Assembly (NCBI GenBank): GCA_029258725.1
Contig: JAPDKE010000013.1
Location: 62,001 to 126,000 of the forward strand
Length of the DNA: 64,000 nucleotides
Source of the DNA: a bacterium
GTDB taxonomy: Bacteria > Hydrothermota > UBA3072 > JAPDKE01
Reading direction: 5' to 3'
Positions 1-64,000 of the stretch are shown one piece after another. Each line of letters starts with the position of its first letter. Within the stretch, counting starts at the first letter, position 1. The notes under the pieces were generated by a model that did no database searches, was not told the DNA's origin, and saw nothing but the letters and a program-made list of their open reading frames with translations. The position numbers and the translations under genes were made by a program.

Positions 1-615
1 CTCATCAAGGCAGGGGAAGGATTCGTGGTGGTGGATAACAATCCAGAACGGGTTAAAGAACTTCCTGATGTGATTTTTGTTGAGGGGGACGCAACGCAGG
101 ATACTGTTCTGAAAGAGGCAGGGATTGATAAGGCACAGGGGCTTGTTGCAACTCTTCCCACGGATGCAGAGAACCTCTTTCTTGTTGTAACTGCAAGAAG
201 CCTCAACCCGAACCTCAGGATAATAACCCAGTGTCTTCATGAGGAAACCATACCCAAGATGATAAAGGCAGGGGCGGATAAGGTTGTTTCTCCTGCAATG
301 ATAGGGGGGTTGCGTATAGCATCCGAACTCATAAGACCTGCTGTTGTGGACTTCCTGGATACCATGCTCAGGGAGGGGGGTGGCAGGCTCAGGGTTGAGG
401 AGGTTACGATAAGAAAGGGGTCAAGGTATGAGGGAAAAAGCGTTGGGGAACTGAAGAGGTTTGCAGAGGAGAAATTCTCAGTACTTATCCTTGCAGTGAA
501 CAGGAGGGGGAGACACATTTTCAATCCCCCACCGGAGGAAAAACTTGAGGCAGAGGACAGGGTTATAGTGATGGGAGAGATGGATAGATGCAGGCTCCTT
601 GAAAAAGAAGTGTAG
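1..615 (+). CDS. K+ channel / TrkA-type regulatory subunit, 5'-truncated
   Basis: C-terminal part of a potassium channel or TrkA-family protein; the gene begins upstream of the window, and the frame is open from base 1. The visible part starts inside the NAD(H)-binding RCK Rossmann lobe (VVDNNPE, then GDATQD and LPTDAENLF). It continues through a linker ('GADKVVSP', 'SELIRP') typical of soluble RCK subunits that follow an ion-channel domain. It ends in a TrkA-C domain of about 80 residues ('GKSVGEL', 'VIVMGE'). RCK subunits gate K+ flux according to nucleotide state at the inner membrane. The stop TAG is at 613-615. It is distinct from the complete trkA at 30238-30924. Whether pore helices precede it cannot be seen. 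Confidence 0.85.
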   Translation, partial: LIKAGEGFVVVDNNPERVKELPDVIFVEGDATQDTVLKEAGIDKAQGLVATLPTDAENLFLVVTARSLNPNLRIITQCLHEETIPKMIKAGADKVVSPAMIGGLRIASELIRPAVVDFLDTMLREGGGRLRVEEVTIRKGSRYEGKSVGELKRFAEEKFSVLILAVNRRGRHIFNPPPEEKLEAEDRVIVMGEMDRCRLLEKEV

Positions 616-685
616 GATTTCCGTTGAGGGGTTGGAATACTCTGGACTTTTCTTTTCCACAATTTTGTTTATAATATTTAGCAGT

Positions 686-3418
686 ATGGAGGTCTGCTTT
701 ATTCCAGAGAAAGAGGCACTGTTTTTCTGGAATCCCGGTAAGGAGGATGAATGGGAGGACCTCCTTCATATAGGAGGAAAGGTCCCTTTTCGGGTGGTTA
801 ATCGTTTCCTTTCGTTTCCTGATCCAAAAAAGAAGGACTGGAAAAGGAAAAAGATCAAGGGATATGAGGTTTCGCTTCCCGAAGCCTCTTTTTACGTTCT
901 CTCACTTAACAGAAGTCGTTCTTCTGCAGTTGGCTCCTCAATCCGCACCTATGCCCTCATCACACGCCTTGCCCTTTCTCTTCTTCACAGGGGTCTTTAC
1001 ATTCCTGCTCCGGAGGGTGAGTGCTTTTTTATGTGGAAACCCCTGCTGTTTATGGAAAAGGACATCCTCTTTTTCAGGGGAGTTTGCAGGGCGGCTCCTC
1101 CATGTGTTTCAGTGGGAGAATTTCCCCCTCCGATAACGGATATTATCCTTGAGCAGTATCTTACCTTCACAGTGGATACTTTTGTAAGAAAGTTGAGCGA
1201 GAATGTCTATAAAAGGTATGTTTCAGGTCGGGTATTCCGTGAAGAATTTCTCTTCCTCTCCTCTCTTCTTTCTCCTGTATCCAGGGAATTTCACCCGACC
1301 CCTGAGAGAAAGGCAATTTTTGATGAGGTGAGGAGATGGGGTGCGGTTCTTGTTGAGCCCGGGAAGACAGGGCTTATTCTGAAACTGGAAAGGGGGGAGA
1401 AAAACTGGATTCTTCACTTTCTCATGCATAAAAGGGGTGAGCTCAGGGAGGCGGATTTTACACGGAGGGACATTCTCCTGCAAACACACCTGCTTTCCCG
1501 TCTTTTTCCTCCATTTGCGAGTGTTCTGGAGAAAGAAGTTTACCACATTGTTCTTGCGGATGAGGAACTTGTGGAGATGCTTGAAAATCATGAGGTGTTC
1601 AAACTGCTGGGGATAAACTTCATGTTGCCGCGGGAACTTGTTGTGGCACCTCCGAGAACAAAATTCAGGATAAGAAGGAAGAAAGATATGCGGGTTAAGA
1701 AATATCTTGACCTTTACAAAATACTTGAATTTGACTGGAAAATAGCAATAGGGGATGTGGAACTGGATGATAAAACCGCTGAGAGGTTATTGAAGAAGGG
1801 AGAAAGGCTTGTAAAGATAAAGGACAGGTGGATATTTATTGACCCGGAGGAGCTGAAAAATCTCCTCCACAGGAGAAAGAAGAAGCCGGAAAATCCGTTT
1901 GAGGGAATGAGGCTGCTTCTTGAGGCTCAGGATGAAGCAGAGATGGAAGAGGAGGTGAGGGAATTTTTCAGGGGGTTTAGGAAACCCAGGAGAATCCCAA
2001 TTCCATCCATCAATGGAGAATTGAGGGGGTATCAGGTACAGGGATTTCGCTGGCTTTATACAACAACCGAGATGGGCTTCGGTGTATGTCTTGCAGACGA
2101 TATGGGGCTTGGGAAAACCGTGCAGACGATAGCCTGCATTGCGGTCTGGAGAAATGAAGCACAGCGTCCATTCCTTGTGGTTGCCCCAACATCGGTTATA
2201 TGGAACTGGAAAAATGAGTTTGAAAAATTCGCCCCGGATGTGAGGGTGAGAATCCATGCAGGGCAATCAAGGGCAAAATCGGCTGAGGAGTTATCTCCCC
2301 TGCCCGGTGAGGTGATAATAACCTCTTATTCTCTCCTTTCACGGGATAAATTTTTATCCGAAATAGAATGGGAGGCGGTAGTTCTTGATGAGGCACAGTT
2401 TATAAAAAATCCTGGCACTGAGAGGCACCGGATGGCAAAACGCCTCAGGACGGAAAGAAGAATAGCACTCACAGGGACGCCAGTTGAAAACAGGCTCACG
2501 GAACTGTGGTCCATAATGAACTTTCTCAATCCAGGAATGCTGGGGTCTCTTGAATTTTTCAAAAGAGAGTTTGCCTTTCCGGTGGAGGTTCTTGGCGATG
2601 AGGAGGTCATGATGAGGCTTCGTCGCATTGTCTCCCCCTTCATCCTGAGAAGGGAGAAAACGGATAAGAAAATAATAAAAGACCTTCCTGATAAGTTTGA
2701 GAACAGGGTGCTTGTCACCCTTACCGAGGAGCAGGCATCTCTTTATGCTTCTCTTGTGGAAAAAGAACTGGAAGATGTTCTTTCTGGGGATAAAATGAAA
2801 AGGAGGGGACGGATTCTCCGCTTACTTCTTCGTCTCAAACAGATATGCAACCATCCTTCCTGCTACACCAATCTTCCGGGAACACCGGAGCAATCGGGAA
2901 AGGTAATGGCATTGCTTGAAATGCTTGAGGAGGTGATGGAGAATGATGAGAGGGCTTTAATATTCACGCAGTTCAGGGAAACAGGGGAGTTGCTTGTTAA
3001 ATTCATACACGAAAGATTTTATGAAAGACCCTTTTTCATGCATGGTAAAATTTCAAAGAAGGAAAGGAGAAATATGGTGGACAGGTTTCAGAAAAGAGAG
3101 GGCCCTCACTTTTTTGTCCTCACCCTGCAGACAGGAGGGTTTGGAATAAATCTTACGGAGGCAAACCATGTGTTTATTTTTGACAGATGGTGGAATCCTG
3201 CGGTTGAGCAGCAGGCTCAGGACAGGGCTTACAGGATAGGGCAGAGGAAGGATGTGTTTGTTCATGCGTTTGTAACCAGGGGGACGGTGGAGGAGAAGAT
3301 AGAAAAAATGCTTGAAGAGAAGAAGGAACTGTTCAGGAGTATTGTTCAGCCCGGGATGAAATTCATTACAGAACTTGCAGATGATGAACTGAGGGAACTT
3401 TTCAGGCTGGAGGCATAG
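686..3418 (+). CDS. SNF2-family DEAD/DEAH-box helicase
   Basis: SWI2/SNF2-type ATPase of about 910 residues. From the ATG at 686, Walker A (DDMGLGKT) is at residues 471-478, the DEAQ box at 568-571, then 'LTGTPVENR', and the RecA2 signature 'DRWWNPAVEQQAQDRAY' from about 833. The N-terminal 440 residues match no motif I can name but have the length of the extension usual in bacterial SNF2 proteins. An in-frame TTG at 599 overlaps the previous gene and lacks a Shine-Dalgarno, so I prefer ATG 686, which sits just after a TATAAT-like -10 (670-675). The stop is one base before the start of a SWIM-domain protein. Such ATPases translocate on duplex DNA and remodel protein-DNA complexes; the bacterial target is unknown. 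Confidence 0.93.
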   Translation: MEVCFIPEKEALFFWNPGKEDEWEDLLHIGGKVPFRVVNRFLSFPDPKKKDWKRKKIKGYEVSLPEASFYVLSLNRSRSSAVGSSIRTYALITRLALSLLHRGLYIPAPEGECFFMWKPLLFMEKDILFFRGVCRAAPPCVSVGEFPPPITDIILEQYLTFTVDTFVRKLSENVYKRYVSGRVFREEFLFLSSLLSPVSREFHPTPERKAIFDEVRRWGAVLVEPGKTGLILKLERGEKNWILHFLMHKRGELREADFTRRDILLQTHLLSRLFPPFASVLEKEVYHIVLADEELVEMLENHEVFKLLGINFMLPRELVVAPPRTKFRIRRKKDMRVKKYLDLYKILEFDWKIAIGDVELDDKTAERLLKKGERLVKIKDRWIFIDPEELKNLLHRRKKKPENPFEGMRLLLEAQDEAEMEEEVREFFRGFRKPRRIPIPSINGELRGYQVQGFRWLYTTTEMGFGVCLADDMGLGKTVQTIACIAVWRNEAQRPFLVVAPTSVIWNWKNEFEKFAPDVRVRIHAGQSRAKSAEELSPLPGEVIITSYSLLSRDKFLSEIEWEAVVLDEAQFIKNPGTERHRMAKRLRTERRIALTGTPVENRLTELWSIMNFLNPGMLGSLEFFKREFAFPVEVLGDEEVMMRLRRIVSPFILRREKTDKKIIKDLPDKFENRVLVTLTEEQASLYASLVEKELEDVLSGDKMKRRGRILRLLLRLKQICNHPSCYTNLPGTPEQSGKVMALLEMLEEVMENDERALIFTQFRETGELLVKFIHERFYERPFFMHGKISKKERRNMVDRFQKREGPHFFVLTLQTGGFGINLTEANHVFIFDRWWNPAVEQQAQDRAYRIGQRKDVFVHAFVTRGTVEEKIEKMLEEKKELFRSIVQPGMKFITELADDELRELFRLEA

Positions 3419-3419
3419 C

Positions 3420-4163
3420 ATGCCGCCACGCAGGTTTGGAAAGACATGGTGGAGCAAATTATGGATAGATGCACTGCTTGAACTGGGGAGGGTGTATGAG
3501 AACAGACTTCCCAGAGGAAGAAGGTATGCAAGGGAGGGGAGGGTTCGGATTATACTGATAGAGAATGGTACGGTTGTGGCGATGGTTAAGGGGGAGTATC
3601 GTCCATGGTATGAGGTGAGGATTTCTCTTAAAAAATTTGATGAAAAGATATGGAAAAAGGTGATGATGGAGATAAAAAAGAACAGAAGGATGTACTCCAT
3701 GCTGTTAAGGGGTGAGATGCCTCCGGATATAGATATGGTATTCCAGAGGTTTGGTGTTTCCCTTTTTCCCGGGAATGTAAATGAACTCATGACAAGATGT
3801 GATTGTCCTGACCATGCAAATCCATGCAAGCACATTGCTGCCACCCATTATATTCTTGCGGATGCCCTTGACCGGGATCCCTTTCTGCTGTTTGAGCTCA
3901 GAGGGATGAAGAGGGAGGTTTTTCTCGCACCTGAGAAGAAAAGGAAAAGGAGGAGGAGGGTTTGTTCTCCAGAAAGATTTCTCATGCAAAGGGGAAGATT
4001 TCCCGAACCTTCCTTTGATACCCTTCCCCACACTCCCTATACTCTTATACGCCTGCTTGGGCCGCCCCCCTTCTGGAAAGACAGGGAATATTTTATGGAA
4101 GTCTTCTATGAGATATACGGAAATGTACGGGAAGAGGTGAAGGAGATAGAGAGGGAAAAATAA
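3420..4163 (+). CDS. SWIM zinc-finger protein
   Basis: Protein of 247 residues with a SWIM zinc finger, CxC-x6-CxH: C127, C129, C136 and H138 (CDCPDHANPCKH). This is the canonical Zn-chelating pattern found beside bacterial SNF2 ATPases. The N-terminus begins 'PPRRFGKTWWSKLW', a common opening for these proteins. The C-terminal part carries a Lys/Arg-rich patch (KKRKRRRR). The ATG lies one base after the SNF2 stop, so the two are almost certainly co-translated partners. SWIM domains are thought to bind nucleic acid or protein partners; here the likely role is to direct the upstream ATPase. No catalytic domain is visible. Confidence 0.9.
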   Translation: MPPRRFGKTWWSKLWIDALLELGRVYENRLPRGRRYAREGRVRIILIENGTVVAMVKGEYRPWYEVRISLKKFDEKIWKKVMMEIKKNRRMYSMLLRGEMPPDIDMVFQRFGVSLFPGNVNELMTRCDCPDHANPCKHIAATHYILADALDRDPFLLFELRGMKREVFLAPEKKRKRRRRVCSPERFLMQRGRFPEPSFDTLPHTPYTLIRLLGPPPFWKDREYFMEVFYEIYGNVREEVKEIEREK

Positions 4164-4218
4164 GAAGGCGTCTTTGAGGTATTTTTGACAGGAGGGTATG
4201 CAGATTAAAAATCACACC

Positions 4219-4246
4219 TTGACAAACCAGATTTTTTTGTTATCTT
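4219..4246 (+). promoter_or_regulatory. sigma70-type promoter for TonB receptor
   Basis: TTGACA (4219-4224), a 16-bp spacer and TATCTT (4241-4246), upstream of the TonB-dependent receptor gene. Predicted transcription start is about 4253, inside the palindrome at 4252-4265. Confidence 0.75.
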
Positions 4247-4251
4247 CTGTA

Positions 4252-4265
4252 TTAGGTTAACCTAA
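4252..4265. promoter_or_regulatory. DtxR/MntR-type metal-repressor operator
   Basis: A perfect 14-bp palindrome, TTAGGTTAACCTAA, covers the predicted transcription start of the TonB receptor. It reproduces the half-sites of the DtxR/IdeR consensus (TTAGGTTAG-CTAACCTAA). Position and symmetry suggest repression by a metal-sensing DtxR-family regulator, so the receptor would be induced by iron (or manganese) scarcity. No regulator gene is in the window. Confidence 0.65.
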
Positions 4266-4297
4266 CTTTTTAAGGAAACCCAAAAAAGGAGGTGGAC

Positions 4298-6646
4298 ATG
4301 TTCTTGCTGGTTTTGGTTTCTGCTTCTGGGGTAATTGAGGGGAAGGTTGTTGATGCCAAGACGGGGGAGGCCCTCCCCTGGGTGAATGTGGTTGTAAAGG
4401 GCACGTCCTTCGGGACGGCAACAGGAAGTAACGGGGAGTTCATGATTGTCAACGTGCCACCCGGAACTTACAGGATTGTGGCATCCATCATAGGCTACAT
4501 TCCGGAGACAAAGGAGGTTGAACTTCTCCCTGAGGAAACGGTAAGGGTTAATTTTCACCTCAAGCAGACGATACTGGAACTTGGTGCTGTTGTGGTTACA
4601 GGCACAAGAACCCCAAGATTCATCAAGGATGTTCCCGTGAGAACCGAGGTCATAACCTTCCGGACCATAGAGGAAAAGGGAGCAAGAAACCTTTATGAAT
4701 CCCTTGCAAGACTTCCTGGTGTAAGGGTTGAAACCCAGTGTCAGTATTGTGGATTCACAATGGTGAGAATACATGGACTCGGTGCAGACCACACTCAGAT
4801 TCTCATTGATGGAGAGCCTGTTTATTCAGGACTTGCAGCCGTGTACGGACTGGAGCAGATTGCATCGGTCGGAATTGACCGGATAGAGGTTGTCAAGGGG
4901 GCAGGCTCGGCACTATACGGTTCAGGTGCAATTGCTGGAGCCATAAACATAATAACGAAAAGACCGGCAAAAAATGAAGGGACCATAGGGATAGAAATCG
5001 GAGAACATGAAACAAACAGGTTTTATCTGGTCTCATCCATAAAAGGTGAAAAGATGGGGGTGAGCTTCTGGGCAGAAAACCAAACTCAGGGTTTGATTGA
5101 TGAGACAGGGGATGGGGAAACCCCGGAGGAGGTGAAAAAACCGGATGGTCTCTCTGACAGGGTAAAGACCAACCTTGTGAACGCAGGATTCAGACTTATC
5201 AGCGAAAACCTCATTGGAGATGACAGGCTCACGCTTTCCGGAAAGACCCTCCATGAGCTGAGGCAGGGAGGCAGGCTCACCGATGACACCTATGAAAATC
5301 CTTTTACCGAATCTACGGAAAGGATTATAACTCACAGATATGAGCTCCTTTCCTCTTATAAAATGGCATTCTCCCATGGAGGCAAGTTGAACATAACCTT
5401 TGCAATGGCAAATCACAGGAGAAACGCAACCAACGACGCCTTCCTATGCGATTACATCTCCATCCATGGAGAACCCCCTCCTCTTGATGAGATGAGACCT
5501 TACATCGCAAAGGAAAAGACCCTTACATGGAACATGAACTATGTCCATCCATTGAAAACGCAACGGTTAATGCTTGGTCTTCAGTATTCTTATAACTACC
5601 TGAAGGAAAAAGGAAAGTATGTGGTGGTGGATGAAGAAGACGAGGCTTATGGAGAAACCTACACCTCAACATCAAAAAAGGAAGCAAGAGAAGCAGGAGT
5701 ATATGTTCAGGACGAGGTATCGGTGAGTGATAAAATAGAGATGGTTCTTGGATTGAGGTATGATATACATAAATCGGAAGACCAGTTCAGGGGTTCTGGA
5801 AAGGTTGCCCCATCTTTTGAGCCTGTAAAATATAACAGGACATCCATAAACCCGCGCCTTGCACTGAGATTATCAATCACTCCCTCTCTTTCCTTGAGAG
5901 GAAGTGCAGGGACGGGATTCAGGGTTCCCTATGGCTTCTCTGAAGACCTTCACCTGTGCAGCGGTTCTCCCAGGGTATGGAAGGGGGACGACCTGAAACC
6001 GGAAAGGTCGATAAGCCTCAGCCTCTCCATAGACTGCGAAAAAGAAAACTTCTCAGGAAATGTGAGCTTCTACCGGACATTCCTGAAGGATAAAATAGGC
6101 TTTGTTGAAGCAGGAGAGGAGGCAAGGAGTCTGGGATATACATACGAATGGAAAAACATAGAAGATGCGTATGTTCAGGGTATAGAGGTGGGGGGAAGTT
6201 TCGTCGTTTTCTCCTCCATCCTTTTTGATGTCTCCTTTACTCTTAACGATGGAAAATACAGAAATCCAAGAGAAGACTGGTCGGGAACCGGGTATGAGGA
6301 AGAAAGCAGGTATATTTCAAGGCTTCCCATGTACACGCTCAATGTAAGCACTGCTCTTTCTTATAGAAGCCTAAAGGTTTCTCTGGATGGAGCACTCACC
6401 GGTCCCATGTTTATCGATTACTATGAAAATGAAGAAACTCCCAGGAAGATAAAACGAACCGACCCCTACATACTCCTGGATGGAAAAATCTCATGGAGGC
6501 TCCACAGGAATCTCTTCCTTTACGCGGGTGGGAAAAATCTGACCGGCTACATCCAGCCTGAAAAACACACCGATGATGCTGCCTTCATATACGCTCCGCT
6601 CTATGGAAGGATTCTTTATGCAGGAGTAAAAGTCCATGTCGAGTAA
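4298..6646 (+). CDS. TonB-dependent outer-membrane receptor
   Basis: Outer-membrane active transporter of 782 residues. After a short signal sequence comes a carboxypeptidase-regulatory-like beta-sandwich (about residues 13-95, 'GKVVDAKTGEALPWVNV', 'NVPPGTYRI'). A plug domain (about 105-220, 'VVVTGTRTP', 'VRIHGLGADHTQILIDGEP', 'VVKGAGSALYG') and a long beta-barrel ending in an aromatic-rich strand follow. The start is ATG 4298 with a strong AAAGGAGG at 4285-4292; an in-frame GTG at 4292 lies within that ribosome site. The plug carries a CQYC pair, seen in some Bacteroidetes-type receptors. The upstream DtxR-like operator suggests an iron or other metal chelate substrate. Substrate identity is inference. 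It appears monocistronic. Confidence 0.93.
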   Translation: MFLLVLVSASGVIEGKVVDAKTGEALPWVNVVVKGTSFGTATGSNGEFMIVNVPPGTYRIVASIIGYIPETKEVELLPEETVRVNFHLKQTILELGAVVVTGTRTPRFIKDVPVRTEVITFRTIEEKGARNLYESLARLPGVRVETQCQYCGFTMVRIHGLGADHTQILIDGEPVYSGLAAVYGLEQIASVGIDRIEVVKGAGSALYGSGAIAGAINIITKRPAKNEGTIGIEIGEHETNRFYLVSSIKGEKMGVSFWAENQTQGLIDETGDGETPEEVKKPDGLSDRVKTNLVNAGFRLISENLIGDDRLTLSGKTLHELRQGGRLTDDTYENPFTESTERIITHRYELLSSYKMAFSHGGKLNITFAMANHRRNATNDAFLCDYISIHGEPPPLDEMRPYIAKEKTLTWNMNYVHPLKTQRLMLGLQYSYNYLKEKGKYVVVDEEDEAYGETYTSTSKKEAREAGVYVQDEVSVSDKIEMVLGLRYDIHKSEDQFRGSGKVAPSFEPVKYNRTSINPRLALRLSITPSLSLRGSAGTGFRVPYGFSEDLHLCSGSPRVWKGDDLKPERSISLSLSIDCEKENFSGNVSFYRTFLKDKIGFVEAGEEARSLGYTYEWKNIEDAYVQGIEVGGSFVVFSSILFDVSFTLNDGKYRNPREDWSGTGYEEESRYISRLPMYTLNVSTALSYRSLKVSLDGALTGPMFIDYYENEETPRKIKRTDPYILLDGKISWRLHRNLFLYAGGKNLTGYIQPEKHTDDAAFIYAPLYGRILYAGVKVHVE

Positions 6647-6669
6647 AAGGTTATGTGACCTCTCCAACC

Positions 6670-6697
6670 TTGACAAACACCGAAAAACGGGTATAAA
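6670..6697 (+). promoter_or_regulatory. promoter of the tRNA-Arg/tRNA-His pair
   Basis: TTGACA (6670-6675), a 16-bp spacer and TATAAA (6692-6697), ten bases ahead of the tRNA-Arg. It probably drives both tRNAs and possibly the isoaspartyl peptidase operon that follows. Confidence 0.7.
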
Positions 6698-6706
6698 TAA
6701 AGAAGA

Positions 6707-6780
6707 GCGCCTGTAGCTCAACAGGACAGAGCAGCGGATTTCTAATCCGCCGGTTGGGGGTTCGAGTCCCTCCAGGCGCG
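6707..6780 (+). tRNA. tRNA-Arg (anticodon TCT)
   Basis: Complete cloverleaf. Acceptor GCGCCTG (6707-6713) pairs with CAGGCGC (6773-6779), with discriminator G. The anticodon stem GCGGA/TCCGC encloses loop TTTCTAA with anticodon TCT, and the T-loop is GTTCGAGTC. CCA is not encoded. It decodes AGA/AGG, the dominant Arg codons in this window. Confidence 0.95.
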
Positions 6781-6786
6781 CGGCAT

Positions 6787-6861
6787 GGTGAGCGTAGCTC
6801 AACTGGTCAGAGCGCTGGACTGTGGCTCCAGAGGTTGGGGGTTCAAGTCCCCTCGCTCACC
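6787..6861 (+). tRNA. tRNA-His (anticodon GTG)
   Basis: Cloverleaf with the His-specific extra G(-1) at 6787 facing C73 at 6861. Acceptor GTGAGCG pairs with CGCTCAC, the anticodon stem CTGGA/TCCAG carries anticodon GTG, and the T-loop is GTTCAAGTC. CCA is not encoded. It follows the tRNA-Arg by 6 nt. Confidence 0.95.
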
Positions 6862-6880
6862 CTTTAATTTTATATGGACC

Positions 6881-7744
6881 ATGGAACCGGTAATAGTCGC
6901 CCACGGTGGAGCAGGGAAGGGATATTTTCTTGAGGAGAGGAAGAAGGGAATAGCGGATGCCCTTCTTTCAGGGTATAAACTATTAAAAGAAGGAAAATCC
7001 GCGGTTGATGCGGTTGTTGAATGTGTGAGGGTGATGGAAGACAACCCCCACTTCAATGCAGGGTATGGGAGTGCAATGGGACTTGATGGAACCATAGAGA
7101 TGGATGCGGCAGTAATGTCCTCGGATGGAAAATTCGGGGCAGTTGCAGGGATAAAGAACGTTAAAAACCCGGTGCTTGTCGCAAGAAAGGTGATGGAGGA
7201 AACCGAGCATATAATCCTGTGCGGGGAGGGGGCTGAAAGATTTGCAAAACTCATGGGATTTTCCGAGTTTGACCCCACAACAGAATGGGTGAAAGAAAAA
7301 TTTAAGGAAAAAAAGAGTTCCTATTACAAAAAATTAAAGGAACTTGCTGAACTCTACGGATTTGGGACGGTTGGGGCAGTTGCACTCGACGTGCATGGAA
7401 AACTTGCTGCTGCAACCTCAACAGGAGGATTGATGTTCCATCTTCCAGGAAGGGTGGGGGATACACCAATTCCCGGTGGAGGAACCTATGCATCCCCCCT
7501 GGGAGCAGCCTCTGCATCAGGGCACGGTGAATGCATTGCCGTGAACCTTGTTTCATTCAGGGCTGTTGATATGTTGAAGGAAAAACCCATTCATCAGGTG
7601 CTTGGTATTCTCAAAGATGAAATACCATGCAGATTCGGAATAATTCTGCTTGATAAGCATGGAAATCCCGGAAACATTTTAAATGCCGATTATATGGTAT
7701 GGGGATATGTGAAGGAGGAAAAACTCCAGGTTCTTGAGCGATGA
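6881..7744 (+). CDS. isoaspartyl peptidase / type 2 L-asparaginase
   Basis: Ntn-hydrolase of 287 residues that removes isoaspartyl linkages from damaged peptides and hydrolyses asparagine. The protein starts 'VIVAHGGAGKG', typical of the plant-type asparaginase family. The precursor self-cleaves before the nucleophile Thr163 in 'FGTVGAVALD', and the beta subunit carries 'PGGGTYASPLGA' and 'SGHGEC'. I chose ATG 6881; longer reading would translate the tRNA-His. No strong Shine-Dalgarno is present. The stop overlaps the next start as ATGA. Protein-repair enzymes of this kind fit a warm-living organism. Confidence 0.92.
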   Translation: MEPVIVAHGGAGKGYFLEERKKGIADALLSGYKLLKEGKSAVDAVVECVRVMEDNPHFNAGYGSAMGLDGTIEMDAAVMSSDGKFGAVAGIKNVKNPVLVARKVMEETEHIILCGEGAERFAKLMGFSEFDPTTEWVKEKFKEKKSSYYKKLKELAELYGFGTVGAVALDVHGKLAAATSTGGLMFHLPGRVGDTPIPGGGTYASPLGAASASGHGECIAVNLVSFRAVDMLKEKPIHQVLGILKDEIPCRFGIILLDKHGNPGNILNADYMVWGYVKEEKLQVLER

Positions 7745-8868
7745 TTTTCCTCTTTTCTTTTCTTGCATTTCATGAGGAAATGTCCATTGCAAAACCCGAT
7801 ACCATTCTTCTTTTTGATTCAAAAACCTCCATTTCTTATGAATGGAGGTCATTTTACCTCTTCCTTGAAACAGATGTTGGAATGGACATTGGAAAAAGAA
7901 GAACCATGGGATTTTACAATCCTCTTATTGGATGTGGTTATGGATGGAAGGCACTGAAACTTGCCCCTATTTTACTCCTCCCCATCTCCTCTGAGGGAAT
8001 TTCAAGAAAGTACGGTATTCCTTATGCGGGAAAAGGAATAGAGGGAAAAATCCTGCTCCAGGGCAAAGGTTGGGAATTTTCGCATTTTGCACGGTTTATA
8101 TACTGGGATAATGGACTCATGGATGGGAGGTGGGGATTTGGAGTCTTCTTTCCTTTAAGGGGAATTTCTCCCGGGGTGAAACTCCAGGGAAGAAGTTTCC
8201 TGTTTTCCGATACCAGGGCATCCGTTCAGTATCTCGGCATGTGCCTTAGAATTGCATTTCTTGATTTTTCAGCATTTTTCAGAATATCCGACCCTGTGCC
8301 CTCCGCCTTTGAAGAGTACGGAATCTTCCCGGAATGGAAGGTGCAGTTTTCCTTCCTGAGGAGGAGGAAAAAGGAGGAAATAATCCCTGAAAAGACTCTA
8401 ACCCTCTATACCCTTGACAGAGAAAAAAAGACACCCCTTCCCTCAATCGTGAGTATAGAGGGTGTTGGAAGTGTTTTTACAGACTCAACGGGAATATCCG
8501 AAATTTCCCTCCCACCGGGAGTTTACAGGTTCACGGTAATATCAGAGGGATATAAGGATATAGATACGCTCCTTTCCACCGTGGATGAAGATATACTTGT
8601 TTTCTACCTTGAAAAGAAGCCCCCTCTCGGATGGCTCTCAGGGGAAATAACCGATGAGGAGGGAAATGGAATAAAGGCAAGGGTTATCCTTCCCGAAGCA
8701 GGGATTGAAACCACCTCAGACCCCATAACAGGGATATACCTTGTTCCACTGCCACCAGGAAATCATATAGTCAGGGTTGAGGCTCCCGGATTTATGACGT
8801 GCAATGCGGTTGTAACCATAGAGAAGGGAGAATGGACGATAAGAAACTTTGCAATGAAGAGGAAATAA
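7741..8868 (+). CDS. hypothetical envelope protein with C-terminal PEGA/CarboxypepD-like repeats
   Basis: Unrecognised protein of 375 residues. A hydrophobic start (IFLFSFLAF) suggests export. Residues about 20-215 are aromatic-rich with alternating polar and hydrophobic residues, as in a small outer-membrane barrel. Two beta-sandwich repeats of the PEGA/carboxypeptidase-regulatory type follow ('LPPGVYRFTVISEGY' and 'LPPGNHIVRVEAPGF'). Its start overlaps the isoaspartyl peptidase stop by 4 nt, and its end overlaps the LarA-like start by 37 nt, so all three are co-translated. A periplasm-facing structural role is inferred; no catalytic motif is seen. Confidence 0.75.
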   Translation: MIFLFSFLAFHEEMSIAKPDTILLFDSKTSISYEWRSFYLFLETDVGMDIGKRRTMGFYNPLIGCGYGWKALKLAPILLLPISSEGISRKYGIPYAGKGIEGKILLQGKGWEFSHFARFIYWDNGLMDGRWGFGVFFPLRGISPGVKLQGRSFLFSDTRASVQYLGMCLRIAFLDFSAFFRISDPVPSAFEEYGIFPEWKVQFSFLRRRKKEEIIPEKTLTLYTLDREKKTPLPSIVSIEGVGSVFTDSTGISEISLPPGVYRFTVISEGYKDIDTLLSTVDEDILVFYLEKKPPLGWLSGEITDEEGNGIKARVILPEAGIETTSDPITGIYLVPLPPGNHIVRVEAPGFMTCNAVVTIEKGEWTIRNFAMKRK

Positions 8869-10025
8869 AAATACCGTATAATTCCGGAAAGACCCATATT
8901 TCACTCCCTCCAAGGGATGGGATAGAGGTGGTGGACTATAAAAGAATGCCGGTTTATTCCATTGATGAAAAACTGTCCTGGCAGAATGCACTTGTTAAGG
9001 AGGTAAAGGGGAAAAGAAGTGTTGCAATTCTCGTTGACGACCACACTCGTCCAACCCCTATAAAGGACCTTCTCCCCCATCTCTTTAATGTGCTTGAGGT
9101 TGCAGGAGTGAGAGAGAGGATTATTGTTGTCGCCTTCGGGACCCACAATGTTCCACCTGAAGAGTATCTCATAGAAAAACTTGGAAAAGAGGTATGGAAG
9201 GAGGAGAAAATAATCCTTCACGATGCCTTCTCAGGTGAATGTGAATACATAGGAACAACATCGTTTGGGAACAGGGTGTATGTAAACCGGTGGGTTAAAA
9301 GGGCATCCTTCAGGATAGGTTGCGGAAGCATATTCGCATCCGAGATTGCAGGATTCACGGGAGGGGGGAAAATAGTCCTGCCCGGGGTTTCCTGTGTTGA
9401 GACCATAGAATACAACCATGCATTCTTTGAAAGACCGGAAATAAAGGCGGGATACTGGGAGGAAAATCCCGTTGCCCGGGACATTGTTGAGGCTGCACGC
9501 ATGCTTCCGCTTGAGTGGGTGATAGACATGATTCTAACCCCGGATGGGGTGGTTGACATCCTTTACGGAGACTTTGAGGAGGCACACAGGCGGGGAAGGG
9601 AGATGGTACTTGATATATATGGAGTGAGAATGGAGAAGAAGGTAAAATATGCGGTTGCTGGATGTGGAATGACGGAGGATGTTGACTTTATTCAGACAAC
9701 CAAGGCACTTTTTTTCCTGAATCATGTAACCCGTGAGGGTGCCGAAATACTCCTCTTTGCCGCATGTCCTCTTGGAATAAACTGGGAGGAACTCATAGAG
9801 GCAATTGAGACAGGAAAGGCCACAGAGAGATTTGCATGTGCTGTGATTCACAAACTCTCTTCCATTTTCAAGGGAAGAAAGAAAATTTACATCCATTCCC
9901 TTCCCGAAAACCGTGAAGAATTTGAGCGAATGGGATTCACGTGGGTGGACGACCCTGTGGACTTCTATCTTTCCCTTCCTTCCCCCATCTATATCTTCCC
10001 CAACTCTGCACTTCTCATTCCATAA
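8832..10025 (+). CDS. LarA-like (DUF2088) protein, nickel-pincer racemase family
   Basis: Protein of 397 residues in the LarA/DUF2088 family, whose founding member is the Ni-pincer-dependent lactate racemase. The N-terminal domain has 'VDDHTRPTP' (D70, R73) and 'FGTHNVPP' (His105, equivalent to LarA His108). The glycine loop 'GFTGGGKIVLPG' carries Lys180, equivalent to the cofactor-bound Lys184. The position ten residues before that Lys, His174 in lactate racemase, is Ser170 here, so a different substrate or reaction is likely. No larB, larC or larE cofactor genes are in the window. ATG 8832 follows GAGAAGGGAG. It overlaps the previous gene by 37 nt. Confidence 0.85.
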   Translation: MDDKKLCNEEEIKIPYNSGKTHISLPPRDGIEVVDYKRMPVYSIDEKLSWQNALVKEVKGKRSVAILVDDHTRPTPIKDLLPHLFNVLEVAGVRERIIVVAFGTHNVPPEEYLIEKLGKEVWKEEKIILHDAFSGECEYIGTTSFGNRVYVNRWVKRASFRIGCGSIFASEIAGFTGGGKIVLPGVSCVETIEYNHAFFERPEIKAGYWEENPVARDIVEAARMLPLEWVIDMILTPDGVVDILYGDFEEAHRRGREMVLDIYGVRMEKKVKYAVAGCGMTEDVDFIQTTKALFFLNHVTREGAEILLFAACPLGINWEELIEAIETGKATERFACAVIHKLSSIFKGRKKIYIHSLPENREEFERMGFTWVDDPVDFYLSLPSPIYIFPNSALLIP

Positions 10026-10076
10026 TAAATTCACACCGGGTTAGAAACCATAAAGAAAGGGAGGTTTGCAGGAGAT

Positions 10077-10181
10077 ATGATGATGGAGATTCCTTTAATC
10101 GATGTTGAAGTCAGGAATGTTAATAGTTCTTATCTTCGGTTCTTGACCACAGAAGGAAGAAGGAATAGTATTTACCCATGA
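10077..10181 (+). CDS. possible 34-residue small ORF before the methyltransferase
   Basis: Short reading frame opening with three successive ATGs (10077, 10080, 10083) just after GCAGGAG. Its stop TGA overlaps the methyltransferase ATG as ATGA (10178-10181). No family is recognised. The ribosome site and overlap favour a translated leader, but the promoter-like TTGACC-N17-TAGTAT at 10143-10171 lies inside it, so the frame may be fortuitous. Confidence 0.3.
   Translation: MMMEIPLIDVEVRNVNSSYLRFLTTEGRRNSIYP
10143..10171 (+). promoter_or_regulatory. candidate leaderless promoter for methyltransferase
   Basis: TTGACC (10143-10148), a 17-bp spacer and TAGTAT (10166-10171). The predicted start of transcription falls at the ATG at 10178, implying an mRNA without a 5' leader. 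Confidence 0.45.
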
Positions 10182-10807
10182 GAACGGAACCTTTTGAAAA
10201 ATATGCGGAAGATTACGATGCATGGTTTGAGAAGTATAGGTGGGTTTATCTCTCAGAACTTGAGGCGGTTAAAAAACTCGTTCCGGAAGAAGGGAAACGT
10301 CTCGAGGTGGGTGTTGGAACAGGAAGATTTGCACATTTGCTCGGGGTGGAATTCGGAGTTGAGCCTGCAGAAAAAATGGGATTGATCGCAAGGAAAAGGG
10401 GGATAAAGGTTGTGCGGGCAAGGGGAGAGGAACTTCCATTTAAGGATAATTCTTTTGACTGTGTTCTGCTCGTGGTCACCCTTTGCTTTGTTGACGAACC
10501 TCAGAAGGTTTTAAAGGAAGCAAAAAGAGTACTTGTCCCTGGGGGAACTCTCATTGCCGGGATTGTGGATAAAGATAGTTTCCTGGGGAGGATGTATGAA
10601 AAGAAGAAGGAAAAGAGCAGATTTTACCGGTATGCCAGATTTTATTCTGCAAGAGAGGTGATTGAAATGTATGAAAGAGAAGGATTTGAGAATATAAGGG
10701 TGTATCAGACTGTATTTCATCCACCCGAGGAAGTAAAGGGAATAGAACCTGCAAGGAAGGGATACGGGGAAGGGGGATTTGTGGTGATAGGGGGATTAAA
10801 GTTTTGA
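10178..10807 (+). CDS. SAM-dependent class I methyltransferase
   Basis: Methyltransferase of 209 residues with a Rossmann SAM-binding fold. Motif I is 'LEVGVGTGRFA' (about residues 42-52), motif II is near 'GVEPAEKM', the acidic loop is 'ARGEELPFKDNSFDCVLL' and post-motif III is 'LVPGGTLIAGIV'. It resembles the UbiE/Coq5-like group (Methyltransf_11), whose members act on small molecules; the acceptor is unknown. It lies alone between the LarA-like gene and a convergent glycosyltransferase gene. Confidence 0.88.
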   Translation: MRTEPFEKYAEDYDAWFEKYRWVYLSELEAVKKLVPEEGKRLEVGVGTGRFAHLLGVEFGVEPAEKMGLIARKRGIKVVRARGEELPFKDNSFDCVLLVVTLCFVDEPQKVLKEAKRVLVPGGTLIAGIVDKDSFLGRMYEKKKEKSRFYRYARFYSAREVIEMYEREGFENIRVYQTVFHPPEEVKGIEPARKGYGEGGFVVIGGLKF

Positions 10808-10881
10808 AGGTATCGTTTGTAGAGGGCATCGGTCAGAAAAACATCCGGAGGAGAAATTTTGGTAATGCATGCCCGGTATTT

Positions 10882-11985
10882 TCACAGATTTTTTAAAATA
10901 TCAAAATAAAGATTTTCAATTCTGTCAGTTATCCTGTTCCAGTCAAATTCTTTAAGGGATTTTTTGCGACCGTTTTCTCCCATTTTTTTCCTCAAATCCG
11001 GATTTCTCAAAAGTGCTATGAGGGCACGGGCAAGTTCTTCAGGGTTGTTTCTTTTCACTACAATTCCCTCCTTTCCCTCCTCGACCACTTCAGGCAATCC
11101 ACCAACATCACTGACAACAACAGGTTTTCCACACGCCATTGCCTCTGCTGCAACTATTCCAAAACTCTCCCTCTCCTTTGATGGAACCACAACAACATCA
11201 GAAAGATTGTAGTACCGTGGAAGTTCCCGATTTGGAACCTTGCCGCAGAACTTCACCTTAACCCCAAGGCTTCCTGCCAGAGACCTGAACCTCCATTCAT
11301 CCCTTCCCTTTCCAATTACCCAGAACTCACAGTCAATCTCTTTATCAACCAGACGCTTTGCCCTTATTAGAACATCAACACCCTTCCTCTCTACAAGCCT
11401 TCCAACAAAAAGAACAACCGGTGTTTGAGGTTTTTCAACCTTCATGGGACGGAATACCTCCGTGTTTACTCCATTCGGGATAATGACCCTTTTCCCGGTA
11501 TCCTTCACATACATCCCCACAACCTCATCTGCAGCCCTGCTCACTGAGACAATAAAAGAGGCATGTTGAAGAACATTACGCAGAGGAAGATGCCGGAGGA
11601 TAAATCTTTTCTCATGAAAAACTGGAAGTGTGTGATTGGTGAATACATAGGGAATTGAAAGCCTCATGCATGCACGGGCAACGGCAATGGATATGGGGGT
11701 GAATATGTGATGAATGTGAACGACATCGGGTTTTATTTTCATAAGAACCCTATCAATGGAATGCATGGGAGGAGGAAAGGCAATAACCGGATATGGAAGG
11801 ACAGGAGGAAGATAAAAACTCTCAAACGGGGGTTGTTCCTTCACCCTCTTTTTGAGCAATCCCCACACCCTGTGTCCTCTCTCTTTTAACTTAAGCCCGA
11901 GTTCACGGACATGCTGCTGAACACCCCCGGGCTCCGAAAAATTCCATTCCATCACCAGCAAAACCATTAGCATGGGATCAGACAT
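10882..11985 (-). CDS. GT4-family glycosyltransferase
   Basis: Retaining glycosyltransferase (GT-B fold, GT4/Glycos_transf_1) of about 367 residues. The acceptor domain has the opening 'EPGGVQQHVRELGLKL' and 'DVVHIHHIFTPISIAVARA'. The nucleotide-sugar domain has 'VLFVGRLVERKGVDVLIRA', and the E-x7-E motif is in 'ESFGIVAAEAMACGKPVV'. Such enzymes add sugars to lipids or glycans on the cytoplasmic side of the membrane. The start at 11985 is preceded by AAAGAG and overlaps the TPR gene by 8 nt; in-frame alternatives lie at 12054 and 11973. Donor and acceptor sugars are unknown. Confidence 0.88.
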   Translation of the reverse strand: MSDPMLMVLLVMEWNFSEPGGVQQHVRELGLKLKERGHRVWGLLKKRVKEQPPFESFYLPPVLPYPVIAFPPPMHSIDRVLMKIKPDVVHIHHIFTPISIAVARACMRLSIPYVFTNHTLPVFHEKRFILRHLPLRNVLQHASFIVSVSRAADEVVGMYVKDTGKRVIIPNGVNTEVFRPMKVEKPQTPVVLFVGRLVERKGVDVLIRAKRLVDKEIDCEFWVIGKGRDEWRFRSLAGSLGVKVKFCGKVPNRELPRYYNLSDVVVVPSKERESFGIVAAEAMACGKPVVVSDVGGLPEVVEEGKEGIVVKRNNPEELARALIALLRNPDLRKKMGENGRKKSLKEFDWNRITDRIENLYFDILKNL

Positions 11986-13663
11986 GCTCTTTACTCTTTT
12001 CATCCTTTTCTTCACTATACTCCCTGTTTTTCGGTTTTTCAAGTAATCCCCCATCCTTCATGATATTTCTTGTTCTGGAAATCCATAATCTGGAATCAAG
12101 TTCTTCAAAGATTTTCATGGACTCTTCCAGAATTTTTCGTGCCCTTTTTCTTTTTTCTTTTTTTATAAGCATTTTTCCATACTCATAAAGTGCCTGCCCG
12201 AGATAAAATCTATTGTTAAGTTTTCTCAGCATTTCAATGGAAGAAATAAACGCCTCCTCAGCCTTCTCATGCTCGTTCTTATGCAAATTCAGCACCCCTT
12301 CAAGATACAGCGAGAGTGCCCTGTCCACCAAAGAGTTCATTTCATTTGCAAGTTTTTTCAATTTTTCAAGATACACTTCCGCATCCGTTATTTTCTTTCT
12401 GTGGATGAGAACCCTTATCAACTGAAAATATATTTTGGGGAGATTTGGCTTGAGATTTGCCTTCTTTGCCATTTCAAGTGCATTTTTTATGTATGTTTCC
12501 GCTTCCTCGTATCTCTCCCCTTCCACAAGAATGTTACCCATTCCATTCAGGCAGTAAACTATTCCGGCAGGATTTCCTATCCTTTTCCTTATCTCAAGCG
12601 CCCTTCGCTGGAAAGAAAGAGCCTTTTCAAGTTCACCCCATACCATGTAAATAAAAGAGATGTTGTTTAAACAGGAGGAAAGATAGGCGGGATTGTTTAT
12701 TTTTTCAAAAATTCTGATGGCACGATTGAAATAATCAAATGCATTTTTCAGGTCTCCTTTCACATAAAACACCGCGCCCAGATTGGTAAAACAGTTGGCA
12801 AGATGGTCTTCAATCCCCAGTTCTTCCATCAGGCTGGTTGCCTTTTCAAGAAATTCTATTGCCTTCTCATATCGGGTAAGATGGAAAAATATCACCCCGG
12901 TATTCATATTGGCAATGGCTTCTATTCTCCGGTTGCCTGTCTTTCTTCCAAGTTCTGCCACCAGAGAATAATACTGCATTGCCTTTTCAAACCTTCCGGT
13001 ATGTTCCATCACCATTCCAAGATTGTTCAATGCAGCCATCCTTGCCTCCATATTTCCGGTCTGTGAAGATAGACGAAGTGCCTTTCGGAAGTACTCTTCA
13101 GCCTTTGAATAATCTCCTGTGCTTAAATAAAGAGAAGCAAGATTCACATAGGACTTGAGAATGTTCTCCCTGTCTCCCAGTTCTTTCCATATCTCCAGTG
13201 CCTCCTCGTGGCATCCAAATGCCTTTTTGTATTCACCAGCATTCTCGTAGTATATTCCCATATGATCAAGCACAAATGCTATTTTATCCTTCTTTTTCTT
13301 CCTTCGGTAAATTCTGAGTGCTTCTTTAAAATTAGGGAGGGCTTTTTTATACTTACCCTGCCTGAAGTAAATCGCCCCAAGCCAGGTTAAACTTTCCGCA
13401 ATCCCCCACGTATCTTTCATTATTTTACACCTGTTTTTTGCCATCCTTGCCTTCCGCAATGCCTCTGGATACTTTCCCAGGAATGTAAGTATCTCGACCT
13501 GAAGAAGAGAAGCACGAACCTGCCACTCCTTTTCATCATGTTTTTTTGCCAGCATAAAAAGTCTTTCTGCGTCTTTCAGTGCCCTTTTCCCCTCTCCCAC
13601 ACGAAGCAAAACCCTTGCCCTGGAATCAAATGCACGGAGGACCAGTCCGAGATAGTCATTCAT
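11978..13663 (-). CDS. TPR-repeat protein
   Basis: Soluble helical protein of 561 residues made almost entirely of tetratricopeptide repeats. About ten or more 40-residue units are visible, several of the 'NLG'-type Kinesin-light-chain/TPR_12 class ('ALNNLGMVMEHTGRFEKAM', 'CFTNLGAVFYVKGDLKNAF'). The start is ATG 13663, with AGAGGAAAGT directly upstream; an ATG seven codons earlier lacks such a site. No enzymatic or signal-output domain is present. It probably acts as a protein-interaction scaffold. It overlaps the glycosyltransferase start and lies downstream of a small ORF under one promoter. Confidence 0.88.
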   Translation of the reverse strand: MNDYLGLVLRAFDSRARVLLRVGEGKRALKDAERLFMLAKKHDEKEWQVRASLLQVEILTFLGKYPEALRKARMAKNRCKIMKDTWGIAESLTWLGAIYFRQGKYKKALPNFKEALRIYRRKKKKDKIAFVLDHMGIYYENAGEYKKAFGCHEEALEIWKELGDRENILKSYVNLASLYLSTGDYSKAEEYFRKALRLSSQTGNMEARMAALNNLGMVMEHTGRFEKAMQYYSLVAELGRKTGNRRIEAIANMNTGVIFFHLTRYEKAIEFLEKATSLMEELGIEDHLANCFTNLGAVFYVKGDLKNAFDYFNRAIRIFEKINNPAYLSSCLNNISFIYMVWGELEKALSFQRRALEIRKRIGNPAGIVYCLNGMGNILVEGERYEEAETYIKNALEMAKKANLKPNLPKIYFQLIRVLIHRKKITDAEVYLEKLKKLANEMNSLVDRALSLYLEGVLNLHKNEHEKAEEAFISSIEMLRKLNNRFYLGQALYEYGKMLIKKEKRKRARKILEESMKIFEELDSRLWISRTRNIMKDGGLLEKPKNREYSEEKDEKSKEHV

Positions 13664-13708
13664 ACTTTCCTCTTTTCCCTTCATGCATATAGGCGCCTCT
13701 TGCAGGAT

Positions 13709-13813
13709 TCACTGTGCTCTATCTCTTAGAAGCACAATGACAGCACGCTTAACCTCCCCTTTTTCAAATCTCCCGATGTCCTGGATTTCCCGTACTTCTC
13801 CTTTAAAATCCAT
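13709..13813 (-). CDS. 34-residue small ORF upstream of the TPR gene
   Basis: Small frame with an excellent ribosome site (GGTGGAGGTGATTC before the ATG). It is the first frame after a strong promoter (13886-13914). The product is charged, with segments 'FKGEVREIQDIGRF' and 'KRAVIVLL'. It stops at a TGA in the same frame as the TPR protein, whose start lies 46 nt farther on. It may be a real micro-protein, a translated leader, or the 5' end of a once longer TPR gene. No family is recognised. Confidence 0.5.
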   Translation of the reverse strand: MDFKGEVREIQDIGRFEKGEVKRAVIVLLRDRAQ

Positions 13814-13885
13814 GAATCACCTCCACCGGTATTCTTCCTCCCTAACACCAGGATAATCAACCCGCAAAGGACGCGCTATGAAAAG

Positions 13886-13914
13886 ATTATACCGAAAGGA
13901 AAAGAAAAATTCAA
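13886..13914 (-). promoter_or_regulatory. strong promoter for small ORF / TPR / glycosyltransferase operon
   Basis: On the minus strand: TTGAAT (13914-13909), a 17-bp spacer and a perfect TATAAT (13891-13886). It is divergent from the mtaB promoter. The leader to the small ORF is about 65 nt. Confidence 0.75.
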
Positions 13915-13980
13915 TATCTCGATTTTCCTTAACAAATAAGAAAGTATAATGCCTGTCTTGGAGAGTGGAAAATCGCGGGT

Positions 13981-14008
13981 TTGACTTTTCCCCTTATCAC
14001 CTTATACT
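13981..14008 (+). promoter_or_regulatory. promoter for mtaB-miaB, leaderless
   Basis: TTGACT (13981-13986), a 16-bp spacer and TATACT (14003-14008). The mtaB ATG at 14016 falls at the expected transcription start, and no Shine-Dalgarno precedes it. Confidence 0.7.
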
Positions 14009-14015
14009 TATAGCG

Positions 14016-15194
14016 ATGAGGATATGTTTCCTGACCCTTGGATGCAAGCAGAACCAGTATGAGACAGAACTCGTGAGGGAATACTTCCTGAAAAACGGTG
14101 CAGAGGAGGTATCCCTTGACGAGAATCCGGATGTTGTTTTCATAAACACCTGTTCTGTAACCTCCCTTGCAGGACAGCAGTCAAGAAATCTTGTAAGAAG
14201 GGCTCTGAGGAGAGGCGCAAGGGTAATGGTTTCTGGATGCCACGCAATCCTCTTCCGGGATGAATTTTCAGGGGAAAACATTGAAATTCTTGAAGACCCG
14301 TGGAACCTGAATTCCATCCTTGAAAAATTCTCCACCCGCAGGAGAGGATATGTGCTGATTGAAAGGGGATGCAACAACTTCTGCAGTTACTGCATTGTTC
14401 CATACGCAAGGGGAAGGGTGAGGAGCAGACCAAAAGAGGACATTATAAAAGAGGTAAAAAACCTCATAAAAAACGGACATAAAGAAATAGTCCTCACAGG
14501 AACCCACATGGGTCAGTATGGAAAGGACACAGGAGAAAAACTCTCCTCCCTTCTTTTAACCCTTGCAGAACTGGGTGCAAGAATAAGATTGACATCAATA
14601 AATCCGGATGAGGCGGATGAGGTCTTAAAGGCATTCCATCATCCCATGATAGCCCCCCATCTTCACCTCGCCCTTCAATCCGGTTCTGATAAGGTCTTGA
14701 AACTAATGAGAAGGAATTACACGAGGGAGGATATAAAAAAACTGGTTTACAGAATAAAGGAAATAAGAGAGGATGCAGGAATTGGTGCAGACTTCATTGT
14801 CGGATTTCCAGGGGAGGGAGAGAGGGAATTTGAGGAAACATATAAACTGGTTGAGGAACTTCCATTTTCATATCTTCATGTCTTCAGATACTCAGAAAGA
14901 CCAATGACACTCGCCGTGCTTTATCCTGAGAGGGTTCCGGAGAGGGTAAGAAAGAAAAGAAGTAAAACTCTGAGGGAACTTGCAAAGAAGAAGTTTTACG
15001 ATTTCAGAAAGGAACTAATTGGAAAGACATACACCGTTCTTGTTGAAAAGAAAAAGGATTCGGTTACCGGGCTTTCCTACGGCTTCACACCAAACTATGT
15101 GAGGGTCCAGTTTGAAGGGAATGGAAGGGATGAGGTTGTGGTAAGGATAGAGAGAATAGATGATGAGTTCACGTATGGGAAAGTTTTACATTGA
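14016..15194 (+). CDS. mtaB: MtaB-type tRNA methylthiotransferase (t6A37 to ms2t6A37)
   Basis: Radical-SAM methylthiotransferase of 392 residues that adds a methylthio group to N6-threonylcarbamoyladenosine at tRNA position 37. The N-terminal domain has the three cluster cysteines C10 (LGCKQNQ), C46 (NTCSVT) and C75 (SGCH). The radical-SAM CxxxCxxC is C119, C123 and C126 (GCNNFCSYC). A C-terminal TRAM-like RNA-binding segment follows. 'LGCKQNQYETE' fits MtaB rather than MiaB or RimO. I chose ATG 14016, because a longer frame from 13965 would run through the promoter and add residues unlike the family. It overlaps miaB by 20 nt. Confidence 0.88.
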   Translation: MRICFLTLGCKQNQYETELVREYFLKNGAEEVSLDENPDVVFINTCSVTSLAGQQSRNLVRRALRRGARVMVSGCHAILFRDEFSGENIEILEDPWNLNSILEKFSTRRRGYVLIERGCNNFCSYCIVPYARGRVRSRPKEDIIKEVKNLIKNGHKEIVLTGTHMGQYGKDTGEKLSSLLLTLAELGARIRLTSINPDEADEVLKAFHHPMIAPHLHLALQSGSDKVLKLMRRNYTREDIKKLVYRIKEIREDAGIGADFIVGFPGEGEREFEETYKLVEELPFSYLHVFRYSERPMTLAVLYPERVPERVRKKRSKTLRELAKKKFYDFRKELIGKTYTVLVEKKKDSVTGLSYGFTPNYVRVQFEGNGRDEVVVRIERIDDEFTYGKVLH

Positions 15195-16464
15195 GACCTA
15201 CGGATGCCAGATGAACGTTTACGACTCCCATATCCTGAGGTCCATCCTGAAGGAGATGGGATGGGAGGAAGTGAATAATGAAAGGGAGGCGGACCTCATA
15301 ATTCTGAATACATGTTCCGTGAGGGAGCATGCCGAGAAAAGGGTTATGGGAAGGATATGGATGGTGGGAAGGTTCAGGAATAAAAAACTCGGGATTGTGG
15401 GGTGCATGGCGCAGAGGCTTAAAGAAAGACTGCTTGAAATACCCCATGTCCTTTTTGTTGCAGGACCGGATGAATACAAAAAGATTCCGGAACTCATAGA
15501 AAAAGGAGGACTTGCAGATTCCCTTGGTTATGAATTATACAGAGAGATATTTCCTGAACAGCGCGGTGTAAGTGCATTCATTGCAATATCCCGTGGATGC
15601 AACAACTTCTGCAGTTACTGCATTGTTCCATATGTGAGGGGAAGGGAACGCTCCCGTCCACCTGAGGATATTATTGAGGAGGTCAAAAGGCTCGTTGATA
15701 TGGGAGTAAAGGAGATAACCCTTCTTGGACAGAATGTAAATTCATACAGATATGGCTCTGTAAACTTTCCCGGGATACTTGCAGGGGTTGCTGAGGTTCC
15801 GGGGGTTGAGCGGGTTTCCTTTCTCACCTCCCATCCAAAGGACTTCTCCCGTGAACTTGTGGATGTCATGGCTTCGGTTGATAAGGTTGTGAAGTATCTC
15901 CACCTTCCACTTCAGTCCGCATCCAACAGGGTTTTAAGGGATATGAAAAGAAAGTATACATTTGAAGAATACATGGAAAAAATAGAACTTGTAAGGGAAA
16001 AAATCCCTGAACTCACCCTCACAACTGACCTTCTTGTGGGATTCCCGACAGAAACAGAGGAAGACTTTCAGAAGACCATTGATGCTGTTAAGAAAATTGA
16101 GTTTGACCAGTCATACATGTTCAGGTTCTCTCCACGGGAGGGAACACTTGGGAGCATGTATCCTGACCCTATTTCTGAGGAGGAAAAACTGAGGAGGCTT
16201 TCGGAACTGATAAGGGTGCAGAATGAAATAACAGGAAGGAAGCCCCTGAAGGAGATAGGAAAAAAGAAGCGGGTGCTTATATGCGACCGTGCAAAGAAGG
16301 GAGGTATGCTGGGAAGGGATGAGACGGGTAAACTTGTCGTTGTTGATGGAGGGAAGATAGGAGAAGTGGTTGATGTGGTGATAGAAAAGGTCTCAGGCTG
16401 GACCCCCCTGGGGAGGGTTATAGAAAAACAAAAGCACACTGCCGGGAGGATTTCTCAAGGATGA
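15175..16464 (+). CDS. miaB: tRNA-2-methylthio-N6-dimethylallyladenosine synthase
   Basis: Radical-SAM methylthiotransferase of 429 residues that converts i6A37 to ms2i6A37 in tRNAs reading U-starting codons. Cluster cysteines are C11 (ETYGCQMN, the MiaB signature), C47 (NTCSVRE) and C77 (GCMAQR). The radical-SAM motif is C142, C146 and C149. 'YLHLPLQSASNRVL' and 'SYMFRFSPREGT' are typical, and a TRAM domain closes the protein. The ATG at 15175 lies inside mtaB (20-nt overlap), and the stop overlaps the start of the broken beta-propeller gene as ATGA. No miaA is visible in the window. Confidence 0.93.
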   Translation: MGKFYIETYGCQMNVYDSHILRSILKEMGWEEVNNEREADLIILNTCSVREHAEKRVMGRIWMVGRFRNKKLGIVGCMAQRLKERLLEIPHVLFVAGPDEYKKIPELIEKGGLADSLGYELYREIFPEQRGVSAFIAISRGCNNFCSYCIVPYVRGRERSRPPEDIIEEVKRLVDMGVKEITLLGQNVNSYRYGSVNFPGILAGVAEVPGVERVSFLTSHPKDFSRELVDVMASVDKVVKYLHLPLQSASNRVLRDMKRKYTFEEYMEKIELVREKIPELTLTTDLLVGFPTETEEDFQKTIDAVKKIEFDQSYMFRFSPREGTLGSMYPDPISEEEKLRRLSELIRVQNEITGRKPLKEIGKKKRVLICDRAKKGGMLGRDETGKLVVVDGGKIGEVVDVVIEKVSGWTPLGRVIEKQKHTAGRISQG

Positions 16465-17025
16465 AAAAAATGAAACGCTCACCATTATTTTTTAATTTTC
16501 CTTGCCTTTCTTCCTGTAAGAGCCCGGAAGTACATGGTTGAATGGATGGATACTCTGGATGCCGGAAATAGTGAGTATGCTTATGGGATAGCGATTGACA
16601 ACCAGGGTAATATCTTCGTTACAGAAGGCTCTTACACAGGAACACATTCCTCCTATCTTACCGTGAAATATGACTCCCCGGGCAATATCCTCTGGATGGA
16701 TACTCTTTAGCATGGAGGGATTGCTCGGGATATGGCTGTTGACAATAAGAATAACATATCAAGGATGCAGGAATCCTGTCCATTGTCTCGCCTGATACTG
16801 CATGCACCGGAAGCCTTCCGGATATGAAGCCTGAAAATGATACATTCTCAAAATCCAACGCAACTTTTGATAATGGTGATGCCATTTATCTTTACGCGGT
16901 GGATGGAAGGAAAAGAAAATGGATACTATCAGGAGCAATTTGTGGAATTTCCTCCCGGCGTGTACTTTTTGAAACTCAAACAGGAAGATAACACAATCAC
17001 CAGAAAAGTTATCGTGATTGAATGA
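16461..17025 (+). pseudogene. decayed secreted SBBP beta-propeller protein with C-terminal sorting domain
   Basis: Remnant of an exported protein. ATG 16461 overlaps the miaB stop. Removing one T from the T6 run at 16488-16493 would join the start to a signal peptide ending 'FLAFLPVRA'. One SBBP beta-propeller repeat follows ('EYAYGIAIDNQGNIFVT', 'YDSPGNILWMDTL'), then an in-frame TAG at 16708-16710 and a partial second repeat. In another frame comes an Ig-like segment ('DAGILSIVSPDTACTG', 'AIYLYAVDGRK'), and after a further shift near 16905-16920 a sorting-type tail ('PPGVYFLKLKQ') ending at 17025. At least two frameshifts and one stop indicate inactivation with an internal deletion. Confidence 0.75.
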
Positions 17026-17108
17026 AAATCGGGTAAAAGCGGTTTTTACTTCATAACCGTTGCCCTTCACAATGGTTTTTTTGCTTCTAACGAAGCAGGC
17101 ACGCATGA

Positions 17109-18122
17109 TTATTTTGAAATTCCTCCCTCCCCTTCCCGCCTCCTCACCTCCTCAAGATACTCAAGCAACTTTTTCATGTCCTCAGGCAGGGGGGCATAAA
17201 ATTCCATATACTGCTTCTTTACAGGATGATAAAAACCAAGCATCGTGGCATGCAAAGCCTGGCGCTTCATTATCCCCATTATACGCTCAAAATCCTCCCT
17301 GTAACCCACTCCTATCCGCTGCAAAATCCTCGGATTCCTTCCCCCATAATAATCGTCTCCAACCACCGGATAACCAAGGTGCTGCATGTGAACCCTTATC
17401 TGATGCGTTCTTCCGGTGTGAAGTCTCAACCTCACATAGGTTGCAATTGGATAATACCTCAAAACCCGATAATGGGTTATTGCCTTTCTTGAAGAAAAGG
17501 GAGTAACAGCCATTCTGGTCCTGTCTATGAGATGCCTCCCTATTGGAGCATCAACCATCCCCTCACGCTGGGGAATGTTACCCCAGACAACCGCAACATA
17601 AATCCTCTTCATCGTCCGTTGCTCTATCTGTTTCGCAAGCAAGGGATGAACCCTTTCAGTCTTTGCAAAAAGCAAAAGCCCTGTCGTATCCTTGTCAAGC
17701 CGGTGCAGAACCCCGGGCCTCACCTCATCATCCGTCTTCGCAAGTCTTTTCACATGATACATCAGGGCATTCACAAGGGTTCCATCTATGTTTCCCCTTG
17801 CAGGATGAACCACCATCCCGGCAGGCTTGTTCACCACAATCACATCCTCATCCTCGTAAACTATATCAACAGGAATATTCTGCGGTATTATCTCAATCTC
17901 CCTCTTTTCAGGAACCTCAAAAACCTCTATCACATCCCCGTCCTTAACCGTATAACTCGGCTTCACAACTTTACCATTAACCTTAATCTTGCCCTCCTTT
18001 ATAAGTTCCTTGATTTTACTTCTTGAAAGATGAAGACTTGTGTATCTCAGGTATCTGTCAAGCCTCTCACCACTTCCGTGAACAACAGTCCTCCAGACCG
18101 GCTCTACCACCTTATCCTCCAC
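17109..18122 (-). CDS. RluD-family 23S rRNA pseudouridine synthase
   Basis: Pseudouridine synthase of 337 residues, probably acting on helix 69 of 23S rRNA (or a related RluC/RluA site). An S4 RNA-binding domain occupies about residues 18-75 ('ERLDRYLRY', 'IKVNG'). The catalytic domain has 'HRLDKDTTG' at 140-148 with the catalytic Asp143, then 'YVAVVWG' and 'TGRTHQIRVHMQHLGYPVVGD'. It starts at a GTG preceded by GGAGGTG, 19 nt inside the tamB-like gene. It is the last gene of the long minus-strand array. The exact target uridines cannot be assigned from sequence alone. Confidence 0.9.
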   Translation of the reverse strand: MEDKVVEPVWRTVVHGSGERLDRYLRYTSLHLSRSKIKELIKEGKIKVNGKVVKPSYTVKDGDVIEVFEVPEKREIEIIPQNIPVDIVYEDEDVIVVNKPAGMVVHPARGNIDGTLVNALMYHVKRLAKTDDEVRPGVLHRLDKDTTGLLLFAKTERVHPLLAKQIEQRTMKRIYVAVVWGNIPQREGMVDAPIGRHLIDRTRMAVTPFSSRKAITHYRVLRYYPIATYVRLRLHTGRTHQIRVHMQHLGYPVVGDDYYGGRNPRILQRIGVGYREDFERIMGIMKRQALHATMLGFYHPVKKQYMEFYAPLPEDMKKLLEYLEEVRRREGEGGISK

Positions 18123-21100
18123 TCCACACCTCCAAAGTAATTTCCATCCTCATCCCTCTCTCCCAGCAGCATGAAGTTTCTTCTTATGTTCCACTGGATT
18201 TTGAACTGATCAGGGGTTTTTGCAAGTATATCCTTCGTGTATGTCGCGTAAACATTTCCAAAGAGTCTTTTACCTATGGTTATCTTCGTGGACTTCTCCT
18301 CACCAAAAAGATTTGCCTCAAGGTCTATGTTGTCAATTATGCCTATCTTCTGTATCTTTGAAAGAACCATCGTCCGGACGGCAATCATTCCTGCCTTGGT
18401 CAACAGGGTCTTTCCCGCACGCTCCATGGATGCAAGTTCCTCCCACTTCATGTCAACATTGAGAAGGGGAATTATGTCCTCAAGGGCAAGAGGAGGAAGG
18501 GGAGGTTCGGTATAGAGATTGAAGGTGGGGGAGAAGAGTTCACCACCAACCTCAAGAACAAGGGGACCCTCTATCTCCTCCTCACCCTCCCGGTACCTGA
18601 GGGTGGTCTTTGCAAGCAATTCTATCCTGGGATTCAATCTCCCTCCCTTGAAGGAAAAAACCCCCTTCTCAACCCTGAAAGGCTTGTCAAGATAGTAAAA
18701 GTATCCACCCAGAACCTTCATCTCCCCCTCTATCTCAGGAAGCTTCTCCTTTTTCACCCTTAACTTCCCTCCAAGCTGCATGTCAGCAAACTCATTTCTT
18801 ATCCACACATTCCTGGGCATGTTCACGGTTAAATCAAGTTTTATCGGAGGCTGTTTCCCACCGCCACCCTTCCTTCTCTGAAACCCCATTCTTAAAACCG
18901 CCTCCTTTATGTCCACCTCCCCTCCTATCTCCAGAGCAGGAGGAATCCCCTTAATTGTTACATCCCCATCGAGTTTCACATCCATTTCGTTCCAGTCCTT
19001 TATGGAAAATCTCCTTATTTCAGTTACCAGATCAACCCCTCCCACCTTCTTTCCCTCCATCTTTACATTCCCGTAAACAAGCACGGTTCCTATCTTACCC
19101 GTTTTCCCCTCAAGAGAATCTATAAAAATCCTGTCCCCCCTGAATTTTATTTCTCCTGATAGCTCCGTGAAGTGCTTGTTTAACTGGGGAATGTAAAATG
19201 CGAGGCTGTCAATGGAAACGGTTCCATAGATGAGAGGATTTTGGAGGGTTCCCCTTAAAACCAGGTCAACCCCTATTATCCCCCTGTAAACATCCATGAA
19301 GGTCCTTGCAGGAATGAATATCCACCTTCCAAGCCTTCCTATCCTTACCGAAACCTCCATCTCCCCCTTTCCCGGTATAACCCCGCAAATCCTTGAGATC
19401 TCACCACCGCTCCAGAGTTCCATTTTATCTATCTTAACATCCCTCCCTTCAAGGTTAATCCTGAAAAGGATGGAATCATATCCTGCATCCTCAAAAACGA
19501 ATTCTTTTATCCTTCCCTCAACCCTTCCCTTCTTACCCGAAAAATCAACCTGAATTTCCCCATTCCCCTTTATAACCTGCCTCAACTTCATAAATATTCC
19601 GAGTTTCCTCAAATCCCTGAGGGTTATCCCTGCATGAATTTCTCTTCCTTTTCCCTTCCCCTCTATTCTTAAACCCGCCCCCTCAAGCAAAAGTCCGGTA
19701 AACTCAAAGGGGGAGATCTTTATCTTCATTATGTCCCTGTTTTCTATCTCATCAAAGTAAAGTGAATCAACGAAGATAACCTCCTTCCCCAGAACCCCGG
19801 CAATCCTCACATCTTTATCCATGTAGCGGGTCCTGAAGGAGAACCTGTCCTCCTTCATAACAAAACTCATGGATGGAAGAACTGCCTTACCAGAAACAAT
19901 GCTGTCTCCCTTGAGTTCAAGTTCTCCAGAAATCCATCCCTTCTGAGGAACAAGATTGAAGGAGGCAGCAAGGTATTTCATATGCACCTTCCTGAAAGAA
20001 AGCCTTTTCATAAAGAATGTCCCTATTATCCTGGGTTTCCTCACCGGACCGAACACTCCTGCATTCACAAATACCTTTCCCTCCGCATCAGGAAGGAATT
20101 TTCCAAGTTCAAACCCATCGAGTGAGAAGGCGAAGTCAAGGATGTCTTTCTCCATTGAACCATTTGCTGAGATTGTGTATCCCTCACCCTCAAGATGAAG
20201 GGTATCTATCTCAATGTTCCTTCCCTTAACTTTCCCCCTTACCACCCCTGAAACAACCTCCATATCCCTCATCCTGCCCGGGAGAAGGGCAATGCTGAAT
20301 CCCATGGTCCTGTTCATGGAGAAAGAAACATCAAGATTCACATCGCCCGGAATCCCTGCGATTTCCTCAGGATTTATCCCCCTCAGTGCAATCACCCCCC
20401 TAAATCTTCTCTCCATAATATTTCCCCTTATCTCACCCTTTATTTTTCCTCCATACACCTCAAGTTCCGGGAATGCCCTTACATTTCCATCCCTGTAAAC
20501 AAGTTCTATCCTCCCTGAATCCACCCTGTATTTTTCATACTCAATCCCCTCAATCCCTATGCTCCCTTCAGCCTCTGGAGAACGGAAGTCTCCCGAAACA
20601 CTGAAAGTGAGAGAAATCCTTCCTTTCAGGGGAAAAATCCCCTCAAAATCCGCAAGTTCACCATCAACCGAAAGGGAAAGTTCGGGTAAAATATCCCCAT
20701 CAAGTTTTACTTTATTTTCCCCGAACAGAACCTCAAAATCATGCACACTTATCTTTTCATCAATCCTTACATTTCCCGATAAATTTACCTCCTTTCCGTA
20801 AAACAGGGTCCATACTTTCTCAATCACAATCCCATCCCTCTTCACCGAAATCCTTGCATAAACCGAATCGACCACACCGGCAAGTGTAAGGCATTCAACC
20901 TCAATGAGGGGTATTTCAATGGGAATCTTTAAAATCCCTTCTCTTTCCCCTCTCTCTTTTTTCCATTCCCTCAGTTTTTTCGGGTCCACCCATATCCTCT
21001 GAACCTTTATCCATCTTATCCTTCTCCCCCTTAAAGCCATTGAAACATTCTCAACCCTCACTCCCTCACCCATCAGAAGTCTCTTCAACCTCACCCCGCG

Positions 21101-21259
21101 CACTCCAAACCTCAACCCCTCAATCTCAACCGGCATGGAAACATTCCTGCCTGTAATCCTCCCGATTTTTCTTCCAGCAAACTCCTGGAAGGGGGGAAGG
21201 AAAATGATGAAGATTATAAGAAAAACAAGCAATCCCGTAATAATCAGAAACTTCCTCAT
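18104..21259 (-). CDS. TamB / DUF490-family envelope protein
   Basis: Large AsmA-like protein of 1051 residues. One N-terminal membrane anchor (about residues 4-26) is followed by a long repetitive beta-rich region typical of bridge-like proteins spanning the periplasm. The C-terminal DUF490 domain ends with features such as 'DIIPLLNVDM', 'GEEKSTKITIGKRLFGNVY' and the closing 'GGVEWRIRW'. TamB works with an Omp85 barrel in outer-membrane protein insertion and has been linked to inter-membrane lipid transport. Its start overlaps the barrel gene by one base (TGATG), so the two form a TamAB-like pair. Confidence 0.88.
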   Translation of the reverse strand: MRKFLIITGLLVFLIIFIIFLPPFQEFAGRKIGRITGRNVSMPVEIEGLRFGVRGVRLKRLLMGEGVRVENVSMALRGRRIRWIKVQRIWVDPKKLREWKKERGEREGILKIPIEIPLIEVECLTLAGVVDSVYARISVKRDGIVIEKVWTLFYGKEVNLSGNVRIDEKISVHDFEVLFGENKVKLDGDILPELSLSVDGELADFEGIFPLKGRISLTFSVSGDFRSPEAEGSIGIEGIEYEKYRVDSGRIELVYRDGNVRAFPELEVYGGKIKGEIRGNIMERRFRGVIALRGINPEEIAGIPGDVNLDVSFSMNRTMGFSIALLPGRMRDMEVVSGVVRGKVKGRNIEIDTLHLEGEGYTISANGSMEKDILDFAFSLDGFELGKFLPDAEGKVFVNAGVFGPVRKPRIIGTFFMKRLSFRKVHMKYLAASFNLVPQKGWISGELELKGDSIVSGKAVLPSMSFVMKEDRFSFRTRYMDKDVRIAGVLGKEVIFVDSLYFDEIENRDIMKIKISPFEFTGLLLEGAGLRIEGKGKGREIHAGITLRDLRKLGIFMKLRQVIKGNGEIQVDFSGKKGRVEGRIKEFVFEDAGYDSILFRINLEGRDVKIDKMELWSGGEISRICGVIPGKGEMEVSVRIGRLGRWIFIPARTFMDVYRGIIGVDLVLRGTLQNPLIYGTVSIDSLAFYIPQLNKHFTELSGEIKFRGDRIFIDSLEGKTGKIGTVLVYGNVKMEGKKVGGVDLVTEIRRFSIKDWNEMDVKLDGDVTIKGIPPALEIGGEVDIKEAVLRMGFQRRKGGGGKQPPIKLDLTVNMPRNVWIRNEFADMQLGGKLRVKKEKLPEIEGEMKVLGGYFYYLDKPFRVEKGVFSFKGGRLNPRIELLAKTTLRYREGEEEIEGPLVLEVGGELFSPTFNLYTEPPLPPLALEDIIPLLNVDMKWEELASMERAGKTLLTKAGMIAVRTMVLSKIQKIGIIDNIDLEANLFGEEKSTKITIGKRLFGNVYATYTKDILAKTPDQFKIQWNIRRNFMLLGERDEDGNYFGGVEWRIRW

Positions 21260-22848
21260 CAGAAGAGCCTCCCTATTGCAAAGTGAAATTTCCCTATGTC
21301 CTTCTCAAAATCCCTGAGTCTCTTTCCATACTCCACCCTTATGGGTCCAACGGGTGTTACGAAGTATATCCCGCATCCTGCACCCGTGTGGAAATCCATT
21401 CCCTCTGACGTGAGCGAACCTGCATCAAGGAAGAACTCAAGATGGAGTTTTTTCAAAATCCTCACCCTGAGCATTGCAGAGGCTGAAATAAGTTCTGTTC
21501 CATAATGGACAAGGTTGAGGGTATCGTAATAGGGACCGAGTTCCCCCTCATCGTATCCCCTCAATGAATTCGTTCCACCAAGTGTGAAGCACTCCTTCCC
21601 CGGTAAGATAACATCGCTCCACACCCTTCCCGCACGTCCCATCACCTCAAAGACAAATCTGGAAAAGGAAAATACAACCCCAGCCTTCCCCTCTGCCCTT
21701 GTGAAATAAGGAGAGATTCCCCTTGCAAGGGAAAAATTCATAAAATATCCGGAGGAGGGGTCAAAGGGATCGTTTTTCCGGTCCAGGTAAAGGGAGGAGA
21801 AGACCTTTAAGATATTATTCTCAAAATCCTTTCCACCGGCAATGTATCCTCCACTCCCTCCACCGGGATTGTATCCAAGCCTTATCTCCGCCTCTTTATC
21901 CTTATTTCCCTTGAGAAGAAATGTAAGAGGGGTATCAAAGAGATGGGGGACGGTAAACTTCCACTCAAGTTCCTGAAGAATATCCGAAAGATTTGCCTTT
22001 AACTTCCACTCAATTTTTCCATCCTCACCCCCTCCGAAAATATTCCTCCATGTAAAGTAAATTTTCAAAACCGCCCAGTTGGGGCTCAGGTATCCTCCAC
22101 CAAACCTTATGCTTCTTTTTTTGTCCTGAACAACATCAACCACAAGGTCAACCGTATCCTCCCTTATCTCCTCATTTACCCTCACCTCCCTGAATAATCT
22201 GCTCCTGTAAAGATTTCCCTTCAGGTTTTCAACAAGATAAGGGGTGTAAACCTCACCCCTTTTCACAGGAACAAGCCTTTTTCTAAATCCCTCCCTTATC
22301 CCCTCCATCCCGTGCATTTCCACCCTTCCAACATAAAATCTTTTTCCCTCATCTATGGTATAAACAACCTCAACACTCTTTTCTTCCCTGTTTATGATAA
22401 TTGTGTCCTCAACGTCTGCCCTTATGTATCCCTCCCTTGCATAAACATCCATTATCGCATAAAGGGAAAGGGTCTTCATGAGGTCGTCATAAAATCCACC
22501 TTCCTTTATTCTCAAAGCATCAAGAACCTTTTCCCTGGGAACAACCTCACCTCCCTTAAATACTATCCTGGAAATCCTGTATCTTTCTCCCTCATCAATC
22601 GTGAGTTTCAGGGTTATATTCTTTTCCTTAAAATTCAGGGTCATTCTGGTCCCAATGTATTTAACATCAAAGTATCCCTTCTCTTTATAAAATTCAAGCA
22701 ACTTCTGTATATCCCTTCTCCACACATAGTCGTTGTATTCTGTTCCTGGTCTTGTCTTCATGTGTTCAAGCAGAAATTCGTGGGGAAATGCACTAACCCC
22801 CTCAAGTTCAACCTCCTTTATCAGAAATGCTGCCAAAAGAAAAATCAT
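21259..22848 (-). CDS. BamA/TamA-family Omp85 outer-membrane protein
   Basis: Omp85 protein of 529 residues. It has a short signal sequence (IFLLAAFLI), then POTRA-like repeats of 70-80 residues (about residues 12-245: 'IKEVELEGVSAFP', 'YRISRIVFKGG', 'FYVGRVEMHG'). A C-terminal beta-barrel carries the signature region 'LGGTNSLRGYDEGELGPYYD' and ends 'KFHFAIGRLF', with the terminal aromatic usual for barrels. Three POTRAs and adjacency to tamB favour a TamA-like role, but it could be the organism's main BamA. Overlaps are 4 nt with the ttcA-like gene and 1 nt with tamB. Confidence 0.88.
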   Translation of the reverse strand: MIFLLAAFLIKEVELEGVSAFPHEFLLEHMKTRPGTEYNDYVWRRDIQKLLEFYKEKGYFDVKYIGTRMTLNFKEKNITLKLTIDEGERYRISRIVFKGGEVVPREKVLDALRIKEGGFYDDLMKTLSLYAIMDVYAREGYIRADVEDTIIINREEKSVEVVYTIDEGKRFYVGRVEMHGMEGIREGFRKRLVPVKRGEVYTPYLVENLKGNLYRSRLFREVRVNEEIREDTVDLVVDVVQDKKRSIRFGGGYLSPNWAVLKIYFTWRNIFGGGEDGKIEWKLKANLSDILQELEWKFTVPHLFDTPLTFLLKGNKDKEAEIRLGYNPGGGSGGYIAGGKDFENNILKVFSSLYLDRKNDPFDPSSGYFMNFSLARGISPYFTRAEGKAGVVFSFSRFVFEVMGRAGRVWSDVILPGKECFTLGGTNSLRGYDEGELGPYYDTLNLVHYGTELISASAMLRVRILKKLHLEFFLDAGSLTSEGMDFHTGAGCGIYFVTPVGPIRVEYGKRLRDFEKDIGKFHFAIGRLF

Positions 22849-23537
22849 GGCAGGAACTCCCTTTTTATATGAAACTGGGAGGCAAATATGGAGTGCTTTA
22901 TTTCAGGGTTTTCCTCAACAAGTTCTTTTAAAAGCCTTCTTACCTTTTCCCTTTTTGTATCATGTTTATAGGGACAGGGATTTTCCCGATAGGGTATCTT
23001 CTTTTCCTTAACAAATTCCTTTATCAATTCCTTATCAACATAAAAAAGGGGTCTTATCACATAAAAATGTCCTTCAAAAAACGGCTGATTGGGGGAGAGA
23101 GATGCAAATTCCCCATGATAGAGAACATTCATGAGTATGTTTTCCACAACATCATCCCTTGTATGGGCATAGGCTATCTTGTTGCATCCAAGTTCCTCTG
23201 CTGTGTAAAAAATGGTTTTTCTTCTCTCAAAGGAACATAAAAAGCAGGGAGCCTCGGCGGATGGAAGTTCCCGTGCGGTATCGGTCTTAACAACCTTCAG
23301 GGGTAGTTCTATTTCTTTCATGTAATCCTCAATAAAGGAGGGGTCCCATCCGGTAAATCCCTGGTCAACGTGAACGGCGAAAAGTTCCACAGGGATGGGA
23401 TGGTGGTACTCTTTCATTATGGTTGCAAGTGCCATGGAATCCATTCCCCCTGATACTGCAATACAAACTCTATCTCCAGGAGCCAGCATGGAGTGCCGTG
23501 CAAAGGCACGCCTGAAGAGTCTGTATATCTTTTTCAT
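22845..23537 (-). CDS. TtcA-like tRNA 2-thiolation protein (PP-loop ATPase)
   Basis: PP-loop protein of 230 residues. The ATP-pyrophosphatase loop is SGGMDS (residues 29-34). Cys98 and Cys101 (CFLC) plus Cys188 (NPCPY) match the three cysteines that hold the Fe-S cluster in TtcA/TtuA-type thiolases. 'AYAHTRDDVVENILMN' is the family adenylate-binding segment. The likely job is 2-thiolation of a tRNA base, cytidine 32 (TtcA) or thymidine 54 (TtuA-like, important in thermophiles). It lacks the N-terminal zinc ribbon expected for TtuA, which favours TtcA. Overlaps of 4 nt occur on both sides. Confidence 0.83.
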   Translation of the reverse strand: MKKIYRLFRRAFARHSMLAPGDRVCIAVSGGMDSMALATIMKEYHHPIPVELFAVHVDQGFTGWDPSFIEDYMKEIELPLKVVKTDTARELPSAEAPCFLCSFERRKTIFYTAEELGCNKIAYAHTRDDVVENILMNVLYHGEFASLSPNQPFFEGHFYVIRPLFYVDKELIKEFVKEKKIPYRENPCPYKHDTKREKVRRLLKELVEENPEIKHSIFASQFHIKREFLP

Positions 23538-24958
23538 TCAGAGAAAATCAGGGCAGAAAACCTGTATATCTTCGTTCCCTCCTCCTTCCAGCATCCCGGA
23601 AAGAGTCCTGCCTTCATGCACGTGTGGTCAAGGAACTCCTCACGGGTCCATCCATACTCGGTTGCAACCTGGGGGAGGAGAAGGCCTGAGTGATATCCCC
23701 TTTCAATGTAGATTCCATCCCTTCCGACCTTTATCTCCTCAACATCCTTTACCTCTTTTAAAGGTGTGAGAACCGATATCTCTATCTCTATCTCATCAAG
23801 TTCGGAAGGGGAGACAGGAGGGAACCTGGGGTCTCTTAAAGCGGCCGCTATTGCCATATCCTGAACGGCAAGGTACAGGGGTTTTATTCCTTTTATAAGT
23901 CCTATGCATCCCCTGAGTTCACCGTGCTTTGTGAGTGTAACAAAGCATCCCCATGACTCCTCAAGTCGTGGTGTAATGGGTTCTGCCTTTGGGGGAGCCT
24001 CACCCCTCACCGCATGCTCTATGGTCTCTCTTGCAAGTTTCAGAAGGTATTTCTTTTCCTCCTCGGTAAGATGAGGAATCTCAGGGTCCTGCCATGTAAT
24101 CACCCATGCTCCATATCCCACAACATACTCCCCTTCCCTCTTCCCTCCAACAACATCCGCAGAGGTTGTGAGATGCAGAAGTTCTGGAGGTTCACACCCG
24201 AGAAGTTTGCAGACCTTCAAAACAACTGCTATTGCCCCTGCACCGCATGCCGCACATGCCCCTCTTCCCTCCATAACCTCATCAAACTCCATGAGCCCGG
24301 ATGCATCCTGTGCTATTACAAGTTCATTCACCCTCTCATCCGTCTTTTTTGCCTCGGTATAGGAATAACCGTGATACAGGTCAGAACTTGCAAGGAGTAA
24401 GACATCGTCCCTGTCCTTTATTGCGGAATATATTGCCTGGGTTAAGATATTAACGTTCCTCTCATCCTGTCTTCCAAGCAAAACAGGGACTATCCTGAAG
24501 TCCTCAAGAACATACTGGAGGAAGGGAAGTTCAACCTCAAGGGAATGTTCGGGAAGGTGGGGTTCAATCATTGGCTGGATGGATGGGTCGTAGTCAATTA
24601 TCTTCTGTGCCAGTTCCTCATCCACCTCCACCGTTCCAAGAGGTGTCTCCCATTCCCCTTCAGGATAAACTGCTATCCCCTCAAAGTATGCCCTGTGGGA
24701 ACCTCCTATAAGAATCACCGTTGAATAGTCCCTTCCCTTTATTGCCCTGAATGCATACCCTGCTGTTGGTCCGGAATATGGATATCCGGCATGGGGAACT
24801 ATTATCGCCTTTATCTCCCCATTCACCTCAACCTGGACACCATCAACAAACTGCTTCACCATGGAGAGAAGTGTTTTTGGACTGGATGGGTAAAACTGCC
24901 CTGCAACGGCTGGTTTTCTTACCATGGAAACCCCCATGATTAAAATTATTCCCATCAT
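23534..24958 (-). CDS. MEMO1-AMMECR1 fusion (AmmeMemoRadiSam system B + A)
   Basis: Fusion of 474 residues. Residues about 12-285 are a MEMO1-type dioxygenase-like fold ('RKPAVAGQFYP', 'VPHAGYPYSGPTAGYA', 'PHLPEHSLEVELPFLQ', 'SSDLYHGYSY'). Residues about 295-474 are an AMMECR1 domain ('RGCIGLIKG', 'DPRFPPVSPSEL', 'LLLPQVATEYGW', with Cys in 'DHTCMKAGL'). These two families and a radical-SAM protein define the AmmeMemoRadiSam group, whose biochemistry is unresolved; the radical-SAM partner is not in the window. The start at 24958 overlaps the previous stop as ATGA. An in-frame ATG at 24925 begins exactly at the usual MEMO N-terminus. Confidence 0.92.
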   Translation of the reverse strand: MMGIILIMGVSMVRKPAVAGQFYPSSPKTLLSMVKQFVDGVQVEVNGEIKAIIVPHAGYPYSGPTAGYAFRAIKGRDYSTVILIGGSHRAYFEGIAVYPEGEWETPLGTVEVDEELAQKIIDYDPSIQPMIEPHLPEHSLEVELPFLQYVLEDFRIVPVLLGRQDERNVNILTQAIYSAIKDRDDVLLLASSDLYHGYSYTEAKKTDERVNELVIAQDASGLMEFDEVMEGRGACAACGAGAIAVVLKVCKLLGCEPPELLHLTTSADVVGGKREGEYVVGYGAWVITWQDPEIPHLTEEEKKYLLKLARETIEHAVRGEAPPKAEPITPRLEESWGCFVTLTKHGELRGCIGLIKGIKPLYLAVQDMAIAAALRDPRFPPVSPSELDEIEIEISVLTPLKEVKDVEEIKVGRDGIYIERGYHSGLLLPQVATEYGWTREEFLDHTCMKAGLFPGCWKEEGTKIYRFSALIFSE

Positions 24959-26352
24959 TTTCTCCCCGCCACTTTTTTAAATACCTCAACAACCTGAGGG
25001 TCAAAGGCTTTTCCCTTCTCCTCTTCAAGATGCCTGAGTGCATCTTCCCTTGACATCCCGCTCTCAATATCCTCAACATAGGCATTGGCAACCGCGATTA
25101 TCCTTGCGCCGAGAGGAATATCCTCACCTGAAAGCCCATCAGGGTACCCTTTCCCATCGTACCTCTCAGCCTGATGCCTTAAAATTGGTCTTGCACGCTC
25201 AAGCCACCGCATGGGAGATGCAACCTTCTCCGCAACGATGGGGAACTCAATCTTCTCCTCAAGAACCTTTCCTATGTCGTGAAGCAATCCCGCATACCTC
25301 AGGAGCCTTGCATCTTCCTCAGAAAGCCCCATCTCCTCTGCCGTAAGTGCTGCATACTCCGCAACCCTGAAGGAATGCTCCTTTATCTTCGGGTCTTTTG
25401 ATTCCTGTATAAGGAGTAAGGAAAGTATGGATTCTATATAGCTCCTTCTCAGGGTATCAAAGAGTCTTGCATTGTTTATTGCAATGGCAATGGATGAGGC
25501 GAGGATGCTCACGGGGTCAAGGTCCTTTTCCTTTGGCTCCTCCATTGCCACCGCAATTGCTCCAAGTGTTCCCTTGTGGGTGGAAAGGGGTGCCCATATA
25601 AGGTTTCCGTCTATCTTTGCCTTATTCGGAATGGACCTTATCCTGTCCCCAACCTTTATCCCTATCTCTCCGTAAACCTTCTTTGCAACCACCTCATTTT
25701 TCTCCTTCTCCCTCAGGAAAAGTGCAAAACCCTTTGCATTGAGAACCTTTGCCCCTTCCTCGGGTATGAGGTCAAGCAAACTCTTTAAATCAAGTTCCTG
25801 GGAAAGCTTGCGTGTAAACTCGTTCAGGCGTGCAAGCTGCTCTATCTTCTCCTCAAGTTCCTTATCAACAAGGGCCTTCTTCTCCTGAAGTATCTTATTT
25901 GCCTCCTCAAGCTTCTCGTTTGCCTCTGCAAGTTCTGCAAGCAGGGTCTTTCTTTCCCTTATAAGGTCTCTTCTCTCAAGTGCATTCTTAACTATGTTCT
26001 TCAACTGTTCATCAGATTCAAATGGCTTGTTTATGTAATCATAGGCACCCTCACGAACTGCGGCAACTGCGGTTTCAAGCGATGCAAACCCTGTCATCAT
26101 TATAACCTGAACATCCTCATCCATTTCCTTAAGTCTTGAAAGGACCTCAATCCCGGATATATCCGGGAGTTTTATGTCAAGCAGAACAACATCGGGCATG
26201 AACTCCTCTGCAGCCTTTATCCCATCGTTTCCTGTGGTTGCAATTTTTGTCTCCACCTCCCCGACAAGGGCATCCTCGGAGAGTTCTGAGACTATCTTTT
26301 CTATAAACTTTGCCAGGGTTTCCTCATCATCAACTATGAGTATCCTTGGCAT
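24955..26352 (-). CDS. response regulator with GAF and HD-GYP output
   Basis: Protein of 465 residues. The receiver domain (about 1-120) has phospho-acceptor Asp59 (VVLLDIKLPD) and the 'KPF' Lys. A coiled coil (about 120-165) and a GAF-like domain (about 170-300) follow, then an HD-GYP phosphodiesterase domain (about 310-465) with 'HSFRVAEYA', 'HDIGK' and 'DGKGYPDGL'. Such proteins hydrolyse c-di-GMP when phosphorylated. The usual HHE before xxDGxGYP reads QAE here, so metal binding may differ. ATG 26352 follows AGGAGG with 8-nt spacing and overlaps the kinase gene by 23 nt. The upstream kinase is the presumed phosphodonor. Confidence 0.92.
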   Translation of the reverse strand: MPRILIVDDEETLAKFIEKIVSELSEDALVGEVETKIATTGNDGIKAAEEFMPDVVLLDIKLPDISGIEVLSRLKEMDEDVQVIMMTGFASLETAVAAVREGAYDYINKPFESDEQLKNIVKNALERRDLIRERKTLLAELAEANEKLEEANKILQEKKALVDKELEEKIEQLARLNEFTRKLSQELDLKSLLDLIPEEGAKVLNAKGFALFLREKEKNEVVAKKVYGEIGIKVGDRIRSIPNKAKIDGNLIWAPLSTHKGTLGAIAVAMEEPKEKDLDPVSILASSIAIAINNARLFDTLRRSYIESILSLLLIQESKDPKIKEHSFRVAEYAALTAEEMGLSEEDARLLRYAGLLHDIGKVLEEKIEFPIVAEKVASPMRWLERARPILRHQAERYDGKGYPDGLSGEDIPLGARIIAVANAYVEDIESGMSREDALRHLEEEKGKAFDPQVVEVFKKVAGRK

Positions 26353-29300
26353 GTTCAAAACCTCCTGGTATGATCAATGTTACTTTTGTTCCCTTCCCCA
26401 CCTCACTCTCAACCTTTATCTTTCCGCCGTGTTCCTGGACAATGCGGTGGGTTATGGAGAGACCAAGACCTGTCCCTCCCTTTTTGGTGGTGAAGAAGGG
26501 ATTGAAGATTTTATCAAGATTTTCAGGAGGTATTCCTTCTCCCGTATCCTCCACCGTTATTTCAAGGTTATTATCAACCATCCTTGCAGAGATTTTAACC
26601 CTCCCCTTCTCCTTCACCGCGTCAATCGCATTCAGTAAAAGGTTTGTGAGAACCTCTGTCATCTGGTCCTCGTCCACATAAACCTTTGGAATATCCCCTA
26701 TGTATTCCTCTTCAATTATGAGTTTTTTATCCATCGCAGCCTCTCTTGCAATACCCAGTGCATGCTTTATTGGAATCCTTATATCGCACCATGTCCTTCT
26801 CAATGGAGGTCTTCTTGCATAGGATATCATATCCTTTACAATCCTGTCTATCCTGTTTATCTCCTTCACTATGAGATAGACCCATTCTTTCTCCTTGCTT
26901 CCATCAGGGAAGTTCTTTCCTATAAACTGCACACCTGCCTTTATTGCCGCAAGAGGATTCTTTATCTCGTGTGCCATTCCTGCGGACATCTCACCGAGTG
27001 CGGCAAGTCTGTCCTGTCTTCTCAGGTGCTGTTCCATCTCCTTTATCTCGGTAAGGTCCCTGAATATAAGGAGTCCCCCAACAATCTCGCCCTTTATATC
27101 TCTCACAGGGGATGCGCTGAAACCTATCGGTATCTCTTTCCCATCCTTTCTCTTTGCCATAAGCTCTGCCCTCTTGACGGACTTTCCTTTCTGAAGGACA
27201 TCCCTGAAAGGAGAGGATTCATCCACCCCCAGGACCTTTGTAAGTTTTTTCCCTCTTATTTCCTTTGCCGTGTATCCAAGAATCTGCGCTGCAAATTTGT
27301 TTACCTTAACCACCTTTTCCTTATTATCAACAAGGATTATTCCGGTTGGTATATCTTCCACTACCGCTTTTGTAAAGGCTCTTTCAAGAGGACTCTCGCT
27401 CTCTGCCATGTGTATTCTGAACTCAATGAAGTCCTTTATCTTATCCAGTATTCTTTTTCCGAGCTCATCACTCACGTCCTTCAGTTCCTTTTCCACAACT
27501 TCTTTTATCCTTTCCCTCATGTTCTTTTTGCCCTTCAGTTTCAAAATTTTCTCTATGAGCTTCAGGGTCTTTTCTCTCTCAAATCTTTCAAGCCCTGCAG
27601 AGAGTTCAACAGAAAGGTTTTTAAGTACTATCTCTGTTGTCTTTTTTATTGCCTTCGGCTCCTTAACACTCACAGTGATCGCCCCGATGACCTCATTTCC
27701 CATCCATATAGGATAGGCTGCTATTGTTCTTCCGTGTTCCTTTACCTCCTCTAATTTCTTCACCCTTTCGTCCTTGAGCCCTTCCTCTGAAAATACAAAT
27801 CTTTTCTCCTTTATCGCTATCCCGGTTAATGCCTCCCCCTCTTTTATTTCCCTTCCTATAAATTTTTCAATCTCCTTTCCATCGCCCTCCACTATCCGGT
27901 ATTTTTTCCCTCTTTTTATGAATATGAAAACCCTCAATGCCTTGAGCATCTTTCTTGCCTCTTTTGCCACACATTTGTAGATGCTCTTTTCACTCCTTGC
28001 ACGCTCCATGTGTTTTAATATTCTCAGGATTCCCTCAAGCTGTTCTCTTCCCTCCCGTTCCTCCTTTCTAAGTTCCCATCTTGCCATTGCGTTTGAGAGG
28101 AAGTTGGCAACAGATGTAAAGAAATTCTTTTCCTCATCTGTCAGCCTGTGGTAATGGTTGTATCCCAGGGTCATTATTCCCCAGAATCTTGACTCACTGA
28201 AGATGGGGAATATGTAGAAGCTCACGGTTTCTTTCTTCAAATATTTTACAAGCTTCTCATCCTTCTTTACATCAGGAGCCTCAAATATCTTTCCTTCCAT
28301 AACCCCTTTAAGAATCTCTTTCAGGAATGGGTCTTTTAAGGAAATAATCATCTTTTTATACCTTCTCTTATCCTCTTCTGTAAACCCCTCATAGGCAACA
28401 AACTCAAGTTCCCCTCCTGGAGCAAGATAGAGAATGGTCACAACGTAAGGACCAAATTCCTTCAATCCTCTTGCAGTCTCCTCAAGAAATTCCTTCATAT
28501 CGTACCTGAAGTATGACTCGCTCAAATGATATAAAAATTCTATCTTCCTGAATCTTTCCTCAATATCTGCAAACAGCCTCAATCTTTCCATTATACTTCC
28601 CAGCATGGATGCAATGATTGTTACCATTTTCAGGTCTTCCTGGGTAAATGCATTCTTTTTGGCGCGGGAAAGTGTGATAACTCCCACCGTTCTCTCCTCA
28701 ACCTTTATCGGAGCGGAAAGGAGGGACTCTTCTCTTACTTTTGTTCCTGGAACATAAAGAGCCCTGGGGTCATTAAGCGCATCGTTTGTGAAATCAGGAA
28801 TTCCTGAACTTGCAACCCATCCGGTAAATCCCTCACCCACCCTGAGCCTTAATTTCATTATTTCCTCTGAACCTTCCCCTGCGGCGTATACAGGTATCAG
28901 ATTTTCTCCATCTTTCCTGAATATGGTAATGTTATCCACTTTTATGAGTTTCATTATTTCCTGAGCAAGGCTTTCCATTGCATGGGTAAGGGAGGTGATA
29001 TACTCAAGATGTCTGGATATTTCAAGCAGGGATGAAAGGAAGTTTATGTATCTTATCTGATCTTCGTAGAGAAGATTCCTTTCAAGCCCTACCTTAAGAG
29101 TTCCAAGGAAAGAAAGCACAGTGTTTTTTAAATAGGATGGAAATTCAAATCTCACCATTTTTTTATTCTTTATCTCAATCTCCACACATTCTCCCTCACC
29201 CTTTCCATAACCAAAGACTTCCTCCCATTCTTCGTCTCTCATCGTAAATATTCTGAAAAATTCTGGATTGAATTCCCTTTTTATTTCCTCTCCGAGCTTT

Positions 29301-29986
29301 CTCATCGCCTCTTTTATGTCAAGGGATGAAAGAAAAAGAGAGGCAATGAGGTATATTATTTTCTGTGTTTTTACCTCTTTCTCCTTTTCCACTGCATCCG
29401 TTCTGTCCTCAACCAGTGCAACCACACCGGTTATTTTCTTACCCTCAATAAAAGGGAAAAGTTTTAATCTCAGGAATCTTCCATTATGAAGAAAATCCAC
29501 TGGTTCAACGTGTTCACCATCAAGAACCTCTGCAAAAATTTCTTCCTTACCTTTAAGTTCGGGAAAAACATCAAAGACAGTTCCCTCTCCACGAATACTC
29601 ATGTTTTTCAGGAATCTGTTGAGATAGGAAATCCTGAAGGAGGTATCGAGTATAAGTATTCCCTCTTCCATGGAATCAATGAGATTCTGGGTGTATCTCC
29701 GGAGGGATTCAACCTCATCCTTAAGTTTATTTAATTCACCTGCATCCCAGAAGCAGAGATGGATTCCATCCTTCCTTCTTATTGCACACACCACAAAATA
29801 TCCCTCATTTCCATCAGGCAGACTGAATTCCAGATACCTGCACCCTCCATTTTCAAGAATATCAACGAGGTCCTCAAGATATTCGGGTTTTACATAATCC
29901 TTTACATTGTCCTCCCTCACCCTCAATTCCCACCCTTCTTTCTCAATCCTCTCCACCACCCCATCCCTTGAAACAATGACCTCCAT
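26330..29986 (-). CDS. multi-sensor (PAS/GAF) histidine kinase
   Basis: Cytoplasmic sensor kinase of 1218 residues with no membrane segment. Domains, approximately: N-terminal region 1-105, PAS 109-195, GAF 335-480, GAF 495-632, GAF 660-790, PAS 880-985, HisKA with phospho-acceptor His1006 ('SAGMAHEIKNPLAAIK'), and HATPase with N box 'NLLLNAIDAV' and G boxes 'DTGEGIPP' and 'GGTGLGLS'. The multiple GAF domains suggest sensing of small molecules, nucleotides or redox state. A good ribosome site (AGGAGGGTAAA) precedes the ATG. It lies 1 nt after the TPR gene and overlaps the HD-GYP regulator, its probable partner. Confidence 0.93.
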   Translation of the reverse strand: MEVIVSRDGVVERIEKEGWELRVREDNVKDYVKPEYLEDLVDILENGGCRYLEFSLPDGNEGYFVVCAIRRKDGIHLCFWDAGELNKLKDEVESLRRYTQNLIDSMEEGILILDTSFRISYLNRFLKNMSIRGEGTVFDVFPELKGKEEIFAEVLDGEHVEPVDFLHNGRFLRLKLFPFIEGKKITGVVALVEDRTDAVEKEKEVKTQKIIYLIASLFLSSLDIKEAMRKLGEEIKREFNPEFFRIFTMRDEEWEEVFGYGKGEGECVEIEIKNKKMVRFEFPSYLKNTVLSFLGTLKVGLERNLLYEDQIRYINFLSSLLEISRHLEYITSLTHAMESLAQEIMKLIKVDNITIFRKDGENLIPVYAAGEGSEEIMKLRLRVGEGFTGWVASSGIPDFTNDALNDPRALYVPGTKVREESLLSAPIKVEERTVGVITLSRAKKNAFTQEDLKMVTIIASMLGSIMERLRLFADIEERFRKIEFLYHLSESYFRYDMKEFLEETARGLKEFGPYVVTILYLAPGGELEFVAYEGFTEEDKRRYKKMIISLKDPFLKEILKGVMEGKIFEAPDVKKDEKLVKYLKKETVSFYIFPIFSESRFWGIMTLGYNHYHRLTDEEKNFFTSVANFLSNAMARWELRKEEREGREQLEGILRILKHMERARSEKSIYKCVAKEARKMLKALRVFIFIKRGKKYRIVEGDGKEIEKFIGREIKEGEALTGIAIKEKRFVFSEEGLKDERVKKLEEVKEHGRTIAAYPIWMGNEVIGAITVSVKEPKAIKKTTEIVLKNLSVELSAGLERFEREKTLKLIEKILKLKGKKNMRERIKEVVEKELKDVSDELGKRILDKIKDFIEFRIHMAESESPLERAFTKAVVEDIPTGIILVDNKEKVVKVNKFAAQILGYTAKEIRGKKLTKVLGVDESSPFRDVLQKGKSVKRAELMAKRKDGKEIPIGFSASPVRDIKGEIVGGLLIFRDLTEIKEMEQHLRRQDRLAALGEMSAGMAHEIKNPLAAIKAGVQFIGKNFPDGSKEKEWVYLIVKEINRIDRIVKDMISYARRPPLRRTWCDIRIPIKHALGIAREAAMDKKLIIEEEYIGDIPKVYVDEDQMTEVLTNLLLNAIDAVKEKGRVKISARMVDNNLEITVEDTGEGIPPENLDKIFNPFFTTKKGGTGLGLSITHRIVQEHGGKIKVESEVGKGTKVTLIIPGGFEHAKDTHS

Positions 29987-29987
29987 T

Positions 29988-30245
29988 TTACCCTCCTATA
30001 AGCTCTTTCAGTCTTTCCTGTGCAAGTTCATATTCAGGGTCTATCTCAACCGCCTTCTCATAGTACTTCCTTGCCTCCTCCCTCTTTCTCATTGCCTCGT
30101 AGGCAAGACCTATGAGATAAAATGTCTCTGCATCCTGAGGGTTCTCCTCAGCTGCCTTGAGAAGTTCCCTCACTGCCTCATCATATCGCTGGGCAAGGAG
30201 ATAAAATCTCCCGCTTTCCTTGTGAGTTAAGTCTTTCTCACTCAA
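29988..30245 (-). CDS. small TPR protein
   Basis: Protein of 85 residues with two tetratricopeptide repeats ('RFYLLAQRYDEAVREL' and 'AYEAMRKREEARKYYEKAV'), no signal peptide and no membrane segment. It starts 8 nt inside trkA and ends 1 nt before the sensor kinase. A role as an adaptor between the K+ system and the kinase is possible but is inference from position only. Confidence 0.8.
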   Translation of the reverse strand: MSEKDLTHKESGRFYLLAQRYDEAVRELLKAAEENPQDAETFYLIGLAYEAMRKREEARKYYEKAVEIDPEYELAQERLKELIGG

Positions 30246-30924
30246 CCTTCTTCAACCTCTCCAGGTCTTCTGTTTTTCCTATAACAACCAGTATGTCTCC
30301 CTTGCTTATAATCTCATCAGGGGATGGGGATACTATAACCTCCTCCTGAACCGTTGTTCCCTTCTGGCTCACACTCACCTTCGGTCTCTTTATTGCGATG
30401 AGATTCACCCCGTATCTGGTTCTCAGGCCTATTTCTCTTATGCTTTTGTCGTGGAAGGATGGAGGAGCAACAATCTCTATGAGACTGTGAGAGGAAGAAA
30501 GGGATAGATGCTCAAATATGGATGGATGGGTAAGGGTTTCAACCAGTCTTATCGCCATGTCCCTCTCAGGAAATACAATTCTCGTTGCCCCGAGTTTTCT
30601 CAGAACTTTTGCGTGCAACTGATTCACTGCCTTCACAACTATCTCAGGAATCCCGATCTCCTTTATTATAAGAGTAGCCATTATACTTGCAGCAACATCA
30701 TCTCCAAGAGAGATTATCGCTGCATCGCTTCCCTCTATTCCAACATCCCTCAAAGCCTTCTCATCGGTCGCATCAAGCACCACTGCGTGAGTGACGAACT
30801 CTGCTATTTCGTTTACCCTTTCTTCCTTTTTGTCTATTGCAAGGACCGTGTACTTCCTTTCCGCAAGTTCCCTTGCAACCGATGAACCGAAGTTACCGAG
30901 ACCTATAACCACAAAGTCTTTCAT
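30238..30924 (-). CDS. trkA: Trk/Ktr system K+ uptake regulatory subunit TrkA
   Basis: RCK protein of 228 residues that binds NAD(H) or ATP and gates the TrkH/KtrB channel at the inner membrane. The Rossmann lobe (about 1-135) opens with 'VIGLGNFGSSVA' (GxGxxG) and the acidic 'AIDKKEERV'. The TrkA-C lobe (about 140-228) has 'LRTRYGVNLIAIKR' and 'ISKGDILVVIGKTEDL'. The single-RCK size is as in KtrA. It lies 3 nt downstream of trkH and is clearly its partner. Confidence 0.93.
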   Translation of the reverse strand: MKDFVVIGLGNFGSSVARELAERKYTVLAIDKKEERVNEIAEFVTHAVVLDATDEKALRDVGIEGSDAAIISLGDDVAASIMATLIIKEIGIPEIVVKAVNQLHAKVLRKLGATRIVFPERDMAIRLVETLTHPSIFEHLSLSSSHSLIEIVAPPSFHDKSIREIGLRTRYGVNLIAIKRPKVSVSQKGTTVQEEVIVSPSPDEIISKGDILVVIGKTEDLERLKKVE

Positions 30925-30927
30925 CTT

Positions 30928-32244
30928 TCACCCCACAAGCACCTTTCCTTCAGGATATGTAAAGGTTTCCTTTCTCCCTCCCACCGTTGCAAGCAGTGAT
31001 AAGGGTCCTACCCTTCCCAGGAGCATCGTCAACATAATAACAAATTTTCCAATCCCTGTCAAATCATGGGAAAGTGAGAGGGAGGGAACCTGAGAGGACC
31101 CGAGGGATAGTCCCACGGTACCCAGGGCAGAGAACTCTTCAAAGAGGAGGGGTAAAATGCCCCTTTCCTCTATAAGAGCCCTTTCCGTTATTCCAAGCAC
31201 GAGTGTATCCACGGAAAGTATAAGAAGGGCAAGGAGAAAGAGGGTGAAGGCACGTTCAATGGTTTCCTTTCCTATTCTTCTTCCAAGAACATTAACCTGG
31301 TCCCTTCCCCTCAAACGGGTAAAAAGAAAGGAAAGGAGGATGAATGCAGTTGTTGTCTTTATTCCCCCTCCGGTCCCTCCAGGGGATGCTCCAACGAACA
31401 TGAGAATCATCAAAAGCAGTTGAGAAATAGGATTGAGTATCTTTAAATCAATAACACTGAAACCCGCTGTCCTGGGAGTGACCACGGTGAAAAATGCATA
31501 TTCAATCCTGTAAAATGGAGAAAGATTTGAAAATCCAGCATTCCATTCGGTGAAAAGAACGAGAAGAAAAGGGAAAAGAATGAGCATTCCGGTGGTCCAG
31601 AGAACTATCCTGGAATGATAGAAGAATTTCCTGTACCTCACATTCTGCCAGAATATAAACCCAAGACCACCGGAAATAAAGAGAAACGCAACGGGAAATA
31701 CAATGAGGGGGTCTTTTATCCCGTTGAGGTTGGTTGAAAAACTGCTGAATCCTGCATTGCAGAATGCACTCACTGCATGGAAGAGTGCATGCCCTGCTGC
31801 AACATGGACCGGATAACCTGCCTTCAAGAATCTCGGAAACAGGATGAGAAACCCTCCGAGTTCAAATGATGCAGTGGTTAAAAGCACTATCTTTATGAAC
31901 TTTCTCAATCCTGAAAGTGAGAGCAGGTTCCACTGTTCCTTCATCATGAAACGCTGGAACATGGGTATATCCTTCCTTCTCAGGATGAAAAACAGCGTGG
32001 CAAATGTCATGTACCCCATTCCACCTATCTGAATCAAGAGGAGTATAACAAACCTTCCAAAAATGGTGAAATCCTTCTGCGTATCCCTCACTATAAGTCC
32101 TGTAACACACGTTGCAGATGTTGCAGTGAATGCAGCATCAAGCAGGGAAACATCTCCTGATACAGGGAGGGATAAAAGCAGTGTCCCGAGAAGGATTATT
32201 GCTATGTATATGAGGATTATGAGCCTTACTGGATTGAGTTTCAT
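30928..32244 (-). CDS. trkH: Trk/Ktr system K+ channel subunit TrkH
   Basis: Integral membrane protein of 438 residues with about ten hydrophobic segments and the four P-loop-like repeats of the TrkH/KtrB family. Selectivity-type motifs include 'ATSATCVTGL', 'CNAGFSSF', 'TAGFSVID' and 'FSALGTVGLSLG'. It imports K+ together with TrkA, which follows 3 nt away. Its start overlaps the lon stop as ATGA. The length is closer to KtrB than to E. coli TrkH. Confidence 0.93.
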   Translation of the reverse strand: MKLNPVRLIILIYIAIILLGTLLLSLPVSGDVSLLDAAFTATSATCVTGLIVRDTQKDFTIFGRFVILLLIQIGGMGYMTFATLFFILRRKDIPMFQRFMMKEQWNLLSLSGLRKFIKIVLLTTASFELGGFLILFPRFLKAGYPVHVAAGHALFHAVSAFCNAGFSSFSTNLNGIKDPLIVFPVAFLFISGGLGFIFWQNVRYRKFFYHSRIVLWTTGMLILFPFLLVLFTEWNAGFSNLSPFYRIEYAFFTVVTPRTAGFSVIDLKILNPISQLLLMILMFVGASPGGTGGGIKTTTAFILLSFLFTRLRGRDQVNVLGRRIGKETIERAFTLFLLALLILSVDTLVLGITERALIEERGILPLLFEEFSALGTVGLSLGSSQVPSLSLSHDLTGIGKFVIMLTMLLGRVGPLSLLATVGGRKETFTYPEGKVLVG

Positions 32245-34511
32245 TCCTCAAATGCTATCCTTATAACCTCCTCAACCCTGCGCACGGGGATTATCTCAAG
32301 TCCCTCCTTTGCCTCCTCAGGAAGTTCCCTTATCTGCCTTTCATTCTCCCAGGGAATTATAACCCTTTTTATTCCCACCGTCTTTGCGGCCACTATCTTC
32401 TCTTTCAGACCACCCACAGGCAAGACATCCCCTCGCAGGGTTATCTCTCCTGTCATTGCAATACCCGGGGATGTGGGCTTCTTTTTCAATGCCGATAAAA
32501 TTGCAAGCATTATGGTTATTCCTGCTGATGGGCCATCCTTTGGAACCGCACCTTCGGGAACATGGATGTGTATGTCCTTTTTCTTGTAAAAATCAGGAGG
32601 AAGACCGAGTTCATGGCAGTTTGCCCTGAGATATGAAAGCGCCGCCTGGGCTGATTCCTTCATCACGTCCCCGAGCTGTCCGGTGAGGATAAGATTTCCA
32701 TTTCCCTCCATAACCTCCACCTCAACCTGTATGGTCTCTCCACCTGCCTCTGTCACTGCAAGTCCTGTTGCTATCCCTATCCTTTTTCCTTTCGGGATTT
32801 TGTCAGGGAAGAACCGGGGAGGTCCAAGGTAGTCCTCAACGTTTTTCGCCGTTATCCTGTACGCCCTTTTCTCCCCCTCTGCAATGCGCTTTGCTATCTT
32901 CCTTGCAACCTTCTCTATCTCCCTTTCCAGATTCCTGACCCCCGCCTCCTTTGTATAGTTTCTTATTATCTTTCTTATCGCCCCATCGTTTATCTTTACC
33001 TCCTTCCTGTCAAGCCCGCATCTTTTGAGAACCTTTGGAACAAGGAAGTATTTTGCAATTTTCTGCTTTTCAGGCTCCAGGTATCCAGGGAGTTCAATAA
33101 CCTCCATCCGGTCAAGAAGGGCAGGGGGGATTGTGTGGGTAACATTTGCGGTTGTTATGAAGAGAACGGAGGAAAGGTCAAATGGGACCTCAAGATAGTG
33201 GTCGTGGAAGGAATGATTAACCTCAGGGTCAAGTGCCTCAAGCAGGGCTGCTGCCGGGTCCCCCCTGAAGTCCTTTCCTATCTTATCTATCTCATCCAGC
33301 AAAAATACCGGGTTTTTTGTCCCTGCATCCCTTATGCGCTGGATTATCTTTCCTGGCAATGCTCCAACGTATGTTCTTCTGTGCCCCCTTATCTCAGCCT
33401 CGTCCTTTATTCCACCAAGGGAGACCCTCACAAACTTTCTTCCCAGTGCACGTGCAATGGACCTTGCAAGGGATGTTTTTCCCACCCCTGGGGGACCAAC
33501 GAAGCATATGATCTGTCCTGTAACCTTTCCTGAGAGTTTTATAACTGAGAGATATTCCAGGATTCTCTCTTTTATATCCTTCAAACCATAATGGTCCTCA
33601 TCCAGGATGCGTTTTGCATGGGTTATGTCCAGGTTATCCTTTGTGTATGTGTTCCATGGAAGGGAGACGAGCCAGTCAAGGTAGTTCCTTATAACCGTTG
33701 CCTCAGGGGAAATGGGGGGAGCCTTTTTGAGTTTTTCAAGTTCTCTCAGTGCCTTCCTCCTCACATCATCAGGCATTCCGGACTGCTCAATCTTATTCTC
33801 CAGTTCCAGGATTTCGTCATCCTCCTTGCCGAGTTCCCGCTTTATAACCTTCAACTGTTCTGAAAGGTAATACTGCCTCTGGGTTCTTGCCATCTCCTCC
33901 TTCACCTTTTTGTCTATCTTCTTCTGAAGAATGAGTATGTGCATCTCCCTCTCCAGTGCCTCCCTCAGGTATCTCAATCTTTCAATAAGTGATGGAATTC
34001 TCAAAAGATTCTCCTTAACCTCAACAGGCAGAGGAGAATAGGTTCCTATGAAGTTGAGCACTCCTTCAGGCTTTTTTATCTCCCTGAATACATCAATAAT
34101 CTCCCCGGCAATATCCGGTTCAATGGAGAGATACCTCTCAAACGCACGCTTCACACTCCTCAGCAATGCCTCCTCTTCAACCCCGAATTCCTCCTCAGGA
34201 GTCTCTATTGTCTCAACCTTTGCAAGCATTACTGTATCCTTCTCCCTCCATCCCACTATCCTCACCCTCTCCATTCCCTCAAATATCATTTTTTCGTTCA
34301 TTCTCTTGACCAGGGGAGGATGGACGTGTGCAAGAACTCCGCAGTCAGGATATTCCTCCTCATCAAACACAATCACTGCCATATCTCCATAATCCGGAAG
34401 AACCTCAAGAATCTCATTTATGTATGCATCGTCAATGGTATAGGGGACAATAAACCCCGGAAAGGGGATACGCTGTGCCTCTATAACAGGATAAAACTTC
34501 CTTTTTCTCAC
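32241..34511 (-). CDS. lon: ATP-dependent protease Lon
   Basis: Soluble LonA-type protease of 756 residues. The N-terminal substrate-binding domain ends in a coiled coil ('[17 protein letters not shown]'). The AAA+ domain has Walker A 'GPPGVGKTS' (Lys345) and Walker B '[10 protein letters not shown]'. The protease domain has catalytic Ser662 (PKDGPSAG) and Lys705 (GGLKEK). It degrades misfolded and regulatory proteins. It lies in the tig-clpP-clpX-lon order common in bacteria, with 4-nt overlaps on both sides. Confidence 0.97.
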
Positions 34512-35734
34512 TGTGCCTTTCTCCTTTTTGCGGTGGTGAATTTAAAGGAGGGCTTCCCTCCCTCAACTGTCTCTTCAGTTATTATGCACTCCCTCACCCC
34601 TTCCATGGATGGAATCTCATACATTATATCAAGCATGACCTCCTCCATTATGGACCTCAATCCCCTTGCACCCGTCCCTCTCTTCATGGACTTTTCTGCT
34701 ATTTTCTCAAGTGCCTCAGGGGTGAAGGTGAGTTTTACCCTGTCCCATTCAAAGAGTTTCTCATACTGCTTTACGAGTGCATTTTTTGGCTCTGTGAGGA
34801 TTCTCACAAGGTCTTTTTTTGTTAAATCATGAAGTGATACAATGACAGGAAACCTTCCAACAAATTCCGGTATCATTCCGTACTTTACCAGGTCATCAGG
34901 CTCAACCCGGGAGAGTATTTCCCCCTTTGTGAGTTCCTTTTTGCTCTTTATTTCAGCACCAAATCCAAGAGCCGTTCGGTGGAGCCTTCTTTCAATTATG
35001 TTTTCAAGCCCGTCAAACGTTCCTCCAGCAATGAAGAGGATATTTTTTGTATTCACCTGAATAAAGTCCTGCTCAGGGTGTTTTCTTCCTCCCTTTGGAG
35101 GAACATTCACCACGGACCCTTCAACTATTTTCAGCAGTGCCTGCTGGACTCCCTCCCCTCCAACATCCCTGGTTATGGATGGATTTTCCGACTTTCTTGA
35201 TATCTTATCTATCTCATCAATGTAAACTATTCCCACCTCTGCCCTTCTCAGGTCGTAGTTTGCCGCCTGGAGCAATCTCACAAGAACATTCTCAACGTCC
35301 TCTCCAACATATCCTGCCTCTGTGAGGGATGTTGCATCGGATATTGCAAAGGGAACATTCAGAATCTTCGCAAGGGTCTGTGCAAGCAGTGTTTTCCCCA
35401 CACCCGTGGGACCTATGAGGAGAATGTTGCTTTTTTCTATTTCAACGTCCCCCTCTTCCTTTGAAAGTATGCGCTTGTAATGATTGTAAACCGCAACAGA
35501 GAGAACCTTTTTTGCCCTTTCCTGCCCTATCACCCACTCATCCAGTCTCTTTTTTATCTCTTCAGGTTTGGGGAGGGTAATCTTGCTCTGGATGCTGTAG
35601 AATGAAAACTCTTCTTCAAGAACATGATAGAATACCTTTATACACTCCTCACATATATAAGCCTCATTCTTTCCGGCTATGAGCCTTCTTACATCTGTAT
35701 ATGGTCTTCCACAGAAGGAGCATCGGGGCTTCAT
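34508..35734 (-). CDS. clpX: ATP-dependent Clp protease ATP-binding subunit ClpX
   Basis: AAA+ unfoldase of 408 residues. The N-terminal zinc-binding domain has C5, C8, C28 and C31. Walker A is '[15 protein letters not shown]', the pore region is 'GYVGEDVE' and Walker B is '[11 protein letters not shown]'. Sensor residues sit in '[15 protein letters not shown]'. It unfolds tagged substrates and feeds them to ClpP, encoded immediately upstream with a 4-nt overlap. Confidence 0.97.
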
Positions 35735-36321
35735 TTCTTTCTCCTTACTATAACCTCGTCCACTATTCCGTACTCCTTTGCATCCTCTGCAGACATCCAG
35801 AAGTCCCTGTCGGTATCCTTTTCTATTTTTTCAAGTGGCTGTCCGGTATGGTGAGCGAGGATTTTGTTTATCTCATCCCTTATCTTCATTATCTCCTTTG
35901 CGTGTATCTGGATATCAACTGCCTGTCCCTGCACTCCTCCCATGGGCTGATGGAGAAGGATTCTTGAGTGGGGAAGCGCATATCTTTTTCCCTTTGTTCC
36001 TGCTGCAAGCAGTACTGCTGCCATGGATGCGGCCATTCCCATGCATATGGTTGAAACATCCGGCTTTATGTACTGCATGGTGTCGTATATTGCAAGACCT
36101 GCTGAAATCACTCCTCCGGGAGAGTTGATGTAGATGTATATGTCCTTGTCAGGGTCCTCTGCCTCAAGGAAGAGCAACTGCGCTATGACCGTGTTTGCCA
36201 TGTGTTCATCCACTATGGACCCTATGAAGATTATCCGGTCCTTTAAGAGCCTGGAGTATATGTCGTATGCCCTTTCCCCGCGTGGGGTCTGTTCTATGAC
36301 AAACGGAATCTGGTTCCTCAT
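35731..36321 (-). CDS. clpP: ATP-dependent Clp protease proteolytic subunit ClpP
   Basis: Serine protease of 196 residues, the normal family length. The catalytic triad is Ser99 (GMAASMAA), His124 (LLHQPMGG) and Asp173 (DRDFWMS). It forms the tetradecameric chamber for ClpX. It has 4-nt overlaps with tig and clpX. Confidence 0.97.
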
Positions 36322-37403
36322 TTCTCCTCCGTGAGTTTCTTTATTGCCTTTTCCCTCAAGATCTGGATTTTCAAAATCTCAACAACATCGTCGCTCACCC
36401 TGTCCACTCCCGCCTGGTCTGCAACCTCGTCTATCTTCTTTTCAAGTTCCTCGTCGTCAACCGTAATTTTTTCCTTGAGGATGTATGCATCAAGTGCCAT
36501 CAATCCCTTTGCCTCAAGTTTTGCCTGTTCTTCGGGCTTTCCTTCCCTCATTATACCTGCAACAAGGGAATCCGGCGGGTCCATGTCAACCTGCTGTGCC
36601 AGGCTCAGGATTATATCGTCCTCATGACCCTTCATCTCCTCCATCACCTGTTCCCTCAGGCTCTTTTTGAGTTCTTCCAGGTTTTCAAATCCCATATCCT
36701 TTGCAAAGTCGTCGTTGAGTTCCGGAAGCTTCTTTTCTTTAACATCCAGAACCTTTATTTTAACCTTTCCCTCCTTTCCGCGGAGGGAATCTATGGGGAA
36801 GTCTTCCGGAAACTCTGCCTCTATCTCCTTCTCCTCACCCGCCTTCAATCCTGCTATCTCCCTGTAGAATCCCTTCCTTTTGCCCTTTGGTATTTCGCAT
36901 GTCCAGTTCTCTATCCTTTCACCCTCTCCCTCTATCTCAAGATAAACAACATCCCCACCCTTTGATTTCCTTTTAACGCTCTTGAGTTCTGCGTTTATTT
37001 CCTGGAGTTTCTTCAATTCTTCCTGAATCCTCGCCTCTATCGCCTCCCTTCCCTTTTTTATCTTTTTCGGGTCTATCTCTATCTCGTCAACCGGAGGGAC
37101 CTCAAGGATGAGGTCAAAGGAGTATTCTTCCTCTGATTTCTTCACATTTTCCACCCTTGGTGCCCCGTAGATGAATGGGGAGTATCGTTCCATCTCCCTT
37201 TTTATTTTCTCCTCGGCAAGTTTCCTCAATGCCTCCTCCTCAAGTGCATCACCCATTCTTATGAGGATGAGTTCAACAGGTGCTCTTCCCTTGCGGAATC
37301 CAGGGATTTCTGCCTCTTTCCGGTATTCCTCCGCAAGTTTTCTCATCTTTTTTTTCAGTTCTTCCTTCTCACCCTTTATTGTGAATGTCTTTGCGTATCC
37401 CAT
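36318..37403 (-). CDS. tig: trigger factor (short form)
   Basis: Ribosome-associated chaperone of 361 residues, shorter than the usual ~430. The N-terminal ribosome-binding domain (about 1-120) has the signature '[11 protein letters not shown]'. A PPIase-like FKBP domain lies at about 145-240 ('[13 protein letters not shown]', 'EFPEDFPID'). A shortened helical C-terminal domain closes the protein. It helps nascent chains fold. The ribosome site AGGAGAGGTGA precedes the ATG. It is the first protein gene after tRNA-Leu (22 nt away) and heads the clp-lon operon. Confidence 0.93.
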
Positions 37404-37425
37404 TCACCTCTCCTTTTTTGGATTG

Positions 37426-37507
37426 TGCGAGAGGGGGGACTCGAACCCCCACGCCCGAAGGCACTGGATCCTAAGTCCAGCGCGTCTTCCAGTTCCGCCA
37501 CTCTCGC
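37426..37507 (-). tRNA. tRNA-Leu (anticodon TAG)
   Basis: Class II tRNA on the minus strand. Acceptor GCGAGAG pairs with its partner at 37427-37433, with discriminator A. The anticodon stem CTGGA/TCCAG holds loop CTTAGGA with anticodon TAG. The long variable arm is 'TGCCTTCGGGCGT', and the T-loop is GTTCGAGTC. CCA is not encoded. It lies 22 nt upstream of the trigger factor gene, with no separate promoter seen for that gene. Confidence 0.95.
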
Positions 37508-37517
37508 TTTCGGGTAT

Positions 37518-37546
37518 ATAATACATTCAAGGGCAGGGTTTGTCAA
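37518..37546 (-). promoter_or_regulatory. strong promoter for tRNA-Leu and the tig-clp-lon array
   Basis: Minus strand TTGACA (37546-37541), a 17-bp spacer and TATTAT (37523-37518), about 10 nt ahead of tRNA-Leu. It is the only convincing promoter found upstream of the 20-kb array. Confidence 0.8.
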
Positions 37547-37557
37547 TAATCCGAGCC

Positions 37558-37585
37558 TTGACAAAACATAATTATCCTGTATCCT
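37558..37585 (+). promoter_or_regulatory. promoter for divIVA
   Basis: TTGACA (37558-37563), a 16-bp spacer and TATCCT (37580-37585). It is followed by a strong AAAAGGAGGAAGG ribosome site before ATG 37605. It is back-to-back with the tRNA-Leu promoter. Confidence 0.7.
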
Positions 37586-37604
37586 TTTCAAAAAGGAGGA
37601 AGGG

Positions 37605-38144
37605 ATGAAGATAACACCACTTGATATAAGAAAGCAGGAGTTCAAGAAGGTATTCAAGGGGTATGATAAGCACGAGGTTGATATTTTCCTTGAGATGGTC
37701 GCAAAGGAGATGGAAGACCTGATAAAGGAAAATACCGCCCTCATAGAGCAGGTGAGGGAACTTGAGGCAAAGATAGAGGATTACAGGAGAATGGAAAAGA
37801 CCCTTCAGGATACACTGACTTCTGCGCAGAGAACTACCGATGAGTTGAGAAGAAATGCGGAGAGGGAGGCGGAGAACATAATAAAAAATGCGAAACTTGA
37901 GGCGGAAAAGATTTTGAATGAGGCACACAAAAAGATGCAGGACCTGCTTTCCCAGATTTCCGCACTAAAAAGCCAGAGGGATGCTTTCATTTCCCAGTTC
38001 AGGGGATTTCTTGAGGCACAGCTGAGAATGCTCATGGAGATGGAGGAGGGGAAGAAGGAGGAAAAGGAGGAGGTTCAGATAAGAAGGGTGAAAAAGGAAG
38101 CCACCCTGAAGGATATTGGGGATCTTTTTGAGTCAAAGGATTAG
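37605..38144 (+). CDS. DivIVA-domain coiled-coil protein
   Basis: Protein of 179 residues with the DivIVA/GpsB lipid-binding N-terminus ('ITPLDIRKQEFKKVFKGYD', 'EVDIFLEMV'). A long coiled coil follows to about residue 150, then a basic/acidic tail. DivIVA proteins recognise curved membrane and position division or growth proteins. The family is best studied in Gram-positives but also occurs in thermophilic and delta-proteobacterial diderms. The strong ribosome site and own promoter suggest good expression. Its stop overlaps the convergent symporter stop by 3 bp. Confidence 0.9.
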   Translation: MKITPLDIRKQEFKKVFKGYDKHEVDIFLEMVAKEMEDLIKENTALIEQVRELEAKIEDYRRMEKTLQDTLTSAQRTTDELRRNAEREAENIIKNAKLEAEKILNEAHKKMQDLLSQISALKSQRDAFISQFRGFLEAQLRMLMEMEEGKKEEKEEVQIRRVKKEATLKDIGDLFESKD

Positions 38145-39523
38145 TGCCTGCTGAGGGCATCAACCATAACAAAAAGTAAAAGCCCGACAAGAATCCCTGG
38201 AATGAATCCGTGTATCTTTAAGGGATTTTTTGCCGCTATCCATATAAGGGAGGTTAAAAATCCTCCGCCCATGGATACAAGACATGCATTCTTTTTTACC
38301 TTTTCTTTATAAATCCCGAAAAGAATGGGCCATAAGGTAACCGATGCGATAACTGCCCATGCAAATGCACAGAGCACAAGAACGAGTGCGGGCGGTTTCA
38401 GGGCAATGAGGAGCGAAACAATGCCTGCCACTGCACTCCAGATTCTGTTCAGGAAAATAGCCCTCTCTCCCTCAACCCTCATAACATCCCTTACAAGGGA
38501 ACTGGATATTATGATTAAAACCGAGGAGAAGGTTGACATCCCCGCTGCTATAACCCCTGAGAGAAATATCGCCCCTCCAAGGTCTGAAAGGACATGCCGG
38601 GTAAGTGTGGGTATTGCAAGGTCTGGAGATGGGAGAGATGGGAAAAGGACACGTGAGATTGCCCCGTTGAGATAGGGTAAGAGTGCCATTGAACCACCGA
38701 GGGTGACAAGGACTGTTCCTATCCTCAAGATATCAACGTTCTTTATTGAATAAAACCTTATCACCATCTGAGGCATTCCCCACACACCAAAACTCACAGT
38801 GAGGGCAAAGGATAGAAGTCCTCCCCATCCCCATACACCCGGGGTTTCAACATATCCAGGATTTATGCGCTCAAGAGAAAGGACAGCATGGGAAAGACCT
38901 CCCGTATGTTTGAGGGTGAAGACGGTTAAAAGGACAAGGGCTGCCCCCATAACAACTGCCTGAAATGCCCCTGTCCACACAACAGCCAGATATCCACCTA
39001 TTGCAACGTATATTATTATGATTACCCCAGAAAGAAGAACCCCCCATGCGTAGGGCATGTTCATCAATCCCTCAAATATATGCCCCATTCCCTTGAGGAT
39101 GCTCACGTTGTAAACTATCATGAAGATCACAATGACCATTGCACTGAATACCTGCGCCTCTCTTGAATTGTATTTCTTATAAAGAAACTCAGGGATGGTC
39201 ATCGTATTGAGGCGCTGGGTTATCTCCCTCAGCCTTCTTCCCATCACAATCCAGCAGAGGGTGCATCCGAGAAATACGTTTATTGCTCCTATCCACAGGG
39301 TTGAGAGACCAAACTTGTATCCAAATCCACCTCCTCCAACTATCACAACAGAACTGAAGTATGCCGCAACAAATGAAAGCGCGGTAACCCATGCCCCTAT
39401 GTTTCTTCCTCCTATGTAAAAGTCCTCCGCACTCCTGAGCCTTCTTCCCATCACCACCCCTATGAGCACAAGCAGCCCCAGGTAAACAACAAGGACTGAT
39501 GTATAAATAAAGAGACTGTTCAT
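38141..39523 (-). CDS. sodium:solute symporter (SSS family)
   Basis: Integral membrane transporter of 460 residues with about 12-13 hydrophobic segments. The SSS signatures include 'RSAEDFYIGGRNIGAWV', 'ALSFVAAYFSS' and the central 'GGYLAVVWTGAFQAVVM'. It couples Na+ entry to uptake of an organic solute such as proline, pantothenate or a carboxylate; the substrate cannot be told. Its ATG overlaps the stop of a 38-residue membrane protein as ATGA, and a secreted barrel-like protein precedes that. Confidence 0.92.
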   Translation of the reverse strand: MNSLFIYTSVLVVYLGLLVLIGVVMGRRLRSAEDFYIGGRNIGAWVTALSFVAAYFSSVVIVGGGGFGYKFGLSTLWIGAINVFLGCTLCWIVMGRRLREITQRLNTMTIPEFLYKKYNSREAQVFSAMVIVIFMIVYNVSILKGMGHIFEGLMNMPYAWGVLLSGVIIIIYVAIGGYLAVVWTGAFQAVVMGAALVLLTVFTLKHTGGLSHAVLSLERINPGYVETPGVWGWGGLLSFALTVSFGVWGMPQMVIRFYSIKNVDILRIGTVLVTLGGSMALLPYLNGAISRVLFPSLPSPDLAIPTLTRHVLSDLGGAIFLSGVIAAGMSTFSSVLIIISSSLVRDVMRVEGERAIFLNRIWSAVAGIVSLLIALKPPALVLVLCAFAWAVIASVTLWPILFGIYKEKVKKNACLVSMGGGFLTSLIWIAAKNPLKIHGFIPGILVGLLLFVMVDALSRH

Positions 39524-39636
39524 TTCTTCCTCCCGGAGAGGGATGCCCAGATGATGCTTATGAGTATGCTTATCCCCACAAGGACGAAGGAGAGGAATGT
39601 CATCCAGGGGAGGTTAAATGGAGCCCTACCAGACAA
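39520..39636 (-). CDS. small symporter accessory membrane protein
   Basis: Frame of 38 residues starting at TTG 39636, placed 5 nt after a perfect AGGAGG, and ending with a TGA that overlaps the symporter ATG. A single membrane helix ('FLSFVLVGISILISIIWASL') is flanked by a polar N-terminus and a basic tail (SGRKK). Tiny single-helix proteins directly upstream of SSS symporters are a known arrangement ('symporter small accessory protein'). The start overlaps the preceding gene by 11 nt. Confidence 0.65.
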   Translation of the reverse strand: MSGRAPFNLPWMTFLSFVLVGISILISIIWASLSGRKK

Positions 39637-40240
39637 TATAGCCTCCTGCAAAGAGTTTGGGGTCGTCCTTATCAAGCAATCCCGCCACTTCAATGGTTAC
39701 CGGAAGTTTTATCTGGCAGGAGAGCCAGGGTTCAAATTTCCCTCTTTTTTCTTTATAACCGTAAACGCCCTCAAGAAAGAGGTTAATCCCTGGAAAGGCT
39801 CTGTATTCAATGGATGCCTGGGTACCAAAGGATGGATTCTCAATAAGATTTGTCCCATATGCACAGAGGTGGATACCAATCCTCGCTGGAACAAAAGAGA
39901 AGAGCAGACCTCCAAATGGAGCAAACTCTTTAAGGGATGCTCCAATGAAGCATGAGAACCTGGGAATGGGGATGATGTTTATTTTTGTATCTATGGTATA
40001 CTTCGTTATTTCAAAATTAAAAGAGGAGTCATAAAGTGTATGATACACTCTCAGTCTCATGGTAGCGCGTGAAAGGTAACCATAGTAAAGTTCCAGTCTT
40101 CCCGTGCAGTTTTTCTCAGCAAGGGTTATGTGGTATTCGGTCATGAACTTTCCTCCTGGAAGCACATTTGCGCTGCTCCCGACAACCGGACCTGCAAGGA
40201 GACTGCATGCGGTAAACATAAGAATCCATACCTTTCTCAT
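39626..40240 (-). CDS. hypothetical secreted, barrel-like protein
   Basis: Protein of about 204 residues with a clear signal peptide ('WILMFTACSLLAGPVVGSSA'). The remainder alternates polar and hydrophobic residues with many aromatics and ends in aromatic Trp ('FAGGYIVW'), as in a small outer-membrane beta-barrel. The start is ATG 40240 after AGGAGGTGAAG. It lies upstream of the symporter and its accessory helix and is probably co-transcribed with them. A weak TTGACT-N17-TAAAAG promoter lies at 40287-40259. The function is not recognised. Confidence 0.75.
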   Translation of the reverse strand: MRKVWILMFTACSLLAGPVVGSSANVLPGGKFMTEYHITLAEKNCTGRLELYYGYLSRATMRLRVYHTLYDSSFNFEITKYTIDTKINIIPIPRFSCFIGASLKEFAPFGGLLFSFVPARIGIHLCAYGTNLIENPSFGTQASIEYRAFPGINLFLEGVYGYKEKRGKFEPWLSCQIKLPVTIEVAGLLDKDDPKLFAGGYIVW

Positions 40241-40554
40241 CTTCACCTCCTTTTTTATCTTTTACCAGATTGAGATAAAAAAGTCAATTCTTTCGGAACC
40301 AGACCTGAACGGCACAAAAACTGTCTTTTCGGAGCAAACTTTCATTAAACTGAGGATCTCTGCGGATGATTTTACCGAATGCCTGTTTATCATATTCTGT
40401 GCATGGACAGGAAAAACCACAAATAAAAAGCTGGGAGGAAACCTGCACATGACCAAAAATCTTTCAGTCTGGGCTGGCAAAAGTTGGGGTAAGGGAAGAA
40501 ATGTATACTCGCCTTTTGTGCGGATACGGTTAGGAAGTGGGGGAAAGGCACATC
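40241..40554. other. intergenic region without a convincing gene
   Basis: About 310 bases lie between the secreted-protein gene and the restriction endonuclease gene. The left end holds the ribosome site and weak promoter of the former. The rest is open in some frames on both strands but shows no ribosome site, domain or repeat. It may be the left junction of the transferred restriction-modification module. Confidence 0.5.
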
Positions 40555-41163
40555 CTATGCACCAGGAAGATGTTTTCTTAAATATTTGCTATTTATTTCA
40601 TCCAGTATCGACTTTGCAACATCGTAACTTGCTGTTTTAATCTTCTTTGAGTTTCTTGGTTTTCTGGGTATTTTAACCGGTAACAGCCACCTATCATCTT
40701 TCTCAAGCATAGATTTTATATCTCTTGTCCTGATAATCAACGCATCGCCTGTGCGTTTCGTTGGGAGTCCCATTCCGGGATCTGCGTAACATATTCCCAG
40801 GTCACTTATAAAAAATAGCGTTGGTTCTTCCCACTTAACTATTTCGTCTCCAAGAATATTTATCAATCTAATATCTCCAGCGCCTGTAAAATTACTTTTC
40901 ATTGAAAATTTCACGGTGTTTATTTCTATATCGTATCTTGCCTCTTTCAACCATTTACATCTAAACCCCATAGAATTCAGTAACGCGCAAAATAAAACTT
41001 CCAGCGCACCACCCACCACAAACCTGTTCTCCCAATTCGCAGTATCATATTCCATTACGAGTCTTTCTACGGCTTTTTCAAATTCAGTAATGTGCATTTC
41101 GAAATCTCCCTTTTCCATGATTTTCTTTATATTCAGATAAACCCTCCGTGCCTTTTTATACAT
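40555..41163 (-). CDS. probable type II restriction endonuclease
   Basis: Protein of 202 residues next to a DNA methyltransferase. A PD-(D/E)xK-like core is visible: a helix with Glu in 'GGALEVLFCALLNSMGF', Asp in 'RYDIEI', and a strand ending in Lys in 'VKFSMKSNF'. 'IRLINILGDE' and 'PTLFFISDLGICY' look like further core strands. It would cleave a specific DNA sequence protected by its partner. The start at ATG 41163 follows GGAGAG and overlaps the methyltransferase by 8 nt; an in-frame ATG at 41187 has no ribosome site. Base composition is more AT-rich than the neighbours. The family and target site are not recognised. Confidence 0.75.
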   Translation of the reverse strand: MYKKARRVYLNIKKIMEKGDFEMHITEFEKAVERLVMEYDTANWENRFVVGGALEVLFCALLNSMGFRCKWLKEARYDIEINTVKFSMKSNFTGAGDIRLINILGDEIVKWEEPTLFFISDLGICYADPGMGLPTKRTGDALIIRTRDIKSMLEKDDRWLLPVKIPRKPRNSKKIKTASYDVAKSILDEINSKYLRKHLPGA

Positions 41164-41965
41164 TATTCTCTCCGCAATCTCTTCCATTTTTATATCTAAA
41201 CAGATTCAGCTGAACGTTTTTTGTTCTTTCCCTTGCAAATTTGCAGTATTCTGGAACAATTTCAAATCCTAAATAGTGCCTCCCCAGCATTTTTGCCGCA
41301 ACTGCTACCGTGCCAGACCCGATGAATGGGTCAAAAACCAGGTCACCTTCATCACTGCTGAACAGGAGAATCTTTTTGACCAGTGCCAGAGGTAATTTTG
41401 TGGGCGTTTTAATTTTTCCTGTCCAGTATTCTCTATTGATTATCCAGACATCCTCAGGATAATGTTCAATTTTATTAAATTTATATTTCTTTTCATCCTT
41501 AACCACAAAAAGAATATGATAATGGCTTGTAACATACTTTCTCCTTGTAAATACACCAAACTGATATTTCCATATCAGATGATTTATCGTTATAAACCCC
41601 ACTTCATCCAGTGCATTGAGAATGTCTTTCAGATTTGTCCATCCAGAAAAAACATACATGCTTCCGGTTTTTTTTAAAATACGATATGCCTCTTTCATCC
41701 AGTTTAATGTGAACTCATAGTATTTTTCCCTGGGAACTTCATTATACCCCTCAATTACCCTCTCCTGTGTTCTGTTGTAATTATTACGTTTTGCTTTAAA
41801 ATCAATGGCAAAGGGAGGGTCTGTGACAATCAAATCCACGATTTCTGAAGGTATATCTTTCATCAATTTTACCGCATCTCCACAGTAAATTTCATCAATT
41901 TGAAATTTACCTATTTTCTTCCTTTCTTTTGTTATTATCCTCCCATTGTCATCTGTCATTTTCAT
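41156..41965 (-). CDS. site-specific DNA methyltransferase (beta class, N6/N4)
   Basis: Amino-methyltransferase of 269 residues. Catalytic motif IV 'VTDPPFAIDF' comes early and the SAM-binding motif I 'FDPFIGSGTVAVAAKMLG' late, which is the beta-class order. It should methylate adenine N6 or cytosine N4 in a short DNA site. 'IWKYQFGVFTRRKYVTSHYH' is the target-recognition-like middle. It precedes and overlaps the endonuclease gene, as expected for a type II system in which the methylase is made first. GAGGGG precedes the ATG. The region is AT-rich, consistent with recent acquisition. Confidence 0.9.
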   Translation of the reverse strand: MKMTDDNGRIITKERKKIGKFQIDEIYCGDAVKLMKDIPSEIVDLIVTDPPFAIDFKAKRNNYNRTQERVIEGYNEVPREKYYEFTLNWMKEAYRILKKTGSMYVFSGWTNLKDILNALDEVGFITINHLIWKYQFGVFTRRKYVTSHYHILFVVKDEKKYKFNKIEHYPEDVWIINREYWTGKIKTPTKLPLALVKKILLFSSDEGDLVFDPFIGSGTVAVAAKMLGRHYLGFEIVPEYCKFARERTKNVQLNLFRYKNGRDCGENNV

Positions 41966-42105
41966 ATTTAACCCCTCAGCTCACAATTTTAAAAACTTTC
42001 TTGTGCTGTCTTTTTAATCTTAATCTATAAAAAGAAAAAGTCAAGTTCCATAGTCTATGATAACCTGACGGTAGCATAAAGAAGACAGACATGAGTAATC
42101 AATAA

Positions 42106-42231
42106 TTAAGAAATACCAAATGCATTGAAAAAATGAGGATTCTGAAATTCCCTTTCCAGAAAGCCTCTCAACTTCTCAATTGCCTCTTCCACATCTTCAA
42201 AGGTAAAGAAAAACTCCTTTATTCCCTCCAT
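42106..42231 (-). CDS. 41-residue ORF downstream of serS
   Basis: Small frame whose ATG overlaps the serS stop (TGATG) and which ends at TAA 42108-42106. The product has an amphipathic helix ('FEDVEEAIEKLRGFLERE') after 'IKEFFFTF'. Good coupling and protein-like composition support a real gene, but no family is recognised. It could be the N-terminal remnant of a longer protein cut by insertion of the adjacent restriction-modification module. Confidence 0.5.
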   Translation of the reverse strand: MEGIKEFFFTFEDVEEAIEKLRGFLEREFQNPHFFNAFGIS

Positions 42232-43469
42232 CACTCTATTCTCTCAATCCCTCCCATGTATTTTCTCAGGACCTCGGGGATTTCTATCACGCCATCGTGT
42301 TCGTAATGCTCAAGCAGGGCAATCATGGTCCTGGGAGTTGCCATTCCCGAGGCATTCAACGTATGAACATAATCGGTCTTTTTACCATCGTTATACTTCA
42401 TCCTCATCCTTCTTGCCTGAAATGCCTCAAAATTGCTTGCGGATGAAACCTCAAGATATTTCTTACTTCCTGGAGCCCAGACCTCTATATCATAGGTCTT
42501 TGCAGATGCAAAGGAGAGGTCATGGGCAGGGAGAAGAACAACCCGGTATGGAAGCCCAAGCAACTGCAAAACCTCCTCCGCATCCTGGAGAAGGGTCTCA
42601 AGTTCATCGTAGGAGGTATCGGGATGGGTTATCTTAACAAGTTCAACCTTATTGAACTGATGAACACGCTGCAATCCCCTTGTCTCCTTCCCGTAGGAAC
42701 CAGCTTCTCTTCTGAAGCAGGCAGTGTATGCAACATACTTTATTGGAAGTTTCCTTGCATCAATCACCTCCTCCCTGTGCATGTTCGTCACAGGGACCTC
42801 TGCTGTTGGATTTAAGAAGAGATTGTCAATCTCAATGAGATACATATCATCCCTCAACTTCGGCAACTGCCCTGTTCCGAACATGCACTCCTCTCTTACA
42901 AGGAAGGGAGGGAATACCTCGGTATATCCATGACGCTCAGCATGTAAATCAAGCATGAAGTTTACAAGGGCACGCTCAAGTCTTGCCCCAGGACCCACAT
43001 AAAGCGGAAAATGGCTTCCTGCAACCTTTGCCCCGCGTTCAAAGTCAAGCAGATTGTGCATTGCGGCAATGGTCAGATGGTCAAGTTCCTTCTCCTCCGG
43101 CTCACCCCATTCCTTCACAACCACCGGCTCATCGGGAACAGAGGAATGGGGAGTATTGGGAACCCACATGAGGAGACGCTCAATCTCTTCCTCTATCTTC
43201 TTTCTCTCCTGCTCCAGTTTCTCAATCCTTTCCGAAAGTTCCCTCACCTCCTCTATTATGGGCTGTATATCCCCCCCTTCTTTTTTTACCCTCCCTATCT
43301 CCTTATTCTTCTCCTTTCTCTTATGCTGCAAACCCTCAAGTTCCGGGATTATCTCCCTTCTCTTCTCATCCAGTTCAAGAATTTTATCTATATCAACATC
43401 CTCTCCCTTTCTTCTTATCCCTTCCTTTATCTTTTCTGCATTTTCTCTCAAATACTTTAAAGGGAACAT
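42231..43469 (-). CDS. serS: serine--tRNA ligase
   Basis: Class II synthetase of 412 residues. An N-terminal coiled-coil arm (about 30-100) contacts the tRNA-Ser long variable arm. Motif 2 is 'TACFRREAGSYGKETRGLQR' and motif 3 is near 'ASGMATPRTMIALLEHY'. The segments 'PTAEVPVTN' and 'FASAKTYDIEVW' are characteristic. It charges serine in the cytoplasm. It overlaps pncB by 13 nt and is followed by a 41-residue ORF. Confidence 0.97.
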   Translation of the reverse strand: MFPLKYLRENAEKIKEGIRRKGEDVDIDKILELDEKRREIIPELEGLQHKRKEKNKEIGRVKKEGGDIQPIIEEVRELSERIEKLEQERKKIEEEIERLLMWVPNTPHSSVPDEPVVVKEWGEPEEKELDHLTIAAMHNLLDFERGAKVAGSHFPLYVGPGARLERALVNFMLDLHAERHGYTEVFPPFLVREECMFGTGQLPKLRDDMYLIEIDNLFLNPTAEVPVTNMHREEVIDARKLPIKYVAYTACFRREAGSYGKETRGLQRVHQFNKVELVKITHPDTSYDELETLLQDAEEVLQLLGLPYRVVLLPAHDLSFASAKTYDIEVWAPGSKKYLEVSSASNFEAFQARRMRMKYNDGKKTDYVHTLNASGMATPRTMIALLEHYEHDGVIEIPEVLRKYMGGIERIE

Positions 43470-44602
43470 TTCTTCATTTCCTTTTTTACCCTTTCCCTCA
43501 ATTCTTCAATAGATGGTAAAGGTTTTATAATCTTTCCGTTCTCCATGAGTTTCTCTGTCTTTTCCTTCATCTTTTTCCCGCAGGCACAGATAACCGTTTC
43601 AAACTCAAAGGGAACAACCTCCCTCATCCCGCACTCGCACTCAAATATCTTTTTCTTCCCCGACTTTTTCCCCTTCTTCGCAAGGGGTCTCCCATCCACC
43701 TCAACCATGTCCATGCTCATATCAATGACCGGAGCATTTGAGACCGCGGTTCCAACACCATACGCATCGACCCAGTCGTTGAGTTCCTGTATTTTATATT
43801 CGTCAATCCCACCGCTCACAAATATCTTCACATGATGGAAACCATGCCTGTCAAGTTCCCAGCGCACCTCCTCCACTATGCGCCTGAAGTCTCCCCTCCT
43901 TGAACGCGGGGTGTCAAGTCTCACTGCATAAAGTCTCTCCCCAAGTGCCTCTGCAACCCTGAGTGCCTCAAACTTCTCATCCGAAAATGTATCCACAAGA
44001 ACAATTCTTTTCACATTCTCCTCAATATACTTATCAAACGCCTGTGCCGCCTTTACCGTATCTCCCATAATGAGAATCAGAGCATGGGGCATGGTTCCCT
44101 TTGGCTCTATCCCGAGAACCTCCGCACTCTTCACAACCGATACCCCATCAAGACCACCTATGTATGCGTTTCTGTCTATCATCGGGGCTATGGTGGGATA
44201 CATCCTCCTTGCACCAAAGGAAAGCACAATCCTCTCCCCCGCAGCCAGTTTTACCCTTGCAGCCTTTGTGGCAATCCCTGAGGGCTGGCAGAGAAATCCC
44301 AGGATTGCCGTTTCATATATTCCAAATTCCCTGTATCTTCCCTCTATGGTGAGAACCGGCTCTCCGGGATAGAAAACACTCCCCTCGGGCAGTCCATAAA
44401 CATCAACAGGTCTCCCCTCAAGCAACCTGAGAACGTCCTCAAGACCCGTGAAGACCGCCCAGGAGTATCCCTCAGGCAGTCTTTCAGCGGAGATCTCCAT
44501 CGCAACCCTGGGATTTTTTTTCAGTTTCCCCAGGATTTTTCTCGTTCTCAAAAAGTAAACATCCGTGGTTTTTCCTCTCTTTATATCCCTCCAATCAATC
44601 AT
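43457..44602 (-). CDS. pncB: nicotinate phosphoribosyltransferase
   Basis: NAD-salvage enzyme of 381 residues converting nicotinate and PRPP to nicotinate mononucleotide. It begins 'WRDIKRGKTTDVYFLRT' and carries 'SFGARRMYPTIAPMIDRNA', 'GTMPHALILIMGD' and 'IFVSGGIDEYKIQEL', typical of the archaeal/thermophile-type family. The last ~60 residues hold two CxCG pairs (CECG, CACG), a likely zinc ribbon. ATG 44602 overlaps the nicotinamidase stop as ATGA; a longer in-frame start at 44674 would lie deep in that gene. It pairs functionally with PncA. Confidence 0.93.
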   Translation of the reverse strand: MIDWRDIKRGKTTDVYFLRTRKILGKLKKNPRVAMEISAERLPEGYSWAVFTGLEDVLRLLEGRPVDVYGLPEGSVFYPGEPVLTIEGRYREFGIYETAILGFLCQPSGIATKAARVKLAAGERIVLSFGARRMYPTIAPMIDRNAYIGGLDGVSVVKSAEVLGIEPKGTMPHALILIMGDTVKAAQAFDKYIEENVKRIVLVDTFSDEKFEALRVAEALGERLYAVRLDTPRSRRGDFRRIVEEVRWELDRHGFHHVKIFVSGGIDEYKIQELNDWVDAYGVGTAVSNAPVIDMSMDMVEVDGRPLAKKGKKSGKKKIFECECGMREVVPFEFETVICACGKKMKEKTEKLMENGKIIKPLPSIEELRERVKKEMKKCSL

Positions 44603-45111
44603 ACAATCCTCGCAAGCAATACGTGCTCCATCTGACGGAGTGCCCAGTTGTGGTCCTCCTCCGTCAATCCCCACACAGCATTTTTAACAACCTCAACCTC
44701 AAAATCCCTCATTCGCGCATCAGCAACCGTATAAAGAACGCATATGCTCGTTGCGACCCCGGTAACCCTTAGGGTTTTTATTCCTTTATCCTTCAGAATC
44801 CTTTCAAGGTCCGTCCTGAAGAAACCGGAGTATCTTGTCTTCTCAACCACCACATCCCCTTCCACCGGAGCAAGTTCAGGCACAACCTCTGCTCCACGGG
44901 TTCCCCTGACGCAATGTGGAGGCCAGGCACGGAATTCCTCATCATCAGGAGCATGGGCATCGCATATGTAAATCACAGGAATCCCCTCGCTCCTCGCCCT
45001 TTCAATCTCCCTCTTAACCGCAGGAACGATTTTTTCGCTCCCCTTTATGTAAAGGGCGCCATCCGGTTCAACAAAGTCCCTCAACATGTCAATAACAAGC
45101 AGTGCCTTCAT
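44599..45111 (-). CDS. pncA: nicotinamidase (isochorismatase family)
   Basis: Cysteine hydrolase of 170 residues converting nicotinamide to nicotinate. The catalytic triad is Asp8 (VIDMLRDF), Lys91 (EKTRYSGF) and Cys124 (ATSICVLYT). Metal-site residues are Asp51, His53 and His66 (DAHAPDD, PPHC). The immediate downstream partner is nicotinate phosphoribosyltransferase (4-nt overlap), which makes the nicotinamidase assignment strong compared with other isochorismatase-like hydrolases. It lies 1 nt after apt. Confidence 0.9.
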   Translation of the reverse strand: MKALLVIDMLRDFVEPDGALYIKGSEKIVPAVKREIERARSEGIPVIYICDAHAPDDEEFRAWPPHCVRGTRGAEVVPELAPVEGDVVVEKTRYSGFFRTDLERILKDKGIKTLRVTGVATSICVLYTVADARMRDFEVEVVKNAVWGLTEEDHNWALRQMEHVLLARIV

Positions 45112-45112
45112 C

Positions 45113-45625
45113 TCAGTACTTTATAACGGTTTCAACCCTGTAGTTTTTGAGTTTCTCCCTACCATTCAGGAACGTGAGTTCTATGAGGAAGGAGAATCCC
45201 ACTATCTCACCACCAAGTTTTTCAACCAGTCTCGCAAGTGCAAGTGCCGTTCCACCGGTTGCAAGAAGGTCGTCAACAAGCAAGACCCTCTGCCCTGGAG
45301 ATACTGCATCTCTGTGCATCTCAAGTGCATCGGTTCCGTATTCAAGCTGGTATTCTTCTTTTATGGTCTCTGCAGGGAGTTTTCCAGGTTTTCTTGCAAT
45401 CTCAAGCCCTGCCCCGATTTTGTATGCCATGGCTCCGGCAAAGATAAATCCCCTTGACTCCACAGCCACAACCAGGTCTATTTTTTCGTTCTCGTATGGT
45501 CTGAGCATGGAGTCAACCGCCTCCCTGAATCCCTGGGGATTCTTGAGAAGGGTGGTTATATCCTTGAAGATTATTCCCTTTTTGGGAAAGTCAGGAACAT
45601 CTCTTATGAGCGATTTTAAATCCAT
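45113..45625 (-). CDS. apt: adenine phosphoribosyltransferase
   Basis: Purine-salvage enzyme of 170 residues making AMP from adenine and PRPP. The PRPP loop is '[17 protein letters not shown]' and the N-terminal signature is '[18 protein letters not shown]'. '[16 protein letters not shown]' and '[12 protein letters not shown]' are also typical. It overlaps the acylphosphatase by 10 nt and is 1 nt from pncA. The operon thus gathers two PRPP-using salvage enzymes. Confidence 0.96.
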
Positions 45626-45900
45626 CCGAACCTCACATCAAAGGTTTGAAATTCTCCCTTATACTCCTCCCACTTCACATCCATACCTGTCACACGCGCA
45701 GCCGGTGGTCCCACGCGGAGTTCCTTCAAAAACTCCTCTATGAGCTCCTTATCCCCCTCCACCACAACCTCCACCTTCCCGTTGGGAAGGTTCCTCACCC
45801 ATCCGGTGAGACCGTACTCCTCCGCCTTCCTCACCGTGAAGAACCTGTATCCCACTCCCTGGACGAGACCTGAGACAAGAACGTGTGCCCTTGCCTTCAT
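45616..45900 (-). CDS. acyP: acylphosphatase
   Basis: Small enzyme of 94 residues hydrolysing acyl phosphates. The phosphate-binding signature is '[14 protein letters not shown]' with catalytic Arg, and the second signature is '[20 protein letters not shown]' with catalytic Asn. I chose ATG 45900, which sits at the expected transcription start of a TTGAAC-N17-TATATT promoter and gives the normal family length. An upstream in-frame start at 45927 would lie across the -10 element. It is the first gene of the apt-pncA-pncB-serS operon. Confidence 0.93.
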
Positions 45901-45908
45901 CGGGATAG

Positions 45909-45937
45909 AATATAAAGGAAAAATCAAAAAAGTTCAA
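45909..45937 (-). promoter_or_regulatory. leaderless promoter of the acyP-apt-pncA-pncB-serS operon
   Basis: Minus strand TTGAAC (45937-45932), a 17-bp spacer and TATATT (45914-45909). The acylphosphatase ATG starts 8 nt after the -10, at about +1. No Shine-Dalgarno is present. Confidence 0.65.
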
Positions 45938-45946
45938 GAGATGAGG

Positions 45947-45975
45947 TTGACATTTGCAGGAAAAGAAGGTAAGTT
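45947..45975 (+). promoter_or_regulatory. promoter for the secreted Kelch protein
   Basis: TTGACA (45947-45952), a 17-bp spacer and TAAGTT (45970-45975). AAAGGGGG precedes ATG 46015. It is divergent from the acylphosphatase promoter. Confidence 0.5.
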
Positions 45976-46014
45976 AAGGGTGGTGAACCGCAACAAAATA
46001 ACAAAGGGGGTATT

Positions 46015-48462
46015 ATGAATGTTTTTTTGCTTTTTGCATTTGTTTTCACGGGAGTTCAGCCATCTGTTGAGGCAAAGATAATAAAGGATGCGAAAAGCGG
46101 TGGAGTATGGTATGGAGAGGGGGTAAAGGCACCAGTGCCGACAAAAGGATGGTATGTAATCCTGCAGGAGGACTTTGAAACAGGCAGTATTCCCTCGGAC
46201 TGGCAGGTGGTGGATGGAAATGGGGATGGATTTGCCTGGACGCTTTATGATACCACAACCTGGGATCATGAAACACCACCTGATTGTGGCACTTATTTGG
46301 TAGGATACGACGACGATGCAGCCGGAATCAATCCTCCAACAGAAGAGGAACTCATCCTTCCAGTTCTTCCTGTGGATTTCGATACGATAGTTCTCACATA
46401 CTCTTTATCCTATGACAATTACTTTGGCAACGACACGCTGGCGGTGAGAATAAGAACATGCACTGGTGGAATATGGAGTTCCTGGGATACTCTTGTTCTT
46501 TATAACCAGGACATTTCCGGTGCATGGGACACACTCAATCTCACTTCCTTTACTGCAGGTGCAGATTTCTTCCAGGTGGAATTCATCTGGTGGGACCATG
46601 ACGATCCTCACTGGGACTGGTATGTCAGTCTCGACAACATCTCCATTTTTGGTATCGGTGTTTTCTCTCACGATGTTGCGGTGGTTGACATTCCATCTCC
46701 ACCCGAGGTGTATGTATGGGAGACAGAGTACAGTGTGATAACGGAGATTGAGAATATGGGACAGAACCCAGAAACAGTTGATGTCTATGCAATGATAACC
46801 GATACCGCAGGAACAGAAATATACTACATGGATTCGGTAAAAGCAGTAGCACTCAGTTCAGGAGAAGTACTTTTCATCTCTTTCAACAGCTGGAACAGCG
46901 ACTCTATTGGAATTGCACGCTTCAAGGCATGGGTCCGGTGTGATGGGGATCTCTATGTTCAAAATGACACCATGGAGAAGATAATAAGAGTTGGAGTGGA
47001 TGGTGTGGTTGATTCAGTTACCTCGCCCCCTCGCCATTCATATCCAGGTGGGACCTACGGGGTTTATGTCACATACAGAAACGATGGTATTGCATCCGCA
47101 ACGTTTGACCTTTATGCTGAGATAGAATGCAATGGAAATCTCATATTCACAGGGTCCAAACCTGATGTTTCTATTGATGCTGGAGGCAGTTTTACCGCAT
47201 ACTTCGGGGATGTGGTTATCCCGGATACTTTTGGCACTTATACCATCACTGCATGGATAACCACACCATTCGACATGGATGTCTCTAACGATACCCTTGT
47301 GGAAGACCATTCTATCACTGTATGGAAGGAAGCGTTCTCGCTTCCTATACCGCTTATGGACCATGCAGTGGTACGGAGTGGAAATAAAATCTTTGTAATA
47401 GGTGGATATGTTAATTGGTCTTCCATTGATTCTCTCTTTATTTATGACCTTCTTGCAGGGACTTGGACGAGAGGCGCGAACATGCCAAAAGACCTCTGCA
47501 TGTATGATGCATGCATAATGGGAGACACGATATTCATTCCCGGTGGATATTCTTACTCTGCCGACACCGTGATTGACTCTCTTTACATATATTCTATCTC
47601 CAGCAATACCTGGTCAGTGGTTCCAGGACCCGGTGAGCCTGCATGGGCTTATGCGGTTGTTGCAGCAGGAGGAAAGATATACAGGATAGGTGGATACGAC
47701 CCTTCCACCGATACCCAGTGGAAGTCCACATGGGAGTTTGACCCTGCAACAGGAACATGGACGAAGAAAAAAGACATGAACACCGGAAGGGAATGGTTTG
47801 AGGCAATTGTCAGGGGAGATACGATATTCGTAATGGGAGGAGTGGATGGGGTAACAAGTGAAACATACCACACCACCGAGTTTTATGTAATATCCGGTGA
47901 TACCTGGATACAGGACTCCACCCTGTTTGCATATCTTCCTGAGGGAATATGGGGATATGGAGCGGATTATCACAATGGCTATATGTATGTGATTTCAGGC
48001 GTAGATACTACATGGTACCTCACACCAAGGGTTTACAGGTATAACTTCACCACCAATACCTGGGAGAGGTACTGGGATGTTTTTCTTCCCGTATATCGCT
48101 GTAAGGCAATAGGTGTTGAGGGAGTGGACCCATCTCTGGATGGGATTTATCTTGTTGGTGGTTCTACCGGTGGATTCAATCCGACTGATTCCTGTGAGGT
48201 ATCCCTTGATACCTGGACCGGGATCGAGAAGAGAAAACCGGAAGTTTATCTCGAAGTGCCCGCTCTTAACCACAACACACTTTCGTTTGTTTATCATGGA
48301 AGAGGTCCAGCAAGGATAGATGTTGTGAATATTGCCGGAAGGAGAGTAAGAAGAGTTTATGCGATACCTGGAATGAGGGTTGAGATAGGAGGGCTTTCTC
48401 CGGGTGTTTACTTCATCATCTCGGACAGGGGCATAAAGAAAAAGACCCTGCTTATAAGGTAA
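46015..48462 (+). CDS. secreted Kelch-repeat protein with C-terminal sorting domain
   Basis: Exported protein of 815 residues. Signal peptide 'FLLFAFVFTGVQPSVEA' is followed by a choice-of-anchor J/MAM-like lectin fold (about 40-220, 'DFETGSIPSDWQVVDGNGD'). Two CARDB-like beta-sandwiches come next (about 220-435, 'HDVAVVDIPSPPEV'), then at least five Kelch repeats forming a beta-propeller (about 440-735, 'KIFVIGGYV', 'KIYRIGGYD', 'TIFVMGGVD', 'GIYLVGGST'). A final ~75-residue domain ends 'GLSPGVYFIISDRG...KKTLLIR', like type IX secretion sorting tails. It is probably displayed on or released from the surface. The ligand is unknown. Confidence 0.88.
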   Translation: MNVFLLFAFVFTGVQPSVEAKIIKDAKSGGVWYGEGVKAPVPTKGWYVILQEDFETGSIPSDWQVVDGNGDGFAWTLYDTTTWDHETPPDCGTYLVGYDDDAAGINPPTEEELILPVLPVDFDTIVLTYSLSYDNYFGNDTLAVRIRTCTGGIWSSWDTLVLYNQDISGAWDTLNLTSFTAGADFFQVEFIWWDHDDPHWDWYVSLDNISIFGIGVFSHDVAVVDIPSPPEVYVWETEYSVITEIENMGQNPETVDVYAMITDTAGTEIYYMDSVKAVALSSGEVLFISFNSWNSDSIGIARFKAWVRCDGDLYVQNDTMEKIIRVGVDGVVDSVTSPPRHSYPGGTYGVYVTYRNDGIASATFDLYAEIECNGNLIFTGSKPDVSIDAGGSFTAYFGDVVIPDTFGTYTITAWITTPFDMDVSNDTLVEDHSITVWKEAFSLPIPLMDHAVVRSGNKIFVIGGYVNWSSIDSLFIYDLLAGTWTRGANMPKDLCMYDACIMGDTIFIPGGYSYSADTVIDSLYIYSISSNTWSVVPGPGEPAWAYAVVAAGGKIYRIGGYDPSTDTQWKSTWEFDPATGTWTKKKDMNTGREWFEAIVRGDTIFVMGGVDGVTSETYHTTEFYVISGDTWIQDSTLFAYLPEGIWGYGADYHNGYMYVISGVDTTWYLTPRVYRYNFTTNTWERYWDVFLPVYRCKAIGVEGVDPSLDGIYLVGGSTGGFNPTDSCEVSLDTWTGIEKRKPEVYLEVPALNHNTLSFVYHGRGPARIDVVNIAGRRVRRVYAIPGMRVEIGGLSPGVYFIISDRGIKKKTLLIR

Positions 48463-48467
48463 AAAAC

Positions 48468-48491
48468 AGGGGAGGGGACTCCCCCTCCCCT
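48468..48491 (+). terminator. GC-rich hairpin between the Kelch gene and ridA
   Basis: Perfect inverted repeat: GGGGAGGGG (48469-48477), loop ACTC, CCCCTCCCC (48482-48490), extended by an A-T pair. It follows the Kelch stop by 6 nt. No long U-tract follows; instead the next promoter's TTGACA begins immediately. It probably acts as a terminator or mRNA-end stabiliser. Confidence 0.6.
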
Positions 48492-48519
48492 TGACAAAAC
48501 CTCTCCCTTCCTCTATAAA
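48491..48519 (+). promoter_or_regulatory. leaderless promoter for the ridA-dapF-guaB operon
   Basis: TTGACA (48491-48496), a 17-bp spacer and TATAAA (48514-48519). ATG 48526 lies 6 nt after the -10, at the predicted transcription start. No Shine-Dalgarno is present. Confidence 0.75.
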
Positions 48520-48525
48520 TTTCCC

Positions 48526-48893
48526 ATGAGAAGAATAAAGCCCAAAAGGGGTCCAGAGGCTATAGGTCCATATTCCCCTGCTGTTGAAAAGGGAGGAATG
48601 CTTTTTATCTCCGGGCAGATACCCGTGGACCCGGAAACGGGCACGGTTGTAAAGGGAATAGAACCCGCAACCCGCAGAATTTTTGAGAATGTGAAGATCA
48701 TTCTGAAAGAGGCTGGATACTCCCTCCAGGATGTGGTGAAGGTTACGGTATATCTTAAAAATCTTAAGGATTTTGAGGTATTCAACCAGGTCTATGCAGA
48801 GTATCTCGGAGATGTGAAACCTGCCAGAACCACTGTTGAGGTGAGTTCTCTTCCAAAGGGTGTAGAAATAGAGATGGACTTCATAGCGGTGAA

Positions 48894-48897
<4 letters not shown>
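48526..48897 (+). CDS. ridA: RidA-family enamine/imine deaminase
   Basis: Protein of 123 residues that hydrolyses reactive 2-aminoacrylate and related enamines. The signatures are 'AIGPYSPAV', '[13 protein letters not shown]' and '[13 protein letters not shown]', with substrate-binding Arg101 (PARTTVEV) and catalytic-site Glu116 ([11 protein letters not shown]). The trimeric fold is expected. The ATG directly follows a promoter without a leader. The stop overlaps dapF as ATGA. Confidence 0.95.
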
Positions 48898-53858
<4,961 letters not shown>

Positions 53859-54338
53859 GGTTGCAATGGGAGGGGATGGGCAGGTTACCCTTGATGACCT
53901 GATTGTGAAAGAAGGGGCAAGGAAGGTGAGAAAACTGTACAATGGAAAGGTCCTTGTTGGATTTGCAGGAGGAGTTGCAGATGCATTGACTCTGCTCGAC
54001 CGCTTTGAGGCAAAACTTGAGGAATTCAAGGGAAACCTTCCCAGGGCTGTTGTTGAACTTGCAAAGGACTGGAGAACGGATAAGTTTTTGAGAAGGCTTG
54101 AGGCACTGCTTGCAATAATGGATAAGGAGCATTCATACATTGTCTCTGGAGGAGGTGAGGTTGTGGAGCCTGATGATGGTCTCATTGGCATAGGTTCAGG
54201 AGGTGCATACGCACTTGCAGCAGCAAGGGCACTTATCAGGTTCACCGACCTTGAACCTCAGGAGATAGTGAGAGAATCACTTCTCATTGCATCCTCCATA
54301 TGCGTTTATACCAACCAGAACATAGTTGTGGAGACGCT

Positions 54339-55640
54339 ATGAATAACAATAAGGTACTGACTCCAAAGGAAATTGTAAAGGAACTTGACCGGTACATAAT
54401 AGGTCAGGACGAGGCAAAGCGTGCGGTTGCCATTGCCTTGAGGAACCGGTGGAGAAGGCAGCAGGTCGAGGGAACGATAAAGGAGGAGATAACACCAAAC
54501 AACATAATAATGATAGGACCCACGGGTGTTGGAAAGACGGAAATAGCAAGAAGGCTTGCAAAGATTGCAGGTGCTCCTTTCATAAAGGTTGAGGCAACCT
54601 CATACACCGAGGTTGGATACGTCGGGAGGGATGTTGAGTCAATGGTGCGGGACCTCATGAACATTGCTGTGAACATGGTGAAGGCGGAGAAAAAGAAAAA
54701 GGTTTATCAGGAGGCGGAAAAGGCAGCGGAGGAAAGGCTTGCGGCACTGTTACTCCCGGTTCTCGGTAAATCAAGAGAGGAGATAAAGGCACTTTTGCGG
54801 GAAGGAAAGCTTGAGAATGAAAAGGTTGAGATACGCTCGGACCAGCCATTCATGCCGTTTGTTGAAATAATGGGGACCGGAAACATTGAAGAACTGAATC
54901 TCCAGTTAAGGGAGATGTTTGAGAGTCTGTTTCCAAAGAGGGGGAAGAAAAAACTTGTTACTGTTAAAGAGGCAAGGGAAATCCTAAGGGAACAGGAAAT
55001 AGAAAAAATGCTTGATATGGACGAGATCGTTGAGGAGGCAAGGTGGAGAACGGAAAATCTGGGAATTATTTTCATTGACGAGATAGATAAGATAGCAGGG
55101 AAGGAGACCCGGGGACCCGATGTATCCAGGATGGGTGTCCAGCGCGACCTTTTACCCATCGTTGAAGGGACAACGGTTCTTACAAAATATGGAATGGTGA
55201 GAACCCATCATATTCTGTTCATTGCAGCAGGAGCCTTTACGGTTTCAAAACCATCCGACCTCATTCCCGAGCTCCAGGGAAGGTTCCCAATAAGGGTGGA
55301 ACTTTCAAGTCTTACAAAAGAGGATTTTGAAAGAATACTCGTTGAGCCAGAAAACTCCCTTGTTAAGCAATACACAGCACTCCTGAAAACAGAGGGGATT
55401 GACCTTGTCTTTGAGCCCGATGCCATATCAGAGATAGCAAGGTATGCAGCGCTTGCGAATGAGAAAACAGAGGATATTGGTGCAAGAAGACTGCAGACCG
55501 TAATGAGTGCGGTTCTTGAAGACATTCTTTTTGAGGCACCCGACCTCCCTGAAAAGGAGATAAGGATAACAGGAGAATGGGTTAGAAAGAAGCTTGAAAG
55601 GATAATAAAGGACGAAGACCTCACGAGGTATGTGCTATGA
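54339..55640 (+). CDS. hslU: ATP-dependent protease ATPase subunit HslU
   Basis: AAA+ unfoldase of 433 residues pairing with HslV. N-terminal '[20 protein letters not shown]', Walker A '[15 protein letters not shown]' (Lys66), pore motif 'GYVGRDVES', an I-domain of about 120 charged residues, Walker B '[13 protein letters not shown]' and sensor 2 '[16 protein letters not shown]' are all present. The ATG overlaps the hslV stop, so a longer in-frame start at 54300 inside hslV is unlikely. Confidence 0.97.
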
Positions 55641-56059
55641 TATGGGAAAAACTGAAGGTTTTTGAAAAACACCTTCCGCCTTCAAGAAAAGAAGCATTGA
55701 AGGTAATACTGGAAAAGATAGATAAGGAAGGAGAACTTGAGGAATTTCTTGAGAAAGAGCACCTCTTTTCTCCATCCATAGGAAAGGGGATTTTACTCTA
55801 CAAGAAAAAGGGAGGAGACGGGATACTCATAGGTACGTGTGAAAAGGTTTTTGACTACGAACCCTTTGACACCGTCCCCCCAAAAATCCTTGTTGTTCTT
55901 TTTCTTCCGGATGAAGAAAAGACCTACATTTCCACCCTTTCAAGGCTTTTCCATCTCATGAACCAGTCTTCTGTTCGCGAGGGGATAATGGAGGCAAAGT
56001 CCCTTGAGGAACTGAGGCAGATAATAAAGAAAGAGGAGGAGGAGCTTTTCCGTGAATAA
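55637..56059 (+). CDS. PTS EIIA (PtsN-like)-fold protein lacking the phosphorylation His
   Basis: Protein of 140 residues. Residues about 25-135 follow the pattern of PTS fructose/nitrogen-type EIIA domains: '[19 protein letters not shown]', 'FDYEPFD...[11 protein letters not shown]', '[13 protein letters not shown]' and '[18 protein letters not shown]'. In EIIA the glycine loop ends in Pro-His, with the phosphorylated His. Here the aligned residues are Tyr55-Lys56, so phosphotransfer is not expected. It may be an allosteric or scaffold protein. The assignment rests on pattern alone. ATGA overlap with hslU. Confidence 0.6.
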
Positions 56060-56357
56060 GGCATTCTTCGTCTGGCTTGTTTTGATTTTCATTGTCTCTT
56101 TATATCCAGAGCCACCCCATCCACCCGGGGAGTTTAAATTTATGGACAAGATAGAACATTTTTATGTGTACGCAGTCCTTGGAGTTTTATACGTTGCCTG
56201 GAGAAGAAAGCCCGACTTTAAGGCATTTCTGCTCATAGCAGGAATAGGAATGCTGAATGAAATTCTTCAGGGATTCATTCCGGGAAGGGACATGAGCCTT
56301 GGAGACTTTCTCGCAAATGCAGCAGGAGGAGGTTTTTCGGTATGGATGTTAAGGTAA
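56052..56357 (+). CDS. VanZ-like membrane protein
   Basis: Membrane protein of 101 residues with three to four hydrophobic segments. VanZ-family features are 'SLYPEPPHPPGEFKFMDKIEHFYVY', 'LLIAGIGMLNEILQGF' and 'GRDMSLGDFLANAAGG'. The acidic/His pair in 'DKIEHF' and the 'E-x-Q-x-F' segment are typical. The family role is unclear (teicoplanin resistance in the founder). It starts 8 nt inside the EIIA-like gene and overlaps hisS by 16 nt. Confidence 0.85.
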   Translation: MNKAFFVWLVLIFIVSLYPEPPHPPGEFKFMDKIEHFYVYAVLGVLYVAWRRKPDFKAFLLIAGIGMLNEILQGFIPGRDMSLGDFLANAAGGGFSVWMLR

Positions 56358-57583
56358 AGAAAATAAGAGGAACGAGGGATATTCTACCGGAAGAGGCATC
56401 CCTGTGGAGTGAGGTTGAGGGAAAGATAAGGGAGGTATGCAGGGTTTATGGATTTGGTGAGATAAGGGTTCCAACATTTGAGGAAACATCCCTTTTTATA
56501 AAAACCACAGGGGAAACAACGGACATCGTTGAGAAACAGATGTATACTTTTGAGGATAAAGGAGGAAGGAGTTTAACCCTCAAGCCCGAGGGAACCCCAT
56601 CGGTTGTGCGCGCATATCTTGAAAACGCCCTTTTTCAGAGGGGGAAGAAGACAAAACTCTTTTACATAGAACGCATGTTCAGACAGGAAAGACCACAAAA
56701 AGGAAGATACCGGGAATTCACCCAGTTTGGTGTGGAACTCATTGGTTCAAAAAGTCCCCTCTCTGATGCGGAGATAATCTCCCTTGCTTTCACACTTTTT
56801 GAAAAAATAGGGGTTAAGGATATAACCCTGAGGATAAATTCCATAGGATGCTTCAGGTGCAGGGGTCCTTTCAGGGATGCCCTCAAAGAATATCTAAAAT
56901 CAAAACTTCCTGAACTCTGTCCGGACTGTAAGAGGAGATTTGAAAGAAATCCTTTGAGGGTCCTCGACTGCAAGGAGGATAAAGAAAAACTGAAGGATGC
57001 TCCAAGAAGCACAGATTATCTGTGTGATAACTGCAAAAAACACTGGAAAAGGCTCATTTCTGTTCTTGAAAAACTCAAAATTCCCTTCCTGGTTGACCAC
57101 ATGCTCGTTCGGGGTCTTGATTACTATACAGGACCCGTCTTTGAATTCGTTTCAGGCAAACTCGGGGCACAGGATGCTGTTGGGGGCGGTGGAAGATATG
57201 ATGAATTGATTGAGTCCATGGGAGGGGAGCCAACCCCTGCAACCGGATTTGCCATAGGGCTTGACAGGCTTGTTATGCTTGTTGAAAAGAAGAAGGAGGA
57301 AAGGATTCCTCTGTGGATTGTAAACATAGGGGAGGAGGCGGAAGAGGCTGGATTTTTATTGATGGAGAAATTGAGAAGGATGGGAGTAAGGGTGGAGATG
57401 GACCTCACCGGAAGGAGTTTGAAGGCACAGTTCAGGGAGGCGGATAAAAGGAATGCAAAATATGTTCTGGTTATAGGTGAGGATGAGATAAGAAAAAATA
57501 AGGGAAAACTCAAGGATATGGAAACAGGGAAGGAAGAGGAAATAGAACTTGATGAGGAGAAAATAAAGGAGAGGGTATGCTGA
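56342..57583 (+). CDS. hisS: histidine--tRNA ligase
   Basis: Class II synthetase of 413 residues. '[14 protein letters not shown]' opens the protein, motif 2 is '[20 protein letters not shown]', and His-specific motifs are '[15 protein letters not shown]' and '[10 protein letters not shown]'. The C-terminal anticodon-binding domain has '[12 protein letters not shown]'. A cysteine-rich insertion (CFRC, CPDC, CDNC, about residues 165-230) probably binds zinc. It is upstream of and overlaps aspS by 7 nt, a common pairing. Confidence 0.96.
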
Positions 57584-59283
57584 GGACCCATACATGTGGG
57601 GAATTGAGAAAAGCACATGAAGGGAAAGAGGTTATTCTCTGTGGATGGGTTAAGAGGATAAGGGACCATGGGGAGATAGTATTTGTTGATCTGTGGGATA
57701 GATACGGAATAACCCAGGTTGTTTTTGGTCCGGAAAAAAAGGAGGTGAAGAGAAAGGCAAAGGAACTGGGACTTGAATGGGTGGTGAGGGTTAAGGGGAG
57801 GGTGAGAAGAAGACCTGAAGGGCAGGAGAACCCAGACCTTCCAACAGGTGAGGTAGAGGTTGAGGCATACGAAATTGAAGTTCTGAACCGGTCTGAGGTT
57901 CCTCCATTTGTGGTTGTTGACGATGTGAAGGCGGGAGAGGAATTGAGGTTGAGATACCGGTATCTTGACCTGAGAAGACCCACCATGCTCAGAAACTTTG
58001 AAATAAGGCACAGGGTTGTCCAGACGGTGAGAAACTATCTTTCTGAAAGAGACTTTCTTGAGGTTGAGACCCCCATTCTTGCAAAGTCAACCCCGGAGGG
58101 TGCAAGGGATTTTTTAGTTCCATCAAGGCTCCAGCCAGGGAAGTTCTATGCCCTTGCCCAGTCCCCTCAGCTTTACAAGCAGATTCTCATGGTTGCTGGA
58201 TTTGACCGATACTTCCAGTTTGCAAGATGCCTGAGGGACGAAGACCTTAGGGGAGACAGGCAGCCAGAGCATACCCAGATTGACCTGGAGTTCTCCTTTG
58301 CAGAGGAAGAGGATGTGTTCTCACTTGTTGAAGGAATGATGGAGAGGGTATTTAAAGAAGTCCTGGGAGTGGAGATAAAGACCCCATTTCCAAGAATTCC
58401 GTATGAAGTGGCGATGAGAGATTATGCAACGGATAAACCGGATTTGAGGAATCCACTGAAGGTTGAGGACATGACAGAGGTGGGAAAGGCAGGGGATTTC
58501 AGAATTCTGAAGAATGCTCCCTGTGTAAAGGGAATAAAGATAAAAAAGATATTCTCAAGAAAGGAGATAGAGGAACTTGAAAAACTTGTAAAGAAAGAAG
58601 GAGCAGGAGGACTTCTGTGGGTGAAGAAGGAAAAGGAGTATTCAGGACCCCCTGTAAAGTATTACAAAAATCCGGAAATTTTTGGGCTTGAGGATGGAGA
58701 GATGTTATTCCTGATGGCGGGAAAAGAGAAGGATATGGCAAGACCCCTCTCGGTTCTCCGGCAGGAACTTGGAAAGAGGGCAGAAATTATAAAGGACGGT
58801 TTTGAGTTTGTCTGGGTAACTGAGTTTCCGCTTTTTGAGTGGAATGAGGAGGAAGAAAGATGGGAACCCTGCCATCACATATTTACGATGCCTGCTGAAT
58901 TTCCCGTTGTTCCTGAAAAGACAAAAGGAAGGCAGTATGACCTGGTTTTAAATGGGGTTGAACTTGCCTCCGGAAGTATAAGAAACCATAATCCCGGGGT
59001 GCAGAGGGAACTGTTTAAAATCATAGGGCTTTCTGATGAAGAAATAGAGACAAGATTTGGGTTTCTGCTCCAGGCACTTTCGTATGGTGCCCCACCTCAT
59101 GGAGGGATTGCCATAGGGCTTGACAGACTTGTTATGCTCATGGTTGGCTCCCAGACCATAAGGGATGTGATTGCCTTCCCCAAGACCCTTCAGGGTCTTG
59201 GATTGATGGAAGGCTCACCATCACGCGTAAGGAAAGAGGACCTGGATGAACTTGGAATAAAGGTGGTGGAAGATGAGGCATAA
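57577..59283 (+). CDS. aspS: aspartate--tRNA ligase (bacterial type)
   Basis: Class IIb synthetase of 568 residues. The N-terminal OB-fold anticodon domain has '[20 protein letters not shown]'. The catalytic domain has '[10 protein letters not shown]', '[20 protein letters not shown]' and motif 2 '[19 protein letters not shown]', with a GAD insertion in the middle and motif 3 '[13 protein letters not shown]'. It may be non-discriminating (also charging tRNA-Asn), but this cannot be told without knowing whether asnS or gatCAB exist. It overlaps def by 11 nt. Confidence 0.97.
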
Positions 59284-59770
59284 AGAAATAAGGGTTTTTC
59301 CTGACCCCGTTTTGAGGGAAAAAGCACAGGAGGTAAAGCGATTTGATGAGGGGATAAGAGAGGTTATCCAGCGCATGAGGAGGATTATGCAAGAGGCGGA
59401 GGGGATAGGGCTTGCTGCGCCGCAGATTGGAATACTTCAGAGGATAATAGTGGGTGATACCGGGGAGGAAAGGGTTGCCATTGTAAATCCTGAAATCCTT
59501 CAGGCAGAGGGAGAGGATGTGATGGAGGAGGGGTGTCTTTCAATCCCGGGGGTTTACATTGAGATAAGGAGACCCACCTGGATTAAGGTGAGGGGGATTG
59601 ACGAAAACGGAGACGAGAAGGAGTGGGAGATAGAGGGGTTGCTTGCAAGGGTTGTGCAGCACGAGATAGACCATTTAAATGGAACCCTGATAGTGGATTA
59701 TCTCTCAGCCAGGGAATACATGAGGTTTCAGAGGGAATATGAAAGGTTGATGAGTGGTGATGAAGAATAG
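59273..59770 (+). CDS. def: peptide deformylase
   Basis: Metalloprotease of 165 residues removing the N-formyl group from nascent proteins. Motif 1 is GIGLAAPQ (44-51), motif 2 is EEGCLS with metal ligand Cys88, and motif 3 is QHEIDH with His130, Glu131 and His134. All ligands are intact. It overlaps aspS and the following histidine kinase gene. Confidence 0.97.
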
Positions 59771-62420
59771 GGCTTTTTCTTTCCTCCTCCTCCTCCTCCT
59801 CCTCCTCCTCCTCCTGTATTTTCTTTATTTCTTCCGGACCCTTGAATTACACAGAGAGGTAATAATTCATTTTCTTTATGTTCTTCTTTTACTTTTCTTT
59901 TTTATCTGGAAAAGAAAGGGATTGTTCTTCAGTGCGGTAATGCTTGTATTTGCACTTATATTTATAAAACACATAGGATGGCTTCCTGTGGTTCACCTGG
60001 GGATTCTTTCAATTATAGGTTACACAATGGCTGTATTTTATGAAAAAACAGAGAAATATCGCAAGATTGCGGAAAGGGCAATGGTTGAAAGAACCATTGA
60101 ACTCATGGAGGCACAGGAGAGATTCAGACTCCTCAGTGAGCATGCTTTGGTAGGAGTTTATCTCTTTCAGGGAGGAGTATTCAGATACGTTAATCCAAAA
60201 TTTGCTGAGATTTTCGGATATAAAAGGGAGGAGATAGTGGATAAGATGACTCCATACGATGTGGTATATCCTCCTGATAGAGAAATGGTAAAAAAGAAAA
60301 TAAAAGAAAGACTCAGCGGGAAAAAACGCTGGACCCACTACATTTTCAGAGGGTTAAGGAAAGATGGAACAGTAATTCACGTGGAGGCTCTTGGCTCGGT
60401 TGTTGAATTCATGGGAAGACCTGCAATAATAGGAACCATAATAGATATAACCGAGAGAATAAAGGAAAGAAGGCAGCTGGAGATACTCTACGAAATAATC
60501 AGTCTCTTCAACACCGAAACAGGTCTCCAGGATATATTTCAGACAATCATTGAGAGAATATCCGAGATAATGGAGGTCCCTTATGTATCCATACGATTGT
60601 ATGATGAAAAGAAAAATAGGCTCATGACCCATGCTGTAAAGGGGATGGGGGAGAAATACTGGAAGCACCGGAAGGAAATCCCGGTGGATGACCCTGTGAG
60701 TTTAAGCACCAAGGCATTCCGGGAAAAGAAGCCCCAGTATGTAAAGGATGTTGGCACCTTAAAATTCCCTCCCACGGTTATGGAAGAGGTCATCAAAAAA
60801 TACCGGATGAAATCCCTCCTTTCCATTCCCATACTTGTAAAGGACAGGGTTCTGGGGGTTATAAATCTCATAACCACGGAGGAAAAAGAATTTACCGAGG
60901 ATGAAATTCAGTTCCTTATGAGCCTTGCGGAACATGCAGGGTTTGCCATAGCAAGGGCAGAACTTTATAAAAAACTTGAAGAATCAGAAAGCATGTACCG
61001 GGCACTGTTTGAACATGCAGGTGGTGCAGTTGCGGTTCTTGAAAATGGAAGGATTGTCCTTGTAAACTCAATGTTTGAACAACTCTCTGGCTATAAAAAG
61101 GAAGAAATAGAAGGCAGGAAAAGATTCAGGGAACTCGTTGAGGAATTTGGAGAGAAGTGCAGGATAAGCGAAAAGCATCCTCAAATGTGTGAGACAGGGT
61201 TTAAAAGAAAGGATGGCAAAGAACTAACAGTTTACCTCACCATGGCAAAAATCCCCGGGACGGAAAAGTGCATCGTTTCTCTCACCGACATAACAGAAAA
61301 GAAGATGCTTGAGGAAAGGATAAGGGAGGTGGAAAAGATGGAGGCGATAGGACTGCTTGCGGGAGGAATTGCGCATGACTTCAACAATATTCTTACAGTG
61401 ATAGAGGGGAATATTGAGCTCTTATTTGAGGAATTGAAGGAATCTCCTGCAAAAAAGTTCGTGGAGGAAATGCATAAGGCTGAGAGGATAGGGGCGGAGC
61501 TTGTAAGACAGCTTTTGTTCTTCAGCAAGGAGCATCCGCTTCGAAGGGTGAGGGTCAATCTTAACGAAATAATATATGAGATGAAAGAAATGCTCTCAAG
61601 GATACTGGGTGAAGATGTGGAATTCACACTCAAACTTGCCCCGGAACTTCATGATGTTAAGGCTGATAGAGGAAATATGGAACAGATAATCATAAATCTT
61701 GTAATGAATGCGAGAGATGCAATGCCTGAGGGGGGAAAACTTCTCATAAAAACGGAAAATGTGGAAAAACATGGTAAAAAATTTGTCGCACTCACTGTGA
61801 GGGATACAGGGATTGGAATGGATAAAGAAACGAAAGAAAGAATCTTTGAACCGTTCTTCACCACCAAAAAGAAAGGAACGGGACTTGGTCTTTCCGTGGT
61901 TTATGCAATTGTAAAAAAACATGAAGGATGGATTGAGGTGAAAAGTGAAAAAGGGAAGGGAACAGAATTCAGAATATATCTTCCTGCGATGAGAAAGAGG
62001 ATGAGGAGAAAGGAAAGGAAGAAGAAGGAGATTGAGGGGATGGGAGAGACCGTGCTTCTGGTTGAGGATGAGCCTGGGGTTAGAGAAACAACTGCAAGAC
62101 TCCTTGAAAAACATGGATACAGGGTTATTTGTGCCGGAGGTGTGAAGGAGGCACTGGAGATATTTGAAAAAGAGAAAAAGAATATAGACCTGGTATTCAC
62201 CGATGTGGTTCTTCCTGATGGAAGAGGGACGAAGCTTGTGGAGGAAATACTCAAAAGGGGAAGGGTAAAGGTCCTGTTAACGAGTGGATATGCGGATACA
62301 AAGGTTGACTGGCCTCAGATAGAAAAATATCCCTACATTTCAAAACCCTATTCCCTCCATAAATTGCTTGAGAAGATGCGGGAAGTCCTGGAAGGGCGGG
62401 GAGGATTGACAAACCTTTAA
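59760..62420 (+). CDS. hybrid sensor histidine kinase (PAS-GAF-PAS-HK-receiver)
   Basis: Membrane-bound kinase of 886 residues. About four membrane helices occupy residues 8-100; the first contains eleven consecutive leucines from a (CTC)n repeat. A PAS (about 125-240), GAF (about 245-410) and second PAS (about 415-525) follow. HisKA has phospho-acceptor His539 ('GGIAHDFNNILTVIEGN'), HATPase has 'NLVMNARDAMPEGG' and 'GTGLGLSVVYAIV', and the C-terminal receiver (about 760-885) has Asp815 (VFTDVVLPDG). The start ATG 59760 overlaps def by 11 nt; two GTGs precede it in frame. Its output partner is not in the window. Confidence 0.92.
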   Translation: MKNRAFSFLLLLLLLLLLLYFLYFFRTLELHREVIIHFLYVLLLLFFFIWKRKGLFFSAVMLVFALIFIKHIGWLPVVHLGILSIIGYTMAVFYEKTEKYRKIAERAMVERTIELMEAQERFRLLSEHALVGVYLFQGGVFRYVNPKFAEIFGYKREEIVDKMTPYDVVYPPDREMVKKKIKERLSGKKRWTHYIFRGLRKDGTVIHVEALGSVVEFMGRPAIIGTIIDITERIKERRQLEILYEIISLFNTETGLQDIFQTIIERISEIMEVPYVSIRLYDEKKNRLMTHAVKGMGEKYWKHRKEIPVDDPVSLSTKAFREKKPQYVKDVGTLKFPPTVMEEVIKKYRMKSLLSIPILVKDRVLGVINLITTEEKEFTEDEIQFLMSLAEHAGFAIARAELYKKLEESESMYRALFEHAGGAVAVLENGRIVLVNSMFEQLSGYKKEEIEGRKRFRELVEEFGEKCRISEKHPQMCETGFKRKDGKELTVYLTMAKIPGTEKCIVSLTDITEKKMLEERIREVEKMEAIGLLAGGIAHDFNNILTVIEGNIELLFEELKESPAKKFVEEMHKAERIGAELVRQLLFFSKEHPLRRVRVNLNEIIYEMKEMLSRILGEDVEFTLKLAPELHDVKADRGNMEQIIINLVMNARDAMPEGGKLLIKTENVEKHGKKFVALTVRDTGIGMDKETKERIFEPFFTTKKKGTGLGLSVVYAIVKKHEGWIEVKSEKGKGTEFRIYLPAMRKRMRRKERKKKEIEGMGETVLLVEDEPGVRETTARLLEKHGYRVICAGGVKEALEIFEKEKKNIDLVFTDVVLPDGRGTKLVEEILKRGRVKVLLTSGYADTKVDWPQIEKYPYISKPYSLHKLLEKMREVLEGRGGLTNL
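59782..59814 (+). repeat. trinucleotide microsatellite (TCC)11 inside a kinase gene
   Basis: Eleven perfect TCC units, read as ten CTC codons plus CTG, encoding eleven leucines within the first membrane helix of the hybrid kinase. Changes in unit number would keep the reading frame and alter helix length. Confidence 0.95.
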
Positions 62421-62434
62421 AATAAGATTATAGT
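62406..62434 (+). promoter_or_regulatory. promoter for fabZ-lpxA-thi4-type operon
   Basis: TTGACA (62406-62411), a 17-bp spacer and TATAGT (62429-62434), beginning within the last codons of the kinase gene. The ribosome site AAAAGGAGGTGAAGG precedes the GTG start at 62456. Confidence 0.75.
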
Positions 62435-62455
62435 CCTCCAAAAAGGAGGTGAAGG

Positions 62456-62884
62456 GTGTACGATATAATGGAAATTCTCAGGGTTATGCCTCACCGGTAT
62501 CCCTTTTTAATGGTGGATAGAATCGTGGAGGCGAGTGAGGAAAAGGTTGTGGGAATAAAGAATGTCACCGTGAACGAGCCCCATTTTATGGGGCACTTCC
62601 CTGAAAATCCCGTTATGCCTGGGGTTCTTATCGTTGAGGCAATGGCGCAGACAGGAGGATTTCTCATACTCCAGCGGATTGAAAGTCCAGAAAATAAACT
62701 TGTTTACTTTGCCAGGATTGATAAGGTGAAGTTCAGGAAACCCGTGAGACCTGGAGATGTTCTCAGGATGGAACTCACATTCAAGGGGCAGCGCAGGAAT
62801 CTTTACATGATGGAGGGAAAGGCATACGTTGATGGGGAAGTTGTTGCAGAGGGAGAGTTCACGGCTGCGGTTGTTGAGAGATGA
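62456..62884 (+). CDS. fabZ: 3-hydroxyacyl-[ACP] dehydratase FabZ
   Basis: Hot-dog-fold dehydratase of 142 residues in fatty acid elongation. 'MPHRYPFLMVDRI' and the active site 'GHFPENPVMPGVLIVEAMAQ' with His47 and Glu61 are intact. The GTG at 62456 is 6 nt from a perfect AGGAGGTG, so it is preferred to ATG 62468. It precedes lpxA with a 4-nt overlap, the classic lipid A neighbourhood. Confidence 0.97.
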   Translation: MYDIMEILRVMPHRYPFLMVDRIVEASEEKVVGIKNVTVNEPHFMGHFPENPVMPGVLIVEAMAQTGGFLILQRIESPENKLVYFARIDKVKFRKPVRPGDVLRMELTFKGQRRNLYMMEGKAYVDGEVVAEGEFTAAVVER

Positions 62885-63606
62885 AAAATGTGAAAATTGC
62901 AGAAAGTGCAGTTATTGAAGATGATGTTGAAATAGGTGAAGGGACGGTAATAAAAGAGGGTGTCATAATAAGAAGTGGGACCAGGATAGGTAAGAATAAC
63001 ATAATATTTCCCTACGCGGTCATAGGTGAGGAACCCCAGGATTTGAGATTCAGAGGAGAGAGAAGCGGCGTTATAATAGGTGATGGAAACATAATAAGGG
63101 AATTCGTGACCATCCACAGGGCGGCTGGAGAGGGAGAGAATACCATAATAGGAAACGGAAACTATCTCATGGCATACGTTCATGTGGGACACAACGCAAG
63201 GATTGGAAATGGTGCTATTCTGGTAAACGGTGCAACTCTTGGAGGATATGCAGAGGTTCACGACCATGCGTACATCAGTGCAAATGTTGCGGTTCACCAG
63301 TTTACAAGAGTGGGAGAATATGCTATAGTGGGAGGCGGGTTCAGGGTGACAAAGGATGTTATTCCCTATGCACTTGCGGCAGGGGAACCTCTCAGGATAT
63401 ACGGGGTTAACTTTCTGGGGTTGCGAAGGTGCGGGTTTTCTCAGGAAAAAAGGGAGATAATAAAGGAGGCAGTGAGGATACTCACGAGAATGGGGTTGAA
63501 TACATCCCAGGCGGTTGAGCGTATAAGAAGGGAGTTGCCAGATATAGAGGAGATAAGGAAACTTCTCAGGTTTATAGAAACAAGCAAAAGGGGGATTGCG
63601 AAATGA
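62881..63606 (+). CDS. lpxA: acyl-ACP--UDP-N-acetylglucosamine O-acyltransferase (LpxA)
   Basis: Left-handed beta-helix enzyme of 241 residues (about 20 shorter than E. coli) that begins lipid A synthesis. Hexapeptide repeats run through about residues 5-190. '[13 protein letters not shown]' includes His101 and catalytic-type His104, and '[22 protein letters not shown]' and '[15 protein letters not shown]' are LpxA-specific. It is direct evidence of a lipopolysaccharide outer membrane. ATGA overlaps occur on both sides. Confidence 0.93.
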
Positions 63607-64000
63607 TAGACGAAAGGGTGATAACAAGAGGGATAATTGAAGAGGGAATGAGGAGGTTGCTTGAATACACACAGGCAGACGTGTTCATAGCAGGGGCAGG
63701 TCCATCGGGTTTAACTGCCGGATACTATCTTGCAAGGGAAGGTGTTAAGGTTGCAATATTTGAACGGGCTTTGAGACCCGGTGGAGGAATGCCGGGTGGG
63801 GGGATGATGTTCCCCTGTATAGTTGTTCAGGAGGAGGCAAGAGAGATACTTGAGGAAATCGGGATAAGGTACAGGGAGTATGAAAAGGGATACTACATAG
63901 CCTCCTCCATTGAGGCAACTGCAAAACTCGTTTCAAAGGCAATGGATGCCGGATGTGAACTCTTCAACCTCATAGAGGTTGAGGACGTGGTTATAAAAAA
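63603..64000 (+). CDS. Thi4-type thiazole synthase / ribose-1,5-bisphosphate isomerase-like, 3'-truncated
   Basis: First 132 residues of a flavin/NAD-binding protein of the Thi4 family. '[15 protein letters not shown]' opens it; the dinucleotide-binding motif is '[18 protein letters not shown]' (GxGxxG), followed by '[19 protein letters not shown]', a hallmark of archaeal-type Thi4. These enzymes make the thiazole moiety of thiamine from NAD and glycine, using sulfide when an active-site Cys is replaced by His; that residue lies beyond the window. It overlaps the lpxA stop as ATGA and continues past base 64000. Confidence 0.85.

Follow-up and report, generated by a model that had tools for sequence, protein, structure and literature searches.

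A predicted DtxR-type operator at the start point of a TonB receptor gene and its recurrence, often in tandem, in the phylum

The receptor gene and its promoter

The stretch of DNA analysed here, termed the window, comprises 64,000 nucleotides of a Hydrothermota genome and carries a gene for a TonB-dependent receptor preceded by a compact promoter region (Table 1). The promoter combines TTGACA with TATCTT (4241-4246), and the TG one base 5′ of TATCTT makes it an extended -10 promoter. A preliminary description had placed a perfect palindrome, TTAGGTTAACCTAA, over the predicted +1 of this TTGACA-N16-TATCTT promoter, and its location is confirmed: since the palindrome starts 5 bp past the -10 hexamer, the predicted +1 lies inside it, 33 bp separating it from the receptor ATG. 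A second, imperfect 14-mer, TAAGGAAACCCAAA, which is absent from that description, follows downstream. Both of its half-sites are imperfect, and about 2 per 10,000 14-mers of the genome match the operator equally well. A shared operon with the upstream SNF2/SWIM genes was considered and rejected, as these genes, unrelated in function, stop at 4163 and leave 56 bp to the promoter.

Table 1. Features of the receptor promoter region and gene (window positions)
Feature	Position	Strand	Remarks
-35 hexamer TTGACA	4219..4224	+	recurs 22-33 bp 5′ of the site in nearly all related promoters
Extended -10, TG-N-TATCTT, spacer 16	4238..4246	+	10/12 promoter matches, TG before second hexamer
Primary operator (predicted) TTAGGTTAACCTAA	4252..4265	.	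perfect 14-bp palindrome over predicted +1; matches TTAGGNNNNCCTAA exactly
Secondary imperfect operator (predicted) TAAGGAAACCCAAA	4271..4284	.	19 bp start to start from primary; 8/10 specified bases
Ribosome-binding site AGGAGG	4287..4292	+	from sequence
TonB-dependent receptor	4298..6646	+	N-terminal CarbopepD_reg_2, Plug (PF07715), beta-barrel (PF00593); ORF opens at GTG 4292, likely start ATG 4298

The receptor reaches no curated TonB subfamily cut-off for heme, siderophore, or B12 (best TIGR01785, 136 bits versus 317); its best scores come from heme/hemoglobin receptor models, yet these lie far under the cut-offs. It is putatively a "chelate" receptor, as the preliminary description put it. 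The protein begins with MFLLVLVSASGVIEGKV (window 4298-4330), an apparent signal sequence that is unusually short. A short signal sequence is also present in the orthologue of the related genome G001 (MFFYLLVVSS...), and one of normal length in that of G007. Two tRNA genes lie directly 3′ of the receptor gene (window 6707-6861), and an ORF starting at 6785 overlaps the second.

Recurrence within the genome

The 2.11-Mb genome contains a single exact copy of the 14-mer, against an expectation of about 5e-5 to 0.007 copies under Markov models of order 1-4. TTAGG-N4-CCTAA is found twice in the whole genome (expected 0.03 to 2.8, depending on Markov order), and both copies are located at promoters, namely those of the window receptor and of a DUF6512-type membrane protein gene. 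The half-sites themselves are rare, with 13 copies of TTAGG and 14 of CCTAA in 102 kb. Allowing up to one mismatch yields nine places genome-wide, four of which fall into three promoters: the window receptor, the DUF6512-type gene (a pair, G000:C5:9075 and 9094), and dtxR-feoA-feoB (G000:C30:20099; TTAGAAAAGCCTAA, one mismatch). Coding sequence, or a cobalamin riboswitch 5′ of a different TonB receptor gene, accounts for the remaining five. TTGACA, an interval of 28-33 bp to the site, a ribosome-binding site, and the start codon constitute the layout common to the three promoters. The gene behind the tandem pair encodes a 172-aa membrane protein without a Pfam match of its own; an orthologue with 55% identity in G042 passes the DUF6512 cut-off. 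The cobalamin riboswitch (Rfam RF00174, 104 bits) maps to L012:1469-1633 on the minus strand (G000:C28) and L049:2406-2570. With a riboswitch at one receptor gene and an operator at another, two receptors of this genome have recognisable, different controls.

The DtxR-FeoA repressor

The genome contains exactly one DtxR-family gene, located at L003:1498-2190. Its product carries PF01325 (HTH) and PF02742 (metal binding and dimerisation), both above cut-off, and is fused to a C-terminal FeoA domain (PF04023, residues 157-227). The gene runs 4 bases into the 5′ end of feoB, which places the two in one operon. Since the promoter of this dtxR-feoA-feoB operon carries the site, the sole DtxR protein has its operator in common with the receptor and membrane protein genes. 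The palindrome is almost certainly the docking site predicted for the single DtxR-type repressor of the genome. In the same operon region, a small protein encoded at L004:18793-19200, 3′ of feoB and of a gene for an outer-membrane protein, resembles by eye the dinitrogenase iron-molybdenum-cofactor family.

By sequence, the best solved matches to the repressor are MntR proteins (alignment to 1on1 and others). The primary metal site of DtxR, which we take to consist of Met10, Cys102, Glu105, and His106, corresponds in the repressor to a DACVIEH motif that keeps the Cys, Glu, and His, and to Glu9 at the Met10 position. Asp8 and Glu99, presumably the manganese ligands of MntR at the positions of DtxR Met10 and Cys102, are both replaced, by Glu and Cys, respectively. 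Because these ligands are mixed, sequence does not settle which metal is sensed. Fe2+ is the most likely, given feoB in the operon and the Cys at the Cys102 position; the Glu at the Met10/Asp8 position leaves room for Mn2+.

Sites in related genomes

The nearest relatives available for comparison belong to other families of the same class, within a phylum set of 147 genomes. In G008, sites precede dtxR-feoB, the DUF6512 orthologue, and a gene for an outer-membrane protein whose N-terminus resembles by eye the product of the gene adjoining feoB in the window's genome. In G007, they precede dtxR, feoAB, an ECF sigma gene, a DUF4198 gene, and, in tandem, the orthologue of the window receptor (50% identical over its length). 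G036 has a site at feoAB, G041 a tandem pair at dtxR-feoA-feoA-feoB, and the dtxR promoter of G001 carries TTAGGTGAACCTAA. The recurrence near metal genes that the preliminary description had set as a test beforehand is thus found both in the genome itself and at the dtxR, feoAB, and receptor genes of relatives, and the DtxR-family gene that it called for exists. The link between receptor and operator is not universal, as no operator is present within the 431 bp available 5′ of the G001 receptor orthologue (54% identical). G030 has no site at dtxR, and in DUF6512 orthologues other than those of G008 and G042 the operator is not seen immediately upstream.

In G042, an FmdE-like secreted protein and DUF6512 are encoded in one operon (L118:271-1494), preceded by a perfect tandem operator and followed further 3′ by a gene for an outer-membrane protein; together they possibly form an uncharacterised metal-uptake cassette. 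The ECF sigma gene of G007 (L055:1024-1548) has its DtxR-type operator upstream, and a metal-starvation sigma cascade below DtxR is possible there. Operator-like sequences also occur near CarbopepD_reg/TonB-receptor-type genes at L095:2128 (G009:C208; TTAGGAAAACCTAA) and L074:1373 (G004; TTAGTAAAACCTAA).

A further group of genomes (G002, G004, G005, and G006) has shorter DtxR/MntR-like genes with TTAGA-N4-TCTAA at the corresponding place in their promoters; the site of G003, TTAGGGATGTCTAA, is mixed. The recognition helix is VRAPSV-like in the TTAGG group and VSLPSVNYA-like in the TTAGA group. Across these few lineages, the parallel variation of half-site type and recognition helix is no more than suggestive.

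A tandem arrangement with a 19-bp offset

Thirteen primary sites were chosen without tandem information. At an offset of +19, seven of the 13 are accompanied by a second site scoring 7/10 or better; none of the remaining 119 offsets tested gives more than one. The binomial tail for +19 is 5e-14, or about 6e-12 after correction for the number of offsets, with the qualification that sites within one genome are not fully independent. Searched with up to two mismatches, the 33-bp tandem pattern is found at nine places in the 147 genomes (four for a reversed control pattern). One of the nine lies in coding sequence and eight are promoters: those of the window receptor, the DUF6512-type gene, the G007 receptor, the G008 outer-membrane protein, G036 feoAB, G041 dtxR-feoA-feoA-feoB, the FmdE-like/DUF6512 operon of G042, and G133 dtxR-feoB. 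A clear +19 partner is absent at the genome's own dtxR promoter (6/10 at that position) and at G008 dtxR, G008 DUF6512, and G007 feoAB. At the same threshold, the interleaved 19-bp DtxR/IdeR operator yields two borderline matches in the 147 genomes, both in G007, and none in the window's own genome.

The operator is therefore a 14-bp site for a single predicted dimer with a weaker site 19 bp downstream, unlike the 19-bp DtxR box. The regulon is likewise of DtxR type on 14-bp sites, often in tandem, each of which would accommodate one dimer. A broader generalisation, which we favour with some reserve, is that the DtxR-FeoA-type repressor of this little-studied phylum normally acts through a side-by-side pair of 14-bp operators, each for one dimer, whose starts are 19 bp (about 1.8 helical turns) apart, unlike the interleaved box, and that the half-site has changed its fifth base between DtxR branches (TTAGG versus TTAGA) in step with residues of the recognition helix (at the DtxR Ser37 position, Arg/Lys/Ala versus Ser).

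Comparison with known systems

DtxR and IdeR of Actinobacteria, which bind a 19-bp operator (TTAGGTTAGSCTAACCTAA), resemble the present system in their TTAGG/CCTAA half-sites, 4-base spacer, and DtxR fold as well as in the placement of the operator over the promoter and in their iron-uptake targets (PMC7762939, PMC8464063). In contrast, two interleaved dimers are offset by 5 bp on the actinobacterial operator, whereas here the 14-mer is either solitary or repeated at 19 bp, and the targets include an outer-membrane TonB receptor. IdeR also binds the 14-bp sequence TTAGGNNNNCCTAA as one dimer (apparent KD about 78 nM), and it has been argued that the 14-mer rather than the 19-mer should define the site (PMC8464063). 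The window palindrome is an exact match to this consensus. The nuo promoter of Saccharopolyspora erythraea has an IdeR site of the same consensus with one dimer per site (PMC8464063), an occupancy that is predicted here. There, such a site is an exception confined to one promoter; here, it is the usual predicted operator throughout a regulon. Streptococcus mutans SloR is another DtxR-family repressor with several adjacent palindromes near the promoter, and its side-by-side operator arrays are bound cooperatively (PMC12096823). Its manganese-responsive SRE sites consist of AT-rich 6-6-6 repeats separated by 4 bp with, by that paper's description, a 22-bp period, as opposed to 5-4-5 TTAGG/CCTAA sites with a 19-bp period here. 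The MntR proteins of Bacillus subtilis and relatives, the closest solved relatives by sequence, differ from the present repressor in that the latter has Cys for Glu99, a C-terminal FeoA domain, and feoB in its operon. A text search of open-licence papers returned no paper on such a regulon in comparable lineages.

Proposed mechanism and alternatives

Very probably, the sole DtxR-FeoA repressor shuts off the TonB receptor gene through the palindrome. When metal (most likely Fe2+) is plentiful, a loaded dimer would occupy the 14-bp site beside the -10 hexamer and over the start point, and a second dimer, perhaps cooperatively, the weaker site 19 bp downstream. The bound dimers would block RNA polymerase, a step proposed by analogy with DtxR and IdeR, which repress by occluding the polymerase (PMC7762939). 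When metal is scarce, the repressor would be released and the receptor made, induced in parallel with the dtxR-feoA-feoB operon and the DUF6512-type membrane protein. The metal-dependent repression suggested in the preliminary description is supported as far as the DtxR-operator reading is concerned, the chelate remaining its conjectural part. Of its label "DtxR/MntR-like", half-sites and gene context favour the DtxR/IdeR (iron) part over the MntR part.

Control of the same operator by manganese, in the manner of MntR, is accordingly unlikely. The solved MntR structures closest to the repressor and Glu9 in place of MntR Asp8 speak for it; against it stand the DtxR-like Cys instead of Glu99, the TTAGG/CCTAA half-sites, the position of feoB in the operon of the repressor, the operator at feoAB in relatives, and the lack of a manganese transporter at any operator examined. 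The role of the second site is less secure. A single-dimer operator whose 19-bp partner is idle in the window, its 8/10 match being due to descent or chance, is a possibility of some weight, though the less probable one: both partner half-sites are imperfect and several promoters have no clear partner, but +19 is the sole over-represented offset, and in the 147 genomes the tandem pattern hits only nine places, one of which is the window promoter.

An inverted repeat of constant loop length within the predicted leader could, in principle, act as an RNA hairpin with a 5-bp stem and a 4-base loop. This was rejected on folding and is very improbable, since the leader folds no better than shuffled sequences (z 0.33), its minimum-energy fold does not contain the hairpin, and there is no terminator-like site, while the location at the start point, the recurrence in tandem at a fixed 19 bp, and the linkage to dtxR suit a DNA operator. 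That the palindrome stands beside the promoter by chance is scarcely credible. The sequence is short, and dinucleotide shuffles of the window average 2.45 matches at up to three mismatches, but the palindrome is exact and unique in the genome, is also present at the promoter of the DtxR operon and at the receptor orthologue of another family, and its recurrence at dtxR and feo promoters contradicts chance.

Implications

Beyond the preliminary description, the analysis adds the 19-bp tandem arrangement and a regulon that is conserved across families, and thereby extends a lone palindrome to a small, probably iron-responsive regulon in a lineage for which the set searched contains no close sequenced relative. 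This regulon unites DtxR-type half-sites with a side-by-side arrangement. Structural work on IdeR has left open what role single-dimer TTAGGNNNNCCTAA sites play (PMC8464063), and the promoters described here provide natural examples in which such a site is the standard operator. For the organism, the operator would single out the window receptor as metal-regulated among the nine TonB-receptor-type genes of the genome. It would also link metal uptake to DUF6512, an uncharacterised membrane protein, and to a family of outer-membrane proteins.
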